Below, piece after piece: positions 1 through 64,000 of a stretch of DNA of 64,000 nucleotides. The position numbers and the translations under genes are program-made. This DNA comes from Desulfovibrio sp. A2 (GTDB lineage: Bacteria; Desulfobacterota; Desulfovibrionia; Desulfovibrionales; Desulfovibrionaceae). Location: NCBI RefSeq assembly GCF_000226255.1, contig NZ_AGFG01000064.1:62001-126000 (forward strand), in the 5' to 3' direction. The notes beneath the pieces were generated by a model. The model was not told where the DNA came from. It saw nothing but the letters and a program-made list of their open reading frames with translations, and ran no database searches. How positions within the stretch are numbered: the stretch's first letter is position 1; every line of letters begins with the position of its first letter.

Positions 1-1
1 G

Positions 2-793
2 CTGCCCGACGGCCAGCGCCCCGACGATTCGCGCGTGTCCGTGCCCGTGCGCGAGGCAGACAAGGCCGCCCCCGCCACGCCGCCCAAGGATCTTGTGGAA
101 CAGCTGGGCCTTACCGTGCACACGGTGATGATCGACGCGGGCCACGGCGGCAAGGACCCAGGGGCCATGGGCAACGGCATCACCGAGCGCAACCTGACCC
201 TGAAGATGGCCAAGATGGTGGGCGAACGCCTGCGCCGCATGGGCTTTTCGGTCATCTACACCCGCGACAGGGACGTGTTCGTGCCGCTGGACAAGCGCAC
301 GGCCTTCGCCAACGACAAGAAGGCCGACCTGTTCCTGTCGCTGCACATCAACGCCAACACCGACCCGCGCATCTGCGGCTTCGAGACCTACTACCTCGAC
401 CTTGCCCGCTCGGACAGCGCCACCCGGGTGGCGGCGCGCGAAAACGCGGTGAGCGAGAAAAGCCTCAGCGACCTGCAATTCATTCTCACCGACCTCATGC
501 TCAACGCCAAGACCCAGGAATCGCGCGACGTGGCCAACTTCGTGCAGGATTCTGCCCTGGGCCAGTTGCGGCGCACCGGCTTTCCCGCCCACGACAACGG
601 CGTGCGTTCCGCGCCGTTCTACGTGCTGATGGGCGCGCGCATGCCTTCGGTGCTGGTGGAGCTTGGCTATTGCACCAACCCCGACGAGGCGCGCCGCCTG
701 GCCTCGGAGAAATACCTGTCCACGCTGGCCGACGGCATTGCCGAGGGGGTGGCCTCGTACAAGCGCAAACTTGCCCGTTTTTCCCAGAGATGA
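2..793 (+). CDS. N-acetylmuramoyl-L-alanine amidase (Amidase_3), 5' end outside window
   Basis: This is a zinc-dependent periplasmic amidase that cleaves the bond between N-acetylmuramic acid and L-alanine in peptidoglycan during cell separation or turnover. The reading frame is open from base 2, so the N-terminus (expected signal peptide and any targeting domain) lies outside the window; the internal GTG at 35 is not a convincing start. The Amidase_3 domain fills the visible part: the zinc-binding GHGG motif and the TERN glutamate come early, the SLHINAN histidine is in the middle, and the VLVELGY catalytic glutamate is near the C-terminus. The 225-bp gap to the next gene suggests separate transcription from the lipid A operon. 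AmiC-type naming is likely but cannot be settled without the N-terminus. Confidence 0.9.
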   Translation: MPDGQRPDDSRVSVPVREADKAAPATPPKDLVEQLGLTVHTVMIDAGHGGKDPGAMGNGITERNLTLKMAKMVGERLRRMGFSVIYTRDRDVFVPLDKRTAFANDKKADLFLSLHINANTDPRICGFETYYLDLARSDSATRVAARENAVSEKSLSDLQFILTDLMLNAKTQESRDVANFVQDSALGQLRRTGFPAHDNGVRSAPFYVLMGARMPSVLVELGYCTNPDEARRLASEKYLSTLADGIAEGVASYKRKLARFSQR

Positions 794-1018
794 CGCGCCG
801 CTTGACGCCCCACCCGCAAGGGGATAACTGACCGGAACCCCCGCATATCGCGCGCCCCTCGCGCGGCGTGCGGCAGGCGTCGCGGGGGCGGCGCGGACCG
901 GACGCCGGGCGGCGTCCAGCACCGCCGCGAACCCCGGGCCATGCATCACCACAAGCACACGCCGGGCCTTCCGGCTGCCAATCATCCCGTAAGGTTGTTT
1001 TTAAAGGAGTCGCTTCGC

Positions 1019-1546
1019 ATGCGTAGAGTTCTCATCCTGGCCGCGGCTTTCGTCCTTGCCTGGACCACCGCCGCCGTCGCCGCCGACATGAAGATCGCCA
1101 TCGTGAACATGCAGGCCATCGCCTCCCAGAGCGAAGCCGCGCAGGATGCCCAGAAGAAGATGAAGACCACCTTCGGGGCCGAGAAGGACCAGCTGGAAAA
1201 GCAGGCCAACGACCTGAAGAAGAAGGCCGAGGACATGAAGGTCCAGTCCGCCGCGCTGTCTTCCGAAGCCAAGGAAGACAAGAAGGTCGAGTTCATTCGC
1301 CTGAAGCGCGACCTGGAAGACAAGACCCGCGCCTTCGCCCGCAAGGTGGAAGCCGCCGAAATGCGCGTGCGCCAGGAAATGGCCGCCATCATCCTGAAGG
1401 CCGCCAAGGAATACGGCGAGAAGAAGGGCTACACCATGATTCTCGACGGCGCTTCGGCGGGCGTGGTGCATGCCGACAAGTCCATCGACGTGACCAAGGA
1501 ACTGCTGGACGAAGTGAACCGCGTGTACCGCGCGGGCAAGAAGTAG
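1019..1546 (+). CDS. skp: OmpH/Skp family periplasmic chaperone
   Basis: This 175-residue protein resembles Skp, the periplasmic holdase that carries unfolded outer-membrane proteins to the BAM complex. The ATG at 1019 is chosen because AAAGGAG at 1003-1009 sits nine bases upstream and the protein then opens with a clear signal peptide (MRR, then a hydrophobic core ending AVAA, cleavage near residue 22). The mature part has the OmpH pattern: a short beta start ([10 protein letters not shown]), then a long Lys/Glu-rich coiled coil at roughly residues 40-120, then a C-terminal segment ending [13 protein letters not shown]. It lies ten bases before lpxD, the usual skp-lpxD-fabZ-lpxA order, which couples outer-membrane protein transport with lipid A synthesis. 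An upstream bamA gene is not seen here. Confidence 0.93.
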
Positions 1547-1556
1547 CGGGGGGCCG

Positions 1557-2588
1557 ATGGCCAGACTGCTTTCCGAGATAGCGGGGCTGCTGGGACTCGA
1601 ACTGCGCGGCGAGGACCGCATGGTCGAGGGCGTGAACACCCTTGAGGCGGCAGGCCCCGCCGAGGTGAGCTTTCTGGCGAACCCCAAGTACACTCACCTG
1701 CTGGCGGCAACGCGCGCTGGCGCGGTGATCGTGGCGGCAGAGCACGCGGATTCCGTTCCGTGCGCCCTGATCAGCGCCAATCCCTACTTCGATTTCGGCC
1801 GCACCCTGGCCCTGTTCGCGAAACAGCAGGGCAGCCTTTCGGGCGTGAGCGACATGGCGTTCGTGCACCCCGAGGCGGAACTGGGCGAAGGCTGCACCGT
1901 CTATCCCTTTGCATTCATCGGTCCCCGCGCGCGTGTCGGCGCGGGGACCGTCCTGTTTCCCGGCTGCTACGTGGGCGAGGACTGCCGCGTGGGCGCGGGC
2001 TGCCTGCTGTACCCCAACGCGGTGCTGATGGCCGGAACCGAAATCGGCAACGGCTGCATCCTGCACGCCGGGGCGGTGCTGGGGGCCGACGGCTTCGGCT
2101 TTGCCCGCACCGAATTCGGCATCCAGAAGATTCCGCAGGTGGGCACCGTGCGCCTTGGCAACGACGTGGAGGTGGGGGCCAACACCGCCATCGACCGTTC
2201 GGTGCTGGGCGTGACCACCGTGGGGGATGGCACCAAGATCGACAACCTGGTGCAGATCGGCCATAATGTGGAGATGGGGCGCAACTGCCTCATCGTCTCG
2301 CAGGTGGGCATTTCCGGCTCCACCAAGGTGGGCGACGACGTGACCATGGCTGGCCAGGTGGGCGTTGCCGGGCATCTTTCCATAGGCAACGGCGTGACCC
2401 TGGGGCCGAAGTCGGGCGTGGCCAAGAGCATTCCCGACGGAGAAACCATGGGCGGCGCGCCCGCCGTGGACAAGTCCACCTACATGCGCACCCTGACCGT
2501 CATGCCCAAGCTGCCCGACATGTACAAGCGCATCGGCAAGCTCGAAAAGGAGCTTGAGGAACTGAAAAAGCTCGCCGCCAAGGAATGA
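1557..2588 (+). CDS. lpxD: UDP-3-O-(3-hydroxyacyl)glucosamine N-acyltransferase
   Basis: LpxD transfers a 3-hydroxyacyl chain from acyl carrier protein to the 2-amino group of UDP-3-O-acylglucosamine, the third step of lipid A synthesis, in the cytoplasm. The 343 residues match the family length. An N-terminal uridine-binding domain (about residues 1-100, with VSFLANPKY) is followed by a left-handed beta helix of hexapeptide repeats at about 105-310. The HNVEMGRN segment carries the expected catalytic histidine. The C-terminus is a Lys/Glu-rich helix typical of the trimer. The ATG is preceded by a G-rich ribosome binding site, and only one base separates its stop from fabZ, so translation is probably coupled. 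Confidence 0.96.
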
Positions 2589-2589
2589 T

Positions 2590-3054
2590 ATGACCGACCC
2601 CGCACAGAACATCCTCGACATCCGCCAGATTCTGGGCCTGTTGCCCCATCGCTATCCCTTCCTGCTGGTGGACAGGGTGACGGAATATGTCCCCGGCGAG
2701 TACATCAAGGGCTACAAGAACGTGACCATGAACGAGCCGTTCTTCGAGGGCCACTTTCCCGGCGTGCCCGTGATGCCGGGCGTGCTGATCATGGAAGCCC
2801 TGGCCCAGGCCGGCGGCATCCTGGTGGTCAAGAGCACCGACACCCCCGTGGAGGACAAGCTGTTCCTGTTCACCGGCATCGAGTCGGTGCGCTTTCGCAA
2901 GCCGGTCTACCCCGGCGACAAGCTGGAACTGCACTGCCGCCTGCTGCGCCACAAGCTGAAGCTTTGGAAGATGGAAGGCTTCGCCTACGTGGACGGCAAG
3001 CTGGCCGCCGAAGCGGTGATGACCGCCGCGGTGACCAACCGGGAGGACATGTAG
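2590..3054 (+). CDS. fabZ: 3-hydroxyacyl-[acyl-carrier-protein] dehydratase FabZ
   Basis: FabZ dehydrates 3-hydroxyacyl-ACP in fatty acid synthesis and competes with LpxA/LpxD for the same hydroxyacyl-ACP pool, which explains its usual place between lpxD and lpxA. The 154-residue hot-dog protein has the PHRYPFLLVDR opening, the catalytic His55 in EGHFPG and the catalytic Glu69 in MPGVLIMEALAQ. Its TAG stop shares one base with the GTG start of lpxA, so the two are translationally coupled. Nothing unusual is seen in length or active site. Confidence 0.97.
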   Translation: MTDPAQNILDIRQILGLLPHRYPFLLVDRVTEYVPGEYIKGYKNVTMNEPFFEGHFPGVPVMPGVLIMEALAQAGGILVVKSTDTPVEDKLFLFTGIESVRFRKPVYPGDKLELHCRLLRHKLKLWKMEGFAYVDGKLAAEAVMTAAVTNREDM

Positions 3055-3854
3055 TGGCCGCGCAGGTGCATCCTTCCGCGTTCGTGCACGAGAGTGCACG
3101 GCTTGGCGAAGGCGTGGTGGTCGGCCCCTGCGCCGTCATCGAGGAGGACGTGGTCATCGGCGCGGGCACGCGCGTGGACGCCTTTGCCTCGGTCAAGCGC
3201 TACACCCGCATGGGCGAGCGCAACCACATCCACTCCTACGCCTGCGTGGGCGGCGAACCGCAGGACCTGAAATTTCATGGTGAAGCCTCCGTGCTCGAAA
3301 TGGGCGACGGCAACACCGTGCGCGAATTCGCCACGCTGCACAGGGGCACCGAGGGCGGCGGCGGGGTGACCCGCATCGGCAACAACAACCTGCTGATGGC
3401 CTACACCCACGTGGCGCACGACTGCATCCTCGGCAACCACATCGTCATGTCCAACGGGGCGACCCTGGCCGGGCACGTGCACGTGGGCGACTACGTGATC
3501 ATGAGCGGCCTTTCCGCCGTGCACCAGTTCGTGCGCATCGGCGGTCACGCCTTCGTGGGCGGCATGAGCGGCATCGCGCAGGACCTGCCCCCGTTCATGC
3601 TGGCGGTGGGCCACCGCGCCGGGGTCCACAGCCCCAACCTGGTGGGCCTGCGCCGCATGCAGGCCTCGCGCGAGCTCATCGGCGCGCTGAAGAACGCCTA
3701 CCGGCTGATCTGGAATTCCGAGGTGCCCCGCAAGGAGGCCTTGGAACAGCTGGAATACGAGCTTGGCAACTACCCCGAAGTTCTTCTATTCGTAGAATTC
3801 ATTCGCGCCAGCGAGCGCGGCATTCTGCCCGCTGCGCAGGGAACGGCCGTATAG
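3054..3854 (+). CDS. lpxA: UDP-N-acetylglucosamine O-acyltransferase
   Basis: LpxA catalyses the first committed step of lipid A synthesis, moving a 3-hydroxyacyl chain from ACP to the 3-OH of UDP-GlcNAc. The GTG at 3054 is chosen because it gives 266 residues (family about 260), begins directly with the beta-helix sequence VHPSAFVHESARLGEG, has GGGAGGA just upstream, and overlaps the fabZ stop by one base. Hexapeptide repeats run through the first two thirds; HVAHDC holds the catalytic histidine. The C-terminal helical domain has the LVGLRR and family-typical RLIW elements. A strong terminator follows, so lpxI downstream is probably transcribed separately or by read-through. Confidence 0.96.
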   Translation: MAAQVHPSAFVHESARLGEGVVVGPCAVIEEDVVIGAGTRVDAFASVKRYTRMGERNHIHSYACVGGEPQDLKFHGEASVLEMGDGNTVREFATLHRGTEGGGGVTRIGNNNLLMAYTHVAHDCILGNHIVMSNGATLAGHVHVGDYVIMSGLSAVHQFVRIGGHAFVGGMSGIAQDLPPFMLAVGHRAGVHSPNLVGLRRMQASRELIGALKNAYRLIWNSEVPRKEALEQLEYELGNYPEVLLFVEFIRASERGILPAAQGTAV

Positions 3855-3878
3855 CCCACCCGGAATGCATCGCCATTC

Positions 3879-3928
3879 CGCCGAAGGGGGAAAGCGGGCC
3901 GTGGCCCCTTTCTCCCTTCGGCGTTTTT
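3879..3928 (+). terminator. Rho-independent terminator after lpxA
   Basis: Arms at 3879-3894 and 3908-3923 pair over 16 positions with one G-U wobble, around a 13-base loop that can itself pair, followed at once by five T residues (3924-3928). This is one of the strongest terminators in the window, and it lies between lpxA and lpxI. Confidence 0.85.
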
Positions 3929-4035
3929 GGGGGAACAGGGCGGCAGACGCGGCACGAACCCGGCACCACGCCCGGCGGCACGGCAACCATACGCACGAAA
4001 CACACGCACACGGCACAGGCCCGCACGGGAGCAGC

Positions 4036-4881
4036 ATGAGCAACGAATCCATCGGCATCATCGCAGGCAGGGGACAGTTTCCGGCGCTGGTGGCGCGCGG
4101 CGCGCGCGCCGAAGGGCTATCCGTGATCATGTGCGGCTTTCACGGCCACACTGACGAGGCGCTGGAGCACGAGGCGGACGCCTTCGCCATGCTGCACCTG
4201 GGGCAGCTCGGCAAGCTCATCGATTTCTTTCGCGACAACGGCGTGCGCCGCCTGTGCCTGGCCGGGGCCATCAGCAAGCCGCGCGCGCTGGACCTGCGGC
4301 CCGACCTGCGCGCGGCCAAGGTGCTGTTCCGCCTGCGGGCCAAGGGCGACGACGCCATCCTGCGCGCGGTGATCGACGAACTGGAGTCGGAGGGCCTTGC
4401 CGTGGTGCAGCCCGCCTCGCTGGTGCCCGGCCTGCGCGCGCCCGAAGGCGTGCTGACCAAACGTCCCCCCAGCGACGAGGAATGGGCCGACATCCGTTAC
4501 GGCTGGCCCATCGCCCACGTGCTGGGGCGGCTGGACATCGGCCAGTGCATCGTGGTCAAGCGCGGCATGACCGTGGCCGTGGAGGGCATGGAAGGCACCG
4601 ACGCCACCCTGCGCCGTGGCGGCGAACTGGGCGGCGAGGGCTGCGTGGCCGTGAAGGTGGTCAAGCCCGGCCAGGACGACCGCATTGATCTTCCGGCCCT
4701 TGGCGCGGGCACCATCCGGGTGCTGGCCGACTACGGGTACACCTGCCTTGCGCTGGAAGCGGGCAAGACCCTGTTCTTCGACCGCGAGGAAAGCCTGGCT
4801 CTGGCCGACAAGCACGACATTTCGATCATTTCCATGCCGGAAGGGTTCATGGCCGGTGAGGATCCCGAAGTCACCAACTGA
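4036..4881 (+). CDS. lpxI: UDP-2,3-diacylglucosamine pyrophosphatase LpxI (DUF1009 family)
   Basis: LpxI hydrolyses UDP-2,3-diacylglucosamine to lipid X and UMP, the fourth step of lipid A synthesis. It replaces LpxH in alpha- and deltaproteobacteria. The ATG at 4036 with GGGAGC upstream gives 281 residues starting MSNESIGIIAGRGQFPALVARGA, the usual family start; upstream in-frame codons are Arg/His-rich and look non-coding. The N-terminal domain (about 1-130) and the C-terminal DUF1009 domain (KRPPSDEEWADIRYGW, then VEGMEGTDATLRRGG and the VVKPGQDDRIDLPALG stretch) are both complete. Context with lpxD-fabZ-lpxA supports the assignment. Confidence 0.93.
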   Translation: MSNESIGIIAGRGQFPALVARGARAEGLSVIMCGFHGHTDEALEHEADAFAMLHLGQLGKLIDFFRDNGVRRLCLAGAISKPRALDLRPDLRAAKVLFRLRAKGDDAILRAVIDELESEGLAVVQPASLVPGLRAPEGVLTKRPPSDEEWADIRYGWPIAHVLGRLDIGQCIVVKRGMTVAVEGMEGTDATLRRGGELGGEGCVAVKVVKPGQDDRIDLPALGAGTIRVLADYGYTCLALEAGKTLFFDREESLALADKHDISIISMPEGFMAGEDPEVTN

Positions 4882-5001
4882 CGCCCGTCGTTGCGTGAAT
4901 ACGGACAGTCTTGCTGGTTTCACCGCGTATTCGGCAGACCCCACGCGGGCCGGTTGCCCGCATACATACGTGCCGTCCGAAGGGCGGCGGAGGATTCAGC
5001 G

Positions 5002-6168
5002 ATGCGTCTTGCACAACGCATGGAAAGCGTGCCCCGTTCCTACATCCGCGAAATCCTGAAGGTGACGGCGCAACCGGACATCATCTCCTTTGCCGGGGGG
5101 CTGCCGCATCCGGCGTCGTTCCCGGTGGATGCGGTGGCCGATGCCGCCGCCCGCGTGCTGGAGGAGGCCGGGCCGGAAGCGTTGCAGTACACCACCACCG
5201 AGGGCTTTCCGCCCCTGCGGCAGTGGATTGCCGACCGCTACAAGCGGCAGGGCATCCACGTCTCGCCCGACGACATCCTGATCACCACCGGCTCGCAGCA
5301 GGCCCTGGACCTGGTGGCCAAGGCGTGCATCGACCGGGGCGGCAAGGTGGTCATGGAGCGCCCCGGCTACCTGGGGGCCATCCAGTGTTTCGCCGTGTTC
5401 GGGCCGGACTTCGTCACCGTGCCCCTGACCCCGCGCGGGGTGGATACGACGGCGCTGCGCCAGGTGGCCAAGGGCGCGCAGGTGTTCTACGCCGTGCCCA
5501 GCTTCCAGAATCCGTCCGGCATCACCTACGACGAGGCGACCCGCCGCGAGGTGGCCGAGATCATGGCGGAAACCGGCTGCCTGCTGGTGGAGGACAATCC
5601 CTACGGCGAGCTGCGCTTCATGGGGCAGCACCTGCCGCCGGTGCGGGCGTACATGCAGGCACCCTCGGTGCTGCTGGGCTCGTTCTCCAAGGTGGTTTCG
5701 CCGGGGCTGCGCCTTGGCTGGGTGTGTGCCCCGCAGGACGTGCTGAACCCCATGATCACCGCCAAGCAGGCCAGCGACCTGCACACCCCCGGCTTCACCC
5801 AGCGCATTCTGCACCGTTACCTTGTGGACAACGACGTGGACACGCACATCGCGTCCATCCGCGCCCGCTACGGCGCGCAGCGCGACGCCATGGTGCAGGC
5901 CATCCGCCAGCACTTTCCGGAAGAGGTGGCCTACACCGAGCCGGAGGGCGGCATGTTCCTGTGGTGCACGCTGCCCGAGGGTATTTCCGCCGAGGCGCTG
6001 TTCCACAAGGCCATCGAGCGCAAGGTGGCCTTCGTGCCGGGGCGGCCGTTCTACGTGGATGAGACCGACGACACCTTCCGCCTGAACTTCTCCAATTCCA
6101 GCCCGGAACTCATCGACGAGGGCATCGCCCGCCTCGGGCAGTGCCTGCGCGAATATCTGGGCGGGTAG
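5002..6168 (+). CDS. PLP-dependent aminotransferase, class I (2-aminoadipate/aromatic type)
   Basis: This is a fold-type I pyridoxal-phosphate aminotransferase of the LysN / ARO8-like group that lacks a GntR domain. The ATG at 5002 is preceded by GGAGG and gives 388 residues starting MRLAQRMESVPRSYIREIL. Visible motifs are ISFAGGLPHPASFP near the start, TTGSQQALDL for the phosphate group, VPSFQNPSG for the central region, EDNPYGELRF with the PLP-binding aspartate, and GSFSKVVSPGLRLGW with the Schiff-base lysine. The substrate cannot be told from sequence; 2-aminoadipate, branched-chain or aromatic amino acids are the usual choices. It lies alone, between lpxI and the convergent PNPOx-like gene. 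Confidence 0.9.
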   Translation: MRLAQRMESVPRSYIREILKVTAQPDIISFAGGLPHPASFPVDAVADAAARVLEEAGPEALQYTTTEGFPPLRQWIADRYKRQGIHVSPDDILITTGSQQALDLVAKACIDRGGKVVMERPGYLGAIQCFAVFGPDFVTVPLTPRGVDTTALRQVAKGAQVFYAVPSFQNPSGITYDEATRREVAEIMAETGCLLVEDNPYGELRFMGQHLPPVRAYMQAPSVLLGSFSKVVSPGLRLGWVCAPQDVLNPMITAKQASDLHTPGFTQRILHRYLVDNDVDTHIASIRARYGAQRDAMVQAIRQHFPEEVAYTEPEGGMFLWCTLPEGISAEALFHKAIERKVAFVPGRPFYVDETDDTFRLNFSNSSPELIDEGIARLGQCLREYLGG

Positions 6169-6302
6169 CGGGCGGCGCGGAGCAACGGCCGTCTCCTCGT
6201 GGACCTTTCGTCCGCCGACGGCGTGCAACGACACAGGGGCGCTCCACCATGATGGTGGCGCGCCCTTGTTCCGTTGTGTGCTCTTTGCGGCGCAAGCCGC
6301 GC

Positions 6303-6773
6303 CTAGGCGTAGAATTTCCCGGTGCACGACGTGACGTCCACGGCGATCACGGCGGTCATCTTCAGCATGTTCGGCGGGTAGGTCTTGCCGGCGTGCTGCG
6401 GCGCGTACTTGGCGACGATGGCGTCGAGAATGCCGGTCACGGTGGCGGGGGCCTCCACCACCGTGGCCCGGCCCCGGATGATCACGCTCTGGTATTCCGT
6501 GTTGGTGTCGCAGGGCAGGGCGGGGTCATGGATGAGCGAGAGCAGCTTGTCCACCTCGAACCCGACCAGCGGAGAGCGCTTGATATTATGCAGCTTCTCC
6601 CCTGCGGCCAGGCCGTGGATGCAGATGCGGCCGCCCATGTACACGAAATGGACCGGCGTGATGTAGGGGCAGCCGTCAGCCCCGGTGGTGGCCAGCCTGC
6701 CGACCGGTTCCGTGTCCAGCAGGTGGGCGATCTGTTCCGGCGAGAGGGGGTGGTCTTTCATTCTTGCCTGCAT
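6303..6773 (-). CDS. Pyridoxamine 5'-phosphate oxidase-related FMN-binding protein (NimA-like)
   Basis: A 156-residue split-barrel flavoprotein of the PNPOx-like superfamily, closest by eye to the nitroimidazole-reductase (NimA-like) group. The start at 6773 has GGAGG at the right distance; longer upstream reading runs into the divergent regulator. Typical pieces are LLDTEPVGRLATTGADGCPYITPVHFVYMGGRICIHG, split here as the FMN-binding strand pair, then GEKLHNIKRSPLVGFEVD and YQSVIIRGRATVV. The family binds FMN or heme and reduces small molecules; the real substrate is unknown. It is divergent from a MocR regulator that itself senses a PLP-type ligand, so control by that regulator is likely. 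Confidence 0.88.
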   Translation of the reverse strand: MQARMKDHPLSPEQIAHLLDTEPVGRLATTGADGCPYITPVHFVYMGGRICIHGLAAGEKLHNIKRSPLVGFEVDKLLSLIHDPALPCDTNTEYQSVIIRGRATVVEAPATVTGILDAIVAKYAPQHAGKTYPPNMLKMTAVIAVDVTSCTGKFYA

Positions 6774-6795
6774 GGAAACCTCCGGTAGATGTTTT

Positions 6796-6841
6796 CTGTC
6801 CCTCCGTATAGTGTGCATTCGGCGATTATGGATAGGGACAG
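6796..6841. promoter_or_regulatory. Candidate MocR operator between PNPOx-like and mocR genes
   Basis: Two perfect inverted 8-mers, CTGTCCCT at 6796-6803 and AGGGACAG at 6834-6841, lie in the 176-bp divergent intergenic region. Centres are 38 bp apart, a spacing compatible with a dimeric MocR/GntR regulator. The core GTCCCTC occurs again as a palindrome ahead of thiM. The role is inferred from position and symmetry only. Confidence 0.45.
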
Positions 6842-6949
6842 TTTCGTTTTTCGGAAACGGACAGCGGCTGACCAGCCTCGCCGCGAGCCTGTTTTCTCCT
6901 GCCCTGCGCCCGGCAATCCCGCCAGGCTGTCCCATCCGGGAGTTTCCTC

Positions 6950-8443
6950 ATGCTGCATCTGGATGCCGCCTCCCATGTGCCCCTGTACCAGCAGATCTGC
7001 GACCAGCTGAAGCACGACATCCTTTCCGGCGCACTGCCGCAGGGCATGCGCCTGCCGTCCATCCGCGCCCTGTCCCGCGATCTGCGCGCCGGAAAGAACA
7101 CGGTGGAGAACGCCTACGCCCAGTTGGTGCTGGAGGGGTATGTGTCGGTGCTGCCGCGCTCCGGCTACCGGGTGAACCTGATCCAGCGCGACCTGCACGC
7201 GCCAGCAAGCCCAGCGGCGGGCGGGGGCGGAAAGGCCGGACGCGGCGATGCGGCAAATCCCTCGCGCCCGGCCCGGTACGATTTCCACTACGGCAACCTG
7301 GATGCCGCCACCTTTCCCTACGCCGTCTGGCGCAAGCTGCTGTTCACGGTCATGGAGGAGGCGCGGACCGGGCGCGCCGCCTCCGACGGCATGCACGTCT
7401 ACGGCGACGCCCATGGCGACCTGCACCTGCGCGGCGAACTGGCGGCCTACCTGTACCGCAGCCGGGGGGTGCGCTGCACGCCAGACCAAGTGGTCATGTG
7501 CAGCGGTTTGCAACCGTCGATCATGGCGGTGACGCGCCTGCTCCTGTGCGGGCACGGGCCCGAGCACGGGGCGGTGTCCACGGTGCCCCCGTTTGCTCCG
7601 GTGGCTCAGGTTGCCTTGGAAGACCCCGCCTACAACGGGGCCAGGCGCGCCTACGAATGCTTCGGCTTCCGCACCATCCCCATTCCCGTCAACAAGGATG
7701 GCATCGACGTCGCGGCGCTGCGGGCGTCATCCGCGCGGGTGGTGCACATCGCGCCGTCGCACCAGTTTCCCACCGGGGCGGTCATGCCCATAGGCAGACG
7801 CATGGAAATCCTCAACTGGGCGGCGGAACACGGCGCGTGGATCGTGGAGGACGACTACGACAGCGAACTGCGCTACGACGGCAGGCCCATTCCGTCGTTG
7901 CAGTCCATCGACAGGCATGGCCGGGTCATCTACACGGGCACGTTCTCCAAGACCCTGTCGCCGGGCATGCGCATGTCCTACATGGTGTTGCCGGAAGGGC
8001 TGGTGGAACGGTTCCGCGCGGTGTTCGCGGGCTTTCAGTGCACGGTGCCCTGGCTGGAACAGGCCGTGCTGGCCCGGTTCATGGCCGAAGGGCACTGGGA
8101 ACGGCATTTGCGGCGGATCTGCCAGGCCAAGAAACGCAAGCACGACGTTTTCGTGGGCACGGCTGCTCGCCTGCTGGGCGAAAGGATACGCATCCGGGGG
8201 CACAACGCGGGGCTGCACCTGCTGCTGGAGGTGCCCGGCGGGCCGGGCGAGGCCGCGCTGGTGGAGTTGGCGGCGGCGCATGGCGTGCGCGTGTACCCGG
8301 CATCGCCGTTCTGGGCGGACGCGCGCCGATATCCGGGCAATTGCCTGTTCATCGGGTACGGCATGCTGTCCGAGGCGGACATCGCGGCGGCCCTGGAACA
8401 GCTGCGGCAGGCGTGGTTTCCGGCCAGCGCATTCCGGGGTTGA
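6950..8443 (+). CDS. MocR/PdxR-type GntR-family transcriptional regulator with aminotransferase domain
   Basis: This 497-residue regulator joins an N-terminal GntR winged helix (residues about 5-75; PLYQQICDQLKHDILSG, then LPSIRALSRDL and NTVENAYAQLVLEGY) to a fold-type I aminotransferase-like domain (about 110-490). The latter keeps the PLP-site signature: VEDDYDSELRY with the aspartate and GTFSKTLSPGMRMSY with the lysine. MocR proteins use PLP or a related compound as effector rather than catalyse. The ATG starts directly with the family sequence MLHLDAASHVPLYQQ. It is divergent from a PNPOx-like flavoprotein and precedes thiM-thiE, so vitamin B6 or thiamine-related control is plausible; the true regulon is not known. 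Confidence 0.92.
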   Translation: MLHLDAASHVPLYQQICDQLKHDILSGALPQGMRLPSIRALSRDLRAGKNTVENAYAQLVLEGYVSVLPRSGYRVNLIQRDLHAPASPAAGGGGKAGRGDAANPSRPARYDFHYGNLDAATFPYAVWRKLLFTVMEEARTGRAASDGMHVYGDAHGDLHLRGELAAYLYRSRGVRCTPDQVVMCSGLQPSIMAVTRLLLCGHGPEHGAVSTVPPFAPVAQVALEDPAYNGARRAYECFGFRTIPIPVNKDGIDVAALRASSARVVHIAPSHQFPTGAVMPIGRRMEILNWAAEHGAWIVEDDYDSELRYDGRPIPSLQSIDRHGRVIYTGTFSKTLSPGMRMSYMVLPEGLVERFRAVFAGFQCTVPWLEQAVLARFMAEGHWERHLRRICQAKKRKHDVFVGTAARLLGERIRIRGHNAGLHLLLEVPGGPGEAALVELAAAHGVRVYPASPFWADARRYPGNCLFIGYGMLSEADIAAALEQLRQAWFPASAFRG

Positions 8444-8500
8444 CGCGGCGTTCGCCGTTCGTAAGATGCGGCTGCGACTCCCGGATTTTTTCGAGATTCC

Positions 8501-8522
8501 CGTCCCTCTGCCAGGAGGGACG
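8501..8522. promoter_or_regulatory. 22-bp palindrome ahead of thiM
   Basis: CGTCCCTC at 8501-8508 and GAGGGACG at 8515-8522 are perfect inverted arms around TGCCAG. The half-site shares GTCCCTC with the candidate operator in front of the adjacent mocR gene. It could be a regulator site or simply an mRNA hairpin in the thiM leader; the sequence alone does not decide. Confidence 0.45.
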
Positions 8523-8555
8523 GACCATATGCAGAGTTCACCCAAGGAGGGCTCC

Positions 8556-9359
8556 ATGCCCCATGCCGAACATGTCTGGCGCAACGTGAGCGCCGTGCGG
8601 CGCGAAGCGCCCCTGGTGCACAGCATCACCAACTTCGTGGTCATGAACGTCACCGCCAACGCGCTGCTGGCCGCAGGGGCCTCGCCCATCATGGCCCACG
8701 CGCGCGAAGAGATGGCGGAACTGGTGAACATCGTCTCCGCGCTGGTGCTGAACATCGGCACCCTGAGCGCGCCGTGGATCGACAGCATGTTCCTGGCCGG
8801 GTCGGCCGCGCGCGATCGGGGCATCCCCGTGGTGCTCGACCCGGTGGGCGCGGGCGCGTCCACGCTGCGCACCACCACGGCGGCGCAGCTCATGGAGCGG
8901 GTGCGCCCAACCATCGTGCGCGGCAACGGCTCGGAAATCATGGCCCTGGCCGGTGCGGCGGGGGCCACGCGCGGGGTGGATTCCACCCGCGACGCGCACG
9001 CCGCGGCGGATTCCGCGCGCGCCCTGTCGCGTCGCCACCACTGCGTCACCGTGGTCAGCGGTCCGGTGGACCTGGTTACCGACGGCGACGAGGTGGTGCT
9101 GGTCACCGGCGGGCACGAGCTGATGCCCCGCGTCACCGGCATGGGCTGTACCGCCACGGTGCTGGTGGCAGCCCACGCCGCCGTGGCCCCCAGCCCGCTG
9201 GAAGGCGCGGTGAGCGGCATGGCCGCCATGTCCGCCGCCGGAAGCATGGCGGCGGACCGGGCAGCCGGGCCGGGCAGTTTCGCCATGCATTTCATCGACG
9301 CCCTGTACAACGTGACGGAGGCGGACATTCGCGCCCGCGTGCGGGTGGGGCGTCCATGA
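8556..9359 (+). CDS. thiM: Hydroxyethylthiazole kinase
   Basis: ThiM phosphorylates 4-methyl-5-(2-hydroxyethyl)thiazole for salvage into thiamine. The ATG at 8556 follows AAGGAGG (8544-8550) and gives 267 residues, the family size. Visible family features are PLVHSITNFVVMNVTANALLAAGASPIM with the substrate-binding asparagines, IPVVLDPVGAGAS, RGNGSEIMALAG, and the C-terminal GMGCTATVLVAAHAA, equivalent to the GxGC motif with its catalytic cysteine. The stop overlaps thiE by four bases (ATGA), which indicates translational coupling. No TPP riboswitch elements are evident in the 112-bp leader. Confidence 0.95.
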   Translation: MPHAEHVWRNVSAVRREAPLVHSITNFVVMNVTANALLAAGASPIMAHAREEMAELVNIVSALVLNIGTLSAPWIDSMFLAGSAARDRGIPVVLDPVGAGASTLRTTTAAQLMERVRPTIVRGNGSEIMALAGAAGATRGVDSTRDAHAAADSARALSRRHHCVTVVSGPVDLVTDGDEVVLVTGGHELMPRVTGMGCTATVLVAAHAAVAPSPLEGAVSGMAAMSAAGSMAADRAAGPGSFAMHFIDALYNVTEADIRARVRVGRP

Positions 9360-10006
9360 TCACCGCGCACAGGTACATGGACTACGGGGTGTATCTGGTC
9401 ACCGACCGCACATTGTGCCGGGGCCGTGCCCTGGCCGACGTGGTGGCCGCGGCCGTGGCGGGCGGCGTGACCGTGGTGCAGCTGCGCGAAAAGCATGCGG
9501 ACACGCGGGAATTCGTGGAACTGGCCCGCGCCCTGAAGGCGCTGCTGGCCCCGCGCGGGGTGCCTCTGCTGATCAACGACCGGGTGGACGTGGCCCTGGC
9601 CTGCCGCGCCGACGGCGTGCATGTGGGGCAGGGCGACATGCATCCCGCCGAGGTGCGGGCGCTGCTGGGGCACGCGGCCCTCGTGGGCCTGTCCGTGGAG
9701 ACCATGGACCAGGTGCGCGAGGCGGAAACACTGGACGTGGACTACCTGGGGGTGAGCCCGGTGTTCGCCACCCCCACCAAGACGGACACCGCGTCGCCGT
9801 GGGGGCTGGACGGCCTGGCCCGCCTGCGGGCGGCCACGGGGCGCACGCTGGTGGCCATTGGCGGCATCGGCGCGGCCAACGCCGCGTCGGTGCTGGCGGC
9901 GGGAGCCGACGGGCTGGCCGTGGTTTCGGCGCTGTGCGCGGCGGACGACCCGGAACGGGCGGCGGCGGAGTTGCGTCGCGTGGTGCGCACCGTCAGGGGT
10001 TGGTAG
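9356..10006 (+). CDS. thiE: Thiamine-phosphate synthase
   Basis: ThiE condenses hydroxymethylpyrimidine diphosphate with thiazole phosphate to give thiamine phosphate. It is a 216-residue TIM barrel with YLVTDR at the start, TVVQLREK for the pyrimidine site, LLINDRVDVALACRADGVHVGQGD, GLSVETMDQV, DYLGVSPVFATPTKTD with the trans-Thr phosphate site, and the AIGGIGAANAASVLAAGADGLAVVSAL phosphate-binding end. It is coupled to thiM by a 4-bp overlap; together the pair makes thiamine phosphate from salvaged thiazole plus HMP-PP. Confidence 0.95.
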   Translation: MITAHRYMDYGVYLVTDRTLCRGRALADVVAAAVAGGVTVVQLREKHADTREFVELARALKALLAPRGVPLLINDRVDVALACRADGVHVGQGDMHPAEVRALLGHAALVGLSVETMDQVREAETLDVDYLGVSPVFATPTKTDTASPWGLDGLARLRAATGRTLVAIGGIGAANAASVLAAGADGLAVVSALCAADDPERAAAELRRVVRTVRGW

Positions 10007-10150
10007 ATCGGGGCGTGGCAGGCAGAGGCCCGCTGGCACGGGGCATCGCAGACTGACCGGAAGCTGTCCGGTGCGAAGGGCGCGACGCAAGCCGTGGCGG
10101 CGGCGCACCGGGATGGCGCGGCAATGACCCAAACGACGCAAGGAGGAGCC

Positions 10151-10486
10151 ATGCGCATCGCGGTGGCGGCGGACGGGCCCAGGCCCGACAGCAACGTGGA
10201 GCCCGTGTTCGGCCGGGCGGAATGGTTCGTGGTGACCGATACGGAAACGGAAGGCGTCGTCTCCGTGCGCAACGCGCACCGCGACGACCGCGAGGACGCC
10301 GGGCGTTCGGTGGCGCAACTGCTGTCCGCGGCGAGGGCTACGGTGGTGCTGTGCGGCGAATGCGGCCCCAAGGCGCGCCTGGCGCTGGCCGATGCGGGCA
10401 TCGAGGTGCTGGCGGCCAGCAGCGGCCTGGTCAGCGAGGCGGTGGCCCGGTACCGGGAATTGACCGGCAGCGCCCCCCGTCAGTAG
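10151..10486 (+). CDS. NifX/NifB-type iron-molybdenum cofactor-binding family protein
   Basis: A 111-residue protein with the fold of the dinitrogenase iron-molybdenum cofactor family (NifX, NafY, C-terminus of NifB). AGGAGG stands directly upstream of the ATG at 10151. The conserved start MRIAVAADG, the VEPVFGRAEWFVVTD segment, the LCGECGPKARLALADAGIEVLAAS turn and the final helix are all present. Single-domain members in anaerobes are thought to bind or shuttle Fe-S or Fe-Mo clusters, but most have no assigned role. No nif gene is near, and its link with the upstream thi genes may be positional only. Confidence 0.85.
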   Translation: MRIAVAADGPRPDSNVEPVFGRAEWFVVTDTETEGVVSVRNAHRDDREDAGRSVAQLLSAARATVVLCGECGPKARLALADAGIEVLAASSGLVSEAVARYRELTGSAPRQ

Positions 10487-10572
10487 GCGGGCATGCTGCC
10501 TTGGTGAAGGGCTTGCGGGCCCCGTTGCGGGCTCCGTGCGGGTCGGCCGTGTTCCGGCGCTGACGCTCCGGC

Positions 10573-11328
10573 CTACGAGAAGACGAACTGCTCGGTCTCC
10601 ACGCCGCCGGTGTCCACGCCGAAGGCGCGCAGTTCGGCCAGCACGTGTTCCTGCATGGGGCCGGGGCCGCACAGGTAGAACGACGAGGTGGCCGACTGCA
10701 CGTGGCGGCCCAGCATCTCGCGCGAAAGGTGCCCCTTTTCGAAGTGCACGCCGGGCAGTTCCGGGTCGGCGTAGTGGTGGGGGCTGGTCTCGCGCGTGAG
10801 CACGTGCACCACGGTCAGGTCCAGTCGCCGGGTCATGCCTTCCAGTTCCTCGGCGGCAAAGGCGTCGCCGTAGGTCTTGTTGGACCAGAACAGCACCACC
10901 CGGTTGGACGCGCCAGCCTGGTCGAAGCTGCGCAGCACGCTGAGGAACGGCGTGATGCCCACTCCGCCCGCGATCATCACGATCTGCTCCTGCCGCTCGA
11001 TGTCGCGGCAGAACACCCCGTAGGGCCCGGCGCAATGAACTTCATCGCCGTCGCGCAGGCTCGGCACCAGTTCCGACGTGAAGCGCCCCTTGCCCCGTAT
11101 GGTCAGGCGCACGGTCTCGCCCGGCGCGGCCGCGATGGTGAAAGGGTGGGCCGCGCTCCAGCCGTCCTCTTCCATCACCCGCAGCGTGGCGAACTGGCCC
11201 GGCCGGAAATTCTGGAAGCGTTCGTCGTCGCCCGTGTCGATGTACACGGAGGTGGTGTTGTCGTCCTCGCGCACGGTGCGCAGGATGCGGGCCTTGCGGC
11301 CCTTGAGGGTGCTGGTATCGTCGCTCAT
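10573..11328 (-). CDS. Ferredoxin-NADP reductase-like FAD/NAD(P)-binding oxidoreductase
   Basis: This 251-residue flavoprotein has the FNR-superfamily order. An FAD-binding barrel (about 10-105) contains FRPGQFATLRV and the AHPFTIAAAPGE segment in place of the RxYS motif. A nucleotide-binding domain (about 110-245) follows, with IVMIAGGVGITPFLSVLR, VVLFWSNKT, FYLCGPGPMQEHVLAEL and the C-terminal VETEQFVFS. It should move electrons between NAD(P)H and a small carrier or partner subunit. A CAGGAGC site precedes the ATG. It is transcribed in the same direction as the sigma-54 activator gene upstream, across a 216-bp gap with an 11-C run. Confidence 0.9.
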   Translation of the reverse strand: MSDDTSTLKGRKARILRTVREDDNTTSVYIDTGDDERFQNFRPGQFATLRVMEEDGWSAAHPFTIAAAPGETVRLTIRGKGRFTSELVPSLRDGDEVHCAGPYGVFCRDIERQEQIVMIAGGVGITPFLSVLRSFDQAGASNRVVLFWSNKTYGDAFAAEELEGMTRRLDLTVVHVLTRETSPHHYADPELPGVHFEKGHLSREMLGRHVQSATSSFYLCGPGPMQEHVLAELRAFGVDTGGVETEQFVFS

Positions 11329-11374
11329 GCGGTGCTCCTGGGCTGTGCGCGGTTCCGTCGTTGCCGGTGGTCGG

Positions 11375-11385
11375 CCCCCCCCCCC
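11375..11385. repeat. Homopolymeric C tract (11 C) upstream of the oxidoreductase gene
   Basis: Eleven consecutive C residues (G on the coding strand of the downstream gene) lie about 47 bp before the ATG at 11328. Tracts this long can slip in replication and change promoter spacing; it may also be a sequencing-sensitive site. Confidence 0.8.
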
Positions 11386-11544
11386 GCCGGTATCAGTCGG
11401 CCGGGGGAAACGGGGAACCGTGCCGCATCTTCGCCCAGCGCGGCGGGCGTGACAAGCGGGTGCGCGGAAAAATCACCATTGGTCCCGGATGGAGCCTGCG
11501 GGGCGCCCCGTGGGCGCGGGATGCAGGCGCAAGAGGACGGGCGC

Positions 11545-13317
11545 CTAGCGCGGGCGCAGCCCCAGCGTCTTCATGCGCGATTGCAGGGTGGTGGGCGGCA
11601 GCCCCAGCAGTTCCGCCGCGCCGCCGGGGCCGTGCACCCGTCCGCCCGCCGCCGCCAGCGCCCGTTCGATGTTGACGCGCTGCAATTCGCGCCACTGTGC
11701 TTCCGGAATGATGGCCTGGTCGTCGGTTTCCCCCGCGTTCACGGCGGCATCGGGACCGTGCGGCATGCCGGTCGCCGGGGAGCGGGACTGCGTGTAGCCA
11801 TCTCGCGTATCGTCCTGCGGGGCCATGGGGCCCGTGACGGTGCCCTCGGGCGGCAGGTCCAGCACCAGCCTGCCCCCCTCGGCCATGATCACCCCGCGTT
11901 CGATGACGTTCTGCAATTCGCGCACGTTGCCCGGCCAGGGATAGGCCTGCATCTCGGCCATCTGGCGATGGGAGACGCGCGGTTCCGGCAGGTTCAGGCG
12001 GCGGCACGAGGCGCGCACGAAGTGCCGGGCCAGCAGGGGAATGTCCTCGCGTCGGGCGCGCAGGGGCGGCAGGGCCACGGGAAACACGCTGAGCCGGAAG
12101 AACAGGTCCTGCCGGAAGCGCCCGTGCTCCACGTCGGCCCGCAGGTCGCGGTTGGTGGCGGCGATGATGCGCACGTCTACGCTGCGGCTGCGTTCCTCGC
12201 CCACCCGCTCGAACACGCCCTCCTGCAGTACCCGCAGCAGTTTGCCCTGCAATTCCAGTGGGATTTCGCCCACCTCGTCCAGGAACAGGGTGCCGCCGTC
12301 GGCCAGTTGAAAGCGCCCCACGCGGTCGCGCAGGGCCCCGGTGAACGCGCCCTTCACATGGCCGAAGAACTCGCTTTCGAACAGTTCGCGCGGGATGGCG
12401 GAGCAGTTCACCCGCACCAGCGGCGCGGCCGCGCGCTGGCTGCGGTCGTGGATGGCCTGGGCCACCAGTTCCTTGCCGGTGCCCGATTCGCCCAGCAGCA
12501 GCACGGTGGCGTCGGTGGGGGCCACCATGTCCACCTGCTCCAGCGCGCGGCGCAGGGGCGGGCTGTCGCCCACTATGGCGTGCGGGGCGCGGGCTCGGCG
12601 CACCTCGCCGCGCAGGTGTTCGTTCTCCAGTTCCAGGGCGCGGCGCAGGTGCTGGATTTCTTCGAAGGAGCGGGCGTTGACCACGGCGGCGGACAGCGAG
12701 TCCGCGAATATCTTGTGCATCTTGCGGTGCAGCAGCATCAGGTCGGCCAGCACGCCGCGCATGGGCCGGTCGTAGAACACGGCCATGACCCCGATCATGT
12801 TGCCCTTGAACTGCAACGGGTAGGCGGCGTAGGCATGGATGGATTCGTCCACGGCCCAGGCCGGGCGGGTCCATTCCTCGGGCGAGGCCCCCCACGCCGG
12901 TTCGCCCCGCGCGGCCACCATGCCCACCAGCGGCTCCGTGAGCGGCACGAGGGCGTACGTGCCCTCGGCGTGCCACCACTCGCGCACCGGGGTCACGGTG
13001 TGCCCGGCCACGGTCATCAGGCGCAGCACGGGGTCGCCGTCTCCCTCGCCCCCTCCGGTGGTGGATGGCGCATCCACGAACCAGATGCACCCGCACATGA
13101 CGTGGGTGCCCCGGTTGACGCGGTGGGTCAGTTCCAGCAGGCCTTCCACCGTACGTTCCTGGGCCACGTTGAGCATCATGTCCAGAAACGGGCTGATGTC
13201 GAACTGCTGCAATACGGAGTGGGGCAGCGTGGGTTCCGGCGCGGAGCCGTGCGGGGCCTCCGTGGCGGACGTGGCGGGCGTGCCGAGTGGCGCTTCAAAG
13301 GAGGGGAGGTTTTTCAT
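11545..13317 (-). CDS. Sigma-54-dependent transcriptional activator, GAF-AAA+-Fis architecture
   Basis: A 590-residue bacterial enhancer-binding protein. The N-terminal 200 residues look like a GAF sensor domain ([31 protein letters not shown], then [14 protein letters not shown]), joined by a short coiled coil ([17 protein letters not shown]) to the AAA+ domain. The AAA+ domain has Walker A GESGTGKE near residue 275, the sigma-54 contact loop GAFTGA near 323, Walker [10 protein letters not shown] and [10 protein letters not shown]. The C-terminus is a Fis-type helix-turn-helix ending [20 protein letters not shown]. The ATG at 13317 is preferred to a TTG 33 bases upstream. The layout is NorR/FhlA-like; the ligand is unknown. 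Three palindromes and a divergent sigma-54 promoter lie just upstream. Confidence 0.93.
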
Positions 13318-13360
13318 GGGCGGCTCGTGGGTGAGGCAATTGACGGACAAGGATGCGCTT

Positions 13361-13388
13361 ACGATATATCGTTACGAAATTTCGTCAA
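13361..13388 (-). promoter_or_regulatory. Candidate sigma-70 promoter of the sigma-54 activator gene
   Basis: On the minus strand TTGACG (13388-13383) and TATCGT (13366-13361) are 16 bp apart, upstream of the activator start at 13317. Two of the three palindromes (13361-13372 and 13374-13385) overlap it, which would allow self-repression. The -10 is only a fair match. Confidence 0.4.
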
Positions 13389-13402
13389 CAACGAAATTTC
13401 GT
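13361..13402. promoter_or_regulatory. Three 12-bp palindromes, probable enhancer sites for the sigma-54 activator
   Basis: ACGATATATCGT (13361-13372), ACGAAATTTCGT (13374-13385) and ACGAAATTTCGT (13391-13402) are each perfect palindromes of the form ACGAWAWTWTCGT-like, centred 13 and 17 bp apart. The latter two also form a longer perfect inverted repeat (15-base arms, 13370-13384 and 13392-13406). They stand about 70-110 bp before the -24 element of the divergent sigma-54 promoter, which is the usual position for an upstream activating sequence. Confidence 0.7.
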
Positions 13403-13470
13403 AACGACCCTGTGCGTGCCCATGACCGGGAATCCCTTGCCATTCGCCGACGGGAGTCGTGTCACCTGTC

Positions 13471-13486
13471 TGGCACGGGTTGTGCT
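13471..13486 (+). promoter_or_regulatory. Sigma-54 (-24/-12) promoter
   Basis: TGGCACGGGTTGTGCT matches the consensus TGGCACGNNNNTTGCW at every defined position except one T. The -24 GG and -12 GC have the required spacing. The predicted transcription start is near 13497. It faces away from the activator gene whose candidate binding sites lie upstream, so this is probably the activator's own target promoter. Confidence 0.7.
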
Positions 13487-13496
13487 ATTGTCTGCC

Positions 13497-13612
13497 ACGA
13501 AAGTTCGGTGCTGCCGTTCTTTTCGGTGCCGAGTCCGTGCGTTCCCTCGCGCGCGGGCTTATGATTCAGTCGCTTCATTCGACAAAACCCCGGTTTCCCC
13601 TACCGGGGTTTT
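13497..13612 (+). ncRNA. Candidate sigma-54-driven small RNA (about 115 nt)
   Basis: The interval from the predicted start of the sigma-54 promoter to the terminator-like hairpin at 13584-13612 has no convincing coding sequence: the only ATG (13561) has no ribosome binding site, and its frame runs through the hairpin. A short regulatory RNA is one explanation; another is a leader that reads through to the HDOD gene at 13832. No RNA family is recognised. Confidence 0.35.
13584..13612 (+). terminator. Hairpin with T tail between the sigma-54 promoter and the HDOD gene
   Basis: AAAACCCCGGT (13584-13594) pairs perfectly with ACCGGGGTTTT (13602-13612) around a 7-base loop. The seven GC-rich pairs followed by TTTT form a terminator, and the flanking A/T symmetry makes it potentially bidirectional. 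Confidence 0.6.
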
Positions 13613-13831
13613 GGCATTTCTGGGGGGGGCGTGACCGGCCGCTTCATCGTGCGCCGCAATGACTGCTGCGGTGCTGGTGCTCTCTGCGCGCTGCCTGGCT
13701 GGCGGCGGGCGCCGACCACATGCCTCCATCGTGCCGGGCAGGGGCGGTGTTTGCCTTCGCGGGGATTTGTCGTAAGAGGAAAACGTCAGGCGGTATCCTC
13801 TTGACCAATATTCATCAATGCGGGGGCGCCG

Positions 13832-14926
13832 GTGTCGCAGGCAATGGGGCTGGGAATGCAGGGCGGTTGCGGCCGCGATGCGCAGGATATGGCCGAGGAG
13901 GCGGTGGCGCGGCGGTTCCGGCTTTCGGGCGCGGCGCATCCGCTGCTGTTGCTGCTGCGGCGCAGGGCCGTGGATTCGCTGGCGCGGGCGCTGCGCGACG
14001 GCGCTTCCTGCGAGCCGCCCGCACCGCGCATGCCGTTGCCGCCGGAAGTGACGCATGAGGCCAATGCCGGTCTGGTGCCCGGCGACATCGACGGATTGGC
14101 CGAGCGCGCCCGCCTGCCCGCGCTGCCGCAGGTGTTCCTGGAACTGCAGCACGCCATGGAGCGCGAGGAACCCTCGTACGAGGAACTGGCGGCCATCATC
14201 TCCAAGGACCCCCGGCTGGCCGCCTCGCTGCTGCGGCTGGTGAACGGCCCGCTGTTCGGCTTTCGCGCCCCCGTGGAAACGGTGACCCGCGCGGTGGCGG
14301 CGGCTGGCACCCGTCGGGTGACCTCGCTGGCCCTCGGCACCTTCGTGCTGGGGCTGTTCCGCGAGCGGCCGCCCCATGTGGTCAACCTGCACGACTTCTG
14401 GCTGCATTCGGTGGCCACGGCGCTCATGGCCCAGGCCCTGGCGGCGCGGCTGGGCCGCGACGATCCGGAGCGCTACTTCGTGGCCGGGCTGCTGCACGAC
14501 ATGGGCTGGCTGGCCATCTGCGCCGTTTGGCCCGCCGGGGCGGAACGGGTGCTGGACCGCTGCCGCGACCTCGGGCAGACGCTGACCGAGGCGGAACGGG
14601 CGGAGTTGGGCATGACCCATGGCGACCTGGGGGCCGCCATGCTGCGGCGCTGGAATCTGCCCGTCGTGCTGCTGGATGCGGTGCGCCATCACCATGAGCC
14701 GTCCGAGGCCCCGGCCAGCGACGAGGCGCTGCTGGTGCACCTGGCCGACGAGGCGGTGAAGGCCTTCGGCATCGGCGGCACCGGCGACGACTGCGTGCAG
14801 CCGCTGGACGCCGACGCGGTGGCCGCGCGCAACATTTCGGCGCACGACCTGGACGCCGCCTGCGACGCGCTGCTGGAAGGTGTGGACGAGATGTACGCGG
14901 TGCTCGGGGCGGGCGCGCGGGGGTAG
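13832..14926 (+). CDS. HDOD domain-containing protein
   Basis: A 364-residue cytoplasmic protein whose middle (about 95-290) is an HDOD domain, a relative of HD phosphohydrolases found in bacterial signalling proteins. Recognisable segments are LPALPQVFLELQHAM, ELAAIISKDPRLAASLLRLVN, SLALGTFVLGLF, DFWLHSVATALMAQAL and YFVAGLLHDMGWLAI. HDOD proteins usually lack the full metal site, although an HD pair is visible in LLHDMG. The GTG at 13832 is used; ATG 13844 is possible, and neither has a strong ribosome binding site. It could be read from the sigma-54 promoter at 13471 if the intervening hairpin is not fully efficient. The output is unknown. Confidence 0.88.
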   Translation: MSQAMGLGMQGGCGRDAQDMAEEAVARRFRLSGAAHPLLLLLRRRAVDSLARALRDGASCEPPAPRMPLPPEVTHEANAGLVPGDIDGLAERARLPALPQVFLELQHAMEREEPSYEELAAIISKDPRLAASLLRLVNGPLFGFRAPVETVTRAVAAAGTRRVTSLALGTFVLGLFRERPPHVVNLHDFWLHSVATALMAQALAARLGRDDPERYFVAGLLHDMGWLAICAVWPAGAERVLDRCRDLGQTLTEAERAELGMTHGDLGAAMLRRWNLPVVLLDAVRHHHEPSEAPASDEALLVHLADEAVKAFGIGGTGDDCVQPLDADAVAARNISAHDLDAACDALLEGVDEMYAVLGAGARG

Positions 14927-15093
14927 GGGCGGGCTTGAACCCCGGCCGTGCCGGGCGTCGGGGCTGGGAGGTTGCGGCTGGCTGCCTTCCGGTCCGCGTA
15001 TCCTGCAAGAGCCTCGTGGCCAGACACGCGAGGCCAGACATCCAAGGCCAGTGCTCCTGCGGGGCGCTGCTCTCCGGTACGCTTTTCCCGAAC

Positions 15094-15132
15094 CTGATCC
15101 GCCCCGGCTTTTCGGGGCGGATCAGCTTTTTT
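15094..15132 (+). terminator. Rho-independent terminator after the HDOD gene
   Basis: A perfect 13-bp stem (15094-15106 with 15113-15125), loop GCTTTT, then C and six T residues. Its right arm contains the stop codon of the convergent CotH-like gene, so the two transcription units meet here. Confidence 0.88.
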
Positions 15133-16807
15133 CGCAGATTGCCCGGATGCGCATGGTCGAGCGCACCGGCAGATCCAACCGGGGGGCGTCGTGGCGCGCG
15201 CCGTCCACCTCCCAGTGCAGGAACCTGCCGCAGCCTTCCTGCGGCGGGGCCACGGCAACTCGCTGCCCGTCGAAGTAGCGCCCGGTGTATTCGGTGTAGC
15301 CGGGCTGCCCGTCAATGCGCACCGGACCGGGCGCGCTGACCCGCACCTGGTGCCAGCGCGGCGCGCCAAGGTCGCGCACCGTCTCGTCCAGCACTTCCTC
15401 CGCCCGGCGGGCCAGCAACCGCCGTGCAAGGTCCTGATCGAACATGGTGTTCCCCACCTTTTGGTCCAGGGCCTCGTACCGCGTGAACAGCCGTTCGCGG
15501 GCCGCGTCGTTCAGGGTGTGGTTCAGCGCGTCGGTGACGTAGCGCAGGAAATATTCCCTGAATTCCGACGATTCTCCCCATAGCCGCAGGAACAGGCGCA
15601 TGCGCACCGCCTTCTTTTCGTCCATGGCGAACTTCCAGCCGGGGCGCTTGGCCAGCGGCCTATCGGGCGAAAGGAACTGGAAGGCCTGGTCGAGGTCCCA
15701 CGCGATGTTGGTCCAGCGGGGGCTGGCGGCGGTCTTGTCCATCAGGAAGGCGCCCTGGTCCCAGTCGTTTTCGCCCAGGTACACGGCGCCGAAGATGATG
15801 GCGCACATGCTGCGCAGGTCCATGCGCCGCTCGGCCTGCTGCATGGTCAGGGGGGCGGGCATCAGGCGAATCCACAGGTACAGTTCGCGCAGGGCGGCGA
15901 ACTCCGCCCGGTCGTTGCCCTTGCGGATGGAGTAGAGCAGGAAGTTGCCGTGCCCCAGCCTGCGCTTCCAGTGGGCGGCGGCGATGTGTTCGGAAAGCAG
16001 GGAAAGCCCCATGGGTTCGCCGTTCACCGTGAAGAGCACGGGCTGGTACAGGGGCGTTTCCGCCCCCAGCATGCCCATGATGTCCAGCCCCAGCATGTTG
16101 TTGAACCCGGGGCTGGTCGTCTTTTCCTTGCGCAGCACGATGCGCTTCAGCTTGCCCTCGGCCCCGGGAAAGAACAGGTCGGCGGGCTGGGCGCTGCTGC
16201 CGTAGGAATCCCGGAAGTACAGGCGGTAGGCGATGCCGAGTTCGCGCGAGCCGCCGCCGTGCAGGCGCAGCCCCGCTCCCGCTGCCAGGCGCTCCTGGCC
16301 CTCGCGGTAGTAGACCATGGCCGCCGGGCGCTCCCATTCCATGCCGCGCTCCTCGGAATTGGCGACGATGCCGGTTTCCGGGTCGTGCAGGTTGGCGCTG
16401 TCGGTGCGGATGGCGAACACGGGCCAGCCGCTGGCCACCAGGGTATTGTCGGCGTCGCGGCGGGCCTGTTCCAGCAGTTCGGCGGTGCGGGCCGTGTTTT
16501 CCGGGGCCACCGCGTGCACGTCGGGCAGGCCCAGTTCGGCCAGCAGGTGCCGTTTGCGGGGCGACCCCAGAGAATCCTTCTTGGTGGCCATGTCCAGCGA
16601 CACGGCACGGTACTGCCGGATGGCGGGTGAACGCTCCAGCAGCAACCCCGCGCAGAGCAGCGCGGCCAGGAACAGCGCCGCCCCCCACAATGGGATGCGG
16701 GGTGCGTGGGGAATGCGTGGCCTGGGCGGAATGGCCGACCCGGTCGGCGGCGTTGCGCTGCCCCCCGGCATCGGCGCGCTACTGGGCCGCGTGGTCGAAA
16801 TAGACAT
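15122..16807 (-). CDS. CotH kinase family protein, membrane-anchored
   Basis: The protein (561 residues from ATG 16807) has one N-terminal membrane helix (WGAALFLAALLCAGLLLERS) after a Pro-rich head, then a large CotH-like domain. CotH proteins are atypical kinases that phosphorylate proteins, first found on spore coats. CotH-like marks include FAIRTDSANLHDPETGI at the start, LRLHGGGSRELGIAYRLYFRD, KLKRIVLRKE, EPMGLSLLSEHI, the NDWDQGAFLM segment and TNIAWDLDQAF with an Asp pair fitting the metal site. The start is uncertain (16771 is possible); the chosen one overlaps the DUF4956 gene by 29 bp. It is the last gene of a VTC-DUF4956-CotH trio, a recurring bacterial association. The target is unknown; action at the cell surface is inferred from topology. 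Confidence 0.85.
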   Translation of the reverse strand: MSISTTRPSSAPMPGGSATPPTGSAIPPRPRIPHAPRIPLWGAALFLAALLCAGLLLERSPAIRQYRAVSLDMATKKDSLGSPRKRHLLAELGLPDVHAVAPENTARTAELLEQARRDADNTLVASGWPVFAIRTDSANLHDPETGIVANSEERGMEWERPAAMVYYREGQERLAAGAGLRLHGGGSRELGIAYRLYFRDSYGSSAQPADLFFPGAEGKLKRIVLRKEKTTSPGFNNMLGLDIMGMLGAETPLYQPVLFTVNGEPMGLSLLSEHIAAAHWKRRLGHGNFLLYSIRKGNDRAEFAALRELYLWIRLMPAPLTMQQAERRMDLRSMCAIIFGAVYLGENDWDQGAFLMDKTAASPRWTNIAWDLDQAFQFLSPDRPLAKRPGWKFAMDEKKAVRMRLFLRLWGESSEFREYFLRYVTDALNHTLNDAARERLFTRYEALDQKVGNTMFDQDLARRLLARRAEEVLDETVRDLGAPRWHQVRVSAPGPVRIDGQPGYTEYTGRYFDGQRVAVAPPQEGCGRFLHWEVDGARHDAPRLDLPVRSTMRIRAICEKS

Positions 16808-17501
16808 TGATTTCCGCGCTGGGGGCAAGCCCGCCTGCAAGCGTGCTCAGGCGTTGCACCAGGTCTTCGTCGGAGCGGGCGAAGGTGGCGATGATGGTGC
16901 GCCGTTCACCGTCGCCGGAGATGCTGGCGATGGTCAGTTCCGGCAGGGTCTGACGCAGGGCGGGCAGCATGGCGGCGTCGGCCTCGCGTTCCGAGGCCGG
17001 GTAGGCGATGACCGCCGTACCGCTGCGCCGCGCCACGCGGCCGCGCCGGAAGCGGTGCACCAGCACCAGCCCCACGGTGACCACGCCCAGGAACAGCGCC
17101 AGGATGACGATGTTCAGGGTGGCGCAGCAGATGGCCGTGGCGATGTTCACCATGATGAAGCCCACTTCTTCCGGTTCCTTGATGGGAGTACGGAAACGGA
17201 TGATGGACAGCGCGCCCAGAAGGCCCAGCGACAGTGGCAGAGAGAACTGCACGCAGATGAAGATGGCGGTGATGGACGGCCCCAGCAGCAGGAAGCTGCG
17301 GTGCACCAGGCTGCCCGTGCCCCGGCTTTCGTAGAAGCGGGAATACAGCAGGGCGGTGTACTGCGAGGTCAGCAGGGAGATGAGCAGGGCCAGCAGGAAG
17401 GTGCCCGCGCCGATGTCCGCCGCCTGCTTCGAGCCGAAGCCGGTTACGGAAACCAGCGCCTGGTAGGCGCCGCCGAGAACGTCGAAGAGCGATTCAACCA
17501 T
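16779..17501 (-). CDS. DUF4956 family membrane protein
   Basis: A 240-residue protein from ATG 17501 (AAGG upstream). The first 150 residues hold about four membrane helices, with the family core SLPLSLGLLGALSIIRFRTPIKEPEEVGFIMVNIATAICCATLN; the last 80 residues form a soluble alpha/beta domain. DUF4956 has no proven function, but its genes are repeatedly next to VTC-domain polyphosphate polymerase and CotH genes, as here. A role as membrane partner or channel for the neighbouring VTC protein is a guess from context. The gene overlaps the CotH gene and follows the VTC gene by 84 bp. Confidence 0.88.
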   Translation of the reverse strand: MVESLFDVLGGAYQALVSVTGFGSKQAADIGAGTFLLALLISLLTSQYTALLYSRFYESRGTGSLVHRSFLLLGPSITAIFICVQFSLPLSLGLLGALSIIRFRTPIKEPEEVGFIMVNIATAICCATLNIVILALFLGVVTVGLVLVHRFRRGRVARRSGTAVIAYPASEREADAAMLPALRQTLPELTIASISGDGERRTIIATFARSDEDLVQRLSTLAGGLAPSAEINVYFDHAAQ

Positions 17502-17585
17502 GGGATGGGCCTTGTGATGTGACGTGTTCGGGGTTGGGCGGTCCGCATGCTGCGCCGCCGGTTGCATTCATGATGTCGGCCGGGG

Positions 17586-18317
17586 TCAGGCGCGGCAGCG
17601 GGGCGGCGCGGAAGGGGCGAAGCAGGTGTACCCGCCCGGAGTGCCCGTGGAGCAGAACAGCATGTCGTGACAGGCGAGATATTTGGAAAAGGTTTCCCGG
17701 CGGAACGGAAAGGTGCTTACGGCGTGCAGCGAGCGCGGCATTTCACGCAGGCCGCCCTTCACCTCCAGCACGGCCACGGGCAGGGGCGTGGGGTTGTGCC
17801 TGGGGATGAAGGCCGGGTTGGCCCGGGGCACGTGGATACCCGCATCCACCGCGATGCGCGCGCCGGTGGCCGGGTCGATGAAGCGGTACCGGGTGTAGCG
17901 CAGGATGAACATGGGAAAGATGGGGCGGGGAAACGGGATGCCCGCCGCGGCCAGGTGTTCCGGCAGGCGGCACAGTTCGGGGGCGGTCAGCGGGGTGTTC
18001 CACAGGGTGGCCCCATCCATGGGCAGCAGGACGCGGGCCTTGTCGCGGGCGGCGCCTTCCTTGCGCTTGGCTTCCAGGAACACGGCGCGGTCCATTTCCG
18101 TGCCGGACACCGCGCCATACCAGCGGCAGCGGATCTTGGTCTTCAGATAGTCGCTGTTGCGCTTCTCTTCCAGCAGCTCCCGTTCCGGCGTGTCGTAGTA
18201 AAGCGAGAAGACGTCCGCCGCCGGAAATTCCGGGTCTGGGCGGCAGGCCGCGCGCAGCAGGTCGATGACCGCGCGGGCGAACGCGGGGGCGAAGGTGTAC
18301 TTTATCTCGTTGCTCAC
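17586..18317 (-). CDS. VTC-domain protein (polyphosphate polymerase-like)
   Basis: A 243-residue protein with the tunnel-fold VTC domain, which in yeast Vtc4 makes polyphosphate from ATP. The start is GTG 18317 (MSNEIKYTF). Family marks are the opening EIKYTF, VFSLYYDTPERELLEEK, YLKTKIRCRWYG with basic tunnel residues, VFLEAKRKEG, FILRYTRYRF, ARIAVDAGI and the late AVLEVKGGLREMP with an acidic tunnel residue. The length fits a stand-alone bacterial VTC domain with no SPX regulator. Neighbouring DUF4956 and CotH genes are the usual partners. Whether the product is polyphosphate or another polymer is not shown by sequence. Confidence 0.88.
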   Translation of the reverse strand: MSNEIKYTFAPAFARAVIDLLRAACRPDPEFPAADVFSLYYDTPERELLEEKRNSDYLKTKIRCRWYGAVSGTEMDRAVFLEAKRKEGAARDKARVLLPMDGATLWNTPLTAPELCRLPEHLAAAGIPFPRPIFPMFILRYTRYRFIDPATGARIAVDAGIHVPRANPAFIPRHNPTPLPVAVLEVKGGLREMPRSLHAVSTFPFRRETFSKYLACHDMLFCSTGTPGGYTCFAPSAPPRCRA

Positions 18318-18527
18318 GATGGGGCCGCCCCGGATGGGAGAGGGTGGTGGGCGTCGGCGCTCGGAGGCGCGGCTGCAGTCTGGGGGAAGGATACGGTTCT
18401 GGACTGTGCCGCCCCCGTGTTACGGGAGAACGTGCGAAAAGTCCATTGCGCCACGCGGCGCGGCGCGGCTTCCGGGGGTGCGGCCGGAGCGGTGGGGAGG
18501 CATGTGGCGGCCATGTCGGCGAAAGGC

Positions 18528-19766
18528 CTATGCGTCCAGTTTCTTGCCTGCGGAAGGTGTGGAGAAAAGCGCGCGAATGTGTTGCAGAACCATGTCGTTG
18601 TCGTTGCGGGAGCGGACTTGCATTCTGATGTGGCCGGGGGGCATGCCGGGAATGTTGTCGCACGAGCGGACAAGTATGCGACGGTGCAGCAGGTCGCTGC
18701 GCACGGCGTCAGCCGTGATGCCATTGCGCAGCAGTTCGTCGCGCAGGCGGCAGGTCACGAAGCTGGGACCTGCGTCTGTGGCGCTGGGGGCGAACGGGCC
18801 AGCTGCGCGCAGGCCCTGGAGCAGGGCGGCGCGGTCGTCGCGCAGGCGCGCGAGGTGCGTTTGGTAGTTCGGCAAGGCGCGCAGGAATCGTCTGCCCATG
18901 GCCTCTGCGAAAGGAGCCACCATCCAGGGGGGGCGTTGGGCTTGCAGGCGGCCCAGGATATCTTGCGGGCCGGTCAGGTAGCCGAGGCGGATTCCGGTGC
19001 AATGGAAGAACTTGGTGAAGCTGTGCAGACAGAGCAAGGCGGAACCCGCCGGACAGGCCGGGGCGAGGGCGCGATGGTGGTGGGCGTCGTGTTCCGGCGT
19101 GCCCCACAGGAAGTCGCGGTAGGTCAGGTCCGCCAGCACGGTGCGGAACCCGGCCCGGAACAGCGCGGCTGCCAGAGTGGGCAGGTCTGGTGCGGTGACT
19201 GGGCAGGGGTTGCCCGGCGAGCACAGCACCACCAGTTCGTCATGCCCGGCAGCGGTGGGGCCGTGGTGGTCGCCTCCGTGGGCGTGAAACCCTGGCGGAG
19301 GCAGGTCCAGCGCCCGCATGGGGTCGGCGTGCAGCACCCGCCACGGGATGGCGTGGGCGTCGCAGGCGCGGGCGTATTCGGAAAATGTGGGGCCCAGCAG
19401 GGTGACCCGGCCCGGCCGCAACAGGCGCAGGACCAGCCAGATGAGTTCGGACGAGCCGTTACCCACCATGATCTCGGCGGGGGCAACGCCTTCATGGGCG
19501 GCCAGTTCCTCGCGCAGGGCGGTGCTGGCGCTGTCTGGGTAGTGCTCGAAGGGGTGGGGCTGCGCGGCCACCAGCGTGCGGGTCAGTTCCAGCACGTGGG
19601 CGAAACCGTTGCTGCTGCAATCCAGGATGTCTTCCGGCCGCACGCCCATTTCGCGGGCCACGCGGTAGATTTCGCCGCCGTGCGCGCCCTGCCCCGGAGG
19701 GGAATCGGGCGATGCGTCGGCGTCCGGCGCGGGCGCGACGTGGCTGGGCGGATCGCAATCAGGCAT
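18528..19766 (-). CDS. Threonine-phosphate decarboxylase (CobD)-like PLP enzyme
   Basis: A 412-residue fold-type I PLP enzyme of the HisC/CobD group. CobD makes (R)-1-amino-2-propanol O-2-phosphate from L-threonine O-3-phosphate for the cobalamin tail. Visible are HGGEIYRVAREMGVRPEDILDCSSN at the start (CobD-type), FEHYPDSASTALREELAAHEGV, VGNGSSELIWLVLRLL, LCSPGNPCPVT, DLTYRDF and HSFTKFFHCTGIRLGYL with the Schiff-base lysine. The gene overlaps a glycosyltransferase by 8 bp inside a surface-polysaccharide cluster and is not with cobalamin genes, although cobU occurs 37 kb away. It may serve B12 synthesis or make an amino-alcohol phosphate for lipopolysaccharide; the sequence does not decide. 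Confidence 0.85.
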   Translation of the reverse strand: MPDCDPPSHVAPAPDADASPDSPPGQGAHGGEIYRVAREMGVRPEDILDCSSNGFAHVLELTRTLVAAQPHPFEHYPDSASTALREELAAHEGVAPAEIMVGNGSSELIWLVLRLLRPGRVTLLGPTFSEYARACDAHAIPWRVLHADPMRALDLPPPGFHAHGGDHHGPTAAGHDELVVLCSPGNPCPVTAPDLPTLAAALFRAGFRTVLADLTYRDFLWGTPEHDAHHHRALAPACPAGSALLCLHSFTKFFHCTGIRLGYLTGPQDILGRLQAQRPPWMVAPFAEAMGRRFLRALPNYQTHLARLRDDRAALLQGLRAAGPFAPSATDAGPSFVTCRLRDELLRNGITADAVRSDLLHRRILVRSCDNIPGMPPGHIRMQVRSRNDNDMVLQHIRALFSTPSAGKKLDA

Positions 19767-20853
19767 CGGGCAGCCCCCGCCGTTGCAGCAGCGTGCGGTA
19801 CAGCGTCTCGAAGCGCGTGATGCGCGCGTCCGTCGAGAATTCCGGCGCTATGGCGCGGCTGGCCGCACCCCAGGCGGCGCGCAGGGCCGCGTCGCCCACG
19901 GCCGTGGCCAAGGCTTCGGCCAGGGCGGGCACGTCGCCGGGCGGGACCAGCAGACCGTTGCCCTCCACCAGTTCCGGCACCCCACCCACCTGCGAGGCGA
20001 TGACCGGCAGCCCGGTGCAGATGGCCTCCAGCAGGGTGTTGGGCATGGATTCGGAGAGCGAGGGCAGCACGAAGAGGTCGAACAGTTGCAGGTAATCGGC
20101 CACGCAGTTGCTGTGCTCCACCAGCCGGACCCGGTCGGCGATGCCCAGTTCCGCGCACAGCGGCTGCCATCGGGCAGGGGTTACCCCCACGACGGCCAGT
20201 TGCAGCCTGGTGCTTCCGCCTGCCTGGGCGTCTTTTCCGCAGGCCAGGGCAAAGGCCCGCAGCAGCGGGTCCACGCCTTTCACCTCCTTGTCGCCCGCCA
20301 CGCATCCCAGCAGGGTGCCTCCGGCGGGCAGGGCCAATTCCTCGCGCACGGCGTCCGCCCCGCGTCGCGGCACGAGGCGCGCGGCCGGGATGCCGTTGTG
20401 GATGACCGCGATGCGCCGTCCGCCCACGCCCATGCCACGCAGCACCGTGGCACAGGCGTGCGAGTTGGCCACGAAGGCGTCCAGCCCGGGGGACCAGTAG
20501 GTCAGCGGATTGCCGGGGCGGTAGACCACCCCCCGGTAGCCCACGCACACCACGCCGCGCCGCCGCCAGAACAGCCCGTACCAGGCAAGGCGCTTCACCG
20601 CCTTGTTGTGGAAGGCCTGCACGATGCAGGGGGCGTCTTCCGGCATGGCCGATTCCAGCGCGCCCTTCCATTGGCCGGGCGATTCGGGCAGGTCGGCCCA
20701 GCGCATGGAGTCCGACAGGGTGCGCAGGGTGGATGCGCGCGGGGTGAAGAAGGTGACGTGGTGGCCGCGCTCCGTCAGACCTTCGGCAAGGTACAGGGCC
20801 TGGCGCGCGCCGCCGCTGCGCGTGGAGGAGGAGGTGACGAGGAGTATGCGCAT
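19759..20853 (-). CDS. Glycosyltransferase, GT4 type
   Basis: A 364-residue cytoplasmic GT-B glycosyltransferase. The first half has MRILLVTSSSTRSGGARQALYLAEGLTERGH (acceptor-side Rossmann fold). The second half has the nucleotide-sugar site with RLVEHSNCVADYLQLFDLFVLPSLSESMPNTLLEAICTGLPVIA, carrying the EX7E pair. The sugar and acceptor are not predictable. Its ATG directly follows the stop of the next upstream glycosyltransferase, and its 3' end overlaps the CobD-like gene, so it sits in the middle of a tightly packed minus-strand operon. Confidence 0.9.
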   Translation of the reverse strand: MRILLVTSSSTRSGGARQALYLAEGLTERGHHVTFFTPRASTLRTLSDSMRWADLPESPGQWKGALESAMPEDAPCIVQAFHNKAVKRLAWYGLFWRRRGVVCVGYRGVVYRPGNPLTYWSPGLDAFVANSHACATVLRGMGVGGRRIAVIHNGIPAARLVPRRGADAVREELALPAGGTLLGCVAGDKEVKGVDPLLRAFALACGKDAQAGGSTRLQLAVVGVTPARWQPLCAELGIADRVRLVEHSNCVADYLQLFDLFVLPSLSESMPNTLLEAICTGLPVIASQVGGVPELVEGNGLLVPPGDVPALAEALATAVGDAALRAAWGAASRAIAPEFSTDARITRFETLYRTLLQRRGLPDA

Positions 20854-21987
20854 TTACGTGCGGGCGGAGTGTTGTTGCAACAGGCGGTGGTACAGGACGC
20901 GGGTGCGGTCGGCCATGGCCTGGATGGAAAAATGCGCGCGCAGCCGGGCCGGGTCGGGCCGTGGGGCGGCCAGCGCGGCGGATAGTTCATGCGCGGGGTC
21001 GCAGTCTTCGGTGATGAACCGGAACCCGTCGTACCAGGTTGCCATTTCCTCCAGCGTGTCGGTGCGGATGGCCACGATGGGCATGCCGAACGAGGCCGCC
21101 TCCAGCACCGCGCCGGGCATGCCCTCGTACGCGGGCGGAGAGGTGAAGATGAACGCGTCGAAGAAATTGTAGTAGTCGCCGGGGTGCGGGGTTTCGCCGG
21201 GGCAGATGACCTTGTCGCCGATGCCGAGGGCGGCGGCCTCGCGGCGCAGACCTTCGGCCTGACGCTGTTCACCCCCCACGATGACGAACACCATGTCCGG
21301 GTGGCTGGCCACGGCTTTCGCCGCCATGGTCAGGATCATCCCGATGCGCTTGGGCCCGGCGATGCGCCCCACGTAGCCGATGACCCTGGCCTGCGGCGCG
21401 ATGCCGAGTTCGGCACGCATCTCCGCCGCGCTTCTGCGCGGGGTCAGGGCGGCGAAGTCCACCCCGTTGTGCAGGAGTTCGAACTTGCTGGCTGCCAGGG
21501 GCATTTGCGCGGCGAAATAGTTCAGGCTTTCGCGAGAGACGTGCAGCACCCTGGTGGAAAGAAAACGGTGGATGAGCATTTCCTCCAAGCGTTGCTTGGC
21601 GCGATGCACTGGGGCGTTTTCATACCAATGGTTGGTGATGGTGTGGATCTGCCCGATGCGGATGGGCGTGCCCGCCAGCGCCCCGGCCAGCGCCCCGGTG
21701 ACGTTGCCGGAAAAGGAGTGGTTGTGCAGCACGGACACGCCGTGCTGGCGCAACAGGCGCGCCAGCCGGGCGATGCCCGTGGGGCTCCACTTGGTGGGGA
21801 TGGGCAGATGATGCACCCGCACACCCTTGTCGGCAAGTTCCGGCGCGAAGATGCCCGGCGTGCGGTAGGTGACCACGTGCACGTCGAACTCGTCGAGCAG
21901 TAGGGGCAGAATGGCGCGCATGCGCGAGGCGATGCCGCCGTAGTGCAGGCTGTTGGTAAGGCGGAAGACGACGGGGCGCTTGTGCAT
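20854..21987 (-). CDS. Glycosyltransferase, GT4 type
   Basis: A 377-residue GT-B glycosyltransferase starting MHKRPVVFRLTNSLHYGGIASRM. The GT4 catalytic half contains VIGYVGRIAGPKRIGMIL and FDAFIFTSPPAYEGMPGAVLEAASFGMPIVAI, with the two glutamates of the EX7E signature. It is one of four GT4 enzymes in this cluster, together with an O-antigen ligase, so addition of outer-core or O-antigen sugars on the cytoplasmic face is the likely role. Donor and linkage are unknown. Zero spacing to the next gene suggests coupled translation. Confidence 0.9.
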   Translation of the reverse strand: MHKRPVVFRLTNSLHYGGIASRMRAILPLLLDEFDVHVVTYRTPGIFAPELADKGVRVHHLPIPTKWSPTGIARLARLLRQHGVSVLHNHSFSGNVTGALAGALAGTPIRIGQIHTITNHWYENAPVHRAKQRLEEMLIHRFLSTRVLHVSRESLNYFAAQMPLAASKFELLHNGVDFAALTPRRSAAEMRAELGIAPQARVIGYVGRIAGPKRIGMILTMAAKAVASHPDMVFVIVGGEQRQAEGLRREAAALGIGDKVICPGETPHPGDYYNFFDAFIFTSPPAYEGMPGAVLEAASFGMPIVAIRTDTLEEMATWYDGFRFITEDCDPAHELSAALAAPRPDPARLRAHFSIQAMADRTRVLYHRLLQQHSART

Positions 21988-22127
21988 GGGCGGAATGCTT
22001 CTTGAGGGGTTGTGCGGTCACGGAACGGCGCGGTGGGGCGCGGCGTGCGGAATTTCCGGCCCCTTCGGTTGACCGGCCGGTTTGCGGCAAGCCGTCTGGG
22101 CAGGCGGCAGGGGGGCGGACGCGGGAA

Positions 22128-23183
22128 CTACGCGGTACGCGTCAGCCTGGTCAGCAACGCTTCCAGTTCGCGGGCCTTGCTGTCAAGTTCGCAGTGGGCG
22201 GCGCAGGCCCGGCGGGCGGCATGCTTCAGTTCCACCAGCGCCTCGTCCGGCAGGGTCAGCGCCTTGCGCAGCATGTCCGCGAATTCGGCGGGGCCGGCTG
22301 CGTAGGGCAGCAGCCAGGGCTCCAGTTCCGGGGTGTATACCTCGCGCACCCCGCCCACGTCGCGCGCCACGGGCAGCAGCCCCTGGGCCAGCGCCTCCTG
22401 CAGGGTGTTGGGCAGCCCCTCGCTGAGCGAGGCCAGCAGGAACACGTCGGCCCGCTCCAGCAGTTCCGGCACCCTGATGGTAAAACCGTGCCAGCGGATG
22501 CTGTCCGCTATGCCCAGGGTGGCGGCAAGATCCTTCAGGTACGCCTCGTGCGAGCCTGTGCCCGCCACGTCCAGTTCAAAGGGCAGGTTCAGGCTGGCCA
22601 GGGCGCGCAACAGGGTTTCATGTCCCTTGTCCGGGTTCAGCTGCTGCGTGGCCACCAACCGGCGAGGCGTGGCCACGGATATCGGTCCGGTGGCCACCCG
22701 CTTGGCCGTCAGCACCACGTGCGCGTCCTGCGCCCGCAGGTAGGGCAGGCTGGCCAGAAAGCCGTCGGCTATGTACTGGCACGAACAGAGGAATTGGGGT
22801 GCGATCCAGGCGTGCAGCAGGCGGGTCTTCAGGCGGTGGGGAATGTCGCCGGGCAGGCCGATCTGCTGCACCACGGGGATGCCCAGCAGACGGGCAGCCA
22901 CCCCGGCGGTGGCAAGGTCCTTGCCGATGTTGATGATCACCACGTCGGTGCGGTGTTCGATGAACCGGCGGCGGAACCAGGCCACGGAGGCGGGGTTCAG
23001 GTCGAACCCGAAATTGGCGGTTTCGCCGTGGCCCACGCGCTGTCGCGCCTGGTCCACGAACGCCTGCTGGCGACCGTAGATGCGCACGTCGTGCCCATAG
23101 GCGGAAAGCCGTTCGGCGAAGTCCAGTACCCAGGTCTTCACCCCGCCCCATTTGCGGGTGCTGTTGACGAAAGCGATGTTCAT
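22128..23183 (-). CDS. Glycosyltransferase, GT4 type
   Basis: A 351-residue GT-B enzyme. ATG 23183 is chosen because it gives the typical start MNIAFVNSTRKWGGVKTWVLDFAERL and overlaps the O-antigen ligase stop by four bases (ATGA). The N-terminal acceptor domain has the HDVRIYGR and VVIINIGKDLATAGV strands. The donor domain has the RADVFLLASLSEGLPNTLQEALAQG segment with the EX7E pair. A 140-bp non-coding stretch follows before the next glycosyltransferase. The substrate is unknown; a lipopolysaccharide role is taken from context. Confidence 0.9.
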   Translation of the reverse strand: MNIAFVNSTRKWGGVKTWVLDFAERLSAYGHDVRIYGRQQAFVDQARQRVGHGETANFGFDLNPASVAWFRRRFIEHRTDVVIINIGKDLATAGVAARLLGIPVVQQIGLPGDIPHRLKTRLLHAWIAPQFLCSCQYIADGFLASLPYLRAQDAHVVLTAKRVATGPISVATPRRLVATQQLNPDKGHETLLRALASLNLPFELDVAGTGSHEAYLKDLAATLGIADSIRWHGFTIRVPELLERADVFLLASLSEGLPNTLQEALAQGLLPVARDVGGVREVYTPELEPWLLPYAAGPAEFADMLRKALTLPDEALVELKHAARRACAAHCELDSKARELEALLTRLTRTA

Positions 23184-24493
23184 GCAGCTTCTTGCGTGCC
23201 ACGGGCGGACAGCCCGGTTTGCGTATTGAGGGTGTTGCCGGCGTTGAGCACGGCCCCGATCATCACGCCCAGGTGTCCCATGGACACGGCCATCCACCAG
23301 GAGCGCAGGTAGTCGTGCGCGAAGAGCGCCTCGACGAGGTAGCACAGCCAGCCCGCCAGAAAGAAGGCGGCCAGCGTCCACATGTCGTGGGGCGCGCCGG
23401 AATGGGGCGCGTTGCGGTAAATCCGCCGCAGGCCCCAGGCCAGCATGCCGAACAGGAAGGTCATGGCGATGACGAACCCGATGGCGCCGGTGTCCACCAG
23501 AAACTGGATGTACACCGAGTGCGGGTGCTGGATGCGCGGGGAGTTGACGACGGGGTGCAGCCCCAGTTCCTTGAATGCCGGGCCGAACATGCCCATGCCG
23601 GAACCGAACAGCGGGCGTTCCTGAATGACCTGCCACGCCATGCGCCACAATTCGATGCGCCCGTCGCGCATGGCCGTTTCCAGGGTGATGCGTTTCGGCC
23701 CGAAGAGCACGGCCAGAACGCCGAGGCCCACGGGCGCCAGCAGGTACACGAGCCTTGGCCGCGTGAACAGCCACCACAGCAGGAACAGCGCGGCGGCCAC
23801 GCCAAGGTAGCCGCTTCTGGCCTGCGCGAAAATCCACAGGTAGATGCCCGGCGCCAGCGTCAGCACGGTCATCGCGGCCCTGCGCCACGGGGATTTTTCC
23901 TGGGGTTGCATGGCCCACAGGCCGAAGGCGGGCACCAGGACGAGCGCCATGTAGTCGCCTACGCGATACGTGGACATGGAGCCGGTAAGGCGCTTGGCCA
24001 TGATGGCCGTGTGGTTGATGAGGTCAAAGCCGGTGATGTGCTGGTAGATGCCGTCCAGCCCTTCGTAGAAGCTCACCACCACGAAGGCCCAGACCAGGCG
24101 GCGCATGTCGCGCATGTCGCGTGCGCATTCCATGGCGATGAAGGGCAGGGCGAAGCCCTTCCAGACGTTGGGCAGCACGTAGACAAGGCTCTGGCGCGGG
24201 TCCAGCGACAGGGCCGTCTTCACGCAGATGAGTCCGTAGAAGACCACGAACAGCCATTTGAGCGGAAAGCGCCGCAGGGTGGACTGCTTGTAGCCCCAGT
24301 AATGGTAGGGCAGCAGGGCAGCCAGGCAGAGGATGGGGCCCGTCTCGCGGAAGGCTTGCCCCAGCGGAAACGTGGCGATAGACAGCCAGAACAGCCAGAA
24401 CAGCGCGGTGCGCGCCCATTCCGCCCGCTGGAGGTCTGAAGCGGCGCGGAACGTATGGATGGCCGTGGCGATGCGGTGGCGGATGTCAGTCAT
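23180..24493 (-). CDS. O-antigen ligase family membrane protein (Wzy/WaaL type)
   Basis: A 437-residue polytopic inner-membrane protein with about ten or more hydrophobic helices and the Wzy_C family region. The central part LWIFAQARSGYLGVAAALFLL carries the family's conserved arginine-containing loop start. The large periplasmic loop includes MAWQVIQERPLFGSGMGMFG and HPHSVYIQFLVDTGAIGFVI, the H-x-H/S-x-Y pattern common to ligases. WaaL-type enzymes join undecaprenol-linked O-antigen to lipid A core in the periplasm; Wzy polymerases look alike, so the exact reaction is open. No strong ribosome binding site is seen before the ATG. Confidence 0.88.
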   Translation of the reverse strand: MTDIRHRIATAIHTFRAASDLQRAEWARTALFWLFWLSIATFPLGQAFRETGPILCLAALLPYHYWGYKQSTLRRFPLKWLFVVFYGLICVKTALSLDPRQSLVYVLPNVWKGFALPFIAMECARDMRDMRRLVWAFVVVSFYEGLDGIYQHITGFDLINHTAIMAKRLTGSMSTYRVGDYMALVLVPAFGLWAMQPQEKSPWRRAAMTVLTLAPGIYLWIFAQARSGYLGVAAALFLLWWLFTRPRLVYLLAPVGLGVLAVLFGPKRITLETAMRDGRIELWRMAWQVIQERPLFGSGMGMFGPAFKELGLHPVVNSPRIQHPHSVYIQFLVDTGAIGFVIAMTFLFGMLAWGLRRIYRNAPHSGAPHDMWTLAAFFLAGWLCYLVEALFAHDYLRSWWMAVSMGHLGVMIGAVLNAGNTLNTQTGLSARGTQEAA

Positions 24494-24578
24494 ATGAAGA
24501 AGGTTATATCCTGCCGCGCATGCTGCGGGAAGGGGCTTGTATGCATGGGGCCGCGCGTGGGGACCCGCATGGTGAGCG

Positions 24579-25691
24579 TCATCGGGAGGGGCGGGGAATA
24601 CGCCCCGCCAGCAGGTCGGCGTAGATGGAGTGCAGGGTCACGGCGTAGCGGTCCATGGTGTGCGGGGCGGACAGTCGTCGCGCGGCCTCGGAAAGGCGGC
24701 TGCGCAATGCCTCGTCGCGCAGGATGGCCAGCAGCTTGTCCGCGATGTCCGCCGGTTCCGTTTCGCAGACCAGTGATGCCTCGCCCGCCAGTTCCAGCAT
24801 GGGCACGTGGCGCGAGACGACGCACGGCAATCCGCAGTACATGGCCTCCAACTGGGCGATGAGGAACCCCTCGAACCGCGAGGGCATGGCGAACACGTCG
24901 GCCGCCTTGTAGAAGGCCGCCACGTCGGGGCGAAAGCCCGTCAGCGCCACGTGGTCGCGCAGGCCCAGTTCGTCGCGCAGGGCTTCCAGCCGGGGGCGTT
25001 CCACCCCTTCGCCCACCAGGGCCAGCGAGGCGGGCACGCCCGCGTCGCGCACCAGGCGGATGGCCCGGATGAGCAGGTCGAAATTCTTCTGCTGCACGTA
25101 ACGCCCCACGGCGATCACCACGGGGCCGGTCAGGCCGAAGGCGGCGCGCAGGTCCAGCGGGGGCACGTCGAAGCGGCCCGCGTCGATGGCGTTGTACAGC
25201 ACCCGCACCGGGCGGCCCGCCATGTTGTGGTCGGTGGCGACCACTTCCGCCACGGCCTGGGACACGGCGAGGTACAGCGTGGTGGCGTAGGACAGCAGCT
25301 TGTCGGAAAGTCTGCGATGCAGCCGCTTCTCGTGCTTGGTGTTGCGCAGGTGGGTGATGACCGGAATGCCCAGGCCCAGCGAGGCTATGCGCCCCAGATG
25401 GTTGGCGCTGAAGTGCACGGTGTGGATGATGTCCGGTGCGAATTCGCGCAGCATGGCCCGCAGACGCAGCGAGGTGTCCAGCCGGTGCGAGGCTATGGAG
25501 CGGATGCCCGAGCCCACGCAGCGCACGTCGATGCCCGCGGCCATGTAGTCGGGCAGCATCTGGCCCGTGCCGGACAGGTTGAAGACGCGCGGCGTGACGA
25601 GGCCGTTGGCCCGGTAGGCCAGGGCCAGGTCGAACAGCCACTTTTCGATGCCGCCAAAGGGCAGCCCGCCGACGAGATAGGCGATCTTCAT
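24579..25691 (-). CDS. Glycosyltransferase, GT4 type
   Basis: A 370-residue GT-B glycosyltransferase that heads the minus-strand polysaccharide cluster. It starts MKIAYLVGGLPFGGIEKWLFDLA, and the donor half has VVIAVGRYVQQKNFDLLIRAI, then FYKAADVFAMPSRFEGFLIAQLEAMYCGLPCVV with the EX7E glutamates. The N-terminal GGIEKWLFDLA is the Gly-rich loop seen in many GT4 enzymes. The 85 bp to the O-antigen ligase carry no obvious terminator, so one long transcript toward the CotH gene is possible. Donor sugar unknown. Confidence 0.9.
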   Translation of the reverse strand: MKIAYLVGGLPFGGIEKWLFDLALAYRANGLVTPRVFNLSGTGQMLPDYMAAGIDVRCVGSGIRSIASHRLDTSLRLRAMLREFAPDIIHTVHFSANHLGRIASLGLGIPVITHLRNTKHEKRLHRRLSDKLLSYATTLYLAVSQAVAEVVATDHNMAGRPVRVLYNAIDAGRFDVPPLDLRAAFGLTGPVVIAVGRYVQQKNFDLLIRAIRLVRDAGVPASLALVGEGVERPRLEALRDELGLRDHVALTGFRPDVAAFYKAADVFAMPSRFEGFLIAQLEAMYCGLPCVVSRHVPMLELAGEASLVCETEPADIADKLLAILRDEALRSRLSEAARRLSAPHTMDRYAVTLHSIYADLLAGRIPRPSR

Positions 25692-25937
25692 CTGATGGTT
25701 CCGGCTGATGGTTCCGGGTGCGTGCGCGCGGGGCCCGGCCGGGCAGCGGCATCACCGGCCCGTCGCGCGGCCACGGCGGCGAGACCGGGGCGCGAATGCT
25801 GAACGGTCCTACCCGCAGCCCGGCGCGTGGTCAAGGGTTGCTGACATGGGGAGCGGATGCGCCGGGGCGCGCCCCCACGCAATTGGCCGCAGCTGGCCTC
25901 GCTCCGCCCGCATGGGGGCGGGCCCGCACTCCATCAG

Positions 25938-25966
25938 TTGATAAAGCTTAAGGTTGCGGGTACAAG
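25938..25966 (+). promoter_or_regulatory. Sigma-70-like promoter at the FlrC-like regulator start
   Basis: TTGATA (25938-25943) and TACAAG (25961-25966) are 17 bp apart, five and four matches to the consensus hexamers. The expected transcription start falls at about 25973, the A of the ATG, so a leaderless or very short-leader mRNA would result. Confidence 0.45.
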
Positions 25967-25972
25967 GTTCTA

Positions 25973-27487
25973 ATGTCCGCCCGGCGCATACTATTCCTCG
26001 CTCCGGCCACCGCCGTGACCCGAATCTTCCCCAAGCTGCGCGATGCGGGATTCGAGGTCGGCATCGCCGAGAACCTCAAGGGTGCCTCCGCCTTCATCCG
26101 CAAGTCCGGCCCGGCCGTCATCTTTTCACGGCCCAGCCTGCCCGGATACAAGGTGGACGATCTGCTTGCCGTGGGCGCGGACGACCCCGCCTTTCCCCCC
26201 GTCATCGTGTTCACCGAAAAGGGCTCGGCCGAAGAAGCCGAGCACTGCCTGTCGCTGGGCGCGCGCGACTACTGGCTGGAACCCCTGCTGTTCGAGAAGG
26301 TGGTGGCCGCGCTGCCCGCGCCGCGCCGCGCCCCCGCCCCGGCGGCCCCCTCGTCCACCCTGGGCGGCCGCACGCCGGAGCCGCGCCCCGGCGTGCCGCG
26401 CATCGTGGGCGACCACCCCGCCGTGCGCCGCGTGCTGGCCCTGGCCCGGCAGGTGGCCCCCTCGCGCGCCACGGTGCTCATTTCCGGCGAATCGGGCACC
26501 GGCAAGGAAATGTTCGCGCGGTTCCTGCACGGCTGGAGCGACCGGGCCGACGGCCCCTTCGTGGCCGTGAACTGCGCCGCCCTGCCGGAACACCTGCTGG
26601 AAAGCGAACTGTTCGGCCACGAGAAGGGCTCCTTCACCGGGGCCATCGCCCGCAAGCTGGGCAAGTTCGAGCTGGCCAGCGGCGGCACCATCCTGCTGGA
26701 CGAAATTTCCGAGATGGACCTTGGCCTGCAGGCCAAGCTGCTGCGCGTGCTGCAGGAAGGCGAGATCGACCGCGTGGGCGGCACGGAGACGGTGAAGGTG
26801 GACGTGCGCGTGCTGGCCACCACCAACCGCGACCTGGACGACTGGGCGAAGCAGGGCAAGTTCCGGCAGGACCTGTTCTTCCGCCTCAACGTCATCCCCC
26901 TGCGTCTGCCCGCCCTGCGCGAACGCGGCGGCGACGTGCTGGTGCTGGCCCGCCACTTCGCGGCCACCTACGTGCGCGAGTACGGCCTTGCTCCCGCCGA
27001 GTTCGCCCCCGATGCCGAGGAATGGCTGCAACGCTACGACTGGCCCGGCAACGTGCGCGAGTTGCAGAACCTGATGGAACGCGCCGTGCTGCTGGCCGGG
27101 GGACGGCCCATCACCACCCGGCATTTTCTGCTCGACCCGGACACCTGGCCGTTGTTCGACGAGGGTGATTTGCCCCTTGGCTCAACCGGTGCCGACGGTG
27201 TCGGCCCGGCGGGCGATGGCGGGGACGCCGCGTTCGCCGGGGCCGAGGGCATGGACGCTGGCGCGGGGTTCGCGGGCGGGTCCACGCCCGGCAGCGCCCA
27301 CGAAGGCGGCGGCTCTTTCCCCGGCGGGGTCATTCCGCTGCACGAGATGGAACGGATCATGATCCTGAAGGGGCTGGAGGTCACCTCCGGCAACCGCACC
27401 CAGGCGGCGGAGCTGCTGGGCATCTCGGTGCGCACCCTGCGCAACAAGCTCAACGAATACCGCGGAATGGGCATAGAAGTTGCCTGA
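25973..27487 (+). CDS. Sigma-54-dependent regulator, FlrC/FlbD-like, with degenerate receiver domain
   Basis: A 504-residue enhancer-binding protein. Residues 1-115 have a CheY-like outline ([32 protein letters not shown]), but the phosphate-accepting aspartate position is Arg53 and the N-terminal acidic pair is missing, so it is a pseudo-receiver. The AAA+ domain has Walker A GESGTGKE near 171, a GSFTGA loop instead of [17 protein letters not shown] and [12 protein letters not shown] Gly-rich linker at about 400-450 leads to a Fis-type helix-turn-helix ([23 protein letters not shown]) typical of flagellar FlrC/FlbD regulators. FlbD in Caulobacter also lacks a normal receiver site. Flagellar control is inferred from the C-terminus only; no flagellar gene is in this window. 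Confidence 0.9.
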
Positions 27488-27765
27488 CGCCCCTTGCGGG
27501 CCGCGGTGATGTGCACTACACCGGACGAACCGCCCGGAACCCCCCAGCGGGTTCGCGGGCGGTCGCGGCATGTGGCGTCCGTTTCGGAAACCGCCCGTGC
27601 CCGCATTTTCCCGATATTTCGCGGGGCACGGCTTCCTTCGCAGGGGGGGCGTCCCGCATCTCGCGGCCTACATGTCCCAAGGTCCTTCGGTCCGCCGGAC
27701 GAACAGCATACGGGCGGCGCGGGCGCGCACGCCATACCGGCAACGCCGAACTCACGAGGGGTATC

Positions 27766-29691
27766 ATGTCCTTGAACCTGACGCAGAAGATCATCGCGGC
27801 GCATCTGGTCAGCGGCGAGCTTGCTCCCGGGGCCGAGATCGGCCTGCGCATCGACCAGACCCTTACCCAGGACGCCACCGGCACCATGGCCTACCTGCAA
27901 TTCGAGGCCATGGGCGTTGACCGCGTGCGCACCGACCTTTCGGTGAGCTACGTGGACCACAACACCCTGCAGATGGGCTTCCGCAACCCGGACGACCACC
28001 GCTTTCTGCGCACCGTGGCGGCGAAGCACGGCGTCATCTTTTCGCCCCCCGGCACCGGCATCTGTCACCAGCTGCATCTGGAGAATTTCGCGCTGCCCGG
28101 CGCCACCCTGGTGGGGTCGGACAGCCACACCCCCACGGCGGGCGGCATCGGCAGCCTGGCCATGGGCGCGGGCGGCCTGTCCGTGGCGCTGGCCATGGCG
28201 GGCGAGCCGTACTTCATCTCCATGCCCCGCGTGGTCAAGGTGCGCCTGGAAGGCCGCCTGACCGGCTGGGCTTCCGCCAAGGACGTCATCCTGCACCTGC
28301 TGGGCCTGCTCACGGTCAAGGGCGGGGTGGGCAAGGTGTTCGAGTTCGCCGGGCCGGGCGTGGCCACCCTGAGCGTGCCCGAGCGCGCGGTGATCACCAA
28401 CATGGGCGCTGAACTGGGGGCCACGGCTTCCATCTTCCCCAGCGACGGGCGCACCCGCGCCTTCCTGGCCTCCATGGACCGCGAGGCCGACTGGAAGGAA
28501 CTCTGCGCGGACGCCGACGCCGCCTACGACGACGAGATCGTCATCGACCTTTCCGCGCTGGTGCCGCTGGTGGCCCAGCCGCACATGCCCGACCGGGTGG
28601 TGCCCGTGGCCCAGCTTGCGGGCCTTGCGGTGGACCAGGTGGCCATCGGCTCGTGCACCAACTCGTCCTACGCCGACATGCGCATGGTGGCCGAGGTGCT
28701 GCGCGGCAAGCTGGTGCACGCGGGCACCGACACCATGGTTTCCCCAGGCTCCAAGCAGGTGCTGAAGATGCTGGCCGCCGAGGGCCTGGTGGAGCCGCTG
28801 CTGGACGCGGGCGTACGTATCCTTGAATGTTCGTGCGGCCCGTGCATCGGCATGGGCGGCTCGCCCGTGTCAGGCGGGGTCAGCGTGCGCACCTTCAACC
28901 GCAACTTCGAGGGCCGCAGCGGCACCAAGGACGCCAAGGTGTACCTGGTTTCGCCGCTTACCGCCGCCATGGCAGCGCTGCACGGGCAGTTCACCGACCC
29001 GGCCACCTGGGGCACGCCCCCGGCCCAGCCGGATCTGCCGGCAAAGGCCCCCTCCATCCGGCACCTGTTCGCCTTCCCGCCCGAGGACGGCAGCGGCGTG
29101 GAAGTGCTGCGCGGCCCCAACATCGTGGCCCTGGAGCAGTTCACCGCCATGGACGACACGGTGAAGGCGCAGGTGGTCATCAAGCTGGGCGACGACATCA
29201 CCACCGACCACATCATGCCCGCCGGGGCGGAAATCACCTCGCTGCGCTCCAACGTGCCCGCCATCGCGCAGCACGTGTTCGGCCGGGTGGACGCGGATTT
29301 CGTGGCCCGCGCCAAGGCGGCGGGCACCGGGGTCATCGTGGCCGGGGACAACTACGGGCAGGGTTCCAGCCGCGAGCACGCGGCCCTGGCCCCCCGCCAC
29401 CTGGGCATCCGCGCGGTCATCGTGCGGTCGCTGGCGCGCATCCACCGCGCCAACCTGGTCAACTTCGGCATCCTGCCGCTGATCCTGTGCGACCGGGCCG
29501 ACTACGACAGGCTGGCCGTTGGCGGCGCGGTGACCATCCCCGCCGCGGCCATCACCGCCGGGGGCGAGGTGGACGTGCAGGTGGAGGGCGTGGGCGCCAT
29601 CCGCGTCCGGAACGATTTGACGCAGAAGGAATTGGATATTATCCGGGCAGGCGGATTGCTGAATCACGTCCGCCTTTCCAGAAAACAGTAG
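27766..29691 (+). CDS. Aconitate hydratase
   Basis: This 641-residue iron-sulfur enzyme interconverts citrate and isocitrate. The ATG at 27766 has GAGGGG upstream and gives MSLNLTQKIIAAHLVSGEL; longer upstream frames are Arg/Pro-rich and unlikely. Family marks are VGSDSHTPTAGGIG, IGSCTNSSYADMRM with Cys297, ILECSCGPCIGMGG with Cys357 and Cys360 to complete the 4Fe-4S site, and the swivel domain DDITTDHIMPAG plus GDNYGQGSSREHAALAPRHLG. The length is that of the shorter monomeric bacterial type, not the roughly 890-residue AcnA. It stands alone between the FlrC-like gene and ppiD. Homoaconitase or isopropylmalate isomerase is less likely, as both halves are in one chain. Confidence 0.93.
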   Translation: MSLNLTQKIIAAHLVSGELAPGAEIGLRIDQTLTQDATGTMAYLQFEAMGVDRVRTDLSVSYVDHNTLQMGFRNPDDHRFLRTVAAKHGVIFSPPGTGICHQLHLENFALPGATLVGSDSHTPTAGGIGSLAMGAGGLSVALAMAGEPYFISMPRVVKVRLEGRLTGWASAKDVILHLLGLLTVKGGVGKVFEFAGPGVATLSVPERAVITNMGAELGATASIFPSDGRTRAFLASMDREADWKELCADADAAYDDEIVIDLSALVPLVAQPHMPDRVVPVAQLAGLAVDQVAIGSCTNSSYADMRMVAEVLRGKLVHAGTDTMVSPGSKQVLKMLAAEGLVEPLLDAGVRILECSCGPCIGMGGSPVSGGVSVRTFNRNFEGRSGTKDAKVYLVSPLTAAMAALHGQFTDPATWGTPPAQPDLPAKAPSIRHLFAFPPEDGSGVEVLRGPNIVALEQFTAMDDTVKAQVVIKLGDDITTDHIMPAGAEITSLRSNVPAIAQHVFGRVDADFVARAKAAGTGVIVAGDNYGQGSSREHAALAPRHLGIRAVIVRSLARIHRANLVNFGILPLILCDRADYDRLAVGGAVTIPAAAITAGGEVDVQVEGVGAIRVRNDLTQKELDIIRAGGLLNHVRLSRKQ

Positions 29692-29811
29692 GGTGTCCTT
29701 GCCGGGACTTCGCAAGAAGCCTCCGGCACCCCCGGCCCCCCGACGCCAACGGCGGCTCCGCCGCCGCACGCACCGGGGGGCATTGGCGCACACCTCAATG
29801 GAGTTTGCTCA

Positions 29812-31701
29812 ATGCTTGAATTGATCCGTGCCCACGCGCAGTCGTGGGGCGTGAAGATTGCCTTCGGCATCATCATCCTCGTGTTCGTCTTCTGGGGCGT
29901 GGGCTCCATGAACAACAGTTCGTCGGGGGCCCTCGCCACGGTGAACAAGAAGCCCATCACGCTGCAGGAATTCGGGCGCGAGTACGAGCGCCAGGTGGAG
30001 GCCCTGCGTGGCCGCTACCCCGGCATCACCGCCGAGGACATGAAGCAGATGGGCCTCAAGCGCCAGGTGCTGCAGGCCATGATCACCGAACGCCTGCTGT
30101 CCGACGAGGCCGCGCGCATCGGGCTTTCGGTGTCTCCGGCCGAACTGCGCCGCTCCATCGAGTCCATCTCGGCCTTCCGCAACGGCGACGGCAAGTTCGA
30201 CGCCGAAACGTACCGCGCGGTGCTCAAGGGCCAGCAGACCACGCCCGGCCGCTTCGAGGACGGCATCCGCCGCGACATGCTGCTGCAGAAGCTGCGCGAC
30301 CGGGTGACCTCGTCCGCCTCGGTCACCGACGACGAGGCCCGAGCCCTGTTCGACTACGGCCGCGAGCGCCGCTCCATCGAATACGTGCTGTTCCCCCTTG
30401 AAGATTACGTGCTCAAGGTGACCCCCACCGACGAGCAGATCGCCGAACGCTACAACGAAAACCTGGATGCCTGGCGCAACCCGCAGCGCATCAGCCTGGA
30501 CGCGGTCACCCTGACCCCGGCCAGCCTTGCCGCCTCCGTGGACATTCCCGAATCGGCAGTGGCCGCCTTCTACGCGGACAACGCGGAAACCTACTTCGTG
30601 ACGCCCGAGCGCGTGCGCGCCCGACACATCCTGTTCATGGCCCAGGAAGGCGTGACCAAGGAGCAGGACGACGCCGCCCGCGCCAAGGCCGTTGACGTCA
30701 TCGCCCAGCTGAAGAAGGGCAAGGATTTCGCAGTGCTGGCCAAGCTGTCCGACGACAAGGGCAGCGGCGCGCAGGGCGGTGAGCTTGGCTGGTTCACTCG
30801 CGGGCAGATGGTGCCCCCCTTCGAGGAAGCCGTGTTCGCCCTGAAGCCGGGCGAGATCAGCGAACCCGTGCGCACCGCCTTTGGCTGGCATGTCATCAAG
30901 CTGGAAGCGCGCGAGGCGCAGCGCACCCGCATCCTGGACGAGGTGCGCGGCGAAATCCGCCAGCGTCTTGGCGAGGAAAAGGCCGCCGAAAAGATGCACG
31001 AGGCTTTGGATACCGCCCTGGAAATGGCGGGCGCGGGCAAGTCCATCGAGGACATCGCCAAGGCGCTGAAGCTGGAGCGCAAGGCCACCGGCCTGTTCTC
31101 GCGCGCCGACGCGGCCGCCGTGGTGGGCCTGAAGGGGCAGTCCCTGGGCACCGCGTTCTCCACACCGGCGGGCACGGTCATCGACACCCCGCTGGAAATC
31201 GAGGGCGGCTACCTGATCGCCGCCGTGCAGGAGTCGCAGCCGGAAAGCGTGACCCCGCTTGAAAAGGTGAAGGAAGAAGTGGCCGCCCAGGTGCGTCGCG
31301 TGGAAGGCGCCAAACTGGCCGCCAAGACCGCGCAGGAAGCCGGGGCCAAGCTGGCCGACGGCGTGCCCGCCGACCTCGCCGCCAGGGTGAAGACCGCCGA
31401 GCCCTTCGGCCGCAATGGCGTCATCGCGCCCTTCGGCCAGAGCCGCGCCCTGGTGGACGCGGCCTTCGCCGCCACCCCCGGCGCATGGCAGGCCGCGCCG
31501 GTGGATACCTCGGCGGGTGCGGTGCTGTTCCGGGTGAAGGACGTGCAGCGTCCCACCGACGCCGAATGGACCGCCGCCGCCGAAACGGTGCGCGTCACCG
31601 TGCTGTCCGCCAAGCGCGAGGAACTCTTCCGCGTGTTCGTGGGCGAACTGTCTTCGGCGGCCAAGATCGAACTGCGCAACACCAAGATCATCGAAGATTA
31701 G
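29812..31701 (+). CDS. Peptidylprolyl isomerase, PpiD/SurA type, membrane anchored
   Basis: A 629-residue periplasmic foldase with one N-terminal membrane helix (WGVKIAFGIIILVFVFWGVGSM) as in PpiD. A SurA-N-like chaperone region (about 30-180: TVNKKPITLQEFGREYERQVEALRG and MITERLLSDEAARIGLSVS) precedes one parvulin rotamase domain (about 265-365). That domain has RARHILFMAQEG, GKDFAVLAKLSDDKGSGAQGGELGWFTRGQMVPPFEEAVFAL and FGWHVIKLE. The C-terminal third is a second chaperone-like part. It probably helps outer-membrane proteins released from SecYEG, alongside Skp at the start of the window. A terminator follows 26 bases after the stop. Confidence 0.92.
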   Translation: MLELIRAHAQSWGVKIAFGIIILVFVFWGVGSMNNSSSGALATVNKKPITLQEFGREYERQVEALRGRYPGITAEDMKQMGLKRQVLQAMITERLLSDEAARIGLSVSPAELRRSIESISAFRNGDGKFDAETYRAVLKGQQTTPGRFEDGIRRDMLLQKLRDRVTSSASVTDDEARALFDYGRERRSIEYVLFPLEDYVLKVTPTDEQIAERYNENLDAWRNPQRISLDAVTLTPASLAASVDIPESAVAAFYADNAETYFVTPERVRARHILFMAQEGVTKEQDDAARAKAVDVIAQLKKGKDFAVLAKLSDDKGSGAQGGELGWFTRGQMVPPFEEAVFALKPGEISEPVRTAFGWHVIKLEAREAQRTRILDEVRGEIRQRLGEEKAAEKMHEALDTALEMAGAGKSIEDIAKALKLERKATGLFSRADAAAVVGLKGQSLGTAFSTPAGTVIDTPLEIEGGYLIAAVQESQPESVTPLEKVKEEVAAQVRRVEGAKLAAKTAQEAGAKLADGVPADLAARVKTAEPFGRNGVIAPFGQSRALVDAAFAATPGAWQAAPVDTSAGAVLFRVKDVQRPTDAEWTAAAETVRVTVLSAKREELFRVFVGELSSAAKIELRNTKIIED

Positions 31702-31726
31702 CCGTAGTACATCATTGAAAAGATGC

Positions 31727-31761
31727 AAGGCCGCCCCTCCCCCGTGGAAGGGCGGCCTTTT
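31727..31761 (+). terminator. Rho-independent terminator after ppiD-like gene
   Basis: AAGGCCGCCC (31727-31736) pairs with GGGCGGCCTT (31750-31759), followed by TT; the loop is 13 bases. It separates the foldase gene from the convergent PAS gene. Confidence 0.8.
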
Positions 31762-31803
31762 CGCTTGAAGCAGTGGCGGGGGCGGGTCGTGGCGGTTCCG
31801 CCG

Positions 31804-32199
31804 TCAGCAGGAACAGCCGGGGCGCAGCAACTCTTCGCGCACGCATTGGGTGATGTCGTTGGCGTAGTGCAGGAACAGTCCGCTCACCCCGGCCAGGGGC
31901 GTCCAGTAGCCGTCCACGAAGCGCTGCCCCTGCTCGGTGAAGGTCAGGCTGCGGACGCAGGCGTTGTCGCGCAGGGCGGTGTTGGCCTTGCACGCGGCGC
32001 AGGGCCTGTCCGGGCCGCACAGGGTGAAGCATTTCCGGCCCGGCTCGATGCCCACGGCCCGTGCCGCCGGGTTTGCGGCCACGATGGTGCGGTTGGGCTT
32101 GGTGAGCATGACGGGCGAGGGATGCATGTCCCACATCATGTGGAACGCTTCGAGAATGTTCGGGGCGATGTCTTCGAAGTGCTTTTCGGTGTTGTCCAT
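31804..32199 (-). CDS. PAS-domain protein with cysteine-rich insert
   Basis: A 131-residue single PAS domain. CCGGAGG stands at the right distance before ATG 32199. PAS marks are WDMHPSPVMLTKPNRTIVAANPAARAVGIEPGRKCF and the later FVDGYWTPLAGVSGLFLHYANDIT. Between them lies CFTLCGPDRPCAACKA, four cysteines in CX3CX5CX2C spacing, and the chain ends CSC, so metal binding or thiol redox sensing is likely. There is no output domain; it may act through a partner. It is divergent from an AraC regulator 245 bp away, with an inverted repeat in between, so the two are probably one regulatory unit. Confidence 0.8.
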   Translation of the reverse strand: MDNTEKHFEDIAPNILEAFHMMWDMHPSPVMLTKPNRTIVAANPAARAVGIEPGRKCFTLCGPDRPCAACKANTALRDNACVRSLTFTEQGQRFVDGYWTPLAGVSGLFLHYANDITQCVREELLRPGCSC

Positions 32200-32378
32200 G
32201 TGTCCTCCGGTAGTTTGGGGCGAAAATCGGGTGGATGGGGCGTTGCGTCGCCGCCCGTGTCGGCGCGGCCGGTCCGCTGCCCGTGAAGTGGGGTAAGAAC
32301 CCGGATGGCGGAACGCCGTTCGTGCGCCGTGCGGACTCATTCCCTATTCGGGGCGATACACATTGCCACGGAAGGCAT

Positions 32379-32430
32379 GGTATGCAATGCTTCTGTCGTC
32401 ATGAATGACCAATCGGCCACAATGCATACC
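32379..32430. promoter_or_regulatory. Inverted repeat ahead of the AraC-type gene
   Basis: GGTATGCAATG (32379-32389) and CAATGCATACC (32420-32430) are inverted with one mismatch over 11 positions; centres lie 41 bp apart, about four helical turns. The right arm ends 14 bases before the AraC ATG. This fits two half-sites for an AraC dimer that loops or blocks its own promoter, inferred from symmetry. Confidence 0.5.
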
Positions 32431-32444
32431 TGATCGGACAGAAT

Positions 32445-33374
32445 ATGTTCTGGAGCTTTTCCCTTACGCTTGCCGAATCCACCGCGTGGCACGCCCACGA
32501 CGTGTTCGAGTTCGTGTTGTGCCGGTCCGGGTCGGGCCTTCTGGTGCTGGATCAGTGCGACGTGGTGCTGGCCGGGGGGCGCACTGCGCTGATACCGCCC
32601 CGCGCGCGGCACCGGTACGTCATCGGACCGCACGAGTCCGTCGGGTTGAAGGTGGTCTGCCTGACCCAGGGCGACATGGCCACCCAGCTTTCGCCCACGC
32701 AGGTGTCCGCCCTCATGGCGGCGGACGCCGCCGGGGCTCCGGTGGTGGACCATGGCGAAGGCGCAGCCCGGCTGTGGGAACTGGCGGACATGATTCCCGA
32801 TGGCCTGGGGCGGGAGGAGGGCGACGGGTTGCCCGTGGCGTGGGGCGTCATCGGCCTCTTGCTGGCGTTTCATGTCCGCGACCGGCAGGCGGGCAACAGC
32901 CACGGGGCACGACATCAGGAGGCCATGCGCCGGGTGCTCCACTGGCTGGACGAGCATCTGGCGCAACCGGTGGACCTGGACGGGCTGGCGGCCCGGTTCG
33001 GGCTGTCACGCAGCCTGCTGACGCGCGAATTCCGGCGTCATTCGGGGGCCAGCGTGATCGACTACGTCAACACCCGCCGCCTGGAAAAGGCCGGAGGAGA
33101 ACTGGCGGAGTCGGACCGGGGCATCGCGGAGGTGGCGCTGCGCTGCGGGTTTGCTGGCCTGCCCAATTTTTACCGCAGGTTCAAGGCGCTGTACGGCGTG
33201 ACACCCGCCGAATTCCGCAGGGTCGTCATTGAGAACGCGGGGAATGCTGCCGGGAACAATGCCGGCGATAACTCCGGTGGCGGGGGGCGGCTATCTGGCG
33301 GGCAGGCGGCGGCCGTCCGTGGGCAGGCGGCTGACGGCACAGGCGGACAAGCGCCAGGCCGCGCGGGCGGGTAA
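32445..33374 (+). CDS. AraC-family transcriptional regulator
   Basis: A 309-residue regulator with an N-terminal cupin-like ligand domain (about 10-80: WHAHDVFEFVLCRSGSGLLVLD then GRTALIPPRARHRYVIG) and a C-terminal double helix-turn-helix (about 160-260: QPVDLDGLAARFGLSRSLLTREFRRHSG and GIAEVALRCGFAGLPNFYRRFKALYGVTPAEFR). The last 45 residues are a Gly/Ala/Asn-rich low-complexity tail of no known role. Ligand unknown; the WHAHDVFEF start is common in regulators of small-molecule catabolism. A possible operator lies upstream. Confidence 0.9.
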   Translation: MFWSFSLTLAESTAWHAHDVFEFVLCRSGSGLLVLDQCDVVLAGGRTALIPPRARHRYVIGPHESVGLKVVCLTQGDMATQLSPTQVSALMAADAAGAPVVDHGEGAARLWELADMIPDGLGREEGDGLPVAWGVIGLLLAFHVRDRQAGNSHGARHQEAMRRVLHWLDEHLAQPVDLDGLAARFGLSRSLLTREFRRHSGASVIDYVNTRRLEKAGGELAESDRGIAEVALRCGFAGLPNFYRRFKALYGVTPAEFRRVVIENAGNAAGNNAGDNSGGGGRLSGGQAAAVRGQAADGTGGQAPGRAGG

Positions 33375-33491
33375 GCGCTTGACAGCGCGGGCGGGGCAGG
33401 GCAAGGGAGGCGTCACCCGCAACGGGAGCCCGACGGCGCGCCGCATGGCTGGCCGCGTCGGCACCGGCTCCTCAACCAGCAGGAACCCGTC

Positions 33492-33983
33492 GTGCGCACC
33501 GCAGACTCCTACCGCAAGGTCTTTCCGGTCACCTGGGAACAGCTTCACCGCGACGCCAAGGCGCTGTCGTGGCGGCTGCTGGAGAAAGGGCCCTGGACCG
33601 GCATCATCGCCATCACCCGCGGTGGCCTCGTGCCCGCCGCCATCATCGCCCGCGAGCTTGGGGTGCACCTTATCGACACGGTGTGCATCACCAGCTACAA
33701 ATGGCAGGATCAGGCCAGCCGCTTGGAACTGCTGAAGGGCGTGGAGGGCGACGGCGACGGCTGGCTGATGGTGGACGACCTTGTGGACACCGGCCGCACG
33801 GCCAAGGCGGTGCGCGAAATGCTGCCCAAGGCCCACTTCGCCACCGTGTACGCCAAGCCCGAAGGACGCCCCCTGGTGGACACCTACATAACGGAAGTCA
33901 GCCAGGATACGTGGATTCTTTTCCCGTGGGACTCGGAGGTGCAATACGTGCAGCCCCTTGTCAACCAGCGGGAAGCGGGCTAG
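33492..33983 (+). CDS. gpt: Xanthine-guanine phosphoribosyltransferase
   Basis: A 163-residue phosphoribosyltransferase that converts xanthine, guanine or hypoxanthine plus PRPP to the nucleotide. The start is GTG 33492 with AGGAA nine bases upstream. It has the Gpt opening [45 protein letters not shown], the PRPP loop [18 protein letters not shown] and the C-terminal DTWILFPWD, which closes the active site. It precedes a purine-type nucleoside ABC transporter by 138 bp, so uptake and salvage are functionally linked. Xanthine preference over guanine cannot be told. Confidence 0.93.
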
Positions 33984-34121
33984 AAATCTCTTTTCCCGCA
34001 TTGGCGCGCGTGCGGTTTTTCCGTCCGTGCAGATCCAGGCCGTAACGCCGCCAGAAGGCGGGCGGGCAGCCCGTCCGCAGCCGTATACCGTTCCATCCAC
34101 CCAGCCCCGAGGAGGCTCCCG

Positions 34122-35264
34122 ATGCGCAAATCCGTATCCGCGATGTTGCTGGTTGCCGCCATGCTGCTCATGGCCGCCCTGACCGGCTGCGGCGAAGACA
34201 AGAAGCCTGCGGAGGCCCCCAAGGCCGAGCAGAAGCCCGCTGCCGCCGCTCCTGCCCCTGCCGCCCCCGCAAAGGAAATGCAGGTCGGTTTCGTCTACGT
34301 TTCGCCCGTGGGCGACGTGGGTTGGTCGTGGGCCCATGACCAGGCCCGCAAGGCCATCGAGGACATGGACGGCGTGACCACCTCGTTCGTGGAATCGGTG
34401 CCCGAAGGGGCAGACGCCGAACGCGTCATCCAGAACATGGCGCGCAAGGGCTACGACATCATCTTCACCACCAGCTTCGGGTACATGGATCCCACGCTGA
34501 AGGTGGCGGAACAGTTCCCGGGCATCACCTTCATGCACTGCTCGGGCTACAAGACCGCGCCCAACATGAGCAACTACTTCGGGCGGATGTACCAGGCCCG
34601 CTACCTGACCGGCATGGTGGCCGGCGCCATGACCAAGTCGAACATCCTCGGCTACGTGGCGGCCTTCCCCATTCCCGAGGTGATTCGCGGCATCAACGCC
34701 TACACCCTGGGCGTGCGCGCCGTGAACCCCAAGGCCGAGGTGCGCGTGGTGTGGACCAAGACCTGGTACGACCCGGCCACGGAAAAGGAAGCCGCCAAGA
34801 GCCTGCTGGACGTGGGCGCAGACGTCATCGCCCAGCACCAGGATTCCCCCGGCCCGCAGGAGGCCGCCCAGGAGCGCGGCGTGTATTCCGTGGGCTACAA
34901 CTCGAACATGAGCCAGTTCGCCCCCAAGTCGCACCTGACCGCCGCCGTGTGGAACTGGACCCCGTTCTACAAGGACGTGGTGGAAAAGGTCCGCAAGGGT
35001 GAATGGAAGTCCGGCGCGTACTGGCCGGGCATCGAGACCGGCATCGTGGGCGTGGCCCCCTATGGCGACATGGTGCCGCAGGACGTGCGCGCCAAGGTCG
35101 ACGCGCGCAAGGCCGAGATCGTGGCGGGCACCTACAAGGTGTTCTCCGGTCCCGTGAAGGACCAGAACGGCGCCGTGCGCGTGCCCGAAGGCCAGGTGCT
35201 TTCCGATCAGGACATGCTGGGCATGACCTGGTTCGTGGAAGGCGTGGTCGGTTCCACCCAGTAG
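34122..35264 (+). CDS. BMP family nucleoside-binding lipoprotein (ABC transporter substrate-binding)
   Basis: A 380-residue lipoprotein. The signal peptide ends in the lipobox LTGC (Cys near residue 23), followed by a Lys/Ala/Pro-rich linker and the BMP domain from about 48: MQVGFVYVSPVGDVGWSWAHDQARKAIED, then TSFGYMDPTLKVAEQFPGITFMHCSGYK and ARYLTGMVAGAMTKSN. BMP proteins bind purine nucleosides or bases for transport. A strong GAGGAGG site precedes the ATG. Two permeases and a double-ATPase follow in the same direction, completing the transporter. Confidence 0.93.
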   Translation: MRKSVSAMLLVAAMLLMAALTGCGEDKKPAEAPKAEQKPAAAAPAPAAPAKEMQVGFVYVSPVGDVGWSWAHDQARKAIEDMDGVTTSFVESVPEGADAERVIQNMARKGYDIIFTTSFGYMDPTLKVAEQFPGITFMHCSGYKTAPNMSNYFGRMYQARYLTGMVAGAMTKSNILGYVAAFPIPEVIRGINAYTLGVRAVNPKAEVRVVWTKTWYDPATEKEAAKSLLDVGADVIAQHQDSPGPQEAAQERGVYSVGYNSNMSQFAPKSHLTAAVWNWTPFYKDVVEKVRKGEWKSGAYWPGIETGIVGVAPYGDMVPQDVRAKVDARKAEIVAGTYKVFSGPVKDQNGAVRVPEGQVLSDQDMLGMTWFVEGVVGSTQ

Positions 35265-35291
35265 CCGACGCGTACCCGGAGCCCCCTGTCC

Positions 35292-36365
35292 ATGTTCCTT
35301 CCCAGAGTCGTGAAACGGCAGGAGCCCCTTCAGTGGGGCTCCTTTTTCATTTTCGCCGCGGCCCTCGTCGTTTCGCTGGGGGTCAGCTGCGCGTTGCTCG
35401 CCGTGCACGGCAAGCCGCCACTGAAGGCGCTGGCGGTCCTATGGTCGGGCGGCTTCGGCGGACCCTTCGCGCTCGAGGACACGCTGCTCAAATCCATCCC
35501 CATCTTTCTCTGTTCGCTGGGGGTGGCCGTGTCGTTCCGCATGCAGGTGTGGAACATCGGGGCCGAAGGGCAGTTCGCCTTGGGCGCGGTGGGCGCGACC
35601 TGGGCGGTGCTGACCTTTCCGGTCCTGCCCCTGTGGGCCATGATGCCGGTGATGTTCCTGTGCGCGGCCGTCGCGGGCGGGCTGTGGGCGGCCGTGCCCG
35701 CCGTGCTGCGCCTGCGCTTCGGCATGAACGAGATCATCTCCACGCTGATGTTCAACTACATCGGCATCCTGTTCCTGCAGTTCCTGGTCTACGGCGTGTG
35801 GAAGGACCCGACCAGCTTCGGCTTTCCCATGACCTCCATCTTTCCCAAGGCCGCCATCATCGGTCCCATCTCCCCGGCCACCCTGGGCCGGGTGCACTGG
35901 GGACTTGCGGTGTGCGCGGGCGTGGCCGTGCTGCTGGCCGTGTTCCTGAAGCGCACCCGCCTCGGCTTCGAACTGCTGGCCGGGGGCGAAAACCCCCGCG
36001 CCGCGCGCTACGCCCGCATGCCCTACAACCTGCTGGTGCTGCTGGTCATGTCGCTGTGCGGCGCGCTGGCGGGGTTTGCCGGGTGCATCGAAACCTCGGC
36101 CACGGTGAACCGCCTGCAACCCAGCATCATGGTGGGTTACGGCTACACCGCCATCGTGGTGGCCTGGCTGTCGCGCCTGCGCATCACCTCCATCGCGCTT
36201 TTCGCCTTTCTGCTGGCGGGGCTGCGCGTGGGCGTGGAGCATTTGCAGCTTGATCTTCAGGTGCCCGCCGCCTTCGGGGGCATTCTGGAGGGCATGATCC
36301 TGCTTTCGGTGCTGGCCGGGCAGTTCTTCGACCGCTACCGCTTCACGCTGAAGGGGAGGAGCTAG
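35292..36365 (+). CDS. Nucleoside ABC transporter permease 1
   Basis: A 357-residue inner-membrane permease of the BmpB/NupP (branched-chain-like) group with about eight to ten helices. Typical features are VWNIGAEGQFALGAVGATWAVL, RLRFGMNEIISTLMFNYIGIL and GENPRAARYARMPYN, the cytoplasmic coupling loop. It starts 28 bp after the binding-protein gene and ends two bases before the second permease, so it belongs to one operon. With its partner it forms the membrane channel for a purine nucleoside. Confidence 0.93.
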   Translation: MFLPRVVKRQEPLQWGSFFIFAAALVVSLGVSCALLAVHGKPPLKALAVLWSGGFGGPFALEDTLLKSIPIFLCSLGVAVSFRMQVWNIGAEGQFALGAVGATWAVLTFPVLPLWAMMPVMFLCAAVAGGLWAAVPAVLRLRFGMNEIISTLMFNYIGILFLQFLVYGVWKDPTSFGFPMTSIFPKAAIIGPISPATLGRVHWGLAVCAGVAVLLAVFLKRTRLGFELLAGGENPRAARYARMPYNLLVLLVMSLCGALAGFAGCIETSATVNRLQPSIMVGYGYTAIVVAWLSRLRITSIALFAFLLAGLRVGVEHLQLDLQVPAAFGGILEGMILLSVLAGQFFDRYRFTLKGRS

Positions 36366-36366
36366 C

Positions 36367-37293
36367 ATGGACATGGACACCGCGCTGCTGCTCTCCATCC
36401 TGGCCGCCACGGTGCAGTCGGGCACGCCCATCCTGTACGCCACCCTGGGCGAGATGTTCACCGAACGCTCCGGTGTGCTGAACCTGGGTGTGGAAGGCAT
36501 GATGATCGTGGGCGCGTTCACCGCCTTTCTGGCCACCCACCTTACCGGCAACCCGTGGGCGGGCGTGCTTGCCGCCGGGCTGTGCGGGGGCGGGCTGTCC
36601 CTGCTGCACGGGATCGTCTGCCTGATCTTTCAGGGCAACCAGGTGGTGTCGGGCCTTGCGCTGACCATCCTGGGCCTGGGCCTGGCGGACTTTCTGGGCA
36701 CGCCGTACGTGGGCATCACCACCACCGGCTTCCAGGCCTTCGCCGTGCCGGTGCTGGCGGACATCCCCGTGCTGGGGACCATCTTCTTCCGGCATGACGC
36801 GCTGGTCTACCTTTCGTACCTGTTGCCGCCCCTGTTCTGGCTGTTCATGGCCCGCACCCGTCCGGGCCTGGCCTTGCGCGCGGCGGGGGAACACCCGGCC
36901 GCCGCTTCCGCCGCCGGTCTTTCGCCGGTGCGCATCCGCTGGTGCGGCATCTTCACGGGCGGCTTCCTGGCCGGCATCGGCGGGGCCTACCTTTCGCTGG
37001 CCTACACCCATCTGTGGACCAACAACATGACTTCCGGGCGCGGGTGGATTGCCGTGGCGCTGGTCATCTTCGCCTTCTGGCGGCCGGGCCGCGCCGTGTT
37101 CGGCGCGTACCTGTTCGGCGGGGTGATGGCCCTGCAACTGCGCCTGCAGGCCATGGGGGCCAATCTGCCCTCGTCGCTGATGCTCATGCTGCCCTACGCG
37201 CTGACCGTGCTGGTGCTGCTGGCCTCGTCGGCGCGCGGCGGCGGACGCGCCGCGCCCGCCGCGCTGGGCGTGAACATCGAGCCCGAGGAATGA
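36367..37293 (+). CDS. Nucleoside ABC transporter permease 2
   Basis: A 308-residue second permease of the same family with about eight helices. It contains TERSGVLNLGVEGMMIVGAFTAFLA, the common start of this subgroup, and GEHPAAASAAGLSPVRIRWCGI as coupling loop. The LVIFAFWRPGRAVFGAYLFGG stretch near the end is also typical. The ATG is one base after the first permease stop region, and the ATPase ATG begins five bases after its own stop. It forms the heterodimeric membrane domain with permease 1. Confidence 0.93.
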   Translation: MDMDTALLLSILAATVQSGTPILYATLGEMFTERSGVLNLGVEGMMIVGAFTAFLATHLTGNPWAGVLAAGLCGGGLSLLHGIVCLIFQGNQVVSGLALTILGLGLADFLGTPYVGITTTGFQAFAVPVLADIPVLGTIFFRHDALVYLSYLLPPLFWLFMARTRPGLALRAAGEHPAAASAAGLSPVRIRWCGIFTGGFLAGIGGAYLSLAYTHLWTNNMTSGRGWIAVALVIFAFWRPGRAVFGAYLFGGVMALQLRLQAMGANLPSSLMLMLPYALTVLVLLASSARGGGRAAPAALGVNIEPEE

Positions 37294-37297
37294 TGCC

Positions 37298-38875
37298 ATG
37301 AGCGATACGCCGCACACCCCCACCGCCGTGGCTCCGGAACCCCCCCGGCGCGCCCGCGAGGCCCACGCCCACCTGCCGCCCGTGGTGCGCCTGGAAGGCA
37401 TCTGCAAGTCGTTCGGCAAGGTGCGCGCCAACCACGACATCACCCTGGACATCCGGCCCGGCTGCATCAAGGCTTTGCTGGGCGAGAACGGCGCGGGCAA
37501 GTCCACGCTGATGTCCATCCTGGCGGGCAAGCTGCGCCAGGATTCGGGCTCCATCCTGGTGGACGGCGCGCCCACCCTGTTCGCCTCGCCGCGCGACGCT
37601 CTGCGCGCGGGCATCGGCATGGTCTACCAGCACTTCATGCTGGTGGATTCCATGACCGTGGCCGAAAACGTGCTGCTGGGCCAGTCGCCCGACATGGTGC
37701 TGCGCCCCGCGCGTATGCGCGACGAGGTGGCCGCCCTGGCCGAGCGCTACGGCCTGGTGGTGGACCCGGCGGCCCGCGTGGGCGGCCTTTCCATGGGCGA
37801 GCGGCAGCGGGTGGAAATCCTGAAGCTGCTGTACCGCGACAGCCGCGTGCTGATCCTGGACGAACCCACGGCTGTGCTTACCCCGCGTGAGACCGACCAG
37901 CTGTTCGAGGCCATGTGGCGCATGGCCGACCAGGGCAAGGCACTGGTGTTCATCAGCCACAAGCTGCAGGAAGTGCTGACCGTTGCCGACGAGATCGCCA
38001 TCCTGCGCAGGGGCGAGGTGGTGGACCAGTTCAGCGAGGCCGACGTGCCCAACCAGACCGTGCTGGCCAACCGCATGGTGGGGCGCGACGTGGTGTTGCA
38101 GGTGGACGCCAAGCGGCTGACCCCGGTGGACACCGTGCTGTCCGTCGAGCATCTTTTCGGCCCGGGCCTGGACGACGTGTCGCTTACCGTGCGGCGCGGC
38201 GAGATCGTGGCCATCGCCGGGGTGGCGGGCAACGGGCAGAAGGAGCTTGTGGAAGCCATCTGCGGCCTGACCCGGCCCGCATCCGGCGAGGTGCGCATTC
38301 TTGGCCGCCCGTGGCGCGAATTCTTCGCTGGCCCTCCCGGCAGGCGCGGGCTGGCCTACATCCCGGAAGACCGCCAGGGCCTTGCCACCTGCCGCCAGTT
38401 GGACCTTGTGGACAATTTCCTGCTGACCACGCGCAACCTGTTCGCCAAGGGCATGTTCCTGGACCGCACCGAGGCCACCAACGCGGTGAAGCGGGTGGTT
38501 TGGGAATACAACGTGCAGCCCGGCGACATCGCCGCGTCCGCGCGGGCCCTTTCCGGCGGCAACCTGCAGAAGCTGGTCATCGGGCGCGAGTTCTTCCGCA
38601 AGCCGGAAGTCATCGTGGCCGAAAACCCCACTCAGGGGCTGGACATTTCCGCCACGGAAGAAGTGTGGGGCAGACTGCTGGAGGCGCGCTCCTCCGCCGG
38701 GGTGCTGCTGGTCACCGGCGACCTGAACGAGGCGCTGGAACTGGCCGACCGCATCGCCGTGATGTACCGGGGCCGGTTCATGGACGTGTTCGACAAGGAC
38801 GATACCGCCAAGGTGGAGGCTATCGGCCTGATGATGGCCGGGGTGCGCCCCGGCGAGCCGGAAACGGAAGCGTAG
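37298..38875 (+). CDS. Nucleoside ABC transporter ATP-binding protein (double ATPase)
   Basis: A 525-residue protein with two fused ABC ATPase domains. Domain 1 (about 30-265) has Walker A GENGAGKST, signature LSMGERQRVEILKLLYR and Walker B VLILDEPTAVLTPRE. Domain 2 (about 275-515) has a modified Walker A GVAGNGQKEL, LSGGNLQKLVIGRE and VIVAENPTQGLD, in which the Walker B aspartate-glutamate end is altered. As in sugar/nucleoside transporters of this type, one site is likely degenerate. It energises the two permeases just upstream. A terminator follows 26 bases after the stop. Confidence 0.94.
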   Translation: MSDTPHTPTAVAPEPPRRAREAHAHLPPVVRLEGICKSFGKVRANHDITLDIRPGCIKALLGENGAGKSTLMSILAGKLRQDSGSILVDGAPTLFASPRDALRAGIGMVYQHFMLVDSMTVAENVLLGQSPDMVLRPARMRDEVAALAERYGLVVDPAARVGGLSMGERQRVEILKLLYRDSRVLILDEPTAVLTPRETDQLFEAMWRMADQGKALVFISHKLQEVLTVADEIAILRRGEVVDQFSEADVPNQTVLANRMVGRDVVLQVDAKRLTPVDTVLSVEHLFGPGLDDVSLTVRRGEIVAIAGVAGNGQKELVEAICGLTRPASGEVRILGRPWREFFAGPPGRRGLAYIPEDRQGLATCRQLDLVDNFLLTTRNLFAKGMFLDRTEATNAVKRVVWEYNVQPGDIAASARALSGGNLQKLVIGREFFRKPEVIVAENPTQGLDISATEEVWGRLLEARSSAGVLLVTGDLNEALELADRIAVMYRGRFMDVFDKDDTAKVEAIGLMMAGVRPGEPETEA

Positions 38876-38901
38876 ATCGCGCGTGCGGATATTGCCGATG
38901 C

Positions 38902-38936
38902 AACGGCGGGCCACCCCTTGGGATGGCCCGCCGTTT
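38902..38936 (+). terminator. Rho-independent terminator ending the nucleoside transport operon
   Basis: AACGGCGGGCCA (38902-38913) pairs with TGGCCCGCCGTT (38924-38935) around a 10-base loop, then T. The long GC stem is clear; the T tail is short. Confidence 0.75.
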
Positions 38937-38969
38937 CGTCATGAAAAGAGGACGATGTGCGCCGGGTCC

Positions 38970-39287
38970 CTAGTTGGCGCAGCCGCACCCCCCGCCACCA
39001 CCGCTGCCGCAACCGCCCGGCTTGGGGGATGTACCGGCGGCGCAGGCGCAGCCGGTCGTGGGAGTGGCGGGGCCGTTGGCGCAGCCGCACCCGGTCGAGG
39101 CCCCGGCGCCCGAATTGCGTGGGGTGCTGGTGAGCGGGCTGCCCGTGCGCAGCTTGGGCGTGGCGGCGGACATCAGCCGCGTGCCCTGGCCGCCGCAGGC
39201 GGGGCAGGCGCAGGTTTCCGCGTCGCGCGTGCACAGTTCCTCGAACGTGGCGCCGCATCCCTGGCAGGCGAATTCGTACATGGGCAT
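38970..39287 (-). CDS. FmdB-family zinc-ribbon protein with Cys/Gly tail
   Basis: A 105-residue protein. ATG 39287 gives the family start MPMYEFACQGCGATFEEL and the second pair ETCACPACGG, a zinc ribbon of the FmdB/CxxC_CxxC_SSSS type, usually a regulator or chaperone-like factor. After residue 50 it departs from the usual family: a tail of about 50 residues has several GCGC/CAC/GCG clusters and ends GGGGGCGCAN. The tail may bind extra metal. It is convergent with the nucleoside operon and divergent from the DJ-1/PfpI gene. No strong ribosome binding site is seen. Confidence 0.82.
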   Translation of the reverse strand: MPMYEFACQGCGATFEELCTRDAETCACPACGGQGTRLMSAATPKLRTGSPLTSTPRNSGAGASTGCGCANGPATPTTGCACAAGTSPKPGGCGSGGGGGCGCAN

Positions 39288-39657
39288 GGTGTGTGACCTT
39301 TGCGTGTCGGCCGGTTTCAGGCCGGTCTTGGGGTGTGGTTCCGGTTGTAAGCCGCCGCCGAACGCGCTATTGATAGAATGCGCAAACACTCCCGCGCGTG
39401 GCCGTTCCGGTCCCTGCCCGTGACTTGCCGCTGGGGCGGCCTGGCAGGGCAGGCTGACGGGGCGGGCCGTGCCGCAGCGGCGGGGGTATCGGTCTTGCAG
39501 CGTCCCCTTGGGCGTCCGGACTTCAATAATCATTTCGCGCCGGGACGCAAGCGTTGCGCCGCAGCGCGCGTGTACATCCCATCCCCCAACCCCCGACCGG
39601 CAGCGCGGGCGGCGGCCGCAGGGCCCGCCCCACCCGCCGGCAGCAAAGGAGCACGAC
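39288..39657. other. Intergenic region between FmdB-like and DJ-1/PfpI genes
   Basis: This 370-bp divergent region must hold promoters for both flanking genes, but I see no convincing -35/-10 pair or operator. Frames that cross it are Arg/Pro-rich and look non-coding. The only clear element is the AAAGGA ribosome binding site for the gene at 39658. Confidence 0.5.
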
Positions 39658-40245
39658 ATGGCAGTGAAGAAGATTCTGTTCCTGGTGGGCGACTTCGTGG
39701 AAGACTATGAAGTCATGGTGCCGTTCCAGATGCTGGTGATGGTGGGGCACGACGTGCACACGGTGTGCCCCGGCAAGAAGGCGGGGCAGCAGGTGCGCAC
39801 GGCGGTGCACGACTTCGAGGGCGACCAGACCTATTCCGAAAAGCCGGGCCACAACTTCACCCTGAACGCCGACTTCGACGCGGTGAACCCGGCGGACTAC
39901 GACGCGCTGGTGATTCCCGGCGGCCGCGCGCCCGAATACATCCGCCTGAATCCGCGCGTCATCGAGATCGTGCGCGAGATGGCGGCGGCGAAGAAGCCCA
40001 TCGCCTCGGTGTGCCATGGCCAGCAAGTGCTGGTGACGGCGGGGGTGGTCAAGGGGCTGACCTGCACCGCCTACCCCGCCGTGAAGCCGGACATCGAGGG
40101 CGCGGGCGGCACGTGGTGCGAGGTGAATGAGACGTTCACCAATGCCTGCGTGGACGGCAACGTGGTCACCGCGCCCGCGTGGCCCGCGCATCCCGAGTGG
40201 ATGCGCAAGTTCTTGGGGGTGCTGGGCTCCCGCATTGAGCCCTAG
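39658..40245 (+). CDS. DJ-1/PfpI family protein
   Basis: A 195-residue class I glutamine-amidotransferase-like protein; ATG 39658 follows AAAGGA. It begins [19 protein letters not shown] with the family glutamate, has [20 protein letters not shown], and the nucleophile elbow [13 protein letters not shown] with the reactive cysteine and adjacent histidine. Members act as proteases, glyoxalases/deglycases or chaperones, so the reaction cannot be fixed. The closest match by eye is the PfpI / YhbO branch. It stands alone. Confidence 0.9.
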
Positions 40246-40491
40246 CTGTGTGATGCGCACCGTTGCCCTTCCGCATGCGGCAACGCTGTGGACGAAATCC
40301 GCCTTTTGCCGCCGGGCGGCGTTGGCTTGTCGTTTTTGATGCTCACGTACCGAAGTACAGCGTTGCTTTCGCCATCCGTAAGGCTCGTGCGCGCACTCGC
40401 CTAACGGCTGCCGATCTGCGCTTAAAAACACCAACCCGCCTTGCCCGGCGGACAAAACTCGTAATTCCGTACATCGTTTCCGCACCAGCCT

Positions 40492-40513
40492 CCGCGACGG
40501 AAGACCGTCGCGG
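40492..40513. repeat. Perfect 9-bp hairpin with AAGA loop
   Basis: CCGCGACGG (40492-40500) and CCGTCGCGG (40505-40513) pair perfectly around AAGA. No T tail follows, so it is not a standard terminator. Confidence 0.6.
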
Positions 40514-40572
40514 GGTATAGGGAAGAAAGGCATAAGTGCTCAGGCGTGTATCGTGGAAGATGTTTGTGTAGC

Positions 40573-40602
40573 GCGACGTCCGGCTCACCCGCCGGACGTC
40601 GC
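40573..40602. repeat. Perfect 12-bp hairpin ahead of the hydrolase gene
   Basis: GCGACGTCCGGC (40573-40584) pairs with GCCGGACGTCGC (40591-40602) over a TCACCC loop, 33 bases before the hydrolase start. It may end an upstream transcript, protect an mRNA end or be an operator; it has no T run. Confidence 0.6.
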
Positions 40603-40635
40603 TGCATATGGCGGGTGCTGCCATGGGGAGGGCGG

Positions 40636-41490
40636 ATGAGCAAGGATGCCGGGAAGGGCATGTGGGACGAAGCCGTCGGATTGTTTGCCGACGATGCCGA
40701 ACTGGCGCGGGCGGGCAGGATGGTGGCGTACGTTGCGCCCGTCAGTTCGGTGGGGGCCGCCCGTCCGGGCGGCACGCTGGATTGCGAAGGGCGGTTGTTC
40801 CTGCCGGGGGGGGGCGGCGCGGCCAGCGGGGAAGGGCCGTGCGGCGGCGTACCCGGCGTGCTCTTGCTGCACGAATACACCGGGCTTGGCGGCTATCTGT
40901 TCCGCAGCGCCGCGCGGCTGGCGGAGGCCGGGTACGCCGTGCTGTGCGCCGACCTGTACGGCACGGCGTTGCGGCCGACGGATTTCGAGCAGGCCCGCGC
41001 CTGTCTGCGCCCGCTGCGCGACGACCGGGCGCTGCTGCTCTTGCGCGCGCGGGCCGGGCTGGATGCGCTGGCCGGTGTGCCCGGCGTGGATGCCGGGCGT
41101 CTGCTGGCCATGGGCTTTTCCCTGGGCGGCGGGGCCGTGCTGGAACTGGTCCGTTCCGGTGCGCCCCTGTGCGGCGCGGCCAGCATGTACGGCTACCTTT
41201 CCTCGTCGCAACAGGCAGTGCCCGGCGCGGCGCATTGCCCGCTGGTTGTGCACCTGGCCGGGCATGACCACGTCGTCCCCCTGCGCGAGGTGGAACCCTT
41301 CGTGCGCGAGATGGCCGACGCGGGTGTGGACTGCCGGGTGGTGCTGCACGCGGGCGCGGGACACGGCTTTTGCAACGCGGCGTACGGAACCGGCTTCGAC
41401 GCCACGGCGTCATGGTACTGCCCGCGCACCGAGGCAAGCGCGTGGGATGACGTGCTGCGCTTTTTCGGGGAGTGTCTGATGAACGGGTGA
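40636..41490 (+). CDS. Dienelactone hydrolase family protein (serine nucleophile)
   Basis: A 284-residue alpha/beta hydrolase; ATG 40636 follows GGGGAGGG. DLH-type sequence is seen in VPGVLLLHEYTGLGGYLFRSAARLAEAGYAVLCADLYG with the oxyanion-loop glutamate, MGFSLGGGAVLEL with a serine where classical dienelactone hydrolase has cysteine, HLAGHDHVVPL with the aspartate and AGAGHGFCN with the histidine. The real substrate is unknown; many family members are esterases of unclear role. A run of nine G residues (40806-40814) lies inside the coding region in a Gly-rich loop. Confidence 0.86.
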   Translation: MSKDAGKGMWDEAVGLFADDAELARAGRMVAYVAPVSSVGAARPGGTLDCEGRLFLPGGGGAASGEGPCGGVPGVLLLHEYTGLGGYLFRSAARLAEAGYAVLCADLYGTALRPTDFEQARACLRPLRDDRALLLLRARAGLDALAGVPGVDAGRLLAMGFSLGGGAVLELVRSGAPLCGAASMYGYLSSSQQAVPGAAHCPLVVHLAGHDHVVPLREVEPFVREMADAGVDCRVVLHAGAGHGFCNAAYGTGFDATASWYCPRTEASAWDDVLRFFGECLMNG

Positions 41491-41507
41491 AGTCCCAGCC
41501 GGACGGG

Positions 41508-42503
41508 CTAGAACTGCGGCGTGGGCCGTTCGCGGTCGTCGGGGAACAGGCCGGGCTGCGGGGGCGTGGCCTTGCGGCGCGCGCCCAGCACGTTGGGCAG
41601 GGGGGCGGCCGCGTTGCCGCCGCTCCAGAAGTCGGCCGGGTGGCGGCCCATCCAGACGTCGGTGCGCAGGGGCGTGCGCAGGTACAGTCCGGCCTGCGGG
41701 CCGCCCTCCACGTACATCACGTCGCGGATGTCGATGGGCAGTGCCAGCAGGATGGTGGCAAAGCGCCACGCCGTGATCGGTTCGCGGCAGTGCAGGAACA
41801 GGATGGCCCCGCTTGCGTCCTGCCCCACGGCGGCCACGGAGTACAACGGCCCGCCCTGCGGCCACAGGATGCGCCGGTTGGCCCCGATGAGCCGGTAGTT
41901 CTGCACCACCGAGCGGTACTGCGGCAGCAGCGCCTCCCACGGGTCGGCGGTGCGGTCCAACAGATCAGCTTGGGGCAGATCAGCCTGGGGCAGATCGGGC
42001 GATTGCGGCCCGAACACGAAGAACGCGCCCAGGTTGCCGCCAATGCGGGGGTTGTTCAGGTGTTCGCCGTTGCGCAGGTAGCCGGTGCTGGTGCGCGCGT
42101 CGGGAAGGTACATGCTGGCGTTGATCACCGCGTTCAGGTCGTGGCGGCGGCCCCATTCGGCCAGCGAAAGGGCTGGTTCGCCTTCTTCCGACGTGGTGTG
42201 CAGGCTGAATTCGTAGTAGGCGGGATCGATGCGCACCGCCACGATGCGCTCGGGGCCATCGGGCGCGTCGGGCGCGGTGAACACCCCCAGTTGCAGCCCG
42301 GTGTCCAGTTCGGTCCAGCCGGGCGCGTCATCCGCCCGGGCCAGGTCCACCGGAAACAATACCATGCCCCATGCCCCCAGCATGGCCAGCACGGCCAGCG
42401 TGGACGCCAGCCCACGCAGGGTGCGCGCGCAGACTCCCGGCCGGACGAGGCCGACCAGGGCGGGGCGCGCGGACGCGGCGGAGGGGAGGGCGGTGACGGT
42501 CAT
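41508..42503 (-). CDS. Phosphodiester glycosidase (NAGPA) family exported protein
   Basis: A 331-residue protein from ATG 42503. An N-terminal hydrophobic segment (TLAVLAMLGAWGMVLFPVDLARA) acts as signal peptide or anchor. The body has the NAGPA/DUF2233 pattern: GWTELDTGLQLGVFTAP, AVINASMYLPD, NGEHLN, LIGANRRILWP, AILFLHCREPITAWRFATILLALPIDIRDVMYVEGGPQAGLY. The vertebrate namesake removes GlcNAc from phosphodiesters; bacterial members are mostly uncharacterised and probably act in the periplasm. A 15-bp tandem repeat encodes DLPQA twice near the middle. It is convergent with the hydrolase gene. Confidence 0.85.
   Translation of the reverse strand: MTVTALPSAASARPALVGLVRPGVCARTLRGLASTLAVLAMLGAWGMVLFPVDLARADDAPGWTELDTGLQLGVFTAPDAPDGPERIVAVRIDPAYYEFSLHTTSEEGEPALSLAEWGRRHDLNAVINASMYLPDARTSTGYLRNGEHLNNPRIGGNLGAFFVFGPQSPDLPQADLPQADLLDRTADPWEALLPQYRSVVQNYRLIGANRRILWPQGGPLYSVAAVGQDASGAILFLHCREPITAWRFATILLALPIDIRDVMYVEGGPQAGLYLRTPLRTDVWMGRHPADFWSGGNAAAPLPNVLGARRKATPPQPGLFPDDRERPTPQF
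41961..41990. repeat. 15-bp tandem repeat inside the NAGPA-family gene
   Basis: Two adjacent 15-mers (41961-41975 and 41976-41990) differ by one base and are followed by a partial third. Being a multiple of three they keep the frame and add DLPQA units. Confidence 0.8.
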
Positions 42504-42771
42504 GGCGGATACGGGGCGGGTATGGCGGTGCGGTGGCGGCCAGGCCGACGGCAATGGTCCGGCGGGTTGCGTTGCCGGGCTGGCGCGACGGCTGGCGGAC
42601 AAGGGCACAGGGGAACAGCGGAACGGGGGAACACGGGCGCGAGGCTGTGGCCTCGCCCGTGCCGGGTGGGCGCGCACCCCCCGGCGCAGGGAGGCAGTGT
42701 AGGGGAAACCCTTGCGCGGCGCAACGGGCAGCGGAGGTCGGGCTTCTGGCGCGGCTGGGAACATTTCAATA
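42504..42771. other. Upstream part of the metF control region
   Basis: This part of the 513-bp gap between the NAGPA and metF genes is GC-rich, and I recognise no gene in it. It must hold the promoter of the minus-strand NAGPA gene, but no good hexamers are evident. Confidence 0.4.
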
Positions 42772-42799
42772 TTGACATATCAAGATAGCTTGATATAGA
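42772..42799 (+). promoter_or_regulatory. Sigma-70 promoter of metF with overlapping operator palindrome
   Basis: TTGACA (42772-42777) and TATAGA (42794-42799) are 16 bp apart, one of the best housekeeping promoters in the window. The spacer is filled by the palindrome ATATCAAG-ATAG-CTTGATAT (42777-42796), so a repressor bound there would block RNA polymerase. An ArsR-type S-adenosylhomocysteine regulator (SahR) is known to control methionine genes in Desulfovibrionales and is a natural candidate; I cannot check its exact motif. Transcription should start near 42806, leaving a leader of about 210 nt. Confidence 0.7.
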
Positions 42800-43016
42800 A
42801 CGGTTCCACAAGATGGAAGGCGCAGGGCGCGTCACTTGCCGGTCGGCCGATTTCGGCATGCTTTGGCTCCGCCCCCCGGTCTAGCCAGTCGGGCCAGTCG
42901 CCTCGGTCTGGCCCTTCGCGCCGCCAGACCCGGTGGACCGCAGGTCAGCCCGCCGCCATCCGGACCCACACGACAGTACACGCAGCACGCCAGCGCATGG
43001 CGGCAAAGGACACGCC

Positions 43017-43892
43017 GTGAAGATCAGAGACCGCATCGCCGCCAGCACCAGCCCCTTCTATTCGCTGGAGTTCTTTCCCCCCAAGGAGCGGGAGAACTGG
43101 CCCGGCTTTTTCACCACCGTGGAACGGCTGAAGGCCCTGAACCCGCTGTTCGCCTCGGTCACTTACGGGGCGGGCGGCTCCACCCAGGACAACACGCTGG
43201 AAATCACCTCGTACCTCAAGAACGTCATGGGGCTTGAGCCCATGGCCCACCTGACCTGCGTGGGCGCCACGCGCGAGCGCATCGCCGACTACCTGCGCCG
43301 CCTGCGCGAAGTGAACGTGGACAACGTGCTGGCCCTGCGCGGCGACGCCCCGAAGGGGCAGGACTTCGACTGGGACACGGCCGAATTCCGCTATGCCGCC
43401 GACCTGGTGCGCTTCACCCGCAGCGAGCAGCCCGACATGGGCGTGGGCGTGGCCGGGTACCCGGCGGCCCACCCCGAATCGCCCAGCTTCGCCAGCGACC
43501 TGCGCCACACGGCCGATAAGGTCAACGCCGGGGCGGACTTCATCGTCACCCAGTTGTTCTTCGACGTGCGCGAGTATTTCGATTTCGTGGAGCGGCTGCG
43601 CGGCCTTGGCGTAGACAAGCCGGTGCTGCCGGGCATTCTGCCCATCCAGAGCCTGGAGTCGGTGCGGCGCATCCTTTCGCTGTGCGGGGCCAACATTCCC
43701 GGCAACCTGTACCTGGAACTGGAGGCCGCCAACGAAAAGGGCGGGGCAGAGGCCGTGAAGGAGGCGGGCATCGCCTTCGCGCAGCGGCAGATTCGTACCT
43801 TGCTGGACGGCGGCGCGCCGGGCATCCACCTGTATACGCTGAACCGTGCCGACACCTGCCTGCGCATCGCCGAAGCGGTGGGCATGAAGTAG
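43017..43892 (+). CDS. metF: Methylenetetrahydrofolate reductase
   Basis: MetF reduces 5,10-methylene-tetrahydrofolate to 5-methyl-tetrahydrofolate, methyl donor for methionine synthesis. GTG 43017 has AAAGGA six bases upstream and gives 291 residues. The TIM-barrel flavoprotein features are YSLEFFPPKERENW with the catalytic glutamate, SVTYGAGGST, HLTCVGATRERI, NVLALRGDAPKG with the FAD-contact aspartate, GADFIVTQLFFD and PGILPIQS. The C-terminal GAPGIHLYTLNRADTC is also typical. A strong promoter with an embedded palindrome lies upstream, so methionine- or SAH-responsive repression is likely. Confidence 0.95.
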   Translation: MKIRDRIAASTSPFYSLEFFPPKERENWPGFFTTVERLKALNPLFASVTYGAGGSTQDNTLEITSYLKNVMGLEPMAHLTCVGATRERIADYLRRLREVNVDNVLALRGDAPKGQDFDWDTAEFRYAADLVRFTRSEQPDMGVGVAGYPAAHPESPSFASDLRHTADKVNAGADFIVTQLFFDVREYFDFVERLRGLGVDKPVLPGILPIQSLESVRRILSLCGANIPGNLYLELEAANEKGGAEAVKEAGIAFAQRQIRTLLDGGAPGIHLYTLNRADTCLRIAEAVGMK

Positions 43893-43911
43893 CTGCCTGA
43901 TGATGCCGGGC

Positions 43912-43944
43912 AAGCCGCGCGGAGCTTGACTTTCCGTGCGGCTT
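43912..43944 (+). terminator. Hairpin just downstream of metF
   Basis: AAGCCGCGCGGA (43912-43923) pairs with TCCGTGCGGCTT (43933-43944) with one G-U wobble. No T run follows, so it is a weak terminator or an mRNA-end stabiliser. Confidence 0.4.
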
Positions 43945-44066
43945 CGGCAATATGGGAATTGCTGATTGTTTGATCAGTTTGTTCGCGTCGCAGGGCAACA
44001 CACGGCGCGGACGCATCTCACCGCATTTTCAGGCGAGGCACGGCGCGGATGGCACCCGCACCGGCC

Positions 44067-44138
44067 CGCGCCACGTCGGGAACACAACGGTCATGGTACC
44101 GGCTGCGCAAGAGGGCTTGCCAGTTCCCGATTGGCGCG
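44067..44138 (+). ncRNA. Candidate structured RNA element
   Basis: A closing helix joins 44067-44073 and 44076-44083 to 44123-44130 and 44132-44138 (15 pairs with a small internal loop). It encloses two short hairpins (44088-44101 and 44107-44120), a three-way-junction outline. With the terminator at 44163-44196 it could be a small RNA or leader element. High GC makes chance folding possible, and no known family is recognised. Confidence 0.35.
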
Positions 44139-44162
44139 GCGCGCCGCCGCCAGCGGTTCAAG

Positions 44163-44196
44163 GCCCCCGGAGCCGCCAGGTCTCCGGGGGCTTTTT
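44163..44196 (+). terminator. Rho-independent terminator upstream of the GT9 gene
   Basis: GCCCCCGGAG (44163-44172) pairs with CTCCGGGGGC (44182-44191) around a 9-base loop, followed by five T residues. It lies about 270 bp past metF and 190 bp before the GT9 start, so it ends either a long metF mRNA or an independent transcript. Confidence 0.85.
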
Positions 44197-44389
44197 CCGT
44201 GGGCAGTACAGTGGTCCGTGCTGCACGTGGTGGGGGCGTAGCGCTTCGGGGCCGCCCATGGATGGTGCGGGTGGGCGGCGCATGGTTCTTGTCCGTCCTT
44301 TCCGCGACGGGCCGCATTCCCGCGTTTCCCTCCGGTTGACGCACCGTGCGCAAGACGGTAGCACGGCACCATTCCAGACCGGAGCACCC

Positions 44390-45499
44390 GTGAACAGCAC
44401 ATCCCCCATCCCTTCGCCCGCGGTTCCCGCCGCCGGTCATTCCGGCCCCCCCATCATCGACCCCGCCAGCGTGCGGCGCATCCTGGTCTGCCAGTTGCGG
44501 CAGATCGGCGACGTGCTGCTGGCCACCCCTTCGCTGGAACTGCTGCACCGCGCCTTTCCCCATGCCGAGTTGCACGTGCTCACCGAGCGCAAATGCACTC
44601 CCATGCTGGAGGGCAACCCCGTCGTGCACAAGGTGTGGGCCATCGACAAGAAGGACCTTGCCTCGCTTGCCCGCGAGGTGGCCTTTTATTGGAAGGTGGC
44701 GCGCACCGGCTTCGACGTGGTGGTGGATTTTCAGCAGCTGCCGCGCTGCCGATGGGTGGTGGCGATGTCGCGCGCCCGGGTGCGCCTGTCGTACACGCCG
44801 GAATGGTACAACCGCTGGCTGTTCACCCACTGGGTGAAGCCGCGCTCGGGCTACGCCGCCATGGCCAAGGCCAGCGTGCTGGAGCCGCTGGGGGTGCGCT
44901 GGAACGGCGAGCGACCCCGGCTGTACCTGTCCGACGCGGAACGCGCCGCCGCGCGCGATCTGCTGGCTTCGCTGGGCCTTGCGCCGGGGCAGCGGCTGAT
45001 CACCGTGGACCCCACGCACCGCCGCGTCACCCGGCGTTGGCCCGCCGAACACTACGGCAGGCTGCTTTCGCTGGCTGCCGCGCGGGATACTTCGCTGCGG
45101 TTCATGCCGCTGTTCGGCCCCGGCGAGGAGGAGGACGTGCGCGCTGTGACGGCGGCCTGCGGCTGCCCGGAAAAGGTGCTGATGCCCGGGCGCATGCTGT
45201 CGCTGCGCGAAATGGCCGCCTGCATCGCGGAAGCCATGCTGCACGTGGGCAACTGTTCCGCGCCGTGCCACATCGCCACGGCGGTGGGCACGCCCACCTT
45301 CGTGGTACGTGGGGCCACCAGCAAGGCGTGGTCCTTTCCCGCGCCGGAACATTTCCACATGGCGCTGGGGCTGGACTGCCAGCCCTGCAACCGCAACGAA
45401 TGCGCCAATCCGGAGCAGTTGGCCTGCTTGGTGCGCCTGACGCCGGAAACGGTGTGCGACGCCATGCTGGGCCACCTTGCCGCCGTGGGGCGGGGGTAG
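44390..45499 (+). CDS. Glycosyltransferase family 9 (heptosyltransferase-like)
   Basis: A 369-residue GT9 enzyme, the family of WaaC/WaaF/WaaQ that add heptose to lipopolysaccharide inner core. GTG 44390 has CCGGAG six bases upstream. Family marks are RRILVCQLRQIGDVLLATPSLELLHRAFPHAELHVLTE, YDVVVDFQ-like FDVVVDFQQLPRCRWVVAMSRARVRLSY, then VDPTHRRVTRRWPAEHYGRLL and AEAMLHVGNCSAPCHIATAVGTPTFVV in the ADP-heptose site. The late CNRNECANPEQLACL cysteines are seen in many deltaproteobacterial members. It is separate from the 15-25 kb cluster but probably serves the same lipopolysaccharide. Confidence 0.9.
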   Translation: MNSTSPIPSPAVPAAGHSGPPIIDPASVRRILVCQLRQIGDVLLATPSLELLHRAFPHAELHVLTERKCTPMLEGNPVVHKVWAIDKKDLASLAREVAFYWKVARTGFDVVVDFQQLPRCRWVVAMSRARVRLSYTPEWYNRWLFTHWVKPRSGYAAMAKASVLEPLGVRWNGERPRLYLSDAERAAARDLLASLGLAPGQRLITVDPTHRRVTRRWPAEHYGRLLSLAAARDTSLRFMPLFGPGEEEDVRAVTAACGCPEKVLMPGRMLSLREMAACIAEAMLHVGNCSAPCHIATAVGTPTFVVRGATSKAWSFPAPEHFHMALGLDCQPCNRNECANPEQLACLVRLTPETVCDAMLGHLAAVGRG

Positions 45500-45902
45500 G
45501 CTGACGGCAGCCGCGCCACGGGCCGTCTGGCCCCACGGTTGGCGGCTGTTGCTGTTTAGCGCCGGTGGTGTCGTCCGGGCCGCCCCGGAGATTATAAAAG
45601 GGGCCGCGTGTTCGGGCTTTCGCGGCGTGTGGAAAGCGGCTACACTACCATGCGGCCTCCTTCGGGCGGTTCGGGCAGTGAGGCGGCAGACGGGCCATGC
45701 CCGGCCAGTGCCGTCGGGGCTGGTGCGCGGCAGGGGATGCGTCCGTGAATGTGCACGGGCATGCACAAGCCGCCCCGGATGGGGGCGACGCGTTGCGGAG
45801 CGCCGGTGATTTCATGCCGTGTCATGCAGCAGTGGCCGCCATGCACGGAAACATGCGGAGAATACATGTCTCGGTACTGTCGCTTTTGCGCTCATGCAAC
45901 GC
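45500..45902. other. Intergenic region between GT9 gene and tRNA-Lys
   Basis: About 400 bp. I see no convincing gene, promoter or repeat; short frames are Arg/Gly-rich. The tRNA-Lys terminator lies at its right edge. Confidence 0.4.
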
Positions 45903-45936
45903 AAAAACCCCGCAGCGGGTTTCCACTGCGGGGTTT
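45903..45936 (-). terminator. Rho-independent terminator after tRNA-Lys
   Basis: Arms 45905-45915 and 45926-45936 form an 11-bp stem. Read on the minus strand it is followed by TTTTT, ten bases after the tRNA 3' end. Confidence 0.85.
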
Positions 45937-45945
45937 CGTTTGCTC

Positions 45946-46021
<76 letters not shown>

Positions 46022-46041
46022 AGCGCCTCAACGCGAAGGGG

Positions 46042-46070
46042 AAACTAAAGAGAACCCGCTCCGAAGTCAA
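46042..46070 (-). promoter_or_regulatory. Promoter of tRNA-Lys
   Basis: On the minus strand TTGACT (46070-46065) and TAGTTT (46047-46042) are 17 bp apart, placing the start about 14 bases before the tRNA 5' end. The -35 is strong, the -10 moderate. Confidence 0.55.
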
Positions 46071-46107
46071 GCGGATTTTTTCGGGGCTTTGAATTTTTTC
46101 CAACATT

Positions 46108-48312
46108 ATGAAAAAATATAATCATACAAGAATGTTAGTGCAGAGGTTTTGTGGGGCGCGGTGGCTTGCCGCGTTGCTGATCGGGCTGCTATGGGCCACG
46201 CTGCCCGGCATGTCCGCCAGGGGCGCCGATTCGGACGGGCCTTCCGCCCCACTGGGAGGCTCTCCGGGGCTCGGCCCCCGCCCGGAAATCACCACCGAAA
46301 CCTTCCGCGCGGTGCGCGGCGGCGAGGAAGGCGCGCTGGTTGTCGTATGGCTGGACCTGCCCGTCGGATACCACGCCTACGCAAACGATACGGACGGCAG
46401 CGGCGGCAAGGGCGGCGTGGGCCTGCCCACCGTGGTCACCGTGCGCGCCGCTTCGTCCCAGTCCTTGGGCGCGGGGGCTCCGCCGACTCCGGCAGTGGCG
46501 GCGGGCGTGCTGTACCCGCCGGGCCGCGAAATCATGGATCCCTTGACGCCCGGCCAACGGGTACGTGTGTACGAGGGGCGTGCGCCGGTGTTCGTGCGCC
46601 TGCCGCAAGAGTATCTGGATAGCGACCTGGTGGCGGCGGTTTCACTGCTGCTCTGCTCAGACCGCAATTGCTTGCCGTATCGCGGTGGCGTCGAATTCCG
46701 CGTGGAGTCCGACGCGCTGGCCGGGTTGCCCCGCGCCGACGAGCAACCATGGGCGGAGGACCTTCGCGCTGCCCGGCCCGCCGTGCAGGGGGTATCCGCT
46801 AGGCAGGATGGGGGGGCGCAGTCCGTTTCGCCCCGCGCCGGGGAAAAGGGAAGCACCGCCTCCGCCACAGCCGCTCCGCCCGCCACGACCGGGTCCGCGC
46901 CGGACGCGGCGGCCCCGCAGGAGCAGGGCGACAGGGTGACCATCCCCTTCGGCAAGGGCGGACGCTCGGTGCCCCTGCCGGGCATGCCCGACGCCCAGGC
47001 CGCCGCCAACGCCACCGCTGGGGCGGGCGGCGTGGTGTCTGCTCCGCCCGGGGCCATCCACTGGAATTTCGCGCCGCGCTACCTGGTGCCGGAACTCGAG
47101 GTGTCCGGCCTTGGCAAGGCGCTGCTGCTGGGGCTGCTGGCGGGCCTGCTGCTGAACCTGATGCCCTGCGTGCTGCCGGTGATCAGCCTGAAGCTGAGCG
47201 GCTTCGTGGCCGTGGCGGGGATTGGCGGCGACGACGAGCGCAAGGCGCATTTTCGCGAACACAACCTGCTGTTCGCGGCCGGGATCATGGCGTGGTTCCT
47301 GCTGCTGGCGTTCATCCTGGGCGGGGCTGGCCTGGCCTGGGGCCAGCTGTTCCAGCGGCCCGGCGTGGTCATGGGGCTGCTGGTGGTGGTCTTTGGCCTG
47401 GGGCTCAGCATGTTCGGGCTGTTCACCTTGCCCGTGCTGGACCTGAAGGCCGTGGCGACCCCCGGATCGGGTCGGTCGCAGCCGTTCTTCACCGGGCTGG
47501 TGGCCACGCTGCTGGCCACCCCGTGCAGCGGTCCGCTGCTGGGCGGCGTGCTGGGCTGGGCCTTTCAGCAGCCGCCGGAGATCATGGCCTTCGTGTTCAC
47601 CTCGGTGGGGCTCGGCATGGCCCTGCCGTACCTGCTGCTGGCGGCCCGGCCCGGCCTGGTGCGCCATTTCCCCAGGCCCGGGGCGTGGACAGGCACGCTG
47701 GAGCAGCTTGTGGGCTTCTTCCTGATGGGCACCGCGCTGTACCTGCTGACCATCCTGCCGGATGCGTGGATGATGCCCGCGCTGGTCTCCCTGCTGGCCG
47801 TGGCCTTCGCCGCGTGGATGTGGGGGCGTTGGGCCGGGCTGGACGCCTCGCCGCGCCGCCGGACAGCGGTGCGCTTCGCCGCGTCGGCGCTGGTGGCGGC
47901 GACGGTGTGGCTGGCCTTCGCGCCGTCGGCCCCGCCCGCGCGTTGGGAACCCTTCGAGCCTGCAGCGTTCCGGGCCATGCTGGGGCGCGAGATGCTCATC
48001 GTGGACTTTACCGCCGACTGGTGCCCAAACTGCAAGCTGCTGGAGCAGACCACCCTGTCCGACGATGCGGTGTCCGAATGGGCGCGGCGCTACGGCGCGC
48101 GGCTGGTGCGGGTGGACATGACGGCGGAATCGCCAGAGGCCCAGGCCCTGCTGCGCTCGCTGGGCAGCAGCAGCATTCCCGTGGTGGCGCTGTTCCCCAA
48201 GGGGATATTGTCCGCCTCTCCGGTGGTGCTGCGCGACCTGTTCACCACCGGGCAGATGGAGCAGGCCCTGCTGGAGGCGTTCGGCAAGCCCAAGCAGGAG
48301 TGGAAGGATTAA
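46108..48312 (+). CDS. dsbD: Thiol:disulfide interchange protein DsbD (ScsB-like)
   Basis: A 734-residue membrane protein that passes electrons from cytoplasmic thioredoxin to periplasmic oxidoreductases. A signal peptide (LAALLIGLLWATLPGMSARGA) precedes a periplasmic domain (about 55-220; LLLCSDRNCLPY with two cysteines), then a Pro/Ala-rich linker, eight membrane helices (about 340-600) with Cys354 in LMPCVLP and Cys473 in ATPCSGP, and a thioredoxin-like C-terminal domain with WCPNC (Cys639, Cys642). All three expected cysteine pairs appear present. The start is doubtful: ATG 46108 has no ribosome binding site, a perfect TATAAT lies at 46117-46122 inside the first codons, and ATG 46132 is the alternative. 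A terminator follows. Confidence 0.92.
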   Translation: MKKYNHTRMLVQRFCGARWLAALLIGLLWATLPGMSARGADSDGPSAPLGGSPGLGPRPEITTETFRAVRGGEEGALVVVWLDLPVGYHAYANDTDGSGGKGGVGLPTVVTVRAASSQSLGAGAPPTPAVAAGVLYPPGREIMDPLTPGQRVRVYEGRAPVFVRLPQEYLDSDLVAAVSLLLCSDRNCLPYRGGVEFRVESDALAGLPRADEQPWAEDLRAARPAVQGVSARQDGGAQSVSPRAGEKGSTASATAAPPATTGSAPDAAAPQEQGDRVTIPFGKGGRSVPLPGMPDAQAAANATAGAGGVVSAPPGAIHWNFAPRYLVPELEVSGLGKALLLGLLAGLLLNLMPCVLPVISLKLSGFVAVAGIGGDDERKAHFREHNLLFAAGIMAWFLLLAFILGGAGLAWGQLFQRPGVVMGLLVVVFGLGLSMFGLFTLPVLDLKAVATPGSGRSQPFFTGLVATLLATPCSGPLLGGVLGWAFQQPPEIMAFVFTSVGLGMALPYLLLAARPGLVRHFPRPGAWTGTLEQLVGFFLMGTALYLLTILPDAWMMPALVSLLAVAFAAWMWGRWAGLDASPRRRTAVRFAASALVAATVWLAFAPSAPPARWEPFEPAAFRAMLGREMLIVDFTADWCPNCKLLEQTTLSDDAVSEWARRYGARLVRVDMTAESPEAQALLRSLGSSSIPVVALFPKGILSASPVVLRDLFTTGQMEQALLEAFGKPKQEWKD
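46117..46122 (+). promoter_or_regulatory. Perfect -10 hexamer within the predicted dsbD start
   Basis: TATAAT lies inside the first codons of the longest dsbD frame in an AT-rich patch. If used, transcription would begin near 46129 and translation must start at 46132 or later. No matching -35 is found 17 bp upstream, so this is uncertain. Confidence 0.35.
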
Positions 48313-48342
48313 GCGGCAGACGGTACGCCGCAAGGATGCGAT

Positions 48343-48375
48343 GCGCCGTCCGGGCAATGCCCGGACGGCGCTTTT
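48343..48375 (+). terminator. Rho-independent terminator after dsbD
   Basis: A perfect 13-bp stem (48343-48355 with 48359-48371), AAT loop and TTTT. Very strong. Confidence 0.9.
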
Positions 48376-48448
48376 GTCGTCGTGCCACGAGACGCGTGGC
48401 GCGGGAGACGTCAGGCTGCGGAGGCCCCGCCAACGTTGGCCAACGGGG

Positions 48449-48967
48449 CTAATCGCGCACGAAGGTGCGGTACATCAGCGACATGCCCAGCATGTTGGCG
48501 GCCGACTGCACGGCGTCCACGATGTCCGATTCGCGCCAGCCCAGTTCCACCAGCGCGTCGATGTCCGCGCGGGTGACCGCGCCCGGTTCGTTCACGGCCT
48601 TGGTCACGAAGGCCAGCACGGCGGCTTCGCTTTCGTCCAGCGGGGTTTCCACGGGCTTGCAGGACAGGTTGGCGATGTCGCCTTCGCTCATGCCCTGGGC
48701 GCGCAGCAGGTCGTGGTTGAACACGGCGCACGGGGCGTAGGCGAACTTTTCCGAGGCCACGTAACGGATGGCCGCCAGCAGCGGGGGCGTGAGCCGGTCG
48801 TGGTGGCGGAAATAGCGGATCATGTTGGCCTGGCGCTCCATCAGGCCGGGGGTTGCGCTCAAGAGGCGCATGGGCACGGGAATGTCGATCTGCGCGGGAA
48901 CCAAGGCGTAGGTGTCGGCCACGATGCCTTCGGCCTTGTCGCGTTCCACGGTGTTCACGAGATACAT
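48449..48967 (-). CDS. AhpD-like / carboxymuconolactone decarboxylase-fold protein
   Basis: A 172-residue helical protein; AAGGAG precedes the ATG. It has the AhpD-like outline: MYLVNTVERDKAEGIVADTYAL, PVPMRLLSATPGLMERQ, then LTPPLLAAIRYVASEKFAYAPCAVFNHDLLRAQGM with a single cysteine instead of the CXXC of active AhpD, and VTRADIDALVELGWRESDIVDAVQSAANM. Loss of the second cysteine makes peroxidase activity doubtful; a thiol sensor or binding role is possible. A NemR-like operator stands upstream, and the TetR gene that should bind it comes next, so it is probably induced by electrophiles or oxidants. Confidence 0.85.
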   Translation of the reverse strand: MYLVNTVERDKAEGIVADTYALVPAQIDIPVPMRLLSATPGLMERQANMIRYFRHHDRLTPPLLAAIRYVASEKFAYAPCAVFNHDLLRAQGMSEGDIANLSCKPVETPLDESEAAVLAFVTKAVNEPGAVTRADIDALVELGWRESDIVDAVQSAANMLGMSLMYRTFVRD

Positions 48968-49000
48968 GGGGGTCTCCTTGGTCTGACGGTTGGCTTGTAG

Positions 49001-49015
49001 TAGACCGGTCGCCTA
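49001..49015. promoter_or_regulatory. NemR-like operator ahead of the AhpD-like gene
   Basis: TAGACCGGTCGCCTA lies 34 bp before the AhpD-like start and agrees at 13 of 15 positions with the site ahead of the TetR gene. It resembles the TAGACC-type box of the TetR regulator NemR. Confidence 0.65.
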
Positions 49016-49152
49016 GTTAGATGGCCGGATGTTCCCTGTGCTGGATCGAGCGGTTTCACGGGGTGCGGGAGCGGGAGAGGAAGCTAGGTGCCTGTTGTGG
49101 AGGGCGGGCCTGCTCCGGCGGACGCGCCCGTCGTTTTCGCCGCTTTTGGCCG

Positions 49153-49734
49153 TCACGCGGCCAGGATGCGGGTGAAGAGCATCTTTTCCAGGCGCAGCAG
49201 AGGCTGGGCGTTCTTTTCCGCCTTCATGCGCAGGATGGCCCCTTCCCAGGCGTCCATGATGAAGGCGGCGGCCTCGTAGGGTTCCACGCCGGGCGCAAGC
49301 TCGCCGCGCGCGGCGGCCTCGTTCAGTATGTCGCCCATGGCCCTGGACAGGCCGTCGAGCACCCCGCGCAGCTTTTCGCACATGGTGGGGGAAAGGTCGC
49401 ACATTTCCTGCGCCAGGTTGCCGAAGGGGCAGCCGCGCTCGTAGTCCCATTCCTCGTAGCGGCGACGGGCCAGTTCGAAGAAGGTGCGCAACCGGGCCAG
49501 CGGCGGCACGGAGGCGTCGCGCAGCACCTGGGCCAGGGCCGGGGTGCGCACCTCGCGGTAGTGGTCGATGAGCGCGAGCCCGAACTCTTCCTTGCTGGGA
49601 AAATAGAAATAGAACGAGCCCTTGGGAACATCGGCAAGGTCGAGGATTTCCTTGATGCCGGTGTTGTTGAACCCCTTGCGGTGAACCAGGTCCGCCCCGG
49701 CGTCGAGGATGGCACGGCGTGCGTCGCGTTTCAT
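49153..49734 (-). CDS. TetR/AcrR-family transcriptional regulator (NemR-like)
   Basis: A 193-residue TetR repressor. The ATG at 49734 gives MKRDARRAILDAGADLVHRKGFNNTGIKEILDLADVPKGSFYFYFPSKEEFGLALIDHY, a full N-terminal helix-turn-helix. The C-terminal ligand domain has the GCPFGNLAQEMCDLSPTMCEKL segment with three cysteines (one in GCPFGNLAQE), a region shared with NemR-type electrophile sensors. One operator lies upstream of its own start and a near copy upstream of the AhpD-like gene, so autoregulation and target control are expected. The inducer is probably a reactive electrophile, by analogy. Confidence 0.9.
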   Translation of the reverse strand: MKRDARRAILDAGADLVHRKGFNNTGIKEILDLADVPKGSFYFYFPSKEEFGLALIDHYREVRTPALAQVLRDASVPPLARLRTFFELARRRYEEWDYERGCPFGNLAQEMCDLSPTMCEKLRGVLDGLSRAMGDILNEAAARGELAPGVEPYEAAAFIMDAWEGAILRMKAEKNAQPLLRLEKMLFTRILAA

Positions 49735-49745
49735 ACGGCAACTAA

Positions 49746-49760
49746 TAGACCAGTCGTCTA
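49746..49760. promoter_or_regulatory. NemR-like operator ahead of the TetR gene
   Basis: TAGACCAGTCGTCTA has perfect TAGAC/GTCTA arms and lies 12 bp before the TetR start. The near-identical copy at 49001-49015 links the two genes. Confidence 0.7.
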
Positions 49761-49781
49761 GTATGGTCAAGCACAAACGGC

Positions 49782-49820
49782 AAAAAGGCCGCCTTCGTCG
49801 GTGCGAAAGCGGCCTTTCGT
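49782..49820 (-). terminator. Rho-independent terminator after the M24 peptidase gene
   Basis: AAAGGCCGC (49784-49792) pairs with GCGGCCTTT (49809-49817), extended inward by TTCG/CGAA. On the minus strand it is followed by TTTTT, just past the peptidase stop. Confidence 0.82.
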
Positions 49821-49862
49821 AATCCTGCCAGCCTGTTGTGGCGTGCGGAATCGGGGCGGACG

Positions 49863-51122
49863 CTACACGCACACCATGTCGAACGCCGTGCCGGTGAGCG
49901 GGCGGCCCCCCTGGGGGGTGACCTCGAAGGTGTTCTCCACCCCCACCATGCCCAGGCCGGGAATTCCCATCTTGGGTTCCAGCGCCAGGGTCATGCCTTC
50001 CTCCAGCGGTTCGTCGAAGCGGTGCGCGATGACCGGGTATTCGTCGATGGTCAGCCCGATGCCGTGCCCCAGGAACTGCACCTTGTTGGAGCCCAGCCCC
50101 ATGAACCCTTCGGAAAGGCCCGCGCGTTCCACCAGTTCCAGAGTGGCGCGCCAGATGTCCGAAGGTATCTCGCCGGGGCGCAGCCGTTCGGCCGCGCGGG
50201 CCTGCACCTCGATGCACAGGTCGTGGGCGCAGCGCACCGCGTCGGGGATGGAGGCGGCGTTGCCCGCCCAGTACAACTGGGTCTTGTCGGTGTGGTAGCC
50301 TTCGAGGCAGAAGCCGATGTCCAGCGCCAGCGGCGTGCCATGCCGCCACACCGAGCCCGCATACCCCATGAACGGGATGGCCGGGTGCTCGCCCTTGAGC
50401 CCCAGCGGGCCGTTGAAATGGCTGGGGTAGTTGCCGTTGTCCCCGGCGGCGATGTGCCCCAGAAAGCATTCCTCGCCAGGCGCGCCCATGCGCATGAGCC
50501 CGCCATGCCCCCGGCTGAAGAACACCTGCCACGCCAGGTGCGAAATCTCGCGCTCGGTCATGCCGGGGCGCATCATGCCGGGCAGCACGTCATGCAGGCA
50601 TTCGTGGTGGCGGGCCCCGGCCAGGCGCAGCTTGACCAGTTCCCATTCGGTCTTGCGGGCGCGGGCGCGGGTAAGTACCGCGTCGCCGGGCACGAAGGCC
50701 ACGTTCGATAGGCGCTGCTGCATCATGGTGGCCAGCGACCACGGCAGGCCGGACATTTCCGCCGCCACCACCGGGGCCAGCGGGCTGCCCGCGTTGGCGC
50801 ACAGGCCGGGCAGATCGCCGTAGGAGCGGAAGGACACGATGTTGTCCAGCGGGCTTTCCAGCCGGGCGCGTTCCTCACCCTTGCGCACCAGCAGCACGGG
50901 CTGGCCTTCGCGCGGCAGCCACAACACGCCGTTGCCCGCCGTGCCGGTAAGGTAGTAGATGGCCACGCGCGAAAAGGCCATCAGCCCGCCTGCCTCGGGG
51001 GCCAGCGCGGCGAGGATGTCACGCAGGCGGGACTGGCGCAGCCGGGCTTCTTCGGCGGGCAGGCGCTCGGCGGCGGTGAACGGGCGGGGCGCTGGGGCGT
51101 GCGAAGCGTGTGCGTGGGACAT
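49863..51122 (-). CDS. M24 family Xaa-Pro peptidase
   Basis: A 419-residue metallopeptidase. The N-terminal creatinase-like domain (about 25-165) has FSRVAIYYLTGTAGNGVLWLPREGQPVLLVRK. The C-terminal pita-bread domain has all five metal ligands in order: LDIGFCLEGYHTDKTQLYWAG (two Asp), GHGIGL (His), LEPKMG (Glu) and GVENTFEV (Glu). Members cleave an N-terminal residue before proline, or act on creatine-like compounds. ATG 51122 has AAGGAG about ten bases upstream. It lies between the TetR terminator region and the divergent CoA-binding gene. Confidence 0.92.
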   Translation of the reverse strand: MSHAHASHAPAPRPFTAAERLPAEEARLRQSRLRDILAALAPEAGGLMAFSRVAIYYLTGTAGNGVLWLPREGQPVLLVRKGEERARLESPLDNIVSFRSYGDLPGLCANAGSPLAPVVAAEMSGLPWSLATMMQQRLSNVAFVPGDAVLTRARARKTEWELVKLRLAGARHHECLHDVLPGMMRPGMTEREISHLAWQVFFSRGHGGLMRMGAPGEECFLGHIAAGDNGNYPSHFNGPLGLKGEHPAIPFMGYAGSVWRHGTPLALDIGFCLEGYHTDKTQLYWAGNAASIPDAVRCAHDLCIEVQARAAERLRPGEIPSDIWRATLELVERAGLSEGFMGLGSNKVQFLGHGIGLTIDEYPVIAHRFDEPLEEGMTLALEPKMGIPGLGMVGVENTFEVTPQGGRPLTGTAFDMVCV

Positions 51123-51441
51123 GGGCGCGGCGACTCCTTTGCGGCTGCGGTTCCGGCGATGGGGCACAGGGTAGGCCAAGGGGCGGCGGGGCGCAACCGT
51201 GCCGCAGTCGGACCGCGAACCCGGTCCTGCCGCACCGGCCACGCATGCCCCGCCCCGGCGGATGCAGCGTCCGGGCGCGGCGATTGCGCTTGGCGGCAAG
51301 GCCGGGTAGAGAGGATGTTTCCGGATTGTTGCTCGCGGCCGGAGACGGCAGCGCGACCGCAGAAAGGGCCAGGGACGCGCGCATCCCCTTGCGGGGCGCG
51401 TGTCGCGGGTCCGGCGCATATCATGGTTCCAGGGGTACAGG

Positions 51442-51864
51442 ATGCTGCTCGACGCAACGCTTCGCACCATACTGCGCGAATCGCGCACCATCGCCGTCAT
51501 CGGCGCCAAGGACAAGCCCGGCCAGCCCGTGGACATGGTGGGCCGCTATCTCATCGAGGCCGGGTACGACGTGCGCCCGGTGCACCCGGTGCGCCGCACC
51601 GTGTGGGGCCTGCAGGCCTATCCCGCCATCGGCGACGTGCCGGTGGACGTGGACATCGTCAACGTGTTCCGCGCGCCGGAACACTGCCCGGCCCATGCGG
51701 CCGAGGTGCTGGCCCTGCCGCACCTGCCGCGCCTGTTCTGGATGCAGTCGGGCATCACCAGCCCCGAGGCGGGGCGAATGCTGTTCGAGCGCGGCGTAGC
51801 CGTGGTGGAGGACCTGTGCCTGATGGTGGAGCATCGGCGGCTGATGGCCGGGGGGCTGCTGTGA
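51442..51864 (+). CDS. CoA-binding domain protein (YccU-like)
   Basis: A 140-residue Rossmann-fold protein of the CoA_binding_2 family. ATG 51442 with AGGGG upstream is preferred to a GTG at 51400. It has TIAVIGAKDKPGQPVDMVGRYLIEAGYDVRPVHPVRRTVWGLQAYPAIGDVP and VDIVNVFRAPEHCPAHAAEVL, then FWMQSGITSPEAGRMLFERGVAVVEDLCLMVEH. The function is unknown beyond likely CoA or nucleotide binding. The stop overlaps the YkgJ start by four bases (GTGA), so the two are co-translated. Confidence 0.85.
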   Translation: MLLDATLRTILRESRTIAVIGAKDKPGQPVDMVGRYLIEAGYDVRPVHPVRRTVWGLQAYPAIGDVPVDVDIVNVFRAPEHCPAHAAEVLALPHLPRLFWMQSGITSPEAGRMLFERGVAVVEDLCLMVEHRRLMAGGLL

Positions 51865-52361
51865 GCGTCAACGATTCCGTGCCTTCCGCAACTTCCGCCC
51901 CGTGGGACGCGGCCTTCGACTGCCGCATGTGCGGCCAGTGCTGCCAGGGCGAGGGCGGCATCGTGGTCAGCCCCACCGACCTTTCGCGCATCTGCGCCTT
52001 TCTGGGCATGACGCCCGAAGCCTTCGAGGCCGCCTACGGCGAACGCCGCAACGGCAAGCTGAAGGTGCGCACCGGGCCGGACGGCAACTGCGTGTTCTTT
52101 GCCGTGGGGCGCGGCTGCACCGTGCACGAGGGCAAGCCGGACATCTGCCGGGCCTGGCCGTTCTTTCGCGGCAACCTGGTGGACGCCGACAGCCTGGCCA
52201 TGGCCAAGGAATACTGTCCCGGCATCCGGGCCGACGTGCGCCATGCGGAATTCGCCGCCGCAGGGCGGGCCTATCTTGCCGACCGGGGCCTGCTGGCCTG
52301 CGACTGCGCATGCGAGGCCAACGCCCTGGTGCTGGAGCCTGCCGCCAAGGCGGCGAAATAG
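51861..52361 (+). CDS. YkgJ-family cysteine cluster protein
   Basis: A 166-residue protein starting at GTG 51861 inside the previous stop. It has the family pattern FDCRMCGQCCQGEGGIVVSPTDLSRI near residue 20, then GRGCTVHEGKPDICRAWPFF and a late CDCACEAN. The CX2CX2CC group plus two later cysteines fit a metal (zinc or Fe-S) site, as proposed for YkgJ. Members are often near Fe-S or CoA-related genes; the reaction is unknown. Confidence 0.88.
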   Translation: MSVNDSVPSATSAPWDAAFDCRMCGQCCQGEGGIVVSPTDLSRICAFLGMTPEAFEAAYGERRNGKLKVRTGPDGNCVFFAVGRGCTVHEGKPDICRAWPFFRGNLVDADSLAMAKEYCPGIRADVRHAEFAAAGRAYLADRGLLACDCACEANALVLEPAAKAAK

Positions 52362-52466
52362 GCCGCGCTGCGTGCGGAATGCCGGGCGGGCGTAAGCTTT
52401 TCGCGAAAGCTGCCGAAAGGGTTGCCGGTAAGATTTTTCGTGACGTTATAGGGGCGCGGAGGTCGC

Positions 52467-53351
52467 GTGACGCTGAGGGAATGCTACCGGATACTGCAGG
52501 TCGGCAACGGCGCGTCGCTTGACGAGGTCAAGAAGGCGTACCGCAAGCTGGCGTTCGAGCTGCATCCGGACCTGAACCCCGGCAGGCCCGAGGCGGCCCG
52601 CCGTTTCCAGCGCCTGAACGAGGCCTACGTGCTGCTTTCGCGCACGCTGGACGCGGCCGGTTCTGGCGGCAACGGCAGCGGCGCGGCCGAGCGCGAATCG
52701 GCCGAACGCGAGGCCGCCCGCGCCTACGAGCAGGCCCGCCAGCGCTTTGGCGACATGGGGAGTGGGGGAACCGGTGGAACCGGAAGCACCGGGGCTTCGG
52801 CGTCATCTGCATCGACGGGCGCATCGGCGGGGCCATCGGGACGCGCATCCTCCGCGCGGGCGGCCAGCGGGGCCGACCGCAACCGGCGCAAGGCCGAGGC
52901 CACCTACCAGGCCGGGCAGGACGAGGTGTTGCAGGACATCCTGCGCGACCCCTTCGCCCGGCGGGTGTTCGAAGACATCTACAGCCAGATCCGCCGCGAC
53001 GGCGGCGGGCTGGCCGCGCGCCCGCCCAAGAAGCGCAAGCTCAGCCTGGAATGGGGCGGCAAGGCCCTGACGGTGGACCTCACCCACGGCATCGGCGGGG
53101 CGGTGAAGGGCTGGCTGCGCCGCCAGATCGACGACGAGCAGACGGTGTACCTGCCCGCGCTCAGCATCGTGCCGGGGGCGCGGCTTCGCTTGCAGGTGAC
53201 CCAGGGCCTGTCGGGCGAAGTGCGCACCGTGGAGGTGACCCTGCCGCAGGACTACGTGGTGGGGCGGCCCATCCGGCTCAAGGGGCTGGGCAAGCGCATC
53301 GGCCCGTGGCAGGGCGACCTGTATCTGCGTATTCTGGCCAAGGTGCTTTAG
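52467..53351 (+). CDS. J-domain (DnaJ-like) protein
   Basis: A 294-residue co-chaperone. GTG 52467 follows GGAGG. The J domain (1-65) has YRILQVGNGASLDEVKKAYRKLAFELHPDLNPG with the HPD tripeptide that stimulates DnaK. A Gly/Ala/Ser-rich linker (about 90-150) follows. The C-terminal part ends LPALSIVPGARLRLQVTQGLSGEVRTVEVTLPQDYVVGRPIRLKGLG, which resembles the DnaJ C-terminal substrate domain; the zinc fingers of DnaJ are missing, so it is CbpA-like. It lies alone and is convergent with the EamA gene. Confidence 0.9.
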   Translation: MTLRECYRILQVGNGASLDEVKKAYRKLAFELHPDLNPGRPEAARRFQRLNEAYVLLSRTLDAAGSGGNGSGAAERESAEREAARAYEQARQRFGDMGSGGTGGTGSTGASASSASTGASAGPSGRASSARAASGADRNRRKAEATYQAGQDEVLQDILRDPFARRVFEDIYSQIRRDGGGLAARPPKKRKLSLEWGGKALTVDLTHGIGGAVKGWLRRQIDDEQTVYLPALSIVPGARLRLQVTQGLSGEVRTVEVTLPQDYVVGRPIRLKGLGKRIGPWQGDLYLRILAKVL

Positions 53352-53428
53352 GGCTGCTACGGCAACCCGCCTTTTTCGCTGCGCATGTTTTCTTCCACGG
53401 GCAAGTGCCCGCGCGTGAGGCCGGTGGC

Positions 53429-54361
53429 TCAACCGGCCTCTTCCATTTTCGCCCCGTCTGCTCCATCCGCGCCAACGGCCGCGCGGGACACGCCCGCGTC
53501 GCCCGCCCGCGCACCGTCCAGCACTACGCAGAACACCGCGGTGATGACCAGCCCGGCCCCCAGCCAGCCCGAGGGCGGGAACAGTTCGTCCCACAGCCAG
53601 TAGGCCAGCAGGGCCGCCAGCACCGGCTCGAAGTTGGCCACCACGGCCACCCGGGTGGGGGAAAGGCGGCGCATGCCCTCGCAGTAGGCCATGTACGCGC
53701 CGTAGGTGGTCACCAGCCCCATGCCCAGCACCAGCAGCGCCCACGCCAGCGGCCCCTTGGGCACAAAGCTGACGAAGGGCAGCAGGGCCAGCGCGCCCAC
53801 GGGCAGGCAGAACAGGTACAGGGTGACCGGCGAATGGCGGTGCAGAAAATGGCGGCTGAACACGTAGTGCAGCGAATAGGTGAAGCCCGCCAGCAGGCCG
53901 TAGCCGATGCCCGCCGCGCTGGCACCGCCCTGCAGGCCCCCGCCCGACCGGCAGATCAGGAAGGCCCCGGTCATGGCCAGGCCAAGGGCCGCCAGCTTGG
54001 CGCGGGTCAGCGGTTCCGCGAAGCACAGCCGCGAAAGCAGCGCCACCCACGCCGGGGCGGTGTACAGCAGGATGGAGGCCAACGCCGCCCCGCCTTCGCG
54101 CACGGCCAACTGGTACGACCCGAAAAACAGCGCCACGCCCACCAGCCCGAAGGCGGCGAAGGTTGCCGCGTCGCGCGCCGGGGCGCGCCACAGCCCGTGC
54201 CGGGCCGCATGCAGCCCGAAGAACAGCGCGCCAAACGCGGCGCGCCAGAAGGCGATTTCCAGCGGGGTCACCCCTTCGGCAAGGCAGTAGCGGGCCAGCG
54301 GGCCGATGAGCGCCCACAACCCGGCGGCAAGCAGCACAAAGCCGTATCCGGCCAGCGGCAT
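53429..54361 (-). CDS. EamA/DMT-superfamily transporter
   Basis: A 310-residue inner-membrane protein with ten helices from two EamA repeats (about 1-135 and 145-285). ATG 54361 is preceded by GGGAGGAC and gives MPLAGYGFVLLAAGLWALIGPLARYCLAEGVTPLEIAFWRAAFGALFFGL. The second repeat has the family sequence RRLSPTRVAVVANFEPVLAALLAYWLWDELFPPSGWLGAGLVI. Drug/metabolite transporters of this type export amino acids or other metabolites; the substrate is not predictable. The final 25 residues are a soluble Gly/Ala-rich tail. Confidence 0.92.
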   Translation of the reverse strand: MPLAGYGFVLLAAGLWALIGPLARYCLAEGVTPLEIAFWRAAFGALFFGLHAARHGLWRAPARDAATFAAFGLVGVALFFGSYQLAVREGGAALASILLYTAPAWVALLSRLCFAEPLTRAKLAALGLAMTGAFLICRSGGGLQGGASAAGIGYGLLAGFTYSLHYVFSRHFLHRHSPVTLYLFCLPVGALALLPFVSFVPKGPLAWALLVLGMGLVTTYGAYMAYCEGMRRLSPTRVAVVANFEPVLAALLAYWLWDELFPPSGWLGAGLVITAVFCVVLDGARAGDAGVSRAAVGADGADGAKMEEAG

Positions 54362-54720
54362 GGCGTCCTCCCAATGTGTCGTACCGGTGTTGTGAACGAT
54401 GGCGGGGGGGAAGGCAAGCCCACAAGGCACGCCCACACGGAACACGCGAATGACTGGGGACGGCACGTGCAGTGGCGCGTAATGTTTCCTTAACCTCGCG
54501 GCAGCTTCACAGTGGCCTCTCGGGATGGTACACAGGGCCGAGACATGCCCGCCGGGTGTCGGCAGCAGCGCCCGGATGCACAGTCCATGCGGCGCGCCCG
54601 TCCCGGCCTGCCCGGCGCGCCCGGCCCGCCCGGCCAGTATGGCCAGACACTCTTTGAACGAACACGCCCGACCAACGGAGCCCGCGCCGCACGGCCCGCG
54701 CCCGCAGGAGGATGCCACGG
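54362..54720. other. Intergenic region upstream of the EamA gene and the membrane protein at 54721
   Basis: About 360 bp divergent region with Arg/Pro-coding frames that look spurious. Apart from repeated CCCGGCC-like words near 54595-54640 and the GGAGG for the downstream gene I see no clear promoter, operator or repeat. Confidence 0.4.
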
Positions 54721-55968
54721 ATGGCCCCTGAAACGCCCGATCAGACCCCAGACCAGACTCCCGACCACGAACCCTCCAGTTCCGCCAGTCACGGGAATTC
54801 CGACCGCTTCGAGAGCGGCCCCGCCCGGCGGGAAGGCAGCCTGCTGGACATGCCGAAACCGCCCAGGCGGCAGCGCAGCAAGCTGGTCTGGGTGTTCCTG
54901 CTGGCCGTCGTCATTGCGGGCGTGGCCCTGTGGGAACTGCGCGACCTTGTCCTGCGCGACGCCGTGCCCGATCGGCAGGCCAACATGACCGGCACAGACG
55001 CTGCCATCCTCGGTCCCAACGCCACCAACGGAACGCTGCCCTCCATGGTGCCCATGGACGGCGACGCGGCCGCCACCGCTCAGGCCAACGCCACGGCGGT
55101 CGCGCCTGGCCTCAACGCCACCAGCCCGGACGGGGCCTTCGCCCAGGACGACGCGGTGGTGCGTTTCGCCTTCGTGGAAGACGTGGCCAAGTGGCTGGTG
55201 GAAGGCTACTACCCCAAGGGGACGCACATGGAGGCGCGCGCCTCCGGCTGGGTTGCCCCCAGCCTGAAGTCGGCCAACATGCGCTACGGGGTGAACATGA
55301 CCGGCCTGTCATGGTCCGGCGACGACCTGAACGCCGGGCGTTCCGGCGTGCTGGATTACGCCTTCACCCCGGCCATGCTCGAAGCGCTGCAACGCCTGTA
55401 CGCCGACCGGTTCATGCTGGCCATGGCCACCGAGGCGTCGACCGCCAAAATCACCGACAAGGGCAAGGAACGCGCGCTGACCACCCCTGAGGTGGCGGAA
55501 ATGTACAGCCTGTACGCCACCCGCCTGCGCGGCCTTGGCGGGGCCCTGCGCGAGATCGCGGGCATGCCCGACGCGGTGGTGCGGGTGAATGCGTGGCTTA
55601 CGGCCCAGCACACCGCGCTGGAGGCCAACGCCAAGTATCAGGATGCCGTGTTCGGCTACGACACCGCGCGCGAGGGCAATTCCGCGCATCTGGCGGAGCA
55701 GGCCCGGCGCATCATGGAAATGACCGGCAAGGCGTACCAGCAGGCCATCATGGCCCGCGAGCGCGCCCGCGAGACCCTGGCCGAGGCCATCCGCCGCAAC
55801 CCCGACGCCCGCAGGCTGGACGACGACACCCTGGTCTACGCGGCCGGGTGGGTGTACCGCCGGGCCAACGGCAAGCCGGAGAAGATGGACGCCGTGCGCA
55901 TGGCCGCCACGGTGCTGACGGACATGGCCGCCCGTTTCGACAGGGCTGCCCAGGCCGCGCGACAGTAA
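54721..55968 (+). CDS. Membrane-anchored protein of unknown function
   Basis: A 415-residue protein I do not recognise. ATG 54721 is chosen because GCAGGAGG at 54704-54711 gives good spacing, whereas ATG 54712 would be too close. After a Pro/Asp-rich head (TPDQTPDQTPDHEP repeats) one membrane helix is seen near 55-75 (KLVWVFLLAVVIAGVALWEL), then a long, mostly alpha-helical soluble part with a possible coiled coil (about 190-400), ending AATVLTDMAARFDRAAQAARQ. Topology suggests a periplasmic or cytoplasmic-face helical domain tethered to the membrane. A terminator follows. Confidence 0.78.
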   Translation: MAPETPDQTPDQTPDHEPSSSASHGNSDRFESGPARREGSLLDMPKPPRRQRSKLVWVFLLAVVIAGVALWELRDLVLRDAVPDRQANMTGTDAAILGPNATNGTLPSMVPMDGDAAATAQANATAVAPGLNATSPDGAFAQDDAVVRFAFVEDVAKWLVEGYYPKGTHMEARASGWVAPSLKSANMRYGVNMTGLSWSGDDLNAGRSGVLDYAFTPAMLEALQRLYADRFMLAMATEASTAKITDKGKERALTTPEVAEMYSLYATRLRGLGGALREIAGMPDAVVRVNAWLTAQHTALEANAKYQDAVFGYDTAREGNSAHLAEQARRIMEMTGKAYQQAIMARERARETLAEAIRRNPDARRLDDDTLVYAAGWVYRRANGKPEKMDAVRMAATVLTDMAARFDRAAQAARQ

Positions 55969-56007
55969 AGACAGTCCCTGGGGTTGAAAGCAGCAGGACG
56001 AGATGAA

Positions 56008-56042
56008 CGACGCCGCGAGGGGGCAACCCTTCGCGGCGTTTT
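56008..56042 (+). terminator. Rho-independent terminator after the gene at 54721
   Basis: ACGCCGCGA (56010-56018) pairs with TCGCGGCGT (56031-56039), followed by TTT. The loop is 12 bases. Confidence 0.75.
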
Positions 56043-56178
56043 CGTCGTGGGGAATCCGTGGGGAAAGACGGAATCGGGGGCGAGGCGTACCGGTGCCCAC
56101 GGAACGATCCGGCGTGCCCGTTGTCGCTCGTCCCCGCATTGTTCTCGTCCTTCCGAATTGGCAGGGTTGGCAGAACCG

Positions 56179-56628
56179 TCAGAACTGGCGGTCCAGCAGG
56201 AGATGCGAAAAATAGCCCAGCACGGCGGCAAGGTACCACGGCGCGGCGGACTGCCAGGCCCAGCCGTACAGCAGCACCGGGGCCAGCAGCAGCGGCAGCG
56301 GCACGAGCAGCATGGCCCACCAGGTGTGGGTCCACCCCCGGTGGCCGTCGATGGCGGGCAGCATGGCCAGCAGCCCCAGCAGGGCGGCCCACTGGTAATG
56401 GCGGGTGGCGATGAGCGCCGCGTCGGCCAGCACCAGCAGGCCATAGAACCAGGAGCGCCCGCGCGAGTGTGTGTCCACGTCCGGGGCCAGGGCAAAGGCG
56501 GTGGCCACGGCCAGTTGGGCGGCCTGGGTGGGCAGGCCGGGCGCATGCACGCGCAGGGTCTGCGCGGCGAACAGTGCTCCGGCGGCCAGCACGGCGCCGC
56601 CGATGAGATGGGTGCGGTATCCTGGCAT
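56179..56628 (-). CDS. YdjM-like membrane-bound metal-dependent hydrolase (DUF457)
   Basis: A 149-residue membrane protein from ATG 56628 with four or five helices. The family motif positions are MPGYRTHLIGG (His near residue 7), LAPDVDTHSRGRS (Asp and His), IDGHRGWTHTWWAMLL (His, then the HRGxTHS/T signature) and GYFSHLLLDRQF (His and Asp). These are the residues of the LexA-regulated YdjM family, which has no proven reaction. It is short but appears complete. It is convergent with the membrane protein gene upstream. Confidence 0.85.
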   Translation of the reverse strand: MPGYRTHLIGGAVLAAGALFAAQTLRVHAPGLPTQAAQLAVATAFALAPDVDTHSRGRSWFYGLLVLADAALIATRHYQWAALLGLLAMLPAIDGHRGWTHTWWAMLLVPLPLLLAPVLLYGWAWQSAAPWYLAAVLGYFSHLLLDRQF

Positions 56629-56916
56629 TGGTGATGTGGGTTGGGGTGGGGGAACGCGGATGGGAACGTGCGACGCGGGGCGCAGGCCGTGGGTCCACAC
56701 TGCGCGCCGGGACGACCTTATCCACCCCCCGCCCGGCGGGCAAGCGGGGCGCGCTGGCTAGGCCGGGGCGGCCCATGCTACATGGGGGTGGCTGCGTGAG
56801 GGGTCTGCATGGGCTGCCCGTGCCGCCCGCCCGCGTGCCCCTTCGCCCCGTTCGCCCCTTTCGTCCTGTCCCGCCGTCCGGCACAGGCCCTGACACCGCC
56901 AACCGTGGAATATGCC

Positions 56917-57549
56917 ATGTCCGAAGCATCGCCCGCCGACGCATTCTCCTCCCCCGGCCGACATGCCGGGGCAACCGCCCGCTCCATCCTGTTCACCGGC
57001 GGCTGCCGCAGCGGCAAGAGCGGGCTGGCCCAGCGCTGGGTGGAATCGCTGGGGACGGCGCGGGTGTACATCGCCACCGGGGCCGCCCGCGACGCGGAAA
57101 TGGCCGAGCGGGTGCGGCGGCATCAGGATGCGCGGGGCGCTGGCTGGCGCACGGTGGAAGAACCGCTGGACGTGTGCGCGGCCCTGCGCGGCTGCATGGG
57201 GCCGGGCGCGGGCGAACCCGCCGCGCAACCCCGCCCCCATGGCGTGCTGCTGGACTGCATCACCCTGTGGCTGACCAACCGCATGCTGGCCGACAATGAC
57301 GACGCGGCCATCCTGCGCGGAGTGGAAGACTTGGCCGCGCTGCTGCGCACGGTCGCCGTGCCCGTGGCCGTGGTCACCAACGAGGTAGGCTGGGGCGTGG
57401 TGCCGGAAACGCCGCTAGGCCGCCGCTTTCGCGATCTGTCCGGCGAGGCCAACCAACTGCTGGCGTCGGCCTGCACCGACGTGATCCTGGCCGTCAGCGG
57501 GCTGCCGCTGGCCGTGAAGGGCAGGGTGCCCGTCGCCTGCGCGGGGTAG
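56917..57549 (+). CDS. cobU: Adenosylcobinamide kinase / adenosylcobinamide-phosphate guanylyltransferase
   Basis: CobU phosphorylates adenosylcobinamide and then transfers GMP, two late steps of cobalamin nucleotide-loop assembly. ATG 56917 gives 210 residues. P-loop ILFTGGCRSGKSGLAQRW, then RVYIATGAARDAEMAERVRRHQDARG with the guanylylated histidine, VEEPLDV, LLDCITLWLTNRML and VVTNEVGWGVVPETPLGRRFRDLSGEANQLLA are all family motifs. No other cob gene is adjacent; the CobD-like enzyme is far upstream. No cobalamin riboswitch was seen in the leader. Confidence 0.94.
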   Translation: MSEASPADAFSSPGRHAGATARSILFTGGCRSGKSGLAQRWVESLGTARVYIATGAARDAEMAERVRRHQDARGAGWRTVEEPLDVCAALRGCMGPGAGEPAAQPRPHGVLLDCITLWLTNRMLADNDDAAILRGVEDLAALLRTVAVPVAVVTNEVGWGVVPETPLGRRFRDLSGEANQLLASACTDVILAVSGLPLAVKGRVPVACAG

Positions 57550-57629
57550 GGGCTGGACCCCGGCCCGCCGCTGGAGTAGAAGCCGCATGTGCCGCCCGTG
57601 CGGTTTCAACCCCTGAACAGGAAATCCAC

Positions 57630-58310
57630 ATGCTCAAATATTTCCGCAGTCTGATTTCTCTCTGCCTTGCATTGGCCGCGGCCCTGCTGCTGGCCGCCCC
57701 CGCCCTTGCCGCTGGCGAGGAAACCCCGGAAGCCGCCCTGCGCCAGGTGCAGACCGCCATAGACACCCACGACGCCGCCCTGCTGGAAAAGTACGTGGAC
57801 GTGGGCCGCATCACCCAGCGCGGCGTGGACGCCTTCATGGCCGACCTGGTGTCGCGCCCGCCCAAGGCCGTTTCCGGCAGCGGCGAAACCCTGCCCCTGC
57901 TGGCCATGCTGTCCAGCGCGGTGCAGTCGGGCGCGCAGTCGCAGACCGCCCAGACCGTGAAGATGCTGGTGGCCGAAGAAACCCGCAAGTTCGTGGTGTG
58001 GGGCGTGTCGTCCGGCAACTTTTCCGGCAAGCCGGTGAAGAAGGAACGCAAGGCCACCGACGGCGGCCTGTTCTCGCCCCTGTTCTCCGACGCCTCCGTG
58101 GGCCGCAAGGAACTGCGCAACGTGAAGTCCGTAACCCGCGACGGCGACAAGGCCGCCGCCTCGGTGGTGCTGTTCGACCACGGCAGCGAACGCTCCTACC
58201 CCGTGGACCTGGCCCTGACCAGGCGCGAGGCGGGCAACTGGCAGGTCACCGACGTGACCAACGCCGCCGCGCTCATTGCCGCCATCCGCAAGGAAGCGGA
58301 AAACCGGTAG
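57630..58310 (+). CDS. Exported protein of unknown function (DUF2939-like)
   Basis: A 226-residue secreted or periplasmic protein. A clear signal peptide (LISLCLALAAALLLAAPALAAG, cleavage near residue 28) is followed by TPEAALRQVQTAIDTHDAALLEKYVDVGRITQRGVDAFMADL, which resembles DUF2939-type sequences, and a C-terminal beta-rich part ending NWQVTDVTNAAALIAAIRKEAENR. AACAGGAAATCCACATG gives a fair ribosome binding site. Its role is unknown; it lies just before phoA but a separate leader suggests independent expression. Confidence 0.75.
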   Translation: MLKYFRSLISLCLALAAALLLAAPALAAGEETPEAALRQVQTAIDTHDAALLEKYVDVGRITQRGVDAFMADLVSRPPKAVSGSGETLPLLAMLSSAVQSGAQSQTAQTVKMLVAEETRKFVVWGVSSGNFSGKPVKKERKATDGGLFSPLFSDASVGRKELRNVKSVTRDGDKAAASVVLFDHGSERSYPVDLALTRREAGNWQVTDVTNAAALIAAIRKEAENR

Positions 58311-58671
58311 GACTTCGGCCCGCCCCGGCCCGGCTTGCCGGGGGGCGGCGGTCTGCCGGTGCCCCCGCTGCGGGCAGCCGGAACCACGCAGCCCCTTTCG
58401 CCCTCTTCGCTCCTTTCGCTCCTTTCGCAATACCGGGCCGCATGCGATGATCGTGTGCGGCCCTTTGCGTTGCAGCGCCGTGCAGGAGTGCTCACTGCAC
58501 GAGACGCAAGCGCCGCCGGATCGTCACGCACGCGTCACGGGCATGGGCGACATGGTGGACACTCGCACCGCCCGGCATCCGCCGGCCGCGCCCCCACTCC
58601 CCGGAGGGGGAATGCGCCCGGCCCGCCCGGCGGTCCCCACCTTGTCCCCCACCATGCAGGAGGTCCGGCTT
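58311..58671. other. Intergenic region upstream of phoA
   Basis: About 360 bp. It begins with a GC-rich hairpin-like stretch after the exported-protein stop and contains two tandem CGCTCCTTT units near 58400-58430. The ribosome binding site GCAGGAGG for phoA lies at its end. No promoter or phosphate-regulon box is convincing by eye. Confidence 0.4.
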
Positions 58672-60291
58672 ATGAACTGTTCCCGTTGGCATCACGCGGC
58701 ACGGGCGGCCATCGCCCTGTTTGCCATTCTGCTGTGTTGCACCGTGGGCGTCGCCCAGGCCAGGCAGGCGGCGCAGGCCAAATACGTCATCCTGCTCATT
58801 GGCGACGGCATGGGCATGGCCCAGCGCAACGCCGCCGAACTGTACCTGGCCGCGCAGAAGGGCGACGCCACCCCCGGCATCGTCAAGCTGAACATGAGCC
58901 AGCTGCCCGTGCAGGGGGCCACCACCACCTATTCCATCGACTCGCTGATCACCGATTCCGCCGCCGCCGGGACGGCCATGGCCTGCGGGGTGAAGACCAC
59001 CAACCGTGGCTTTGGCGTGGACGGCAGGAACGCGCCTGTCACCTCCATCGCGGAAATGGCGCGCGACAAGGGCATGAAGGTGGGCATCGTCTCCACCGTC
59101 TCGCTGGACCACGCCACCCCCGGCGCGTTCTACGCCCACCAGCCCAGCCGCAAGAACTACTACGAGATCGGGCTGGAGCTGGCCGCCAGCCGCATGGACT
59201 ACTTCGCGGGCGGCGGCTTTCTGGACCCGGCGGGCAAGAAGTCGAAGATGGAAGGCGAGAAGCGCAACGTGGTGGACGCCATCCGCGCGGGTGGCTTCCG
59301 CTACGTCAACGACGTGGCGGAATATCGCGCCCTGAAGCCCGGCAAGGAGCGCGTGGTGTTCGTGAACCCGCGCCTGCAGGACGAGCAGGCCATGCCCTAC
59401 GCCATGGATGCTGCGCCTGGCGACGTGAGCCTGGCCGAGATGACCCGCAAGGGGCTGGAGCTGCTGGACAACCCCAAGGGCTTCTTCATGATGGTGGAAG
59501 GCGGCAAGGTGGACTGGGCCTGCCACGCCAACGACGCCGTCAGCTCCATCACCGACGTGCTGGCCTTCGACGCCGCCGTGGCGGAAGCCATGCAGTTTCA
59601 GCGCAAGCACCCGGCCGACACCCTGGTCATCGTCACCGGCGACCACGAGACCGGCGGCATGTCCATCGGTTTCGCGGGCACCAAGTACGATTCGTACCAC
59701 ACCCGCCTGAAGCACCAGAAGATTTCGTACGTGGCCTTCGACGAGAAGTTCGCCGCCTTCCGCAAGGCCAATCCGCAGGCCAGGTTCGAGGACGTGCTGC
59801 CCATGGTGCGCGAGAACTTTGGCCTGGCCGTGCTGTCCGAGGCCGAGCGTGCCGCCCTGCCCAAGGAGGGCGACGCGGCGGGCATGGTGCTGAAGGACTT
59901 CGAGGTGGCGGAACTGCGCGCCGCCTTCGACCGCAGCATGAAGGGCGGCGACCGCAAGGACCTTTCGGAGCAGGACTACCTGCTGTACGGCGAGTACGAG
60001 CCGTTCACCGTCACCATTACCCACCTGCTGAACCAGAAGTCGGGCATTTCGTGGACGACCTACTCGCACACCGGCGTACCGGTGCTGACGTCCGCCGGTG
60101 GGGCGGGCGCGGAGCGCTTTGGCGGGTTCTACGACAACACCGACATCTTCACCCGCATGGCCGAAACCATGGGCCTGGAGGGGGCCGTGAAGGCTGGCGG
60201 CAAGCCCGCAAGCAAGCCTGCGGACAAGGCGGATGCCCAGCCCGCCAGTCTGCCTGCCGGGCAGCCCGCGCAGGCCGTGGCCGCCAACTAG
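58672..60291 (+). CDS. phoA: Alkaline phosphatase
   Basis: A 539-residue periplasmic alkaline phosphatase. ATG 58672 follows GCAGGAGG; ATG 58654 is also possible. A signal peptide (AIALFAILLCCTVGVAQA) is cleaved near residue 32. The metal-binding start ILLIGDGMGMAQRNAA, the phosphorylated serine Ser96 in ITDSAAAGTAMACGVKT, VSTVSLDHATPGAFYAH, MMVEGGKVDWACHANDAVS and VTGDHETGGMSIGF give a complete zinc site, and TTYSHTGVPVLTSAGG holds the last histidine. The C-terminal tail is Ala/Pro/Lys-rich low complexity. It should release phosphate from monoesters in the periplasm. Confidence 0.94.
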   Translation: MNCSRWHHAARAAIALFAILLCCTVGVAQARQAAQAKYVILLIGDGMGMAQRNAAELYLAAQKGDATPGIVKLNMSQLPVQGATTTYSIDSLITDSAAAGTAMACGVKTTNRGFGVDGRNAPVTSIAEMARDKGMKVGIVSTVSLDHATPGAFYAHQPSRKNYYEIGLELAASRMDYFAGGGFLDPAGKKSKMEGEKRNVVDAIRAGGFRYVNDVAEYRALKPGKERVVFVNPRLQDEQAMPYAMDAAPGDVSLAEMTRKGLELLDNPKGFFMMVEGGKVDWACHANDAVSSITDVLAFDAAVAEAMQFQRKHPADTLVIVTGDHETGGMSIGFAGTKYDSYHTRLKHQKISYVAFDEKFAAFRKANPQARFEDVLPMVRENFGLAVLSEAERAALPKEGDAAGMVLKDFEVAELRAAFDRSMKGGDRKDLSEQDYLLYGEYEPFTVTITHLLNQKSGISWTTYSHTGVPVLTSAGGAGAERFGGFYDNTDIFTRMAETMGLEGAVKAGGKPASKPADKADAQPASLPAGQPAQAVAAN

Positions 60292-60346
60292 ACGGAAAGG
60301 GACCGAGCGCCCGAACCGGTAACGACCGGCAAGGACGACCACACTG

Positions 60347-60386
60347 CGGGCCGGGCGGCGGGGCAATCCCGTGGTCCGGCCCGTTT
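60347..60386 (+). terminator. Probable terminator after phoA
   Basis: CGGGCCGG (60347-60354) pairs with CCGGCCCG (60376-60383), then TTT. The 21-base loop makes it a moderate candidate. Confidence 0.5.
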
Positions 60387-60476
60387 CCGCATGGGCGGCA
60401 GACTGATAGGCGGCCGGGCGCGATGCGCCATCCCAGAGCACTGAAGGGCGCGGTGCACCACCACGCAGGAGAGCAC

Positions 60477-61805
60477 ATGACCACCGGACTTGAAGGAACG
60501 GCGAACGGCACTGCCGGAGCGAGCGAGGCAAGAGGGGCCGAAGCGCCGGGCGCGCCGCACGCGGGACAGGCTTTGGCAACTGTGGTGGCCCCGGCGGCTA
60601 ACGTCCCGGCGGGGACAGGTTCGGCGTCTGCCGGATCGCAGTCAGCCGCCCCGCCGCACCTGCACATCCCCCTGCGCTCCACCCGGCGCGATACCCTGCT
60701 GTGCGTGGTGCTGGCCCTGGCCTGCCTGGCCCTGTACCTGCTGCCCACCGGCTTCGAGAACCGCCTGCCGGACAACGCGGTGCGCTGCCGGGCCACGGTG
60801 GAGTCCGTGGACAATGACCGGGTGCATCAGTACGGCATTGTCCGCATGGGCACCCAGTACGTGACCCTGCGCGCGCTGGACGGCCCCTACGCCGGGCAGA
60901 CGTGGCAGGCGGGCAACGAGCTGGTGGGCAAGATGGAGCTGGACAAGGTGTTCGCCCCCGGCGACACGGCCCTGCTGGTGCTTACCCTGCGCGACGGCAA
61001 GGTGGCCGACGCCGTGGCCCAGGACCACTACCGTCTGCACACGCAGGCTCTGGCTTTCGGGGTGTTTGCCCTGCTGTTGGTGGCGTTTGCCGGGCCCACC
61101 GGGGTGAAGGCGCTGCTGTCGTTCGTGTTTTCCGCGCTGATGATCTGGAAGGTGCTGGTGCCCGCGCTGCTGCGCGACGTGGACCCCATCCTGCTGGGGC
61201 TGGGCGTGACCACGGCCATCACCGCCGCCACCATCCTGCTGGTGGGCGGCATGAACCGACGCGGGCTGGCCGCGTGGCTGGGCACCCTGCTGGGCATTGC
61301 CGCCACCTGCGGGCTGGCGCTGGCCTTCGCCGGGCCGTTCCAGTTGCACGGCGCGGTGCGCCCCTACGCGGAAACGGTGCTCTATTCCGGCTACCCGCAC
61401 CTGCACATGACGCGCATCTTTCTGGCCAGCATCTTCATGGCGTCGTCCGGGGCGCTGATGGACCTTGCCATGGACGTGGCCGCCAGCATGGCCGAACTGG
61501 CGGCCCAGAACCCCGGCATCTCGCGCCGGGCCGCGCTGGCATCCGGCCTGCGGGTGGGTCGGGCCGTGGTGGGCACCATGACCACCACGCTGCTGCTGGC
61601 CTATTCCGGCGGGTACATCGCCACGCTGATGCTGTTCATGGCGCAGGGCATTCCGCTGGAAAACGCCCTGAACCTGCCCTTTGTGGCGGCGGAGGTCATG
61701 AATACCCTGGTGGGCAGCATCGGGCTGGTGACAGTTGCCCCGCTCACCGCGCTGACGGGGACATGGTTGCTGGTGAGGGGCGGTCTGGCTCACGAAAAGT
61801 TATAG
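60477..61805 (+). CDS. YibE/F-like family membrane protein
   Basis: A 442-residue polytopic membrane protein with about eight helices. The ATG at 60477 follows CAGGAGA. A low-complexity Ala/Gly-rich head of about 60 residues is followed by TLLCVVLALACLALYLLPTGFENRLPDNAVRCRATVESVDND, an extracytoplasmic beta-rich domain, and the YibE/F core (about 195-435), with GLGVTTAITAATILLVGGMNRRGLAAWLGTLLGI, HMTRIFLASIFMASSGALMDLAMDVAASMAEL and VAAEVMNTLVGSIGLVTVAPLTALTG. The family has no proven function; a channel-like or transporter role is assumed from topology. Confidence 0.88.
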   Translation: MTTGLEGTANGTAGASEARGAEAPGAPHAGQALATVVAPAANVPAGTGSASAGSQSAAPPHLHIPLRSTRRDTLLCVVLALACLALYLLPTGFENRLPDNAVRCRATVESVDNDRVHQYGIVRMGTQYVTLRALDGPYAGQTWQAGNELVGKMELDKVFAPGDTALLVLTLRDGKVADAVAQDHYRLHTQALAFGVFALLLVAFAGPTGVKALLSFVFSALMIWKVLVPALLRDVDPILLGLGVTTAITAATILLVGGMNRRGLAAWLGTLLGIAATCGLALAFAGPFQLHGAVRPYAETVLYSGYPHLHMTRIFLASIFMASSGALMDLAMDVAASMAELAAQNPGISRRAALASGLRVGRAVVGTMTTTLLLAYSGGYIATLMLFMAQGIPLENALNLPFVAAEVMNTLVGSIGLVTVAPLTALTGTWLLVRGGLAHEKL

Positions 61806-61839
61806 CTGTCTTTTGTTTTGAAGATATGTATGGGAAACT

Positions 61840-62157
61840 ATGCGATGGCTGGTTCTGATTTGCGTCATACTTTGGGCCTCTTTGGGCCATCCGCTAACCG
61901 ACGTTGCCGATCTTGTCTTTGGAGATAACGCGGCACCGTGGGAGCAGGTGGATGGATTTTTTTATCCTAGTCGTAACAATCTGGTTGTTTCGGTGTCCGT
62001 AAAAGGTTTTTCAGGACTGGAAGGATGTAGAGCCTGGGCTCGAAATGAGGCCAGTAGAATAGGTGATGTTGGTTTCCACGTGTCTGACTATGAGTGCGGT
62101 GTTGGATATACAGGAAATTTTGGTTCCGTCAGGGTGTACAGGAAATCGGTTCGTTAG
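61840..62157 (+). CDS. Small exported protein of unknown function, atypical base composition
   Basis: A 105-residue ORF with an N-terminal hydrophobic signal (MRWLVLICVILWASLGHP) and a short soluble part with two cysteines. I recognise no family. Its base composition is near half G+C by eye and third positions are mixed, unlike the strong G/C bias around it. It lies next to tRNA-Leu, a common site for acquired DNA. GGGAAAC before the ATG is a poor ribosome binding site, so expression is uncertain. Confidence 0.6.
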   Translation: MRWLVLICVILWASLGHPLTDVADLVFGDNAAPWEQVDGFFYPSRNNLVVSVSVKGFSGLEGCRAWARNEASRIGDVGFHVSDYECGVGYTGNFGSVRVYRKSVR

Positions 62158-62215
62158 GACTTTAATGCTTAATTGACGTGGATTGTTACATGCGTTTTCT
62201 TGAGGGAGAGCGCGC

Positions 62216-62263
62216 AGAAATGAAAGAGGCTTCGGCAAATTTGCCGAAGCCTCTTTCATTTCT
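62216..62263 (-). terminator. 48-bp perfect palindrome abutting tRNA-Leu (terminator)
   Basis: Arms of 24 bases (62216-62239 and 62240-62263) are perfectly complementary with no spacer, centred on AAATTT. The last base is also the final base of the tRNA CCA. As RNA on the minus strand it folds to a long hairpin with a U-rich 3' arm, so it probably ends tRNA-Leu transcription, but the length and perfection go beyond a normal terminator. Confidence 0.8.
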
Positions 62264-62349
62264 GGTACCGGGAGCGAGACTCGAACTCGCAAGGTGTTGC
62301 CACCGGCGGATTTTGAGTCCGCTGCGTCTACCAATTCCACCATCCCGGC
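62263..62349 (-). tRNA. tRNA-Leu (anticodon CAA)
   Basis: On the minus strand the 87-nt sequence starts GCCGGGATGGTGG and ends with an encoded CCA. Acceptor GCCGGGA pairs with TCCCGGT, the anticodon loop CTCAAAA reads CAA, a long variable arm (GGTGGCAACACC) marks a class II tRNA, and the T arm has GAGTTCGAGTCTC. Leucine identity follows from anticodon and class. Confidence 0.97.
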
Positions 62350-62364
62350 AGGTGTAGGGAAAGG

Positions 62365-62394
62365 GCTATGGCACAGCGGGCATGGTCCGGTCAA
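62365..62394 (-). promoter_or_regulatory. Candidate promoter of tRNA-Leu
   Basis: On the minus strand TTGACC (62394-62389) and CATAGC (62370-62365) are 18 bp apart, with a start just before the tRNA. The -35 is good and the -10 weak. Confidence 0.4.
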
Positions 62395-62528
62395 GGGCCG
62401 GGTTGTACTGCGGGCCATGAGGGGGCCAGGTGACGGCTCTCGGAACGGGCCGGATGGCCAATCGCGCAGGCCGAAATTTCATCCCCCCAGTCCGCTATTT
62501 TCCGCCGCCCGCTGCATCCCTACTGTCC

Positions 62529-63164
62529 CTACTTTCCGTCGGCGGGCAGCACCGCCTTGGAAAAGGCGCTGCCGTTCCAGCGGTACAGCACCCTGTGGTC
62601 AAACTTCACCTGCGCAAGCCCGGTGGATGTCCACAGCAGGGCGCGGGCTTCCAGGTCGTCCTCGCCAAGGCAGAGCATGACCGACGGGCTCATGCCCGCG
62701 GGCAGCTTGTACCCGGCGGCGAAGAATTCGGCGATGCCCGGCTCGTCCGGGGCGGCGACGGGGGCCAGGCGGCCGTCGGCCTTGCGACGCCACAATTCCA
62801 GCGCGCAGGCCTCGCCGTTCTGCACGCCCATGGCGGCCAGGGTGTCGCCGTTGTCGGCGCGGAACACCCGCACGGAAACCCGTGTGTCCAAGAGCGGCAG
62901 CGCGCCCACCACGAAGTGTTCCGGGGTGCTTTCGATGACCGCCCAGAAATCGGTTTCCCCTTCGTCGGCCAGTTGCTGCTTTTCCTCTTCGGTCAGCCCT
63001 TCGGCCGTATTCTCGAAGATGGTGGCGGGCAGCATGCGGAACATGTCCAGCGCGGTAACCTGCCCCCCGGCCGCGTGGGCCGTCGCCGCGCCGGTGGCCG
63101 CCGCCAGCGCCAGTGTCGCCGTCAGCGTGACCAGCAGGGCGGCAACGCGCAGAATGCGATGCAT
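62529..63164 (-). CDS. Exported protein of unknown function
   Basis: A 211-residue protein. AAGGAG precedes ATG 63164. A signal peptide (ILRVAALLVTLTATLALAAATGAATAHA, cleavage near residue 31) leads into a soluble domain: ALDMFRMLPATIFENTAEGLTEEEKQQLADEGETDFWAVIEST and a beta-rich remainder ending RVLYRWNGSAFSKAVLPADGK. I recognise no family. The end resembles the VLYRWNG-type motif of proteins that store a small result, but no function can be assigned. It is probably periplasmic. Confidence 0.75.
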   Translation of the reverse strand: MHRILRVAALLVTLTATLALAAATGAATAHAAGGQVTALDMFRMLPATIFENTAEGLTEEEKQQLADEGETDFWAVIESTPEHFVVGALPLLDTRVSVRVFRADNGDTLAAMGVQNGEACALELWRRKADGRLAPVAAPDEPGIAEFFAAGYKLPAGMSPSVMLCLGEDDLEARALLWTSTGLAQVKFDHRVLYRWNGSAFSKAVLPADGK

Positions 63165-63475
63165 GGTGAACTCCTTCCTTCTTTCGCTCGCCGTGGCCGG
63201 GCCGCCATGGCGCACTCATGATACGCGGGCCACGGGGCCGTGTCCATTTGCAGGGTGCCCGAACCGTGGGAAATTTCCGTGAGCGGGGTCACGCTTCGCG
63301 GGAATGGGCCGTTGCGGCGAAGCCGAGAACGGCGAGAAGCGCGACGCCCCCTCTCATGAATCACTGTGGCGGGCGCCCGTGCCGAGTGGGGCGCTCACTG
63401 CGATATGGCAGGTAAAGCCGCTTCCAAGTCCCCGTCGTTTCCGGTATCACGGTGCTCCAACAAACGGAGCATATC
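63165..63475. other. Intergenic region upstream of the DUF554 gene
   Basis: About 310 bp between divergent genes. It must hold both promoters, but I identify none with confidence; the CGGAG before 63476 is the only clear element. Confidence 0.4.
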
Positions 63476-64000
63476 GTGAATCTTCCCGTCGGTTCCTTCA
63501 TCAACATGGCCGCCGTCATCGGCGGCGGCGCGCTGGGCATGCTGCTGGGTGCGCGCCTGCCCGACCGGGTGCGGGCCATCGTGTTTCAGGGGCTGGGGCT
63601 GTGCACCATGGTCATCGGCATGCAGATGGCCTTCAAGACGGCCAACCCGCTGATCATGATCTTCAGCATTCTCAGCGGGGCCATCATCGGCGAACTGCTG
63701 CGGCTTGAAGACGCCTTCGCCCGCGCGGGCGAGGCCCTGAAGGCAAAGCTGCGCTCGGGCAACCCGCGCTTCACCGACGGTTTCGTCACCGCCACGCTGC
63801 TGTTCTGCATCGGGTCCATGGCCATTCTGGGGCCGTTCGACGAAGGGCTGCGCGGCGACCGCACCATCGTGCTTACCAAGTCCATTCTCGACTGCTTCGC
63901 GGCCATTGCCCTGGCCTCGGCCTACGGGGTGGGGGTGCTGTTTTCCGCGCTGCCGCTGTTCGCCTACCAGGGCGGGCTGACCATGTTCGCCGGGGTGCTT
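63476..64000 (+). CDS. DUF554 family membrane protein (start only, continues past window)
   Basis: The frame from GTG 63476 (CGGAG upstream) is open for 175 codons to the window end, so the C-terminus is outside. It starts VNLPVGSFINMAAVIGGGALGMLLGARLPDRV, then GLGLCTMVIGMQMAF and the helix FVTATLLFCIGSMAILGPFDEGLRGD, which fit DUF554 (YdfK/YqgA-like) membrane proteins of unknown function. At least four helices are visible. Two upstream in-frame codons are not used because of the ribosome binding site position. Confidence 0.88.
   Translation, partial: MNLPVGSFINMAAVIGGGALGMLLGARLPDRVRAIVFQGLGLCTMVIGMQMAFKTANPLIMIFSILSGAIIGELLRLEDAFARAGEALKAKLRSGNPRFTDGFVTATLLFCIGSMAILGPFDEGLRGDRTIVLTKSILDCFAAIALASAYGVGVLFSALPLFAYQGGLTMFAGVL

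Follow-up and report, generated by a model that had tools for sequence, protein, structure and literature searches.

The DNA analysed here (G000:C21:62001-126000 of a 4.15-Mb assembly; the whole stretch of 64,000 nt is called the window) encodes a one-component sigma-54 activator (bEBP) that, according to our reading of the sequence, drives synthesis of a ~121-nt RNA from a divergent sigma-54 promoter; this RNA would pair in trans with one FadL mRNA and block its translation, a proposal to which we assign a probability of roughly 0.7. In the proposed mechanism, a ligand would be sensed by the GAF-fold domain of the activator, which would bind palindromes 80–110 bp upstream of the divergent promoter at 13471-13486 and drive transcription from it. 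The predicted product ends in the hairpin at 13583-13613. Its linker would pair in trans with the start codon region of fadL (AUGAAGCGAC...), the terminator loop with the Shine-Dalgarno sequence and stem-loop 2 possibly with an upstream site in the leader, and this pairing would block translation of the mRNA for one FadL/OMPP1-type outer-membrane protein. Coordinates are collected in Table 1.

Table 1. Predicted elements of the activator–RNA locus (window coordinates)
Feature	Position	Strand	Evidence or remark
One-component sigma-54 activator (bEBP)	11545..13317	-	Translation, Pfam, AlphaFold2 model, Foldseek
Upstream activator site 1, 12-bp palindrome ACGATATATCGT	13361..13372	.	Putative; 110 bp 5' of promoter box
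Sigma-70-like promoter match	13361..13388	-	Overlaps palindromes, faces activator gene; 1 found vs 0.1 expected
Upstream activator site 2, ACGAAATTTCGT	13374..13385	.	Putative; at -97
Upstream activator site 3, ACGAAATTTCGT	13391..13402	.	Putative; at -80
Sigma-54 promoter TGGCACG-N4-GTGCT	13471..13486	+	Conservation in 18 genomes
Small RNA, ~121 nt	13497..13619	+	Predicted; start inferred from promoter spacing and onset of conservation
Stem-loop 2	13533..13558	+	Loop UCCCUC 13543-13548, complementary to FadL leader site
Linker TGATTCAGTCGCTTCATT, invariant	13562..13579	+	Complementary to FadL start codon region
Stem-loop 3 / terminator	13583..13613	+	Loop TTCCCCT 13595-13601, complementary to FadL ribosome-binding site

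The locus and the genomes compared

The comparison set comprised 18 RNA-bearing genomes, eight from Nitratidesulfovibrio and ten from its sister group. According to the likeness of the RNA and its neighbourhood, the ten were split into six Halodesulfovibrio-type genomes (G063, G084, G111, G122, G142, G150) and four D. subterraneus-like genomes (G028, G100, G133, G158); of these four, only the activator of G100 was seen to match the D. subterraneus protein. G004 is 75% complete, has an assembly gap at the locus and was omitted from some counts, and the locus of G158 is divided among several contigs.

On re-reading of the sequence, all three palindromes as well as promoter and hairpin proved to lie where the preliminary description had placed them. 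The promoter, described there as near-consensus with one mismatch, reads TGGCACGGGTTGTGCT and indeed deviates from TGGCACGNNNNTTGCW at a single position. The gene on the opposite strand, taken for the activator, was confirmed as such by the Sigma54_activat and AAA lid domains and the GAFTGA motif, and the downstream gene at 13832-14926 (+), taken for an HDOD gene, is HDOD by Pfam. That description had also proposed a comparison with relatives as a check, and the promoter, the palindromes and the RNA are conserved there. As for its interpretation, comparison supports the activator, the palindromes, the promoter and the RNA as one conserved unit; its other suggestion, that the transcript might be a leader for the HDOD gene, is not supported (see below).

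The upstream sites and the promoter

The palindromes exceed chance: ACGAAATTTCGT with up to 2 mismatches has 7 matches in the window versus 0.60 expected, and none of 100 shuffles reached 7. Site 1 lies at -107 to -110 in Nitratidesulfovibrio (G004 has its assembly gap here) and in three D. subterraneus-like genomes, and is unmatched in the Halodesulfovibrio-type genomes. A script placed the promoter in 16 genomes with an intact site region, and in 15 of them sites 2 and 3 lie 97 and 80 bp (to within 3 bp) upstream of the promoter box; in the 16th, G005, site 3 carries one base change, was missed by the regular expression and was recovered by the pair search. The spacing between sites is retained in G158, where they stand 13 bp farther from the promoter (-123, -110 and -93). 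Searched for as a pair (two copies of CGAAANWTCGT, up to 2 mismatches, spacing as here), sites 2 and 3 occur at this locus and nowhere else in all 18 genomes. At 3 mismatches extra matches appear (one in G000, one in G158 and two in G122), together with one more in G004 that is the same locus across the masked gap. The neighbouring activator would bind these palindromes. Autoregulation of the activator is also possible, because the sites sit just 5' of its gene, beneath the sigma-70-like match.

Taken alone, the sigma-54 promoter match is within chance, as the relaxed pattern with up to 1 mismatch has 6 matches in the window versus 5.4 expected. It is credible because it is conserved in every genome of the set: a GG-N10-GC box precedes the RNA in 18/18, in a TGGCAC-N5-TTGC context with 1–2 mismatches to the consensus (the promoter of G158, read directly, is TGGCATGGTCTGTGCT). 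Transcription of the RNA from it would depend on sigma-54.

The activator and its sensor domain

The activator consists of an N-terminal GAF-fold domain, an AAA+ domain with GAFTGA and a C-terminal Fis-type HTH, and thus combines the features that define a bEBP (PF00158 AAA+, GAFTGA, HTH). The Pfam score of PF00158 is 236 bits, while HTH_8, with 21.4 bits, is slightly below the cut-off of 22. Near-full-length matches with E <= 1e-184 were found in exactly the 18 RNA genomes when 199 of the 288 genomes of the family were searched, and the best match in the remainder of those 199 has an E-value of 5e-131. The activators of the ten non-Nitratidesulfovibrio genomes are 53–60% identical to that of the window; for G004, one of the 18, the match is a 167-residue fragment with 82% identity. 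A tblastn search of plasmids returned two distant activators, and a contig scan for relatives returned at least 80 loci, with two Halodesulfovibrio records and no Nitratidesulfovibrio record among the matches listed.

The AlphaFold2 model of the GAF-fold region (residues 34-218) has a pLDDT of 87.5. Foldseek matched it to generic GAF domains, with no ligand clue among the 50 matches listed; the modelled fold suggests that the domain senses a small ligand. We considered and rejected NorR, a sensor of NO: the top NCBIfam match, NF003451, scores 370 bits, below its cut-off of 476, and spans residues 159-483 only. No invariant cysteine was found in the GAF domain in an alignment of 33 rows. A multi-cysteine motif is present in this domain (window 12664-13218, -) in most of the more distant relatives aligned, and the RNA-linked lineage lacks it.

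The small RNA

The interval is matched in all eight Nitratidesulfovibrio genomes. Mean pairwise identity over seven of them (G004 omitted for its assembly gap) is 0.95 for the RNA (111 of 126 columns invariant), 0.96 for the promoter and 0.92 for the palindromes; for the rest of the same interval it is 0.45 before the palindromes, 0.61 in the spacer, 0.51 just past the promoter, 0.49 beyond the terminator and 0.36, the lowest value, from there up to HDOD. In the ten other genomes the activator is again accompanied by the palindromes, the sigma-54 promoter and the RNA. The 18-mer TGATTCAGTCGCTTCATT of the linker has exactly one copy in each of the 18 genomes, and the remaining 270 genomes of the family have none. 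A covariance model built from nine sequences and run with strict filters, which may miss weak matches, recovered the same 18 when 348 genomes of the order were searched. On this comparative evidence the activator, palindromes, promoter and RNA form one conserved, co-inherited unit.

All five RNAs tested fold better than each of 200 shuffles (z -5.3 to -7.2). In the terminator hairpin, a stem of 12 bp without a mismatch (13583-13594/13602-13613) encloses a loop of 7 nt; the T run 3' of it is weak, and a simple terminator scan made no call. Of the pair cells in the model-fitted alignment (18 sequences, 13 distinct), which leans towards the model, 97% are standard. Seven pairs show two-sided changes, all of them in the terminator stem; the changes in stem-loop 2 are one-sided only. 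In the fold model, part of the linker is itself paired: GUCG in the two Nitratidesulfovibrio RNAs, UGA in the one of Halodesulfovibrio type that was examined. No Rfam family reached its gathering score for the RNA, the window yielding two tRNAs only, and at E<=1 five relatives gave three sub-gathering matches. The comparison thus finds a promoter and a terminator of its own, independence of the flanks and conservation as RNA, the properties of a trans-acting sRNA. Hfq (PF17209) was not found in the genome of the window, in a search whose control was positive in 5 of 14 named genomes. The pairing proposed here probably proceeds without Hfq, because none was found in the genome.

Complementarity to the start of a FadL mRNA

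We searched 17 of the 18 genomes (G004 omitted) for the linker complement TGAAGCGACTGAAT with up to 1 mismatch. Each of the seven Nitratidesulfovibrio genomes has one place beyond the RNA gene, and in all seven this place is where one and the same gene begins, ...AGGGGAGATCC-ATGAAGCGACTGAAA...; the ten other genomes have scattered places, none at FadL by coordinates. In the genome of the window, the start of this gene is the sole place besides the RNA gene where the 14-nt complement, with 1 mismatch allowed, is found. The gene encodes a FadL/OMPP1 protein (PF03349, 247 bits for the genome's own protein versus a cut-off of 29.7). Of the 18 genomes, 17 yielded an ortholog; the matches of the 75%-complete G004 include none. 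In all 17, the linker and the start codon region of the gene are complementary over 14 nt (Nitratidesulfovibrio) or 10–11 nt (elsewhere), with GUCGCUUCAU as the RNA segment that forms the counterpart to the fadL start.

All 17 orthologs begin with ATGAAGCGAC after a GGGG or GAGGG Shine-Dalgarno sequence; 16 of these starts were chosen by a rule blind to the pattern, and that of G150 was located via the pattern. The G150 gene appears as two overlapping matches (G150:C10:65247-66469), either through an assembly error or as a broken gene. Positions +1 to +10 are invariant in 17/17 orthologs, and of the next 50 positions 4 are invariant. Arg3 is encoded by CGA in all 17, a codon that accounts for 2/95 and 5/113 of the other arginine codons of FadL targets and for 14/240 of those in five window genes. 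ATGAAGCGAC is found at or near the start in 0/24 other FadL-like matches of the RNA-bearing genomes and in 0/26 FadL genes from 23 of 45 RNA-less genomes, which were picked across genera out of 270 (L319, one of the 26, is broken and has no start of its own).

The real linker reaches -20.6 kcal/mol, and none of 1000 shuffled linkers was equally low. Energies for nine genomes outside Nitratidesulfovibrio range from -16.4 to -19.5; control values are -12.5 on average and -19.4 at the lowest for 101 mechanical window ORFs, and -7.7 to -18.3 for FadL genes of RNA-less genomes. Single linker energies outside Nitratidesulfovibrio thus overlap the tails of the controls and are unexceptional. The pattern AGGGG-N3-10-ATGAAGCGAC alone is unspecific, being present in 16/18 RNA-bearing and 15/270 RNA-less genomes. 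In 15 of the 16 it stands at FadL and in G111 only at a 56-codon frame, while G063 and G004 have none; of the 15 RNA-less genomes 14 were read, and no FadL was recognized by eye in any of these. A further pattern for start sites, applied to two genomes, hit 3 places other than FadL. Comparison of genomes supports the complementarity between the RNA and FadL.

A different reading accepts the sigma-54 RNA as real and regards the complementarity to FadL as coincidental or minor, the main targets being other mRNAs reached through the C-rich loops. Such loops would suit many Shine-Dalgarno sequences, and as the FadL targets group in a single clade (16 rows, support 92/89), shared descent accounts for part of the conserved start. 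We nevertheless consider this reading unlikely, given the invariant 10-nt island with its rare CGA codon, the absence of the start pattern from both sets of control genes and the restriction of the 14-nt complement to the FadL start and the RNA gene in the genome of the window.

Further contacts and the direction of the effect

The terminator loop UCCCCU, taken from the genome of the window and applied to all orthologs, fits the FadL Shine-Dalgarno sequence in 17/17, with 5 to 9 pairs including wobbles, and the order of linker and terminator loop suits one antiparallel complex with the FadL start. The loop of stem-loop 2 fits a candidate site in the leader, 140–204 nt upstream of the FadL start, in 17/17, and in each of three groups this fit beats 100 of 100 shuffled leaders. 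The Nitratidesulfovibrio loop gives -24.0 with leaders of its own group versus -18.5 and -15.2 with those of the others; the reverse swap shows no clear preference (-19.8 versus -20.7 and -19.7), the other two groups having one common loop. Within Nitratidesulfovibrio, conservation is unusually high over about 250 nt 5' of FadL (L226 1250-1500, G000:C83), where further regulatory elements of the leader may lie.

The candidate leader site at -140 to -204 would also be compatible with an RNA that raises FadL expression, e.g. by opening the leader or by protecting the mRNA. However, the linker and the terminator loop together would cover both the start codon and the Shine-Dalgarno sequence, which normally stops translation, and we regard activation as improbable; the position of the complementarity argues for a block of FadL translation as the direction of the effect. 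Translational repression of FadL by the RNA admits a more far-reaching version, which we offer tentatively: a circuit of one sensor, one RNA and essentially one target, in which the whole sigma-54 regulon of the bEBP would be a single Hfq-independent RNA that clamps one FadL mRNA at the leader, the Shine-Dalgarno sequence and the start codon, closing hydrophobic uptake when the sensed compound appears.

Leader and peptide readings

It is very improbable that the HDOD gene at 13832 is controlled by this transcript as its 5' leader. HDOD does follow the RNA on the same strand in 12/18 genomes (the eight Nitratidesulfovibrio and the four D. subterraneus-like ones), but in the six Halodesulfovibrio-type genomes the ~3.5 kb fetched downstream contain no HDOD match and the next gene is convergent, which refutes a leader as the general function across the 18 genomes and argues for a free small RNA. 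Moreover, the terminator hairpin is conserved with compensatory changes, and the stretch past it is unconserved.

Equally hard to credit is a conserved small peptide (MIQSLH...), which we reject on account of frameshifts, as the T run past the linker varies by single bases. Its frame ATG ATT CAG TCG CTT CAT can be read in the RNAs of Nitratidesulfovibrio and of the Halodesulfovibrio type; in the latter, however, it ends at a stop 7 codons on, TTG replaces ATG in the D. subterraneus-like RNAs, no Shine-Dalgarno sequence was seen by eye at a suitable distance, and the changes in the terminator are compensatory.

Relation to known systems

To our knowledge, a target has been assigned to few of the small RNAs found in sulfate reducers. 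For the RNA described here, the activator, its sites and a concrete candidate pairing to the mRNA of an outer-membrane channel can all be named, in a genome in which no Hfq was found, and the RNA would offer a defined system for the study of Hfq-free small-RNA regulation and envelope sensing in sulfate reducers.

Enterobacterial sRNAs of the MicA/RybB type pair near the starts of outer-membrane-protein mRNAs and need sigma-E and Hfq; pairing near such a start is the shared element, whereas here the promoter is of the sigma-54 type and no Hfq was found. Sigma-54 bEBPs that drive a small regulatory RNA, as proposed here, are exemplified by GlrR-GlmY and by the Vibrio fischeri system of LuxO, SypG and Qrr1. 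These differ in that the activators are response regulators with wider roles, the RNAs are linked to Hfq or RapZ, and the targets are other ones. Sigma-54 activation of the quorum regulatory RNA in V. fischeri is described in PMC10162802. According to PMC4132741, LhrC of Listeria monocytogenes does not require Hfq, is induced by envelope stress, and uses CU-rich sites to bind a surface-protein mRNA and impede its translation. These sites resemble the C-rich loops of our RNA, and both RNAs are apparently Hfq-free; on the other hand, as far as descriptions rather than sequences can be compared, LhrC has five copies under the two-component system LisRK, in contrast to the sigma-54 activator here. 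A sigma-54 activator of Desulfovibrio with an sRNA target, DVU0679 with Dv_sRNA2, appears in PMC3333781, where the function of the sRNA is called unknown; DVU0679 is a two-component regulator and a different gene from the activator of the window.

The closest counterpart is DVU2359 of D. vulgaris Hildenborough, which Kazakov et al. 2015 (PMC4641369) present as a one-component bEBP with an exact GAFTGA, divergent from a sigma-54 promoter whose predicted target is listed as 'ncRNA upstream of DVU2357'. Orthologs in other Desulfovibrionales likewise adjoin sigma-54 promoters, and among the six divergent one-component bEBPs of Table 1 of that paper DVU2359 alone has an ncRNA target. It is like the activator of the window in type, in its divergent promoter and in the nature of its predicted target; architecture and position fit. 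An HDOD homolog of N. vulgaris was found at 52%; the 120 proteins listed as matches include no activator under the name N. vulgaris. The two loci are probably the same system, and because of the DVU2359 entry the regulator and its ncRNA have probably already been published as a prediction. Neither the accessible part of PMC4641369 nor the literature listings yielded a sequence, structure or target of the DVU2359-linked ncRNA. Searches for the locus tags returned only that paper and one unrelated table, and those on D. vulgaris sRNAs and on Desulfovibrio FadL nothing relevant among the matches listed. What is new here, as judged from sequence comparison, is the likely FadL target of the RNA.

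Other genes of the neighbourhood

A lone FAD/NAD reductase, nearest to the reductase half of flavohemoprotein (101 bits, cut-off 432), is encoded at 10573-11328 (-) of the window. It adjoins the activator in six Nitratidesulfovibrio relatives and in G100, G133 and G158, and was not found in the examined flanks of G028 and of the Halodesulfovibrio-type loci. Downstream of HDOD, the window contains a gene for a protein of the CotH kinase family (15122-16840, -). In two Halodesulfovibrio loci (L044, L045) the activator and the RNA adjoin thiE/thiM-like genes, as assigned by eye; thiE- and thiM-type domains are encoded near the activator in the window too, and their presence in both groups supports orthology of the locus.
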